This document shows positions 1 to 24,561 of a DNA stretch of 24,561 bases, in pieces. The position numbers and the translations under genes are program-made. Where the stretch lies: positions 1 through 24,561 of IMG/VR virus record IMGVR_UViG_3300012954_000074; one strand, given 5' to 3'. Under the pieces are notes generated by a model. That model had not been told where the DNA came from and did not search any database. It was given only the letters and a program-made list of their open reading frames with translations. Position 1 is the first letter of the stretch, and each line of letters begins with the position of its first letter. The DNA comes from a virus.

Positions 1-72
1 CGGGGGTTGAATACAAAAAGAAAGAAAAAAGCCTTCAGATTCCTAGCTCTAAACCACCCAAAATCAAAAAAT

Positions 73-98
73 AGCGACCCATAATTTACCATTATGCC
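73..98 (-). repeat. 26-bp repeat, left copy (inverted relative to right copy)
   Basis: The reverse complement of this stretch matches positions 24441-24466 at 25 of 26 bases. The core is a short palindrome, CATAAT and ATTATG around GGTAA. Immediately beside it, positions 95-112 form a perfect hairpin (TGCCCA, loop AGGCCC, TGGGCA). It is most likely a copy of a dispersed genomic repeat, but with two copies in one window this remains an inference. Confidence 0.6.
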
Positions 99-170
99 CA
101 AGGCCCTGGGCACAAAGTTATGAGCAGCATTATACCACAAATCACCCTCGCAAGCAAATATACCTAGTTA

Positions 171-518
171 CTAGCTATTAATTCCGAAGACTAATTTGAT
201 CTTACTTTGAATCTTTGGAAAATATTTGTCTTCTATTTTCCCTTGTTGCTTACTTACCCTAGAAACATCAACAACTCTAACCTGCTTTAAGTTGATATGC
301 CTATCTTTGTCTAAACCATTAGTGCTAGTTGCTTTAATATTAACCACAAAGGGCCACTTCTTATGACCTGGCAATATTGGCGCAACCAATAAAGTACGAG
401 ACATAGTATTTACAAGATCAGCTTGCAGTATAACACAAGGACGCCTTTTTCTTGTTTCAGCACCTTTTGTTGGATCTAAATCAACCCAATATATATCTAA
501 CTGTTTATAATTACTCAT
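171..518 (-). CDS. MazF/PemK-family type II toxin (mRNA endoribonuclease)
   Basis: A 115-residue protein. Its N-terminus carries the family signature (DIYWVDLDPTKGAETRKRRP, residues 8-27), followed by an RTLLVAPI strand and the later KQVRVVDVSR segment, as in MazF/PemK toxins that cleave single-stranded mRNA in the cytoplasm. Length is normal for the family. The start ATG overlaps the end of the upstream antitoxin gene by 8 bases, the usual antitoxin-first arrangement with translational coupling. The toxin appears intact. It sits directly beyond the last phage gene and may stabilise the region, which is inference from the family. Confidence 0.9.
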   Translation of the reverse strand: MSNYKQLDIYWVDLDPTKGAETRKRRPCVILQADLVNTMSRTLLVAPILPGHKKWPFVVNIKATSTNGLDKDRHINLKQVRVVDVSRVSKQQGKIEDKYFPKIQSKIKLVFGINS

Positions 519-732
519 TTAAACCATCAGATAAAGTAACATCCCAATCATCTAGCTCATCTAAATAACCGCTAGCAGACTCCTCAGCATTTGCCTCTAT
601 AATAGATATTTCAAGCATTGCTTGCCTTCTATCGGCAATTAATTGATTAATATACGCACTACGATTATTCGCAGCAACACCTTCTAGAAATTCAAAGTTT
701 TTTGGTTCAATACTAAATGTAGCTCTATGCAT
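511..732 (-). CDS. antitoxin partner of the MazF/PemK-type toxin
   Basis: A 73-residue acidic protein when started at ATG 732, which has AGAGG about 9 bases upstream. A GTG at 741 would add three residues but sits almost on that ribosome-binding site. The N-terminal part (RATFSIEPKNFEFLEG, then NRSAYINQLIADRR) looks like a ribbon-helix-helix DNA-binding domain: a short strand followed by two helices. The C-terminal third is strongly acidic (ESASGYLDELDDWD), as expected for a flexible tail that neutralises the toxin. It would also repress its own promoter just upstream. The call rests on its fold-like pattern and its overlap with the toxin gene. Confidence 0.8.
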   Translation of the reverse strand: MHRATFSIEPKNFEFLEGVAANNRSAYINQLIADRRQAMLEISIIEANAEESASGYLDELDDWDVTLSDGLNE

Positions 733-753
733 CTCACACACCTCTTTACTACG

Positions 754-781
754 ATAATATCATACTTTTTTGTAATAGCAA
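754..781 (-). promoter_or_regulatory. promoter of the toxin-antitoxin pair
   Basis: On the minus strand, TTGCTA (776-781) is followed after 16 bases by TATTAT (754-759). The latter is preceded by TG plus one base, an extended -10. It lies about 22 bases upstream of the antitoxin ATG, just after the phage tape-measure gene ends. Confidence 0.6.
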
Positions 782-833
782 AATAATTACAGCAAATACA
801 CTTTAAATTTCAGATAGTAAATATTTGAGACTA

Positions 834-2282
834 TTATTGTATTTGCACAGGGCTAGTATATGCCAAAGTAGGCTGTGTGTTTCGTGCTTGATTAACTATA
901 ACTGGGCTACTTGCAGGTCTTTGCTGATCTTTTATAACAGTTGTCTGGTCAATAGTTGCAGTTAATAACTGATTAAGCACATTTGCAAAAGATGCATCTC
1001 TATCTCGTATTTGTTTGGATATTTCTATTAACTCGCCAGCGCTAGTAAAAGTTCCATCACGCTCCTGTAACTCTAATACTTGTGCATCTGTCAATGGAGC
1101 AACAGCATCAGCAAGGCCATTTACTTGATTTACAGCTCCGCTTGTGAATGAATTTCTAGCTTTAGCTGCCCTTTCTGAGGCCGTTCTCTCAAGCACACCA
1201 AGTCTTTTTAACAACTCAGTTATACCAGAGAGCAGTTCAACTACTATATTCTTAGCGCGAACAAAGCCATCTGCAATAGCATTGCCAAACTCCCTTATTT
1301 TATTTGGGTCGCTAATAAAGCTTAATAAGTTTTTGAAGCTACTCGCCAGTGTATCAACGACTGTAGCTATGGCACTGCTTATACTTTCTCTATTTTTTAC
1401 TATAAACTGAGTAAGTTTATCTACGGTAGGCCTTAAAACTGGTAGTAATTTGGCTCCTAAGCTATTGGACAATCCTGTTACAGCGCCGCCTAAGTCAGTA
1501 AGAGAGTTTCTGAATGCCGCCGCGCCTTTTGCTGCAGTTCTAGTCACTGATAGCCCCAACTCCCTAGCTCTTTTTATAAGGGCGGGTATGTCTTCTTCAG
1601 ATAAAGATATAAGCTCTGTTCCAGCTTTACCAAATAAAGCCATAGCTGTTTGTGTTTTTTTTGCCTGATCTTCCATCTTACCAAGTGCTGTAACAGCTTT
1701 AATTAAAGCTTTGTCAGGAGATAGACCTTGAAAATCCTCAAATGACAAACCTAAATCTCTAAAAGCATCTACCTGCTCTGCTGTGCCATCTTGCAATTCT
1801 CCTAAGTTCTTTTGTAAAAACTTGATTCCATTGTCTAAAGAGCTAGCTGCGACTCCCGCTCTATCCGCAGCAAATCGCAACTCTTGTAAGGCTTCTATAC
1901 CAACGCCTAGCTTCAAAGACGTTTTTTCAACCTCATCAGCTCTCTTAGAATATCTATCTGCAAATAAACCAATTGCAGCAGCTGCGCCAATACCAAAAAA
2001 TGATATATTTCTAAGCGACCTCTTAAAGCCACCACCTAACTTACCAAGTCTACTGCCAATTTTGCGTAGGCCACGCTTCATTTTATCAAAAGCTACCTTT
2101 GCAGAATCAGCCACGGCAGCAAAGCTACGCTTAAAACGTTGCCTTATATTCCTACCTGTTTTACCAGCATCTTGCCCTAATTTCTTAAAGTTGTTGCCTA
2201 ACCTTTTTACAGAATCAGCAGACTTGCTAATCTCCTTAGTTAGTTTGTCCCTTAATGTAAGAGTGGCTTTAATGCTAAACAT
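834..2282 (-). CDS. phage tail tape measure protein (short)
   Basis: A 482-residue, lysine- and alanine-rich protein with a basic helical N-terminus and a hydrophobic Gly/Ala segment near residues 95-107 (FFGIGAAAAIGLFA). The following helical region (SLKLGVGIEALQELRFAADR) is typical of tape measure proteins that set tail length and thread through the tube. Family members are often 600-1000 residues or more, so the predicted tail is short, around 70 nm by the usual 0.15 nm per residue rule. It follows the tail assembly chaperone, whose frameshift extension ends 8 bases inside this gene. It is the last phage gene present. Mu-type phages continue here with DNA circularisation, baseplate and fibre genes, all absent. 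Confidence 0.85.
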   Translation of the reverse strand: MFSIKATLTLRDKLTKEISKSADSVKRLGNNFKKLGQDAGKTGRNIRQRFKRSFAAVADSAKVAFDKMKRGLRKIGSRLGKLGGGFKRSLRNISFFGIGAAAAIGLFADRYSKRADEVEKTSLKLGVGIEALQELRFAADRAGVAASSLDNGIKFLQKNLGELQDGTAEQVDAFRDLGLSFEDFQGLSPDKALIKAVTALGKMEDQAKKTQTAMALFGKAGTELISLSEEDIPALIKRARELGLSVTRTAAKGAAAFRNSLTDLGGAVTGLSNSLGAKLLPVLRPTVDKLTQFIVKNRESISSAIATVVDTLASSFKNLLSFISDPNKIREFGNAIADGFVRAKNIVVELLSGITELLKRLGVLERTASERAAKARNSFTSGAVNQVNGLADAVAPLTDAQVLELQERDGTFTSAGELIEISKQIRDRDASFANVLNQLLTATIDQTTVIKDQQRPASSPVIVNQARNTQPTLAYTSPVQIQ

Positions 2283-2424
2283 TGTGTTTTTTTAGCTCTA
2301 TATATTTTTCGCAATATTTAATTAGTAATGACAATTCCATATCAAAAAATGATTGTATAGGAATTGCTAGGCTTATAGATATAGTACAGACTAAATCATC
2401 TGTTATTCCTACAAGCCCTCTGTA
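2275..2424 (-). CDS. -1 frameshift extension of the tail assembly chaperone
   Basis: No start codon belongs to this frame. It lies exactly one base back from the chaperone frame, opens before the chaperone stop codon, and stays open for 49 codons until it overlaps the tape measure start by 8 bases. A slip on the run GTT TTT A (about 2424-2430) would give a fusion of about 138 residues, joining ..AMSVF to YRGLVGITDD.. . Tail chaperones made as short and long forms by -1 frameshift are established for P2, lambda and Mu-like phages. The seven-base slip site is not the canonical X XXY YYZ type, so a single-tRNA slip on TTT is the likely route (inference). Confidence 0.75.
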   Translation of the reverse strand, partial: YRGLVGITDDLVCTISISLAIPIQSFFDMELSLLIKYCEKYIELKKHNV

Positions 2425-2690
2425 AAAACAGACATAGCCTTGTCTAGCTTACCAACATCTTGTAAGCTAAGTTGGTCTAAATGGCTATCTAAGATTGGCA
2501 CGTCAGAATAACCGACATACTTACAGCAAATTTTTATAAATTTGTCCGTTGTCTCAAAAGCACTCATATTAGAAAAATCTAATTTCCTGATTTGCCCATA
2601 AGTAGGCTCCTCAATTTCTATTGCTTTTACCTCTTTTGGCTTATCGTCAATATGTATTGTGATTGGCTTTTGTAAATCTACTACTTTCAT
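2409..2690 (-). CDS. phage tail assembly chaperone (Mu gp41 / P2 gpE type)
   Basis: A 93-residue protein between the tail tube and tape measure genes, the canonical place for the chaperone. The N-terminus (VDLQKPITIHIDDKPKEVKA) followed by IEIEEPTYGQIRKLD matches the E/41/14 tail chaperone pattern, in which a beta segment is followed by a conserved E-P motif. The family binds the tape measure protein while the tube polymerises around it and is absent from the finished virion. The start codon overlaps the stop of the upstream Rha-like gene (TAATG). The downstream reading frame extends it by -1 frameshift. Confidence 0.8.
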   Translation of the reverse strand: MKVVDLQKPITIHIDDKPKEVKAIEIEEPTYGQIRKLDFSNMSAFETTDKFIKICCKYVGYSDVPILDSHLDQLSLQDVGKLDKAMSVFTEGL

Positions 2691-3415
2691 TATGCTACCT
2701 TTAAATTACTCCATTTTTCTTGAAACGAACGCAAGCCTTTTGGTGTTACGTAAGTCTGCGCATATTCTTTCTCGTCTATATGTACTACCTTTACCTCAAA
2801 CAAGCCTTGCTGCCTGTATTTAGCATATGGAACTAGCTTTTTACCTTCATAAAATAAGTAACCACTTTGCTTTAGCCAGCTAATAAACTTATTTGGCGTC
2901 TCGCATATAGCCCTGCCAGCATTACGCAAGTTGTATAGCCCATCTTTATTGGCACAAGCATCGTAAAACTCAACCTTTGGCTTATCTTGCTCTATTTTAG
3001 TTTCTAGCTTCTTTACCTTCTCGCCTTGTATAAGCAATGCTTGCTGCACTATCTCATCTGGTGATAGTTGTGGAGCTGGAGTATTTTTTAACTCCGCCTC
3101 TATTTTGTTAAAGGCTTCAATGTATTTTTCTTTCCATATTGCTGCCTTTTTACCAGTAAAACCCATCACTAAAAATGAAAAGCCATCTCGAGTGATATTG
3201 TAGCATTTACTCTCACGGTTAGATTTATCTAAATATGAGGTGGGCTCAAAATTGAGCTCACTAAATTCTGGTGTACACTCTATATTTTCAACATCTCTTA
3301 TAATATTCTTATGCTGCTTCCCAAAATTATCAGCAATATCTAAACTACTAACAAATACCTTGCCGTCTTTGTTATTTAAAACTGGCGCTTCGTTCTTTCT
3401 ACTTAATCCTAACAT
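2690..3415 (-). CDS. Rha-family phage regulator with C-terminal antirepressor-like domain
   Basis: A 241-residue protein. Residues 15-110 fit the pRha domain: VFVSSLDIADNFGKQHKNII, then YNITRDGFSFLVMGFTGKKA and IEAFNKIEAEL. Residues about 120-240 resemble the KilAC/antirepressor domain, with a coiled segment near VKKLETKIEQ and a winged-helix-like part (SWLKQSGYLFYEGKKLVPY). Proteins with this plan are normally early regulators or antirepressors. Here it sits inside the late tail operon, one base after the preceding gene and overlapping the tail chaperone start (TAATG). Its domains look intact. A role in late control or superinfection is possible but not shown by the sequence. Confidence 0.8.
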   Translation of the reverse strand: MLGLSRKNEAPVLNNKDGKVFVSSLDIADNFGKQHKNIIRDVENIECTPEFSELNFEPTSYLDKSNRESKCYNITRDGFSFLVMGFTGKKAAIWKEKYIEAFNKIEAELKNTPAPQLSPDEIVQQALLIQGEKVKKLETKIEQDKPKVEFYDACANKDGLYNLRNAGRAICETPNKFISWLKQSGYLFYEGKKLVPYAKYRQQGLFEVKVVHIDEKEYAQTYVTPKGLRSFQEKWSNLKVA

Positions 3416-3416
3416 C

Positions 3417-3758
3417 TTACACCCCCATTGCTTGTTGTTGGTTTAACTGCTGTTGTAAAACTATCATAGCTCTTACTTGAGCAGCTTTTAGCATCTCAAC
3501 AAAGCTTTCAAACTTACTTAACTGCTCGCCTACACATTCAGCGATTTGAACAAAAGCATTTAGTGTACCCTCGTCAAATTGTTTATCTGCAAAATGTTCT
3601 GAGCTTTTACATAATAAAGCAAAGGCCGACCTACGCACCACAGCTGCGTCCTCGCCTATTAAGTTGTCCACAAACTTACTTTCTAGCTCGTGTAAGTTAT
3701 CAGCCACCGCTTCAAACTTTAAATCGTTAGTGTTTTCTGTTATTGTGTTTTTAGACAT
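3417..3758 (-). CDS. unrecognised 113-residue helical protein, first gene of the tail-chaperone operon
   Basis: Function not recognised. It is mostly alpha-helical, with a Gln-rich C-terminus (VLQQQLNQQQAMGV) and no cysteine pair, membrane segment or signal peptide. ACTAGGAG lies about 10 bases upstream of the ATG, giving a good ribosome-binding site. It heads a run with the Rha-like, tail chaperone and tape measure genes, with gaps or overlaps of a few bases. It has its own upstream region facing a divergent plus-strand cassette. Mu-type phages lack a gene here, so it could have entered together with the Rha-like regulator. Confidence 0.7.
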   Translation of the reverse strand: MSKNTITENTNDLKFEAVADNLHELESKFVDNLIGEDAAVVRRSAFALLCKSSEHFADKQFDEGTLNAFVQIAECVGEQLSKFESFVEMLKAAQVRAMIVLQQQLNQQQAMGV

Positions 3759-3790
3759 GATTATTACTCCTAGTAATGGTTATGGTTAGA

Positions 3791-3820
3791 GCCTTGGGAG
3801 TGCGTCACCACTTCCTTGGC
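3791..3820. other. imperfect hairpin in the leader of the 3417-3758 gene
   Basis: Arms GCC + GGGAGTG and CACTTCC + GGC pair with one G-T and a 2x2 internal mismatch around a loop of about six bases. No T-run follows on either strand, so it is not a simple terminator. It lies in the leader between the candidate minus-strand promoter and the 3758 start, where it could affect translation or processing. Confidence 0.35.
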
Positions 3821-3831
3821 TTGTTACACTC

Positions 3832-3867
3832 ACACTAAAATAAATATTATCATGTGTCAAATATTAT
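3832..3867 (-). promoter_or_regulatory. candidate promoter and operator between divergent units
   Basis: On the minus strand a perfect TTGACA (3855-3860) is followed after 17 bases by a weak TAGTGT. The same stretch holds a 9-base direct repeat AAATATTAT at 3842-3850 and 3859-3867, start-to-start 17 bases apart. Tandem repeats are how RHH repressors often bind, and an RHH gene starts 50 bases away on the plus strand, so this may be its operator. Both roles are inference. Confidence 0.4.
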
Positions 3868-3919
3868 TTTGACCGTAATAAGATTTGATTATCTTTCTGT
3901 AGTATGTTATTTTAAAAGA

Positions 3920-4075
3920 ATGACACAGCAACAAGAACAAGTAAGAATTAATTTATTGTTGGATAAAACAGATGTTGATTTGATTAATAAATGGCGTTCA
4001 GAACAAAAGGACTTTCCCAATCGCTCCGAAGCTATTCGTCGATTATTAGCCTTGGGGCTAAAAAAGAGCGATTGA
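3920..4075 (+). CDS. small ribbon-helix-helix DNA-binding protein
   Basis: A 51-residue protein that fits the RHH/CopG-Arc pattern over its full length: a beta strand (QVRINLLLD), helix A (TDVDLINKWRSEQ) and helix B with the conserved N-R-S-E-A-I-R-R-L-L motif. Such dimeric proteins are usually repressors. The reading frame can be extended to a GTG at 3854, but the ATG at 3920 starts exactly at the conserved domain and is preferred. No Shine-Dalgarno is visible. A promoter-like pair (TTGATT 3885-3890, TATTTT 3908-3913) would put the transcript start almost at the ATG, so the mRNA may be leaderless. It runs opposite to the surrounding tail genes and precedes a secreted-protein gene. Confidence 0.7.
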   Translation: MTQQQEQVRINLLLDKTDVDLINKWRSEQKDFPNRSEAIRRLLALGLKKSD

Positions 4076-4128
4076 CTGAAGAAATTTTAGGTTGTAACTC
4101 TGAATCCTTACAACCAAATTGTTCAATT

Positions 4129-4779
4129 ATGAAAACTTTATTTATTGTAGCTCTCGTCTCTGTTGTGCTTATGTTTGATTCTTCCTCTGCAGAGCCGCTT
4201 AAAGAGAAAACAATAAGCACAGGTGAGACAGGATACAGCAGAGAAACTTTAGAAAACCTAGAGAAACTATCATTTGCTGATTTTATGATGGCAAAAAAGA
4301 AAGATTTTAAAGGTTGTGATGAGTCCGCTAATGAGATGCGATTATGCCTTAAGCTGCTAAATGATAAGGTAAAGATTTACCAGAATTTAAAAAGCGTCAA
4401 GCTTACTAAGAGTGACAGCGCTAGATTAAAACAATATAAAAGCAAAATAATTAAATCTCAGGTCATGGGTTTCCCCATAATTAGAGATCAGCTTGGGCCA
4501 GCACTTAGAAAAATGCTTTGGGATTTTGATGGTACTGCTTCTACAAACGGCAATAGCTTTACCAACCTTACAATTATAGCTCCTGACTTTGCTGCAAACA
4601 GAAATGTAAAGCAGTTCCACGAATCCATTATGCCATCTCTTGAGCAGGCCCGTATAAAAAAAGTTATATACAAGTGGTTTAAATATGATGAGGAGCCTAA
4701 TACATTTAAGTTGAAGCCTCTTAAAGACTCTGACTTAGCTACATTTGATCAATACGGAAGGTATGTAAAGGTTGACTAG
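4129..4779 (+). CDS. unrecognised secreted or periplasmic protein of 216 residues (phage cargo gene)
   Basis: Function not recognised. The frame is open from 3991, but the ATG at 4129 begins a clear signal peptide: MKTLF, a hydrophobic core IVALVSVVLMF, then SSSA before EPLKEK as a likely signal peptidase I site. The mature part is lysine-rich and hydrophilic, with a cysteine pair spaced about 13 residues apart (KGCDES, LRLCLKL). The stretch LWDFDGTAST resembles a HAD phosphatase motif I but lies mid-protein and lacks the other motifs. It sits on the plus strand within a minus-strand tail module, the hallmark of a phage 'moron' whose product changes the lysogen's envelope (inference). Confidence 0.6.
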   Translation: MKTLFIVALVSVVLMFDSSSAEPLKEKTISTGETGYSRETLENLEKLSFADFMMAKKKDFKGCDESANEMRLCLKLLNDKVKIYQNLKSVKLTKSDSARLKQYKSKIIKSQVMGFPIIRDQLGPALRKMLWDFDGTASTNGNSFTNLTIIAPDFAANRNVKQFHESIMPSLEQARIKKVIYKWFKYDEEPNTFKLKPLKDSDLATFDQYGRYVKVD

Positions 4780-4846
4780 CCACTCAGAAGCTATACGCAG
4801 ACTAGTTGCTATTACTTTAAAAGAGCAAAATTATGATACTCTTTGA
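4772..4846 (+). pseudogene. leftover 3' end of a second ribbon-helix-helix gene
   Basis: Directly after the secreted-protein gene, one plus-strand frame reads SHSEAIRRLVAITLKEQ and ends at TGA 4844-4846. This matches helix B of the RHH protein at 3920-4075 (NRSEAIRRLLALGLKK) but is diverged at the DNA level. No start codon or N-terminal half is present, and the fragment runs 16 bases into the 3' end of the converging tail tube gene. It looks like the stump of an older RHH gene whose 5' part was replaced when the 3920-4779 cassette arrived. Confidence 0.65.
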
Positions 4847-5187
4847 TAATCTCTAGCCTTAATCTCTAGGCTTGTAGTGCCCTCTCCAGTGCTTAAAGCG
4901 CCTGGTATAACCCATGCATCAAAAAACGCTATAACACTACCATCAAACAGCTTTAACTGGATATTTGGGCAATCCAACTCCTGTATTTGATCAATATTTA
5001 GTGTGCTATCCTCTAAATATACTGGCACTGTTACACTTACACTTTTGCGCACTGCTGTATAACCTTTGCCAAAAGGTGCGTCAGTGTATTCTCGTTTTGT
5101 TAAATCAAATTCTGCATCACCTGCAATACAGATTGCTACATCATTTATAATTAGCTCTACTGGGCCTGACTTTTGTACATTAGCCAT
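4831..5187 (-). CDS. phage tail tube protein (Mu gpM type)
   Basis: A 118-residue protein immediately after the tail sheath region. It matches the small beta-rich tail tube family of contractile tails: SGPVELIINDVAICIAGDAE near the N-terminus, a YTAVRKSVSVTVPVYLEDS strand, and a C-terminal TSLEIKARDY segment. Stacked hexamers would form the inner tube inside the sheath. The ATG has AGGAGAAC at a proper distance. A terminator hairpin lies just upstream, between the small membrane protein gene and this gene, so transcription must read through it or start between. Confidence 0.8.
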   Translation of the reverse strand: MANVQKSGPVELIINDVAICIAGDAEFDLTKREYTDAPFGKGYTAVRKSVSVTVPVYLEDSTLNIDQIQELDCPNIQLKLFDGSVIAFFDAWVIPGALSTGEGTTSLEIKARDYQRVS

Positions 5188-5210
5188 TTTTTGTTCTCCT
5201 GTTTTGTGAA

Positions 5211-5238
5211 ATAAAAAAGGCCGCCAAAAGGCAGCCTT
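5211..5238 (-). terminator. Rho-independent terminator upstream of the tail tube gene
   Basis: On the minus strand AAGGCTGCC, a TTTT loop and GGCGGCCTT form a 9-bp stem with one G-T, followed by TTTTA. It ends the small membrane-protein gene and lies 23 bases before the tube start. Confidence 0.75.
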
Positions 5239-5265
5239 AATGGTTGATTATATGTTGTGGGGCTT

Positions 5266-5424
5266 TTAAAACGCCGATATAATTGCAGCCACGCCAGTGA
5301 GTAGTAGGTAACACATTAGGCCAAACCCAAGGCACCTACTAACCAAGCCAAAATCCTTACTAGATAAGTCTTTCTTTAACTCGCGATAAGCTTGCATAAA
5401 CTCTTTAATTACGTTAATATCCAT
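5266..5424 (-). CDS. 52-residue membrane miniprotein (hairpin-linked, copy 1)
   Basis: A charged, helical N-terminus (MDINVIKEFMQAYRELKKDL) is followed by one hydrophobic stretch, roughly residues 33-50 (GFGLMCYLLLTGVAAIIS), ending at the C-terminus. It is most simply a single-pass inner-membrane protein. AGAAG lies about 7 bases before the ATG. It sits between sheath and tube genes, where Mu-type phages have nothing, and is followed by its own terminator. A very similar plan (polar N-terminus, C-terminal hydrophobic helix, same hairpin upstream) recurs at 20775-20945. A holin-like or exclusion role is conceivable, but no family is recognised. Confidence 0.6.
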   Translation of the reverse strand: MDINVIKEFMQAYRELKKDLSSKDFGLVSRCLGFGLMCYLLLTGVAAIISAF

Positions 5425-5437
5425 ATATAACTTCTTT

Positions 5438-5478
5438 AAACCCCGCTAGGCTTGCAGGCCTATTATGCGGGGTTTTTT
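5438..5478. other. nested hairpin element, copy 1
   Basis: Outer stem AAACCCCGC / GCGGGGTTT and inner stem AGGC / GCCT around the loop TTGCAG. Six Ts follow on the plus strand, but only TTT on the minus strand. It lies between the sheath stop codon and the small membrane-protein gene. It could be a weak terminator for the sheath transcript or a leader element of the small gene. The same architecture occurs at 20963-21006. Confidence 0.6.
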
Positions 5479-5485
5479 ATTCGCT

Positions 5486-6952
5486 CTAATTTAGCCTTGG
5501 CTGCATTTTGACAGCTACTATAATCAATTGGTTAGCCAGATTAACGTCAAAGCAAATATTTATACGGTTAGCATCGCTATCGTCTCTTTCTACAACTAGG
5601 CTTTGTTTAAATTCCGCTACATCATCTGCTAAGAAACCTTGCAGCTCATCTTCAAAGAATTGTAAGATAGCACCCTTTATTAAGTTGGGAGTTGTTGCCT
5701 TGCCTCGCCCTTCAAGCTCTACACTGTTATTAAACAACTTAACTTGCGAAAAGCGTGATAGTACGAATATGTTCAAACGCTCTATAATGCCCTGTATTGT
5801 AAATAAGGAGATTGCGTCCTCATAAACCTCACAAGGGTTGCCAATAGAATCAGTTAAGAAAGTAGTGCGCAACCTAACTATTTGAGCTAAGCCATCTGCA
5901 CCACATTGTAGAGTAGTCATACCGTTATTAAGTAATAGCTCGCCCTCTTCAAAGTTAAAGCAATCACTATCAACAGCGCAACTATCTGTACACCCAACAC
6001 CATTTAAAGAGGTGAACTGTAGATTAGCTGCTGGATCTTGGCATACAGCGTTTTGAATAACTCCAGTTAATGCGCCTACTATGTCAAAGCTTGGACTATC
6101 TGTGCAGTTTGAATGAGTAACAGATATATGCTGACTATTAGGTGATTGTGCATAAGTAAGTAGATTACCATGAGTATCACGTGGATGTGCAGTAAATGCC
6201 ATGCCAAAGTTAAGTTGGTTATACTCCCAACGTGCAGCTAGAAAATCTTTAAAATATCCCAGGTTAGTTAAATCGTAAAAAGCTGAACCTATGTAACAAT
6301 ATTGGCAATCTCCTATGCTAGCCAAAGCTGCTTGTAAATCAGCATCAACAGCACCACCAGCTAAAAAGCCAGTACCGTTAACAGATACACCTGCTGGTAA
6401 GTTACCAACTGCAACTGCAATATCATTACCTAAAGTACCTGCATTTTTAGCAGTTAAAGTAACCGTACCATCAGCATTATCAACAGCACTTACTAACTCG
6501 TTAGAGTCACCGTTAATTAACGCAGTAAAGGCGGCTGCGATCGTTAAATGTGTATCACCTATAGCAACTGGTACATTATTAACTCCATACGCACCTACAT
6601 TAATAGGTATGACGCCTCCCTCGGTAGCAGTAGAGCCACTAAAGTCTAAATTTAGACTAGCTGCCGTAGATCCCGCTGCATCAGCTACTGGTAAAACGCA
6701 AAGCTGTCCTTCGCCATTATTAAGGTAGTAATGACTAATCATACTAGCTAAGAATGAACCAGCACCTGCTAGTGCTATTCCCTCGGCCTCGCTATTAACA
6801 CAAGCCACCTGCTCTGCAGCACCAGATGTAGCTGGGCCTATTAATAACGCAGCACAACATGCTGGGTCAAAGTTTGTATTTGTTTTGCTTATATTAGCAT
6901 AAAACAAAGGCGTTTTTACCGCCGGTATACCTGTATCAAATGTATTAACCAT
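5486..6952 (-). CDS. contractile tail sheath protein (Mu gpL type)
   Basis: A 488-residue protein with the order typical of Mu-like sheath subunits: an N-terminal segment (IPAVKTPLFYANISKTNTNF), a middle with repeated Gly/Ala-rich beta domains, and a conserved C-terminal domain (FEDELQGFLADDVAEFKQSL followed by VERDDSDANRINICFDVNLA). The sheath polymerises around the tube and contracts on infection. It shares DUF2635 upstream and tube and chaperone genes downstream with Mu. It has 14 cysteines, many clustered (PACCAA, GDCQYCY, and three between residues 312 and 325), which is unusual. Start ATG overlaps the DUF2635 gene by 8 bases. Confidence 0.85.
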   Translation of the reverse strand: MVNTFDTGIPAVKTPLFYANISKTNTNFDPACCAALLIGPATSGAAEQVACVNSEAEGIALAGAGSFLASMISHYYLNNGEGQLCVLPVADAAGSTAASLNLDFSGSTATEGGVIPINVGAYGVNNVPVAIGDTHLTIAAAFTALINGDSNELVSAVDNADGTVTLTAKNAGTLGNDIAVAVGNLPAGVSVNGTGFLAGGAVDADLQAALASIGDCQYCYIGSAFYDLTNLGYFKDFLAARWEYNQLNFGMAFTAHPRDTHGNLLTYAQSPNSQHISVTHSNCTDSPSFDIVGALTGVIQNAVCQDPAANLQFTSLNGVGCTDSCAVDSDCFNFEEGELLLNNGMTTLQCGADGLAQIVRLRTTFLTDSIGNPCEVYEDAISLFTIQGIIERLNIFVLSRFSQVKLFNNSVELEGRGKATTPNLIKGAILQFFEDELQGFLADDVAEFKQSLVVERDDSDANRINICFDVNLANQLIIVAVKMQPRLN

Positions 6953-7145
6953 TTTGCTTATCCTCTTTTGTCTTTTTGTTCTTTTTTGTTTTGGGGGCTT
7001 TGATTAGATCGCCAGATTGCAACCTTCTCATTATGTATGTTGATAGCCTTACAGATTTTTGGGTATCCGAACTAATTACTTGCCCTAATTCATCAAAAAC
7101 TGTTGCGCCCTTACTGGCCACTACATTCACTCTATTTTTGCTCAT
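6945..7145 (-). CDS. DUF2635 small tail protein (Mu gp38-like)
   Basis: A 66-residue protein starting at ATG 7145, with GAGG about 7 bases upstream. A longer frame to 7217 lies inside the preceding gene and is not used. The core VNVVASKGATVFDELGQ ... YIMRRLQSGDLI matches DUF2635, which in Mu directly precedes the sheath gene: a KG/DP-like turn followed by a W/Y-RRL-GD motif. The lysine-rich tail (APKTKKNKKTKEDKQNG) extends beyond the usual domain. It overlaps the upstream tail terminator gene by 14 bases and the sheath by 8. Molecular role in the tail is unknown. Confidence 0.75.
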   Translation of the reverse strand: MSKNRVNVVASKGATVFDELGQVISSDTQKSVRLSTYIMRRLQSGDLIKAPKTKKNKKTKEDKQNG

Positions 7146-7677
7146 CGCAAACCTCACTTTTACACTTTGAATTAACCAAGAAGCCAACATCCTGGACATA
7201 GGCTGGGCATTGACCATCCCACCTATCCTGATCCTCTGTAGTTACGCCACTTTGCTTAACATCTATGTATTCTTTAACATTAAACTCAAAACTTACTTCA
7301 ACACGTTTGCCGTCGAAGTTTTCTAACTGATAATTAGATAGTCTAAATTCTTCATAACAATCCTTATCTGGATCCCAGTTTAGTATTGCACGAAATAGAT
7401 CATCTCTTACGCCCTGCAAAGTTTCAGCTACCGCATGTGCTAAGTTATCTTTTGTTCCACCGTCTAGGATAGCAACCAAGGCAAAGTTATGTGTAATCTC
7501 TAATAAGTTATCATTTGGATAGTTGATCGCTGGAGATTGAGGCACAACCATTAGGTAGGGTAATGGGAGATTTGTGTTTTCCAAAACCTCCAACGGCTGG
7601 ATAATTCCACTAATTCGATCACCAAATACAGTATTGCTGCCTTTAAGCTTTCTGATTAAGTCAGAGTATATAGCCAT
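7132..7677 (-). CDS. probable tail terminator / tail completion protein
   Basis: A 181-residue protein whose ATG at 7677 overlaps the preceding stop (TGATG); an upstream TTG at 7680 is less likely. Its place between the HK97 gp10-like gene and DUF2635/sheath is where Mu-like phages encode the tail terminator. Content fits: a helical N-terminus (IYSDLIRKLKGSNTVFGDRI), PLPYLMVVPQS, and a beta segment ending in KRVEVSFEFNVKEYID. The C-terminus carries four cysteines (DGQCPAY, SKCKSEVCDEQ) outside the recognisable part. Assignment is by position and general pattern, so moderate. Confidence 0.6.
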   Translation of the reverse strand: MAIYSDLIRKLKGSNTVFGDRISGIIQPLEVLENTNLPLPYLMVVPQSPAINYPNDNLLEITHNFALVAILDGGTKDNLAHAVAETLQGVRDDLFRAILNWDPDKDCYEEFRLSNYQLENFDGKRVEVSFEFNVKEYIDVKQSGVTTEDQDRWDGQCPAYVQDVGFLVNSKCKSEVCDEQK

Positions 7678-8102
7678 CAAGTTACTTGTTTGTATTTTTT
7701 AAATTGTACGAATTGTAGAACTGGAAAATTATCTACATTGTTTTCTATAGCTTTACGCAATGCTGGCACTAAATAAGGCCTAGCCTCCATCTTGCGAGTA
7801 CCTAACTCTAAATATTTACCATATTTTACTGGCGTACCTAACACGCCCTCAAAATCATTTAATAGCTCACCCTTAACGCTTTTCCATAGGTTGCCACTTC
7901 TAATTCTAGGTGGTTTTCCTGGGCTACTGGCAACATGCTTACGTCTGCCCTTACCTATTAAGTAAGTGCGCCCTGTAGGAGGGCTATTCCGTATTGATAG
8001 CTTAGATATAGTCTCAGCCTCTAAAAGAGTTCTACGTAGCCATTTACGCGCCACTATAGGCTCTGTATTTAGCCTTACGCCCTCAAATGTAACCTGTACC
8101 AT
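7677..8102 (-). CDS. HK97 gp10-like head-tail protein
   Basis: A 141-residue basic protein with the family signatures: SPPTGRTYLIGKGRRKHVAS, SPGKPPRIRSGNLWKSV and the diagnostic YGKYLELGTRKMEARPYLVP followed by AL. Members complete the head-tail or tail-terminator junction. Its ATG overlaps the stop of the adaptor gene (TAATG at 8102). It is intact and of normal length. Confidence 0.85.
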   Translation of the reverse strand: MVQVTFEGVRLNTEPIVARKWLRRTLLEAETISKLSIRNSPPTGRTYLIGKGRRKHVASSPGKPPRIRSGNLWKSVKGELLNDFEGVLGTPVKYGKYLELGTRKMEARPYLVPALRKAIENNVDNFPVLQFVQFKKYKQVT

Positions 8103-8545
8103 TAATATATATTAGAAGGCTGCATGTAGCCCGTAGGGTCAATCCCAGCCTGTATATTGGCTGCACTATCTGGCCGCCTATTATCATCACGCTTTTCAGT
8201 AACTGATAGCCTTAAAAACCTATCACGCTCATCAATATTTTCAACTGAGTTAATCTTGAACCAACGGCAACCAAATTTAACGTAATTAGTAATATCTACC
8301 GCGTATGTTTTTGGATAGCGTATGTATATCTCATGGGTGTCAATATTCTGGTTACTACCTACATTTACATCCCCAAAGTATGAAGCCCCTCTATTAATAG
8401 CACGTATATCAGCATAAGCATCAAATTGATGGTACTGATTGCTAATTAATCCAGTGTCAGAATCTGGCTCATCTATCTTATTAGTGATAGACACTCTATG
8501 CTTTAACTTAACCTCGCTTGAAGATGGCCTGTTTATCTTTACCAT
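8102..8545 (-). CDS. head-tail adaptor (phage head-tail joining protein)
   Basis: A 147-residue protein with the beta-rich pattern of head-tail joining adaptors: KLKHRVSITNKIDEPDSDTG, an AYADIRAINRG strand, a THEIYIRYPK strand and the terminal FKINSVENIDERDRFLRLSV motif (I-N-x-x-x-x-x-E-x-x-R). The family forms a ring under the portal and connector. Its 5' end overlaps the connector gene by 38 bases. It ends in TAATG coupling to the next gene. The last about 25 residues are a non-conserved tail. Confidence 0.75.
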   Translation of the reverse strand: MVKINRPSSSEVKLKHRVSITNKIDEPDSDTGLISNQYHQFDAYADIRAINRGASYFGDVNVGSNQNIDTHEIYIRYPKTYAVDITNYVKFGCRWFKINSVENIDERDRFLRLSVTEKRDDNRRPDSAANIQAGIDPTGYMQPSNIY

Positions 8546-9050
8546 TGCTTAAAAAAGTTTGTTTGTAGCTATCAAAAATCTGTTTAACGCCAGCATCCTC
8601 TAGCTCATTAGAGCTTGCCTCTCCCCTGTATTCATAACGATAAGCTACTAACCTCATTATGGCCAACCTAATGTCATAAGCGCAGTAAGAAGGCTTAATT
8701 ACAAAATCTGCCACATAATCATATGAGTCACAATCGTAACAATATTGCTTGCAATTATTAACGCACAAACACCTATTATGTTGTTCATAATTTAGCTCAT
8801 TACCAGTGCACAAATCTCTTACACACTTTACATTTAGATCAAAGTTAAAGCATTGATCACCTTCATTAAAATAGGCTTTATAGTTACCAGGCCTTATATA
8901 CATTTGAGTATATTGCTCAAACCTATCTATTACCCCTTCAACAAGCAATTCAACAAGTGATTCTTCACTAGGATCAATAACCCTAATAAAATCCATTACT
9001 GTTGAAATAGGTAGATCAAGCTTCTTAACTTGTACCCTTTCAATCTTCAT
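8508..9050 (-). CDS. head-tail connector (gp6-like) with a cysteine-rich insert
   Basis: A 180-residue protein from ATG 9050; a TTG at 9059 would add three residues. The N-terminal MDFIRVIDPSEESLVELLVE and RFEQYTQMYIRP, and the C-terminal YDIRLAIMRLVAYRYEYRGE followed by a helix, fit gp6-like connectors, which bridge portal and adaptor. Between them, residues 68-115 hold nine cysteines (CVRDLC, CLCVNNC, YCYDCDSY, SYC), far above family norm and possibly metal-binding or disulfide-linked in the virion. Neighbours on both sides are head-tail junction genes. Confidence 0.7.
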   Translation of the reverse strand: MKIERVQVKKLDLPISTVMDFIRVIDPSEESLVELLVEGVIDRFEQYTQMYIRPGNYKAYFNEGDQCFNFDLNVKCVRDLCTGNELNYEQHNRCLCVNNCKQYCYDCDSYDYVADFVIKPSYCAYDIRLAIMRLVAYRYEYRGEASSNELEDAGVKQIFDSYKQTFLSNGKDKQAIFKRG

Positions 9051-9052
9051 AT

Positions 9053-9553
9053 TTAACAATCTTTAATTGTAACTAGTAACTTAACCGTATGGCTTATTTC
9101 AGCGCAATGTTTTATATAGTAGATGGTGTTATAAACTTCGTAAGTTACACCGTCTGTACCACCTTCATATGACATCCTGCTAATGTTAGATTTTGCATCA
9201 AACTTATTCTTTAAATCTGGCTGATATTTTAACAAAGTAGGCTCTGTTACGCTTGGATCACAAGTGTTTTGAACTGGATCCTCACTCCAAGTAGAGTTTG
9301 TAATAAATGCCTTCTCACAATCATCACAGCTTTCTAAAAAATCCGTCCAATCAAACTCTATAAAAATCTGATCTCGGCTTTTTTTATAAATATGCTTTTG
9401 ATACTGCTTGTTAGCACATACCTCTATAGGGCAATTACTGTCGCAACATGATTGGCTACTTTTGTTATTATAGCTCATACAGCTACCGGAAACTTTAGCG
9501 CCACAAGCTTGATTATTTATATAATTATACCCCATATTATTCATGCCCTCCAT
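9053..9553 (-). CDS. cysteine-rich phage structural protein, unrecognised
   Basis: Function not recognised. A 166-residue protein with 11 cysteines (about 6.6%), including GSC, SCCDSNC, EVC, SCDDC and a C-terminal DC. The middle and end are beta-rich (QIFIEFDWTDFL, HTVKLLVTIKD). It lies between a beta-helix protein region and the connector, so it is probably part of the head or neck. The start is uncertain: ATGs at 9553, 9544 and 9535 are close together, with GGAGG between the first two. It overlaps the preceding small gene by 17 bases. Confidence 0.6.
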   Translation of the reverse strand: MEGMNNMGYNYINNQACGAKVSGSCMSYNNKSSQSCCDSNCPIEVCANKQYQKHIYKKSRDQIFIEFDWTDFLESCDDCEKAFITNSTWSEDPVQNTCDPSVTEPTLLKYQPDLKNKFDAKSNISRMSYEGGTDGVTYEVYNTIYYIKHCAEISHTVKLLVTIKDC

Positions 9554-9722
9554 CAGGTAATTCCACCTGCGCTAACTCATCAGTTGCATCTACAATCCTG
9601 TCTATAAAAGCCACCTCAAGGTTGTTTAATAGCTTTACATTACCTGCTACATCATCACCAGCTTTCAGCTCTTTTACTATTTCCACTAGATCTATCTTTA
9701 AGTTTTTTATTATAGTTTTCAT
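9537..9722 (-). CDS. small acidic helical protein of 61 residues, unrecognised
   Basis: A short protein that looks all-helical (MKTIIKNLKIDLVEIVKELK, NVKLLNNLEVAFIDRIVDAT) with an acidic C-terminus. Its ATG overlaps the stop of the beta-helix gene (TAATG), and its end overlaps the cysteine-rich gene by 17 bases, so it is embedded in a tightly coupled late operon. It could be a small head-assembly or stabilising factor, but nothing in the sequence identifies it. Confidence 0.6.
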   Translation of the reverse strand: MKTIIKNLKIDLVEIVKELKAGDDVAGNVKLLNNLEVAFIDRIVDATDELAQVELPDGGHE

Positions 9723-11203
9723 TATATATTTCTCACTCCTGTGCCTGTTTGTGTTGGTGTTGTAGGCATTGTATAGCTTTGACGGCCATAACCGTGAAAA
9801 GCCTGTAATGTATTGCCTGTAGCTTTACCGCCCTGCAAATAGTAGTAAGCTGTTACGCTAGAGTAATAAATATTACCTGCGTGATTACGTAGGTTAAACC
9901 TACCTAAGCCAGAGCCGTGCAATGCAAAACATCTTGCATTAACTGCCATATCGCGGTTATCCATTGCGCCACGCGCTGTCATTGAGCAGTAGTAAATATA
10001 ATTAGTTGCGTCTGTATTAAAGATATAAAAGAACCCATTGGCTCTAGCATCATTATAATAAAAACGTAAGTTTGTGCAGCCTGCTAAACGCGTGTAACCT
10101 GAGCTATCTGTTGAACAGTTATAGGCATAACAGCCAGTTGAGTCATTTTCAAAACGTTGGTAACTTCCGCTAGACGCTCTACAGTTATAGAACCTATTAT
10201 TAGAAGCCGTGCCTAAGAACCTAAACCCACCTACGCTATCAGCGTGGCAGCGGTAAACTCTATTAACCGTAGCGTTGGCACCACAATTATGATCCAAGTA
10301 ACCATTACTAATAAATGCAGAGCGTTGTACATTTAAGTTACCGCCATTAAGGCATCTTATGTAACCTAAATCACCTACAGTATTATAATAACATAGTAAA
10401 GTAGCTGTCCCTGATGTTTGTATATATCCATAAGTATGAACTTCCGTATATCGGATATTAATACTTTGTGCACCTGTAAGTAAATACCTAGCATTACTTA
10501 ACTTGGAGTAGTAAATTGTTAAGCTAGCAATGTTCTGTAAAGCTAGTGCATTACCAAAATCAAAAGTACAGTATTGTATAATACCCGCGCTACCACTTGT
10601 ATTGATCTGACTTAATGTTACTACTTGGTTATCATAAAAATTTACATTCTGATTGGTTATATTGCTATTGCTTATTAAACAATCTTCTATACGCCCCGTA
10701 CCGTTTTGGGTAACATTAGCATTAGACGTAATCTCATTACGCTGCATAGTGCCTGCAACTAGTGTAACCCTGGCATTCTCGCCTAGTTTATTTTGCCTGA
10801 ATATACCCGCCGTATAAGCAAAGCTACTAGCATTAGTTATGCGATTATTTTGTACATTAGTATTACCAAATGGAAAGTTAGCTATTACCTGGTAACCAGT
10901 AACCTCATTGTTGTTAATAGTATCGTGCAAGTAATAAATACGACCAGTTTGCCAATCCATTCTAGCTTGCCAAGGATGATTGCCTGTCAATGCATCAGAT
11001 TGATAAACCCCCTCATCTGGTAACTTACCATCTTCACTAGCAACAACTGTAAAAGTGCCAGTACCACCAGCACTAATGTGAGTTATATTGTTGGCTGTAT
11101 ATACAGTGCCAGCTGTAATAGTACCCGATAAAATCGCCGCACGTGTGTCTACTACTGGTGCTGATCCGCCTGTTGATGCAGGTATAACGCTTGATCCACT
11201 CAT
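9722..11203 (-). CDS. beta-helix phage surface protein (head fibre or decoration candidate)
   Basis: A 493-residue protein dominated by short strand-turn repeats of about 20-24 residues, for example NRFYNCRASSGSYQRFEN, CYAYNCSTDSSGYTRLAG and NLRFYYNDARANGFFYIFN. This is typical of right-handed parallel beta-helices found in phage fibres and tailspikes. Twelve cysteines recur within the coils (YNC, YYC, LLC), suggesting a stacked cysteine ladder. It sits among head genes rather than after the tape measure, so a capsid-attached fibre or decoration is more likely than a tail fibre. No catalytic residues are evident. Two bases separate it from the upstream gene. Confidence 0.6.
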   Translation of the reverse strand: MSGSSVIPASTGGSAPVVDTRAAILSGTITAGTVYTANNITHISAGGTGTFTVVASEDGKLPDEGVYQSDALTGNHPWQARMDWQTGRIYYLHDTINNNEVTGYQVIANFPFGNTNVQNNRITNASSFAYTAGIFRQNKLGENARVTLVAGTMQRNEITSNANVTQNGTGRIEDCLISNSNITNQNVNFYDNQVVTLSQINTSGSAGIIQYCTFDFGNALALQNIASLTIYYSKLSNARYLLTGAQSINIRYTEVHTYGYIQTSGTATLLCYYNTVGDLGYIRCLNGGNLNVQRSAFISNGYLDHNCGANATVNRVYRCHADSVGGFRFLGTASNNRFYNCRASSGSYQRFENDSTGCYAYNCSTDSSGYTRLAGCTNLRFYYNDARANGFFYIFNTDATNYIYYCSMTARGAMDNRDMAVNARCFALHGSGLGRFNLRNHAGNIYYSSVTAYYYLQGGKATGNTLQAFHGYGRQSYTMPTTPTQTGTGVRNI

Positions 11204-11204
11204 C

Positions 11205-12878
11205 CTACGCCTCCCATATCACGTCTGCATTACTATTAGTACCTGTCGCTATTGTATAAGCTGATGTATCCAACACTACATTATCTCTAGCAGAGCCAAA
11301 GGTGCGGCTACCTGGTAAATTCATAGTTACCGTGCCCGATGGTGTATTAATTACCACAGGGTTACTGCCCTCGTTAGTTACTGTAAATGTTCTAACTTGC
11401 GCTACAGGTATAGCAAAAGCGGCTGAATTATTAGGTATATCAACGCCATCTGCAACCTCTGCCACGTCTGGTGTATTGGCTATTGCCTCTGCTACTTTTT
11501 CAGCTAAGTCTAAATTGCAAACTTCCTTACAATCTACAAGCGTCCAACTAGGTGGTATTCCACCGCTGACATCTACTAAATTGCCTAAAGCGTCAGTTGC
11601 TATAACCTCTCCATCAGAATAAGTTATAACTTTATAGCTATTTGGCGTACCAGCTGTTGTAGTAGTAAAGTTTATAAATAATGGAGGGTTGGCAGTATCT
11701 TGTGTGCCACCAATTATCCTACCTATGCGAGTGTCAATTGGCGCGCCGTTCACGCCCGTTTGCCAGATAACAATAGGGTTGGTAGAAAAGGCCAAGTGAT
11801 AAGTATTACCTGCCGTTAATGTAGGGGAACCAGTAAAGCTGAATGTAACTGGATTAAACCCGCCGCCAGGCACAGTAGCTGAAGGCGTAGTATATAAACT
11901 AGGGCCATTTACTCCGTCCATTATAGACAAGGTAACAGCGTGCGTGCCAAAAGCCGCGCCTAAATCAATAGTTAAATCCACCAACTCCATATCCACATCT
12001 GGCGTAAGCAAGATACCATTAACCCCGTTAAGAAGAGCTCCACTACCAGAAGTAATTGCAGCGGTGGTATCAATAGTACCAGGGGTGGAGGTGCTCCCTC
12101 CAGCATCTTGATAGCATTGCTCGCTTGTGATTTTTATACCGCTATTGCTTGCGCATTCTTTTACATCTGCAGCATTAGGGGCAGTAACTACATTACCTGA
12201 AGTATCTATCCAAACAGTAGCAACTACTGCAGTGGGATTAGCGGTGTCAAACCATGTTACACGCTGATAGCGTATTGAGCTATCATTTATATCTTCAAAG
12301 CACTTCTCTATAGCTTCATAATCCGCATTAGCACACTTAGTAAGTTGTGATCCATCAGCTACAACAGTAACACCGTCGCTTTCTAGTAAGCGTACAGATG
12401 TAACACCTGTTGACATTACGGTAGTAAATTCTTGTAGTAAGAACCTACCATCAGCAGTAGAGCAACCGCTCTCAAACGTCTTGGTTATAAGCGCATTTAG
12501 ATCTGCATTTAATTGCTGGATTAACGCTTCTACTGTATCGGTATTAGCATTAATAGCTTGTAACTCTGTTAATAAATTACCAAGCTCATTAGTAATGTTA
12601 ACCAGGTTAGTATTAACGTCGGCAGTTAAAGCCTCTAAAGTATCGGTATTAGCATTTACTGCTTGTGCCTCGGTTAATATCTGAGCCAGCAAAGCTTCTA
12701 CATTACTTAAATCTATTTGATTGCACACCTCAACATATAGCGGATTGGTGCAAGAATCTCCTAAAACTGGGCCACTTGAACCAACTGTACCTGGTATAAA
12801 AGTAGAACGTTTAAAGCTCTTACCCCTAGCAGGCCTATTAGCTGGTGAACAGCCTTGTGGTGCGCATCTTTTTGGCAT
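11205..12878 (-). CDS. large multidomain phage head-associated protein, unrecognised
   Basis: A 557-residue protein. It has a basic N-terminus (KRCAPQGCSPANRPARGKSF), a region around residues 60-130 with a leucine-rich heptad-like pattern, and an internal repeat (ILTEAQAVNANTDTLEAL / LLTELQAINANTDTVEAL). The long beta-rich C-terminal part contains Thr/Gly/Asn-rich domains resembling carbohydrate-binding or fibre modules. The plan (anchor, trimeric coiled stalk, beta domains) suits a capsid fibre. Eleven cysteines occur. It follows the major capsid gene and starts in TAATG overlap with the lysine-rich small gene. Assignment is from architecture only. Confidence 0.5.
   Translation of the reverse strand: MPKRCAPQGCSPANRPARGKSFKRSTFIPGTVGSSGPVLGDSCTNPLYVEVCNQIDLSNVEALLAQILTEAQAVNANTDTLEALTADVNTNLVNITNELGNLLTELQAINANTDTVEALIQQLNADLNALITKTFESGCSTADGRFLLQEFTTVMSTGVTSVRLLESDGVTVVADGSQLTKCANADYEAIEKCFEDINDSSIRYQRVTWFDTANPTAVVATVWIDTSGNVVTAPNAADVKECASNSGIKITSEQCYQDAGGSTSTPGTIDTTAAITSGSGALLNGVNGILLTPDVDMELVDLTIDLGAAFGTHAVTLSIMDGVNGPSLYTTPSATVPGGGFNPVTFSFTGSPTLTAGNTYHLAFSTNPIVIWQTGVNGAPIDTRIGRIIGGTQDTANPPLFINFTTTTAGTPNSYKVITYSDGEVIATDALGNLVDVSGGIPPSWTLVDCKEVCNLDLAEKVAEAIANTPDVAEVADGVDIPNNSAAFAIPVAQVRTFTVTNEGSNPVVINTPSGTVTMNLPGSRTFGSARDNVVLDTSAYTIATGTNSNADVIWEA
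12527..12680. repeat. internal direct repeat in the 557-residue protein gene
   Basis: About 48 bases at 12527-12574 recur at 12632-12680 with a handful of changes (shared core TATCGGTATTAGCATT), 105 bases or 35 codons apart. They encode the two NANTD-containing copies of the predicted stalk, suggesting growth by duplication of one stalk unit. Confidence 0.7.
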
Positions 12879-13012
12879 TATTTTTTATCTTTTTTTGCTT
12901 TCTTTTTAGGCTCTGGCTTGTCTTCAATTACATCAACCACAACCTCTTCTTTTTTTGGCTCTGCAGGCTTTACCTTCCTAGACGCCAATATTTGTTCAAT
13001 TGTATAAATCAT
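12878..13012 (-). CDS. lysine-rich 44-residue protein between capsid and fibre-like genes
   Basis: A short ORF (MIYTIEQILASRKVKPAEPK, then an acidic VVVDVIED patch and a KKKAKKDKK tail). No family is recognised. Its stop overlaps the start of the 557-residue protein gene (TAATG), the same coupling seen at other genuine junctions here. No ribosome-binding site is visible: the ATG follows directly on the terminator hairpin behind the capsid gene. A small accessory head protein is possible. Confidence 0.5.
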   Translation of the reverse strand: MIYTIEQILASRKVKPAEPKKEEVVVDVIEDKPEPKKKAKKDKK

Positions 13013-13015
13013 AAC

Positions 13016-13040
13016 TAAAAAGGGGGCCCGAAAGCCCCCT
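13016..13040 (-). terminator. terminator directly after the major capsid gene
   Basis: On the minus strand AGGGGGC, loop TTTCGG and GCCCCCT form a 7-bp GC-rich stem followed by TTTTTA. It begins 7 bases after the capsid stop. It would keep capsid mRNA abundant while limiting read-through into the downstream late genes. Confidence 0.85.
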
Positions 13041-13046
13041 ACCTCT

Positions 13047-14099
13047 TTACATAGAAGCTATAAACTGCAGACCTAAACATCTGCTTTCTGCAGAGCGTGT
13101 CCAAGTTCCAGCTGTAGCTAACTGAGTTTTGTTTGGTGAGTAATTGTAATCATTAGCTGCACCTTGAAGTAAGTTATTACAATATCCTTTTGGATGAATT
13201 ACAAACTCATCGTAGAAATAGTGTTGGAACTCCTTATTGCACGGTAAAAACTCTGGGTGGTAAGAAGGGTCAGCACAACCCTCACCATAACCAAAAGTAC
13301 CATTTCTAAATAAGATAGAAATATAACCATCACCAGGCGTACCTGGAGTTACCATTAATGCTGGATGATCACTTACAATCACGCGATAGCCATTCCATAT
13401 TGGTAGGCGAATCTCTACACCGTTGATAGTTTCACAACAATAATCAGATACATTATTAGCAATTACATTCTTTGCTACTTGGCTATGCATGATAATACCA
13501 TCAAACTGGCCAAAATTAGCACCACTATTAAATGCAGCTGTGTTTAGTGCATCAAATGTAAATACGTTATCTGGTGCAGTATTACCACGCACATCAACAT
13601 AGTTACCTACGCCAGCACCTAAAGCAACCTCAGAGTTATATATACCTCTTAAAGATGCCATTAAGAATGACTGCTTATCTTTTGCTAAAAAACCACCTAC
13701 TGTTTCTAGGATAACATCGCCAGCTGTCATTTCATCACAGCCTAAGCAAATATTTTCTAAGCGACTTTCGCTAAAACATTTTTTAGTAGAATACTTAATT
13801 ACACGATCTACTGTAGAAAGCACTTCATCACACTCACACGGGTCAGCATCTGGTAATTGAGTATCACCGCTACCACCAACACCTGTGTAGTCAACATCTT
13901 CAAAATGCTCTAGTGCCTCATAATAAGGTACATTAGTTGCAAAGCCCTTACCTCGGGCAATACTTCCAAACATTTCTTCCTGGCTGATTATACCAGAATT
14001 CCATATTGCCAGATCAGATTGAGCTGAACAATCGGGGCGCAAACTATAATTTGCATACGTTTCTCCGCAGATTAAACCTGCTACTTTACTATTAGCCAT
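13047..14099 (-). CDS. major capsid protein
   Basis: A 350-residue protein after the scaffold gene, the usual place, with features of HK97-fold capsid subunits: DLAIWNSGIISQEEMFGSIA near the N-terminus, LETVGGFLAKDKQSFLMASL (spine-helix-like), and a C-terminal FYDEFVIHPKGY segment seen in coat proteins of this group. It carries 13 cysteines (for example DPCECDE, NICLGCDE, YCCETI), far above normal for capsid proteins. AAGGAGAAC precedes the ATG at ideal spacing and a strong terminator follows, both fitting high expression. The subfamily is not certain. Confidence 0.8.
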   Translation of the reverse strand: MANSKVAGLICGETYANYSLRPDCSAQSDLAIWNSGIISQEEMFGSIARGKGFATNVPYYEALEHFEDVDYTGVGGSGDTQLPDADPCECDEVLSTVDRVIKYSTKKCFSESRLENICLGCDEMTAGDVILETVGGFLAKDKQSFLMASLRGIYNSEVALGAGVGNYVDVRGNTAPDNVFTFDALNTAAFNSGANFGQFDGIIMHSQVAKNVIANNVSDYCCETINGVEIRLPIWNGYRVIVSDHPALMVTPGTPGDGYISILFRNGTFGYGEGCADPSYHPEFLPCNKEFQHYFYDEFVIHPKGYCNNLLQGAANDYNYSPNKTQLATAGTWTRSAESRCLGLQFIASM

Positions 14100-14153
14100 T
14101 TTGTTCTCCTTTAGTTTTGTTTTGAATTGCGCCCCTGGCTAAAGGGACGGCTT

Positions 14154-14963
14154 TTAAAGCTTCCAATCGGCAGGATTTCTGCCCGCCTCTTTGATAAAAC
14201 GACGCGCTTTTTCAGGGTCGTTCTTGATCAATCTTGATTGAGCTGTTACAGCACCATATTGCTGCTTAAATGGGTTAGGCTCATTGCTGCCTGCACCCTG
14301 ATTAGAGCCGCTTACACCTGCCCCAGTGCTTGCTGGATATAGGTAGCTGCGCTTCTCTTTAAAAAAGGTTTTGAAATACTCCTCAGACTGCATGTATTCA
14401 CCCGCCCTATCGGACTGCGAACTAATTAAAATTCCACCTGAATTGTCTCTAAAACCCCATTTGCCATCTTGGTCTTTTTGAATCTCTTGTTCTGCTAATG
14501 CTACTGCATCGCCTACAGCCTCATTTCTTACACCAGCCGCAATTGCAGCATTTTTCAGGCCATCAATGACTGTATATTGGTAAAGCTGTTTATCCCTTTC
14601 CTGAATAACCAACTCAAGCTCAGCAACCTTAGAATCTCTGTCTTCAATTGCTTTCTTAAAACGCCTTTGCTCAGCATCTTTTACGCCTTGTATAGCTTTC
14701 TCAAGATCGCCATTTTCAATAGCTTGCTTTTGCTCCTGAGTTTCAGCTTTTTCTGCTAATTCTTGCAGCTTACTAAGATCAATACCTTCAAACTGCTTAA
14801 GCTTGTCGGTAGCTGCCTTTTTTTCTGCCTTTAAATCAGCATTATTGCGCTTTAACCCCTCAACTTGCTTTGTTACTGCATCCTTAATGGCTGCATCTAA
14901 CTCTGCTTGTGTAAAGGTTGATTCGGTAGCTTCTGCTACTTCTTTTTTTTCGTCTTCTGACAT
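14154..14963 (-). CDS. capsid scaffold protein
   Basis: A 269-residue protein that is almost entirely charged coiled-coil: TQAELDAAIKDAVTKQVEGL, DLKAEKKAATDKLKQFEG and a long KAIEDRDSKVAELELVIQER helix. This is the standard composition of phage scaffolds that guide procapsid assembly, and it lies directly before the capsid gene. The start is ATG 14963, with AGGAG about 8 bases upstream. An in-frame ATG at 14999 would add a basic, poorly supported extension. The C-terminal region (DPEKARRFIKEAGRNPADWK) resembles the capsid-binding helix-turn-helix of scaffolds. Confidence 0.8.
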   Translation of the reverse strand: MSEDEKKEVAEATESTFTQAELDAAIKDAVTKQVEGLKRNNADLKAEKKAATDKLKQFEGIDLSKLQELAEKAETQEQKQAIENGDLEKAIQGVKDAEQRRFKKAIEDRDSKVAELELVIQERDKQLYQYTVIDGLKNAAIAAGVRNEAVGDAVALAEQEIQKDQDGKWGFRDNSGGILISSQSDRAGEYMQSEEYFKTFFKEKRSYLYPASTGAGVSGSNQGAGSNEPNPFKQQYGAVTAQSRLIKNDPEKARRFIKEAGRNPADWKL

Positions 14964-15052
14964 TTGTTTACTCCTGTGTTGTTGTTGAATTTTACGCACA
15001 AGTAATCGCCCCCAGCGTCTGCTGTGTGGTCATTAATCACTTGATAAAATTG

Positions 15053-16150
15053 CTAAATTTCAGCCAGCCTAAAAGCCTCTGGCTCTCGTTTCATAAGCTG
15101 ACTTAAGTTTAAGGTGTTACCCTTACGATCTACAAACTTGTCTACACTAAGATTACCTTGCCTAAACAACTTTGCCTTTGTTTTACCCAAAACCTCCTCA
15201 GCGGTTTCTAATGGCTGTTTTGATAACCATTGCCCATATGATAGAGTATCGGGTATTTTACCATCTAGCGCTTGTTTCTGGCCTTTTGTAAGACCATCTA
15301 CACCCAAGCTTCTATAACTATAAAGCACTGGTATGCGCGTACTCCGGCAATTAATGTGCAAAGGTGGGAATTGCCCCTCCCCTACTTTATAAATAGTACC
15401 ATCTAAACTAGCGCATATATGACTTGTTGCACTGTCCAGTACGGCACGATAAATCTCTTCTTTAACTAGGTCGCTGTTAGCCATGTAGGCCGCACTGCGA
15501 GCTTTGTTAGCTGTATGATTAACTGCAGTTCTTATATATACCGCAGCTGTAACTATACTTGCTCGCAAAGCCTCTTGCTTTACCCTGCTAACTACCTGCC
15601 TATCTGATTCAGCATTTAATAACCCAGATTTAACTGAATTATTTATTGCTTGAGCTTTACGCTCTGGCCACCTTTCTAAAAAAGGTTTTAATCTAACCAC
15701 ATCATCAGAGCGCTTATTATTAAGCAATGCTAATGGTGTAGCCCAAACTAGATTATTAATGTCTGTTTGTTTGGCAGTATTTACCGCTATACCTACAGGT
15801 GGTAGCGCCTTTTCTAAGCTGCGTTTAGCAAAATCTGCCTCATAGCTTGAAAACTCCCTTAATTCAACTGCAAGAGCATCACTAAATATTTTCTTAGCGC
15901 TTTCTTGCGTGGCTTTTAAAAAAGCTAAAAACGCTTTATGTGCATTTGTCTTAGCTGGTGAACCAGCTGCAACTATACTTCTATCTGCGCTTGATAGCCT
16001 AGCTAACCTAGTAGCCAATTTATCCGCTATTACAGAATCACCATCTTGCAATATTTTGGTAAACTTATTTACTAAGCCGCTAGCAAACCTCTGCAAATAA
16101 ATTTGATGCCTAGTGCCGAAGTCTAATAATACCTCGTTACTTGTCTGCAT
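15053..16150 (-). CDS. Mu gpF-type head morphogenesis protein
   Basis: A 365-residue protein with the diagnostic C-terminal motif of the Mu gpF / SPP1 gp7 minor head family: AVLDSATSHICASLDGTIY, then GQFPPLHINCRSTRIPVLY, with the conserved C, D-G, H and C-R positions. The upstream part is helical. The family acts in head assembly near the portal, often carried inside the capsid. In most phages the gene follows the portal directly; here a plus-strand cassette of over 400 bases separates the two. Confidence 0.85.
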   Translation of the reverse strand: MQTSNEVLLDFGTRHQIYLQRFASGLVNKFTKILQDGDSVIADKLATRLARLSSADRSIVAAGSPAKTNAHKAFLAFLKATQESAKKIFSDALAVELREFSSYEADFAKRSLEKALPPVGIAVNTAKQTDINNLVWATPLALLNNKRSDDVVRLKPFLERWPERKAQAINNSVKSGLLNAESDRQVVSRVKQEALRASIVTAAVYIRTAVNHTANKARSAAYMANSDLVKEEIYRAVLDSATSHICASLDGTIYKVGEGQFPPLHINCRSTRIPVLYSYRSLGVDGLTKGQKQALDGKIPDTLSYGQWLSKQPLETAEEVLGKTKAKLFRQGNLSVDKFVDRKGNTLNLSQLMKREPEAFRLAEI

Positions 16151-16169
16151 CTAACTCTCTAGGCTTAAT

Positions 16170-16197
16170 AGTTTTTTAAGTGATTTTATGTTATAAT
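16170..16197 (+). promoter_or_regulatory. extended -10 promoter of the zinc-ribbon cassette
   Basis: TATAAT (16192-16197) preceded by TG plus one base forms a near-perfect extended -10, with only a weak -35 region. It points away from the gpF-type gene and towards the zinc-ribbon gene, opposite to all neighbouring phage genes. The expected transcript start is near 16204. Confidence 0.65.
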
Positions 16198-16202
16198 GCT
16201 TC

Positions 16203-16440
16203 TGTAACTTTGCTTCTGCTTTACATCTCCTGAAACGATAGGGAGGTGGCTTGAGTTTATCTCAAGTACACAAGGAAAGTAGAAGCTGTTGTCAATCTGC
16301 CCCGCTTGGGGCTTTAGGGTTTAAGTTATCTGAACCCATGGTGCAAGGACATCAGAAGTGCAAATAGCACAACAGATAGCAAATACTAGGCAAGGAATTA
16401 ACCTTGCTCCAGCCACTCATTATGGGTGGAAGGAGGCCTT
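16203..16440 (+). ncRNA. structured leader or non-coding RNA upstream of the zinc-ribbon gene
   Basis: About 240 bases with dense, strong base pairing. Positions 16212-16222 pair perfectly (11 bp) with 16276-16286, closing a three-way junction with hairpins 16225-16247 and 16249-16267. Then GCCCC-GCTT-GGGGC, an 8-bp stem 16325-16332/16373-16380 enclosing 16358-16370, a GCAAGG/CCTTGC hairpin (16390-16407), and a 7-bp stem 16413-16429 ending one base before AGGAGG (16431-16436). No known riboswitch or ncRNA family is recognised. The last hairpin could expose or hide the ribosome-binding site. Confidence 0.6.
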
Positions 16441-16575
16441 ATGGGGCCTTTTTACTTTAAACCGGCTAAAAAGCCGGAAAAAAGAGGGTGCGCCAAATGC
16501 GGCGCCCCTTCTAGCACACCACTGTGTGATACGTGTGCTAGAGAAACTCTAGGTCTTCCTCCGAGGAAGGCCTAG
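16441..16575 (+). CDS. 44-residue zinc-ribbon miniprotein
   Basis: A short protein: a basic N-terminus (MGPFYFKPAKKPEKRG), then CAKCGAPSSTPLCDTCARE, two CxxC knuckles eight residues apart, the pattern of a zinc ribbon. AGGAGG lies 4 bases before the ATG. It has its own promoter and terminator on the strand opposite the phage late genes. The coding sequence is itself full of hairpins: CTAGCACAC / GTGTGCTAG at 16511-16541, CTAGAG / CTCTAG, and an 11-bp stem 16549-16575 over the stop codon. Protein and RNA may therefore both matter. Small zinc proteins in phages include regulators such as Mu Com, but no specific homology is seen. Confidence 0.65.
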   Translation: MGPFYFKPAKKPEKRGCAKCGAPSSTPLCDTCARETLGLPPRKA

Positions 16576-16582
16576 GGTTTTT

Positions 16583-16613
16583 ACCCCCTACCTTGTGAGG
16601 GGGTATTTTTTTT
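16583..16613 (+). terminator. strong terminator of the zinc-ribbon cassette
   Basis: ACCCCCT, an 8-base loop and AGGGGGT are followed by A and eight Ts. It ends the plus-strand transcript 2 bases before the converging portal gene. No T-run follows on the minus strand, so late phage transcription can pass. Confidence 0.9.
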
Positions 16614-16615
16614 AT

Positions 16616-17995
16616 TTACAGTAAGTTAGTATCACTCTCAACGCGCTCTTGTATCTCTTCATTACTGGTTTTTTGAGCTATTATACCAGCATCACGTAAA
16701 TTATTACGGTATGTATTAATATCAATTATACCGCCATTGTAAGCGGCTTGTAGTGCAGTAATCTCTTGTGGATTGAGCTTTCTATCAAAAAACTCTTTAC
16801 ATAGCTCAAAGCTAAACTCCTCTGGCTTATAACCAGCCCACTCTGCCCATATTCGTAAGGCCTTTGTTAAAGCATCGCTAATATTACCTGCTAATGCATC
16901 TAAAGTAGCTACATGGCCACCTTGTGCAATTATAGCCGTTTCAGCAGCTGTATTAACCAAGTTACCACTAGATATTAAACCAGCCTTTAAAAGCATATCT
17001 TGCTTAATATCGTCTAACTCTTGTTGAAGCTTATCAGCACCAACTCCGCTTATCTCAGCAAATTTTATCTCACTATTACCCGGTAATATACCGCCATTAC
17101 CACCCAGCTTTACGCTCATGTCCTTAAACATGTCTTTATAGTCCTCAGGGCATGAATCTAGTGCAATAACATCTAGTGCAATATATGGAGTTGCCAATGC
17201 AGTTAAATGCAGTGTATGCCGCTTATCTGCACTTGTATTGTACCAAGCCTTAGCGTCGCTAGCTAATCCATATAATGGAGGCCTAGCAACATCACAATTA
17301 GCACCAAAAGGGCTAACAAATACAAAAGGTATATAATCTAACCTCTTACCAGCTATTGTTGGGTAAACTGGCTCACCTCTAACATATCTTGGCTTACCGG
17401 TAGTCTCATTTGATAACTCACACCTTTCAATTGCATATTGGCCGTTTTCATCAAGATATAGTAATAATCTGCATTTTGAATGACCATCTTCTAGCAGTGG
17501 GCAACATTCACGCTGCTCTTCTAAAACTAATAACTTTAATTGGCCGTTAACCTGATGCCAATGTTTTATGCTAAATACATCATAAGAAACTATCTTAGGA
17601 TGGCCTAGCTCTTCATCAAAATCTACTAACAAACCATGCCTAGCATAACTAGCTACATCAGCTGTTAGCTTTCTAGCAAGGTCATTTATATCAACACCTA
17701 TACCGCCTAAATTACCAGGCAACTCAACACCATCAGACAATTTAATTGTAGGGTCTTTTTTAAACAGCCTACCAACTAAGGTAATAATACTAGTGGCCGT
17801 TATATCTAAAAATCTAGCGCGGCTTTTGTACTCATCATATGCCCCCTCATCCATTCCACTTGGTTTAGGCAGGTAAGGAATGCCATTTTCTTTTATAACA
17901 CATTCACCATCTAATACGTCACGGATTAGCTCCCAACACTCACAATATTTAGTATACTGCGAATGCTCCTCGCCTATGTGATCTTCCCGTATCAT
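16616..17995 (-). CDS. phage portal protein (DUF4055 type)
   Basis: A 459-residue protein in the portal position after terL. Signature regions are YDEYKSRARFLDITATSIIT, LVGRLFKKDPTIKL, DINDLARKLTADVASYARHG followed by LLVDF, and a C-terminal AETAIIAQGGHVATLDALAG segment, all typical of the DUF4055 portal-like family. The dodecameric portal is the DNA entry ring. The ATG at 17995 is preferred over a TTG at 18007; either overlaps the end of terL by about 50 bases. It has about ten cysteines, including paired ones (YCECW, ECCPL). Confidence 0.8.
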   Translation of the reverse strand: MIREDHIGEEHSQYTKYCECWELIRDVLDGECVIKENGIPYLPKPSGMDEGAYDEYKSRARFLDITATSIITLVGRLFKKDPTIKLSDGVELPGNLGGIGVDINDLARKLTADVASYARHGLLVDFDEELGHPKIVSYDVFSIKHWHQVNGQLKLLVLEEQRECCPLLEDGHSKCRLLLYLDENGQYAIERCELSNETTGKPRYVRGEPVYPTIAGKRLDYIPFVFVSPFGANCDVARPPLYGLASDAKAWYNTSADKRHTLHLTALATPYIALDVIALDSCPEDYKDMFKDMSVKLGGNGGILPGNSEIKFAEISGVGADKLQQELDDIKQDMLLKAGLISSGNLVNTAAETAIIAQGGHVATLDALAGNISDALTKALRIWAEWAGYKPEEFSFELCKEFFDRKLNPQEITALQAAYNGGIIDINTYRNNLRDAGIIAQKTSNEEIQERVESDTNLL

Positions 17996-19352
17996 GTGAT
18001 GTATCAAATGTAAATTTAGGCATCTCCTTTAAGCCTTTAGGTGGCGCTGACATGTCAGCTATTGCGTCCATTGTTGGGTCTACTTGATCGTCATGCCTAC
18101 CTTGTGGAAATTGGCTAAATTCAGCTAAATACTCAGAAAGCCATGTGGCGTTTTTAGGCAAATAAACATATTCACTTTCTATCCACCCTAACACATCGTT
18201 AGCTCTTAATTGCTTATCTGTACTGCGCTTTATAGACTCCACAGGGAACCTAGCTTGGTGTTTAATTGCTTGTATTAAGCCAGTGCCACTAACTTTATCC
18301 TCAATGGCCATTCCTCTAAGTTTTGCAGGATTAGCACCATAATGCTTTTGCCAAAATGCAACCGCCTGTGTATGTAATTGTGGGGCTTCCCACTTACCCC
18401 TAATTTGATCAATCAGGTAAATCTTGCCATTTTTACCCTTGCCCCAGCATTGAAATACTGAGTAATCATTAGACTGCCCTGTCTTTTGAGCTGTATCAGC
18501 GTATATTTTGCGATACTCTAATTCAGGTAGTACATCGTAATATTGCCACCACTCAGCTTTGAACATCTGGCCTTCTGGCTTAACCTTCCAGTTACCCTCT
18601 AACAACCTCTTACGCTCAACTTCAGGTAATGCCTTTAAATTTGCTATATAGCTAGGATCATTCTTTAATAAGATTTCGTTATCTTGGATTGTAGCATTTA
18701 TAAATGTAAAACTCTTAGGCTCACAATCACTACCAAATTGCTCAATAAGTGGGTCTCTGCTATCTGCCCAGTGTAATACCCCATTATTCCTAACAAAGTA
18801 CCTTACCACTCCACTACGCTCTGGAATCGCATAACCATCTTTACCAATCCACCAATCTATTAGATCTAGTACCCAACCATCCTCTGGGTTAGTCGTAGCT
18901 CTTATATATGGCTTTATTCCGCATACACTACGATTGCGGCTTAACATGTACCAAAATTGACTCTCAGTAAAATGCGTCAATTCATCAAATATTATCAAAG
19001 GTATTTGTGACCCCTGATAATCTAGTTTATTTTTTTCATGCTCTAAATGGGCAAACTTAACTTTATTGCTATTATCAAAATGCCACTCAAGCACACTCTC
19101 TTTTGGTTGAGCACCTAATAACGGGTAAATATTACTAGAAGTATCCCACAAACCACCTTCATTTCTTATTTGTGGACTAGTGCGTCTAAATATTACCGCA
19201 CCAAAACCTTTAACCGTTGTTATATGCCTTAATACCTCAATAAGTATTGCATATGATTTACCACCACCTGCTGCACCGCCATATATAGCTATATCAGCAC
19301 TTGTGTTTATAAAATCACTTTGCGCTCCCTCCTGGGCCCTTATCTCTACCAT
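17949..19352 (-). CDS. terL: terminase large subunit
   Basis: A 467-residue packaging motor with an ATPase domain (Walker A GGAAGGGKSYAI near residues 25-36; Walker B IPLIIFDELTHF near residues 119-130) followed by a C-terminal nuclease domain (IYADTAQKTG, MAIEDKVSGTGLIQ, GRHDDQVDPTMDAIADM) carrying the expected acidic residues. All key residues look present. It docks on the portal and pumps DNA into the procapsid. Its 5' end overlaps the small terminase gene by 38 bases and its 3' end overlaps the portal gene. Confidence 0.95.
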   Translation of the reverse strand: MVEIRAQEGAQSDFINTSADIAIYGGAAGGGKSYAILIEVLRHITTVKGFGAVIFRRTSPQIRNEGGLWDTSSNIYPLLGAQPKESVLEWHFDNSNKVKFAHLEHEKNKLDYQGSQIPLIIFDELTHFTESQFWYMLSRNRSVCGIKPYIRATTNPEDGWVLDLIDWWIGKDGYAIPERSGVVRYFVRNNGVLHWADSRDPLIEQFGSDCEPKSFTFINATIQDNEILLKNDPSYIANLKALPEVERKRLLEGNWKVKPEGQMFKAEWWQYYDVLPELEYRKIYADTAQKTGQSNDYSVFQCWGKGKNGKIYLIDQIRGKWEAPQLHTQAVAFWQKHYGANPAKLRGMAIEDKVSGTGLIQAIKHQARFPVESIKRSTDKQLRANDVLGWIESEYVYLPKNATWLSEYLAEFSQFPQGRHDDQVDPTMDAIADMSAPPKGLKEMPKFTFDTSHDTGRSHRRGAFAVY

Positions 19353-19680
19353 TATCGCCTAATATTACTACCGCTCCTGCGGCTTTTAATTCCGATCCAT
19401 CTTTTCCGGTAAGTTCAGTAGTATTAACTGCCCTCCCCTCTAGCTGGTCTATCATGTACTTAAGCATATCCTTATCGCCTTCTAGCGCTTTGTCATATGC
19501 TATACTAAGCAAGGCCTCTACAGCCTTAGTGCCCTTAGCCTCTAAAATCTTAGCTTTTATATTATTAGCCTTCCTAGCTTCCACACTTTTAGCTTGAGCC
19601 TCTCTAGGGTCTATCTGCCCCTCACTCCCAAAAGGTATATGATTAATATCTTTCATGGCTAAATTACGGCTAATAGCCAT
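19315..19680 (-). CDS. terS: terminase small subunit
   Basis: A 121-residue protein directly before and overlapping terL. It has a basic helical middle (AQAKSVEARKANNIKAKILE), a conserved helical pair (GTKAVEALLSIAYDKALEGD, MLKYMIDQLEGRAV) and a flexible Gly-rich C-terminus. This suits a small terminase that recognises the packaging site. Assignment rests on length, charge pattern and position. The ATG overlaps the stop of the small gene upstream (TAATG). Confidence 0.7.
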   Translation of the reverse strand: MAISRNLAMKDINHIPFGSEGQIDPREAQAKSVEARKANNIKAKILEAKGTKAVEALLSIAYDKALEGDKDMLKYMIDQLEGRAVNTTELTGKDGSELKAAGAVVILGDNGRDKGPGGSAK

Positions 19681-19853
19681 TAATCATCAAGTAAGTCACT
19701 TAATAAATCTAACCCCTCTGATACCCCATAAGCACCTATAGCCGCTGAACCAACTTTGGCAACATCTCGCTTACTTGGTGCTTCACCTTCAAAAAAATCA
19801 TCTACAATATTGCACCCACTTTCTATAACATCTTCAAATATACTAAAAACCAC
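19680..19853 (-). CDS. 57-residue acidic protein before the terminase genes (GTG start)
   Basis: Unrecognised small protein (VFSIFEDVIESGCNIVDDFF ... VGSAAIGAYGVSEGLDLL ... DD). The GTG start has AAAGG 6 bases upstream, and the stop is coupled to terS by TAATG. The Gly/Ala-rich middle could form a short hydrophobic helix, while both ends are acidic. Such small genes before terS are often accessory packaging or hypothetical proteins. Confidence 0.55.
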   Translation of the reverse strand: MVFSIFEDVIESGCNIVDDFFEGEAPSKRDVAKVGSAAIGAYGVSEGLDLLSDLLDD

Positions 19854-19867
19854 AACTTACCTTTCAT

Positions 19868-19942
19868 TTAGATCAAACCTTTAACCTGCTCTAGCAATTC
19901 CTGCTCAGTACCATACCGAGATTCAAATTCTTTTTTGTTTAT
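19868..19942 (-). pseudogene. short ORF lacking a standard start codon (TAATA instead of TAATG)
   Basis: After the HNH stop codon a frame of 24 codons reads NKKEFESRYGTEQELLEQVK and ends at 19868. Its first codon is ATA, placed so that HNH stop and ORF start read TAATA, one base different from the TAATG used at five other junctions here. It is either a gene that lost its start by an ATG-to-ATA change, one using a rare ATA start, or a fragment left by insertion of the HNH gene. Confidence 0.4.
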
Positions 19943-20448
19943 TATACTTGCTTTATTACACGATAGTAATGAGTATTTGACATACCACCTTCCAACGCCT
20001 GACTTTTTGTGATTATTTTAGCCTTAACCTTATCCAAAAATTCTTTACTAAATTTTGAAAAATGATGCTCTACACCTCTTGAGTAATTACCGTGCAATTT
20101 ACGATCCCGATTGTTATTTAAGTGGGTGTCCCACCTCAAATTTGTTATATGGTTATTTAGAGAGTTACCATCATTATGACAACCTTCCATGTTTTTTGGG
20201 CATTTACCAACAAAAGCCTCTAATACCAGTCTATGTATAGCGAAAACTTTGTTAGTCTTTTTACTGCCTAATTTAACAAAAAGATAACCATCATTACAAT
20301 GAGGACGAAGCTTTCTTCTTTTGTAAGTTTGGCGCATTATTTGCCCATTAGAGTGTTTTTTTACAACTATCTGCTCTTTAGAGTACACAACCCCATCTTC
20401 AAACACTTCGTAGCACTTGCCGCCATAGCTAAAATCAATAAATTTCAT
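19942..20448 (-). CDS. HNH endonuclease (HNH_3 type, NUMOD4-like N-terminus)
   Basis: A 168-residue protein from ATG 20448; an upstream TTG at 20466 would add six residues. The N-terminal YEVFEDGVVYSKEQIVV fits a NUMOD4-like segment. The HNH core is clear: AIHRLVLEAFVG, then GCHNDGNSLNNHITNLRW, giving the H, N and H residues of HNH_3 nucleases. These cut DNA as free-standing homing enzymes or aid cos-type packaging. Its place just before the terminase genes fits either role. The C-terminal region (ITKSQALEGGMSNTHYYRVI) is probably a DNA-binding helix-turn-helix. Confidence 0.8.
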   Translation of the reverse strand: MKFIDFSYGGKCYEVFEDGVVYSKEQIVVKKHSNGQIMRQTYKRRKLRPHCNDGYLFVKLGSKKTNKVFAIHRLVLEAFVGKCPKNMEGCHNDGNSLNNHITNLRWDTHLNNNRDRKLHGNYSRGVEHHFSKFSKEFLDKVKAKIITKSQALEGGMSNTHYYRVIKQV

Positions 20449-20569
20449 ATATTTATAATGGTACAATACTATATACTAGACCAACCAACAAATAAAGAAT
20501 TATGGAGCGCAGACTGCTTTTAAATAAAACTATACATAGCCCAGCTAGTAATAACTAATAGGAGGTGTT

Positions 20570-20629
20570 ATGCGAAATTGGAGGACGCTAGACTATGTAC
20601 AGTGTTATCTCTTTTTAGGGGTTATGTAG
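20570..20629 (+). CDS. possible 19-residue plus-strand peptide
   Basis: AGGAGG lies five bases before an ATG that opens MRNWRTLDYVQCYLFLGVM and then a stop. The ribosome-binding site is excellent, but the frame is very short and overlaps the 3' end of a minus-strand gene. It may be a leader peptide or chance. Confidence 0.2.
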   Translation: MRNWRTLDYVQCYLFLGVM

Positions 20630-20766
20630 TTTTGCTTTATGCCTTGAGCTACATTTTTAGCAAATAACTTAGTTTGTGTAGCAGCTTGTTTAAATTGACC
20701 ATTAGCCACACTGCTAGCTGCACGCTTCGCATTTCTCCTAGCTCTAGCACATGCGGCACAACCCAT
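20605..20766 (-). CDS. 53-residue basic protein, unrecognised
   Basis: A small, strongly basic and Ala-rich protein beginning with a CxxC pair (MGCAACARARRNAKRAASSV) and ending ITPKKR. No family is recognised; the composition suggests nucleic-acid binding. It follows the second small membrane-protein gene by 8 bases, suggesting one transcript, and precedes the HNH gene. Confidence 0.5.
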   Translation of the reverse strand: MGCAACARARRNAKRAASSVANGQFKQAATQTKLFAKNVAQGIKQNYITPKKR

Positions 20767-20774
20767 AAATGTAA

Positions 20775-20945
20775 TTAGTTAAAAAATTTTGATATAGCGC
20801 CAAGAAGGAGGCTTAACCCAAAACAAGTAGAAACCACTAATAAGCATATAGAAACTACAGCAAGCATTTGGTCCCTTCTATTTTTAGGTAAATCAGAAAG
20901 TAGACTTTTCATATCTTGATAAAGTTCTAAAATTAGTGTATTCAT
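20775..20945 (-). CDS. 56-residue membrane miniprotein (hairpin-linked, copy 2)
   Basis: A charged N-terminal half (MNTLILELYQDMKSLLSDLP, KNRRDQ) is followed by one hydrophobic segment, about residues 28-51 (LAVVSICLLVVSTCFGLSLL), up to the C-terminus. It shares its plan and its upstream nested hairpin with the gene at 5266-5424, although residue identity is low. Probably a single-pass inner-membrane protein. No strong ribosome-binding site is seen. Confidence 0.55.
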   Translation of the reverse strand: MNTLILELYQDMKSLLSDLPKNRRDQMLAVVSICLLVVSTCFGLSLLLGAISKFFN

Positions 20946-20962
20946 TACTTACATAGATTTTA

Positions 20963-21006
20963 AACCTCGCCATATAGGGTTGCCGCCCTGGCGGGGTTTT
21001 TTATTG
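20963..21006. other. nested hairpin element, copy 2
   Basis: Outer stem AACCTCGCC / GGCGGGGTT and inner stem AGGG / CCCT around the loop TTGCCG, followed on the plus strand by TTTTTT. It matches copy 1 at 5438-5478 in plan and loop while the inner stem differs by a compensating pair change. It lies upstream of the second small membrane-protein gene. Confidence 0.6.
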
Positions 21007-21020
21007 CCAAATTCCACAAA

Positions 21021-21050
21021 CAAAAAAGCCCCACCAAAATGGCAGGGCTA
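21021..21050 (-). terminator. terminator of the 280-residue membrane-protein gene
   Basis: On the minus strand AGCCCTGCCA and TGGTGGGGCT pair over 10 bp with two G-T wobbles, followed by TTTTTTG. It lies about 90 bases past the stop codon at 21139. Confidence 0.85.
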
Positions 21051-21138
21051 AAATATGAAAATTAGAATCAGATTTTGGATACACTTCACCCTCACTGTTA
21101 AAGTCTATTTTAAAACACTAATATAAACTAGTCAAACA

Positions 21139-21981
21139 CTATTTATTAAAATCCCATTTGCCATCAAACCAATCACATAAATCATCAAAGCTATCACAGG
21201 CAATATTCCAGGCTTTTTGATTATAACCAATTGATGAATTGTCATTTTTAACAACCCAATCATCGTTTTTTGTTATGGCTATTTTCCAAACCACCTGCTG
21301 CGCGACTGGATTTGGTATAACTTCCCTCCATTGCCTAAAATGCTCTTCTGGATTGTAATTTGGATCAGAGCTAAAACTGGTAACCATTGCAGGTCGAGTA
21401 AGAGGCATACCACTCTGGCTCATACCCTTAAACTCATAGCCTAAGCTAACTAGCTTATCTTTTATAGAGTTAGCAAAATTAATTGATTCGGCATCGCCTA
21501 TAGTAACCATAGTTGAAAAGCTTTTTATACCATTGAAAGTAAAGCTCTGATGTAACATCTTCTCTAGCTCTGGTGTCATATGCCTTTGTACAGACTTATA
21601 ATTATTTATAGTAGTCTCGTTACCTATGTTCTCAAAACTATTCCTGTCACCACTTACATTGAAATGAATGTTTTTTCCCGCTTCTTCATGTATGTATTTG
21701 GAGATATTGTTAGAGGCCTCACTATTACTTTTTTGTAATGCATAACAAACAATCCAAGATATAAAAAAGATAGCAAGCAATATATAAGCATGCGTACGGC
21801 TCAGCTCAGTCAGAACAAAATCCCCTCCTCTAACACTTTGCACAACAGAAGGTAAAACTTGCATGCTTACAGCACAAATGGCTGTATAAAATACAGCACT
21901 AAAAAAAGGATTATCTAGGTTTATTTTATAAGGGGCTAACATAAGCGCAATAGATAAGGCAAGTTGTAAGTAAGGGGACAT
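21139..21981 (-). CDS. three-helix membrane protein with a soluble C-terminal domain, unrecognised
   Basis: A 280-residue protein from ATG 21981; a GTG at 21996 lies upstream of the AGGGAG ribosome-binding site and is less likely. Three hydrophobic segments occupy about residues 5-20, 28-48 and 62-82, followed by an Asn/Ser-rich linker and a cytoplasmic or periplasmic domain with a G-DAESINFANSIKDKL-LG pattern. A related pattern occurs in the truncated gene at 22041-22247, suggesting a mobile or duplicated domain. Its own terminator separates it from the phage. It could be a lysogenic-conversion or defence protein, but nothing specific supports that. Confidence 0.6.
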   Translation of the reverse strand: MSPYLQLALSIALMLAPYKINLDNPFFSAVFYTAICAVSMQVLPSVVQSVRGGDFVLTELSRTHAYILLAIFFISWIVCYALQKSNSEASNNISKYIHEEAGKNIHFNVSGDRNSFENIGNETTINNYKSVQRHMTPELEKMLHQSFTFNGIKSFSTMVTIGDAESINFANSIKDKLVSLGYEFKGMSQSGMPLTRPAMVTSFSSDPNYNPEEHFRQWREVIPNPVAQQVVWKIAITKNDDWVVKNDNSSIGYNQKAWNIACDSFDDLCDWFDGKWDFNK

Positions 21982-22040
21982 TTGCTCCCTATACACTGTA
22001 TGGCTTTTGGATCAATTCTGTATATCTGCAACATACTTGT

Positions 22041-22247
22041 TTACTTAGTTTGCTTCTTTTGTATGCCCACCCTAACAACCATCATTTTTTTACCTTGAAA
22101 AACATGATAACTGATCTCTGGTTCATTATTATAAGCAGTTGGACCTATAGAAGTATAACCAGCTTCCAAGCCTAACAACTCTAAAAAGACTTTTATTTCA
22201 TCTGCATATACGACAGCTTCCTCACCACTTGCTGGAACAGGTTTGCA
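22041..22247 (-). pseudogene. 5'-truncated gene fragment with a domain like that of the 21139-21981 protein
   Basis: The minus-strand frame reads [20 protein letters not shown] followed by LGLEAGYTSIG and ends VRVGIQKKQTK. It lines up with GDAESINFANSIKDKL-SLGYEF of the neighbouring membrane protein (shared G, A, IK, L, LG-E). It has no start codon: a stop lies directly upstream, exactly where the truncated integrase begins on the other strand. It is best read as the 3' half of a gene cut by recombination. Confidence 0.55.
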
Positions 22248-22250
22248 TTA

Positions 22251-22736
22251 ATGACAGGCGCAAGAAAGGGGAATATACTTAACTTAGACTGGAAACAAAT
22301 TGATATAGAAAACAAGATAATTAAGTTAAATATAAAATCTCAAAAAGAAGGGGGGAAGTTGCATATTATACCAATCATAAAACCACTAGAGTTATTATTA
22401 AAAACAATGCAACCTCAATCTAATGGCCCAGTTTTTTATCACAAAGGTAAGCCCTTAAAAGAGATCAAGCGCTCATTTAATACTGCATGCAAAAAAGCTG
22501 GTATAGAAAACTTTAGATTTCATGATTTAAGGCATACATGTGCAAGTTGGCTAGTACAAGAAGGCACCTCCCTAGCAGTAGCAAAAGAGTTGCTAGGGCA
22601 TAAAGATTATTCTACAACACTGAAGTATGCACATCTTAATAAAGATGTGGTTCATAGTGAGGTAGAGAAAGTTATGGGCACGAAATTGGCACAAAACATT
22701 AAGAAGCCGATTGACTTAGAACCTTCAAAGCCTTAG
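22251..22736 (+). pseudogene. truncated tyrosine integrase (catalytic domain only)
   Basis: 161 residues covering only the catalytic half of a phage-type tyrosine recombinase. Arg-5 sits in [12 protein letters not shown], Lys-36 in the beta-hairpin, His-91 and Arg-94 in [11 protein letters not shown], His-117 in ELLGHKD and nucleophile Tyr-126 in TTLKYAHL, so the active site is complete. The arm-binding and core-binding domains (normally 150-200 residues) are absent, and homology stops within a few codons of the ATG. It probably cannot integrate on its own. It ends 12 bases before tRNA-Arg, consistent with a former insertion at that tRNA. Confidence 0.85.
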
Positions 22737-22748
22737 TGAGTATAGCGT

Positions 22749-22825
22749 GCAGCCGTAGCTCAGCTGGATAGAGCATCAGATTCCTAATCTGAGGGTCATA
22801 GGTTCGAATCCTATCGGTTGCGCCA
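22749..22825 (+). tRNA. tRNA-Arg (anticodon CCT)
   Basis: A full cloverleaf of 77 bases. The acceptor stem GCAGCCG / CGGTTGC (one G-T) is followed by encoded CCA, the D-arm GCTC / GAGC, the anticodon stem TCAGA / TCTGA with loop TTCCTAA, and the T-arm ATAGG-TTCGAAT-CCTAT. The CCT anticodon reads AGG. It looks intact and functional, and such tRNAs are common integration sites. Confidence 0.95.
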
Positions 22826-23118
22826 GCTTCAACCCTTAGTATGCAAGGCTTTTAGCATAATTACAGGAGTTGCTAACAGTTGAGAATAATTGATAAAACT
22901 TGATAAAAATTGGGCGATTTTGATTATTGTTAGGGCGAAAACTGGGCGAAACGCTTATTACCAATTGGCAACGAAAACCAAGAAAACTTTGCCTACCCTT
23001 AAAAATATAAAAACGTAAACATTCATTGACCAAATGTATACACAATATGCAACCTTATATGCATTAATCTTTGGAAATAATCAAAAGGGTCTCCCTACTG
23101 ATTATGGTTATCGTAAAT
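22826..23118. other. 293-base gene-free stretch with short direct repeats beside the tRNA
   Basis: No convincing gene. Directly after the tRNA lie two TTGATAAAA copies and three GGGCGA copies (22912-22917, 22933-22938, 22944-22949), which could be integrase arm-type sites of an old attachment region. A minus-strand frame here (22836-23045) has no family features. Confidence 0.35.
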
Positions 23119-23694
23119 TTACGAAATAAAAGTTACAACTATTCCTAGGACACCAATTATAACACCAAGAATTGTTAATAGTTCCATCCTCTTATGCCTC
23201 CGTATGGCTGCCATTATTGGTGAAATATGAAGCTCTATCATTTCTTTGCACTTCTTTAATTCAGGCACGGCTTTTTGGATTTTATCTAAATAATCTTGTC
23301 TATTCTCTTTATTAGCATTAGCTGCCAAGAGCTCTTCATTTATTTTACGACGTAAAGTTAATATACCCTCATATTTTTTATCTCCCATTTTTTCTGAGAC
23401 TATATCTTCATTATGTATAAAGGGATGTGATTTTATATAGTTATCTATTTCACTTTTTAGAATAAGCACAGATAGCTCTGAAGCATCATATTTTGCTCTT
23501 TTACAATGACGATGGTATTTATCAAGACTCTCTTGGTCTTCACTTTCTATATAATGAACCAAATGAACGGCAGCATACCTAATCTCATTGACTGCTCCCT
23601 GAGGAAGCTGCCCAGTAATTATCTCACAGTCTTTTATACTTCTTTCAGCCTCAACTATGCTCTCTCTTATCTCAGTTAAGTTGCTTCTTTTCAT
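23119..23694 (-). CDS. helical protein with C-terminal membrane anchor, unrecognised
   Basis: A 191-residue protein from ATG 23694 (a TTG one codon upstream is possible). Long charged helices fill most of it (NLTEIRESIVEAERSIKDCE; RRKINEELLAANANKENRQD). It ends in one hydrophobic segment near residues 171-190 (LLTILGVIIGVLGIVVTFI), so it is probably anchored in the inner membrane by its tail. A central NEIRYAAVHLVHYI ... HCKRAKYDASE pattern looks like a conserved helical domain, but I cannot name it. It lies 9 bases after the preceding small gene, suggesting a shared transcript. Confidence 0.6.
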   Translation of the reverse strand: MKRSNLTEIRESIVEAERSIKDCEIITGQLPQGAVNEIRYAAVHLVHYIESEDQESLDKYHRHCKRAKYDASELSVLILKSEIDNYIKSHPFIHNEDIVSEKMGDKKYEGILTLRRKINEELLAANANKENRQDYLDKIQKAVPELKKCKEMIELHISPIMAAIRRHKRMELLTILGVIIGVLGIVVTFIS

Positions 23695-23703
23695 CAAGAT
23701 GCT

Positions 23704-23958
23704 TTAGAAAGTTTTATTAAGCTTCCTAGACCTTAAAGGTTGTGTTACAATAAACCTTAACCGATCTACCTCTTTTGAATCAAGATAACTACCTTTTTGA
23801 GCCAATACGTTTCCGCTAAAAAAACGTGACTGTAGCTTCTTTGTTTCTGCTTGTTGCTTTTCTTGAAATGACATAATGGTAGTATTTTTCCCCCCTATGA
23901 ACGTTTTTAATATCGATGTCAAGCGTCTTATAAAGTCTAACATAGTTTTACTATACAT
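23704..23958 (-). CDS. small basic protein preceding the tail-anchored protein, unrecognised
   Basis: Up to 84 residues from ATG 23958. A second ATG at 23874 gives 56 residues (MSFQEKQQAETKKLQSRFFS...) and may be the true start, because a perfect TTGACA lies between the two starts and would place a promoter inside the longer frame. Neither start has a well-placed ribosome-binding site. The product is basic and mostly helical, with no recognised family. Close spacing to the next gene suggests they act together. Confidence 0.4.
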   Translation of the reverse strand: MYSKTMLDFIRRLTSILKTFIGGKNTTIMSFQEKQQAETKKLQSRFFSGNVLAQKGSYLDSKEVDRLRFIVTQPLRSRKLNKTF

Positions 23959-24132
23959 TTTATTTATGAAGAAATCCTTACTTAGGGAAGGTTACTCTAA
24001 AGCACTACACCAGTTAAGCAAGCCCCTTAACCTAAGTAGCGTACCCCATAAAAAGCATATAAAATACAATCACTCAAGATGGAATAATTAGAGAATCGTT
24101 ATAAAGGAGGTATAAAATTTTACTGGATTTCA

Positions 24133-24165
24133 CACAAAAGAAAAGGCCACCCGAAGGTGACCTTT
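24133..24165 (-). terminator. UUCG-type terminator of the cysteine-rich peptide gene
   Basis: On the minus strand AAAGGTCACC, the stable tetraloop TTCG and GGTGGCCTTT pair over 10 bp (one G-T), followed by TCTTTTG. It lies 25 bases past the peptide stop codon. Confidence 0.9.
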
Positions 24166-24189
24166 CCTAATCAGCAAGAAGGTGGGGAG

Positions 24190-24336
24190 CTATCCTCCGC
24201 ACCCCCTTACTATGCAGACGTGACTTCCGTCACAATCTGCAGCGTAACGAACACATGAGTGCCCGTTACTACAAGTGCCCGAACAAAATTCAGGCACTGG
24301 AGCGCTTTTTGAATCTTTTGCTTGTGCTGTTTGCAT
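24190..24336 (-). CDS. 48-residue six-cysteine peptide (possible bacteriocin or metal-binding peptide)
   Basis: A short gene with full expression signals: AGGAG about 9 bases before the ATG and a strong terminator after it. The product has a cysteine-free leader-like part (MQTAQAKDSKSAPVPEF), then a core with six cysteines and many glycines (CSGTCSNGHSCVRYAADC, then DGSHVCIVRGCGG). Leader plus Cys/Gly-rich core ending in GCGG resembles modified or disulfide-bonded peptides, but no modifying enzyme, transporter or immunity gene is in view. There is no hydrophobic signal sequence. A small metal-binding protein is the main alternative. Confidence 0.65.
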   Translation of the reverse strand: MQTAQAKDSKSAPVPEFCSGTCSNGHSCVRYAADCDGSHVCIVRGCGG

Positions 24337-24386
24337 CTTTGTACTCCTACCACTGTGGATAATATAGTGATAATGTCTTGAGTTCT

Positions 24387-24419
24387 CTAGATTTCTAGTT
24401 ATCCAACTCGCAAGTGCCT
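24387..24419 (-). promoter_or_regulatory. candidate promoter and palindromic site upstream of the cysteine-rich peptide
   Basis: On the minus strand TTGAAA (just upstream of 24419) and TAACTA are spaced by about 17 bases. Overlapping its start region is the palindrome CTAGA-TT-TCTAG (24387-24398), which could be an operator. The leader to the ATG is then about 50-60 bases. Confidence 0.35.
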
Positions 24420-24440
24420 TTCAAGGCTACAAACGAGCCC

Positions 24441-24466
24441 GGCATAATGGTAAATTGTGGGTCGCT
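24441..24466 (+). repeat. 26-bp repeat, right copy
   Basis: Matches the reverse complement of 73-98 at 25 of 26 bases; the single change weakens the inner palindrome (ATTGTG instead of ATTATG). It lies upstream of the cysteine-rich peptide promoter region. Confidence 0.6.
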
Positions 24467-24561
24467 GAAGAGTGTTGTAATCGTTTATGGTATTGCATTA
24501 GCGAGGGAAGTATTTATTTGTACGAAATGAATTGTAAAAAAAGTGTCCGAAATGTTTTTCA

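Follow-up and report, generated by a model that had tools for sequence, protein, structure and literature searches.

What is a hairpin-dense cassette of opposite polarity doing in the middle of a phage head module? The window, the whole stretch of DNA analysed here, is a virus record of 24,561 bases. It contains a truncated tyrosine integrase (161 aa, 22251-22736), ending 12 nt before a tRNA-Arg(CCT) gene (22749-22825), as well as a Rha/KilAC antirepressor and a MazF-type toxin; no known defence proteins were found. This gene content suggests that the contig is a prophage or prophage remnant, from an unusual bacterial virus that is probably integrated. Exact matching of the tRNA-Arg(CCT) over 52 nt returned nothing from the species-genome collection, which may cover the host poorly. 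The head module lies on the minus strand and comprises TerL (17949-19352), the portal protein (phrog_145, DUF4055; 16616-18007), a gpF-like head morphogenesis protein (phrog_241, Phage_Mu_F; 15053-16150), a putative scaffold assigned from its position (14154-14999) and the major head protein (phrog_247; 13047-14099). A MuF toxin identity was considered for the gpF-like product and rejected, because along its length it is an ordinary minor head protein. The genes of this module are tightly packed, and its sole long gap is the 465-nt interval between portal and gpF (16151-16615), which holds the cassette.

As the earlier note had claimed, this interval carries a complete, self-contained plus-strand transcription unit (16189-16613), and each of the parts listed there was located: an extended -10 element, a leader of about 237 nt with an 11-bp closing stem and a three-way junction, AGGAGG, a mini-ORF for a 44-aa C4 protein with a CxxC-x8-CxxC motif, and an intrinsic terminator. 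The extended -10 element TGTTATAAT (16189-16197) is a sequence prediction that puts the transcription start at about 16204. No good consensus -35 element lies upstream of it, which explains why a two-hexamer promoter scan did not list it and counts against the reading that we favour below. A scan of the collection with the promoter pattern gave six matches, all attributable to chance and inside coding genes, with no cassette downstream of any. Near the left end of the contig, a promoter on the minus strand (TATAATGCTGCTCATAACTTTG, 113-145) resembles the cassette promoter and its initial bases (TATAATGCTTCTGTAACTTTG, 16180-16212, plus strand). Near both contig ends there is also a 26-nt inverted repeat, AGCGACCCRYAATTTACCATTATGCC (73-98 and 24441-24466), which contains the palindrome CATAAT-N5-ATTATG and may be an operator or else a repeat dispersed in the host.

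The first leader domain (16212-16286), a three-way junction on which MFE and centroid folds agree, is closed by a perfect 11-bp stem (16212-16222/16276-16286), has arms at 16224-16248 and 16249-16267, and reaches a local energy of -31.9 kcal/mol. The second (16287-16381) folds into a multibranch loop with four short hairpins, closing at 16287-16293/16375-16381; the segment 16205-16385 folds with a z of -5.2. Two more leader hairpins follow (16389-16429; about 16389-16408 and 16413-16429). The last of them had been described as abutting the ribosome-binding site, and the hairpins do run to 16429, but the Shine-Dalgarno AAGGAGG (16430-16436) is itself paired, with the first codons supplying the other side of an additional 10-bp hairpin (AAGGAGGCCU/GGGCCUUUUU, 16430-16439/16444-16453). 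This hairpin (16430-16453), which also resembles a weak terminator, holds the start codon (ATG at 16441) in its loop, UAUG. The spacing between Shine-Dalgarno and AUG is short, only 4 nt, and this too counts against the favoured reading. The ORF (16441-16575; 44 codons plus stop) encodes MGPFYFKPAKKPEKRGCAKCGAPSSTPLCDTCARETLGLPPRKA, a K/R/P-rich sequence with a CxxC-x8-CxxC motif of zinc ribbon or knuckle type. Four consecutive hairpins (16455-16484, 16485-16509, 16510-16542 and 16543-16581) occupy the coding region and the bases just past it (16455-16581), and the terminator (16582-16613) consists of an 8-bp stem (16582-16605) followed by TTTTTTTT, with its run of 8 T, ending 3 nt short of the portal stop.

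The predicted structure goes well beyond chance. The 409-nt RNA 16205-16613 folds at -185 kcal/mol, compared with -123.1 ± 5.3 in dinucleotide shuffles (z -11.8; reached by 0/100), and the leader alone has a z of -5.6. In a GC-corrected scan with 120-nt windows, the cassette is the most structured plus-strand place on the contig. Pairing was said to continue through the coding part, and it does: the MFE of that part is -62.2 kcal/mol, against -39.6 ± 4.1 for synonymous permutations that keep both the protein and the codon set unchanged (z -5.5; none of 1000 reach it), and its z is -7.5 against codons drawn from the phage's own usage. By comparison, the synonymous test gave a mean z of -0.4 (sd 1.0) for 42 control segments of phage genes. 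Related and pattern-matched phage loci totalling 2.05 Mb contained 519 Shine-Dalgarno-preceded mini-ORFs; their z averaged -0.45 (sd 1.26), with five below -4, and the 38 of these with at least four cysteines had a mean of 0.06 and a minimum of -2.4. Folding is good on the minus strand too (z -5.8; -153 kcal/mol), and the difference of -32 in favour of the plus strand exceeds that in shuffles (-10.9 ± 6.3), so the G-U pairs (16 of 138) seem placed for a plus-strand RNA. Because the natural frame beats 1000 of 1000 synonymous rearrangements and the plus strand outfolds the minus strand beyond what composition yields, these results point to selection on the RNA.

Is the protein then merely a by-product of the fold? 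Structure-preserving randomisations gave an ATG ORF of at least 25 aa with two CxxC in range in 31 of 100,000 cases, and one that also had a Shine-Dalgarno in only 2 of 100,000, figures that overstate the case for the protein because the C4 criterion was set after the ORF had been seen. Even so, the rarity makes it unlikely that the miniprotein is such a by-product. Its best Pfam match, zn-ribbon_14, is weak and sub-threshold (E 0.0021); the context CAKCGAP...LCDTC is ribbon-like, and the zinc knuckle of archaeal eIF2-gamma matches weakly (E 0.25). Pfam at E up to 10 returned just zn-ribbon_14, RecR_ZnF, NMD3 and PolC_DP2, all weak, and PHROGs returned nothing. A C4 zinc-ribbon miniprotein, presumably zinc-binding, is a plausible identity. 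An AlphaFold model made without relatives was of unusable quality (mean pLDDT 67) and counts against the favoured reading. A type I toxin-antitoxin system was rejected, since the protein lacks hydrophobic character and the insert showed no promoter facing the other way. The earlier note had offered a choice between a regulated protein and a structured RNA with an incidental peptide. Both signals are present, and the choice largely dissolves, because the protein alone would not call for so much RNA structure and the structure alone would hardly produce such a C4 ORF by chance. It is likely that the sequence is constrained for protein and RNA alike.

Searches for relatives of the cassette returned nothing. 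That no described RNA family would match it was confirmed with Rfam 15, in which only the tRNA-Arg in the contig passed the gathering score; relaxed thresholds added weak chance matches at the terminator end and in the coding hairpins. DNA similarity to the cassette was limited to short chance matches in phages and was absent from plasmids, and relatives of the miniprotein were found neither in phages, plasmids and IMG/VR nor in 50 related phage records. A covariance model built from the single sequence found only the cassette itself in 1.05 Mb of relatives' DNA, and a DNA pattern scan for the zinc ribbon gave no orthologue among the matches listed. This lack of an RNA or protein homologue in Rfam, Pfam, PHROGs, IMG/VR, phages and plasmids counts against the favoured reading, and it is to be read knowing that IMG/VR may omit near-identical records. 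Relatives of the phage itself are at most about 47-53% identical in TerL. None was found in GTDB genomes, which were covered through exact TerL 8-mers and the exact tRNA pattern and may thus still contain the cassette, and a portal scan for phage relatives was empty. Among the matches listed, many otherwise unrelated phage proteins in IMG/VR share a C-terminal zinc-ribbon-like tag, CVSCGxPxxxxFCxFCxxEE (loci L105-L224, e.g. L110, L138, L149, L157 and L196), a recurrence that merits separate study.

Inserts downstream of portal in related phages are a point that the earlier note had missed. The closest relative with both flanking genes (L080) is distant, with identities of 27% in portal and 25% in gpF, a low relatedness that counts against the favoured reading. 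It keeps the order TerL-portal-gpF, with portal and gpF overlapping by 32 nt. In a simple gene-order survey of 60 TerL relatives, an antisense ORF directly followed the assumed portal gene in eight; four have the look of genuine genes starting at the portal stop, and the remaining four are, in our view, doubtful calls. The four, all on the minus strand of their records, encode 185 aa (L029, 8193-8750), 188 aa (L071, 11013-11579; phrog_2266, the only PHROG match among them), 199 aa with a signal-peptide-like start (L033, 10743-11342) and 81 aa (L053, 3549-3794). They are unrelated to the cassette, and their RNA is ordinary, with z values of -0.3 to -1.8 against -10.6 for the cassette in the same shuffle, indicating that hairpin density is a property of the cassette and not of the site. 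No cassette-like element was found at the portal-gpF junction in the relatives examined. The antisense position downstream of portal is an apparent hotspot for accessory inserts.

Since that position holds other inserts in related phages, a moron is the best frame for the cassette. Like a moron, it is bracketed by a promoter (the extended -10, predicted from sequence) and a terminator of its own, it deviates in composition (GC 0.47 compared with 0.38 for the contig), and it separates two genes that are neighbours in relatives, as seen from the overlap in L080 and the inserts in L029, L033, L053 and L071, all of them distant. In our view it is quite probable that the cassette is a moron, that its protein is real and that its RNA fold has been selected. 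Elsewhere on the contig, within the minus-strand tail module, there is another plus-strand stretch (3854-4779), in which a small RHH-like ORF (3854-4075) overlaps a 262-aa ORF without a Pfam match; it is possibly a second moron.

The pid moron of phage P22 offers the nearest likeness. It encodes an 86-aa protein behind an AAGGAG Shine-Dalgarno and has dgo as its host target. Like the cassette gene, it is a small ORFan of opposite polarity to the late genes around it and is followed by a Rho-independent terminator of its own, and in related phages its site is either unoccupied or filled by other inserts; unlike for the cassette, neither a zinc ribbon nor a hairpin-dense mRNA is mentioned in the available part of its description (PMC3573128).

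How might such a gene work? Host sigma-70 polymerase would probably transcribe the cassette while the head operon is silent, presumably in lysogeny, and the product would be a short, almost fully folded mRNA encoding the 44-aa C4 zinc-ribbon miniprotein. In all modelled transcripts that reach at least 16450, the Shine-Dalgarno region (scored over 16432-16438) has a mean unpaired probability of 0.01-0.02, compared with 0.25-0.29 in shorter ones; the Shine-Dalgarno is thus predicted to be sequestered by pairing, as in a thermometer or riboswitch. With the ribosome-binding site tied up in 10 base pairs, the AUG confined to the hairpin loop, and two folded leader domains ahead of it, translation would be expected to be low and gated. 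Because of this sequestration, we favour translation that would be controlled by the leader, the putative switch suggested earlier. The gate might consist in the coupling of transcription and translation, as the Shine-Dalgarno would be partly free only until 16450 is made, in a trans factor, or in binding of the miniprotein to its own RNA. A precedent for a small phage protein of this kind acting at a start-site structure is Com of phage Mu, a C4 zinc-finger protein of 62 aa that acts at an RNA hairpin beside a translation-inhibiting structure (PMC6483171). The cassette has, judging from its ORF, a C4 zinc-finger motif (CxxC-x8-CxxC) in a short, basic protein of 44 aa, and its start site, like that of mom, would be gated by mRNA structure (PMC6483171). 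Membership of the Com family, or of another phage zinc-finger family, was found neither with Pfam at E up to 10 nor with PHROGs, and whereas Com activates another gene, mom (PMC6483171), no mom-like gene follows the cassette ORF. By analogy, the miniprotein may work like Com. The reading that we favour as a whole, a moron expressed in lysogeny whose gated translation yields a C4 miniprotein, is on balance somewhat more probable than its failure, and we infer that the product serves in regulation or in modifying the host.

The main rival to a gated moron is a function at the level of the RNA with the protein as partner. The folded 410-nt transcript would then itself be the effector, as a sponge, an antisense, a protein-binding RNA or a superinfection factor, and the miniprotein would be secondary, either minor or cooperating, perhaps in an RNP with its own mRNA. 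A structure that is unbroken from the leader across the start codon and ORF to the terminator, that in the coding region is far above what the protein demands, and that favours the plus over the minus strand is what such an effector would show, yet a C4 ORF with a Shine-Dalgarno is very unlikely to arise by chance on such a fold, no Rfam family matches the cassette, and the single-sequence covariance model found no related RNA in the 1.05 Mb of relatives' DNA. Short folded RNAs that also encode a short protein are known in SgrS/SgrT and RNAIII/hld, whose ORFs account for only a minor share of the RNA; the cassette ORF, by contrast, is filled with hairpins from end to end, and its transcript has no known base-pairing target. 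A precedent is STnc6030, a prophage transcript opposite to late genes, as the cassette's is, which is expressed in lysogeny as an antisense RNA and leads to superinfection exclusion; it overlaps its target genes in antisense (PMC7067206), whereas the cassette transcript is wholly intergenic and ends before the portal gene. We regard an RNA effector as a possible but doubtful reading.

Other explanations fare worse. The location between portal and gpF, together with the good folding of the minus strand (z -5.8), would suit an insert acting in cis on the head operon, where it would adjust the amount of portal relative to gpF and later head proteins, either through its hairpins in the operon mRNA or through transcription converging from its promoter. 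This is distinctly unlikely given that folding clearly favours the plus strand, which also has the promoter, Shine-Dalgarno and terminator, that terminator-like sites on the minus strand are weak, and that the junction lacks such an element in the relatives examined. We give even less credence to a DNA-level element, that is, a palindrome cluster for recombination, packaging or replication with RNA structure as a side effect: the many perfect, back-to-back stems and the presence of a second hairpin-dense mini-ORF on the contig (see below) agree with it, but the 16 G-U pairs among 138 and the strand asymmetry favour RNA, and the stem sequences all differ, with no repeat family found. The packaging-related RNA once proposed for this locus is not borne out, as nothing points to packaging. 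It is equally improbable that the cassette is an orphan fragment of recently captured foreign DNA without present function; it has no homologues in any collection searched and a GC unlike the contig's, but its promoter, Shine-Dalgarno, ORF and terminator are all intact and the RNA and protein signals occur jointly.

The earlier note had also missed a second hairpin-dense, Cys-rich mini-ORF, on the minus strand at 24190-24336 (unit about 24135-24380). It encodes 48 aa (MQTAQAKDSKSAPVPEFCSGTCSNGHSCVRYAADCDGSHVCIVRGCGG), has a Shine-Dalgarno and a strong terminator, and contains four back-to-back hairpins in frame; 24090-24380 folds with a z of -7.6, and the frame has a z of -5.0 in the synonymous test. 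Apart from an ORF overlapping the cassette, it and the cassette ORF are the only Shine-Dalgarno-preceded mini-ORFs on the contig below -4. The two share only short similarity, probably by chance, and the second lies beyond the tRNA, in what could be phage or host DNA. They might be members (16204-16613, plus strand; about 24135-24380, minus strand) of a class of phage mini-genes in which the entire mRNA is a selected hairpin chain working with its own Cys-rich miniprotein, as a self-binding RNP or a dual-function RNA, a generalisation that we think improbable and put forward tentatively.

The apparent hotspot downstream of portal is a practical place to seek unannotated accessory genes. Morons are common; an RNA fold and a 44-residue C4 protein apparently constrained in the same 135 bases would amount to compact double coding and make the cassette a candidate case of a zinc miniprotein that regulates itself.
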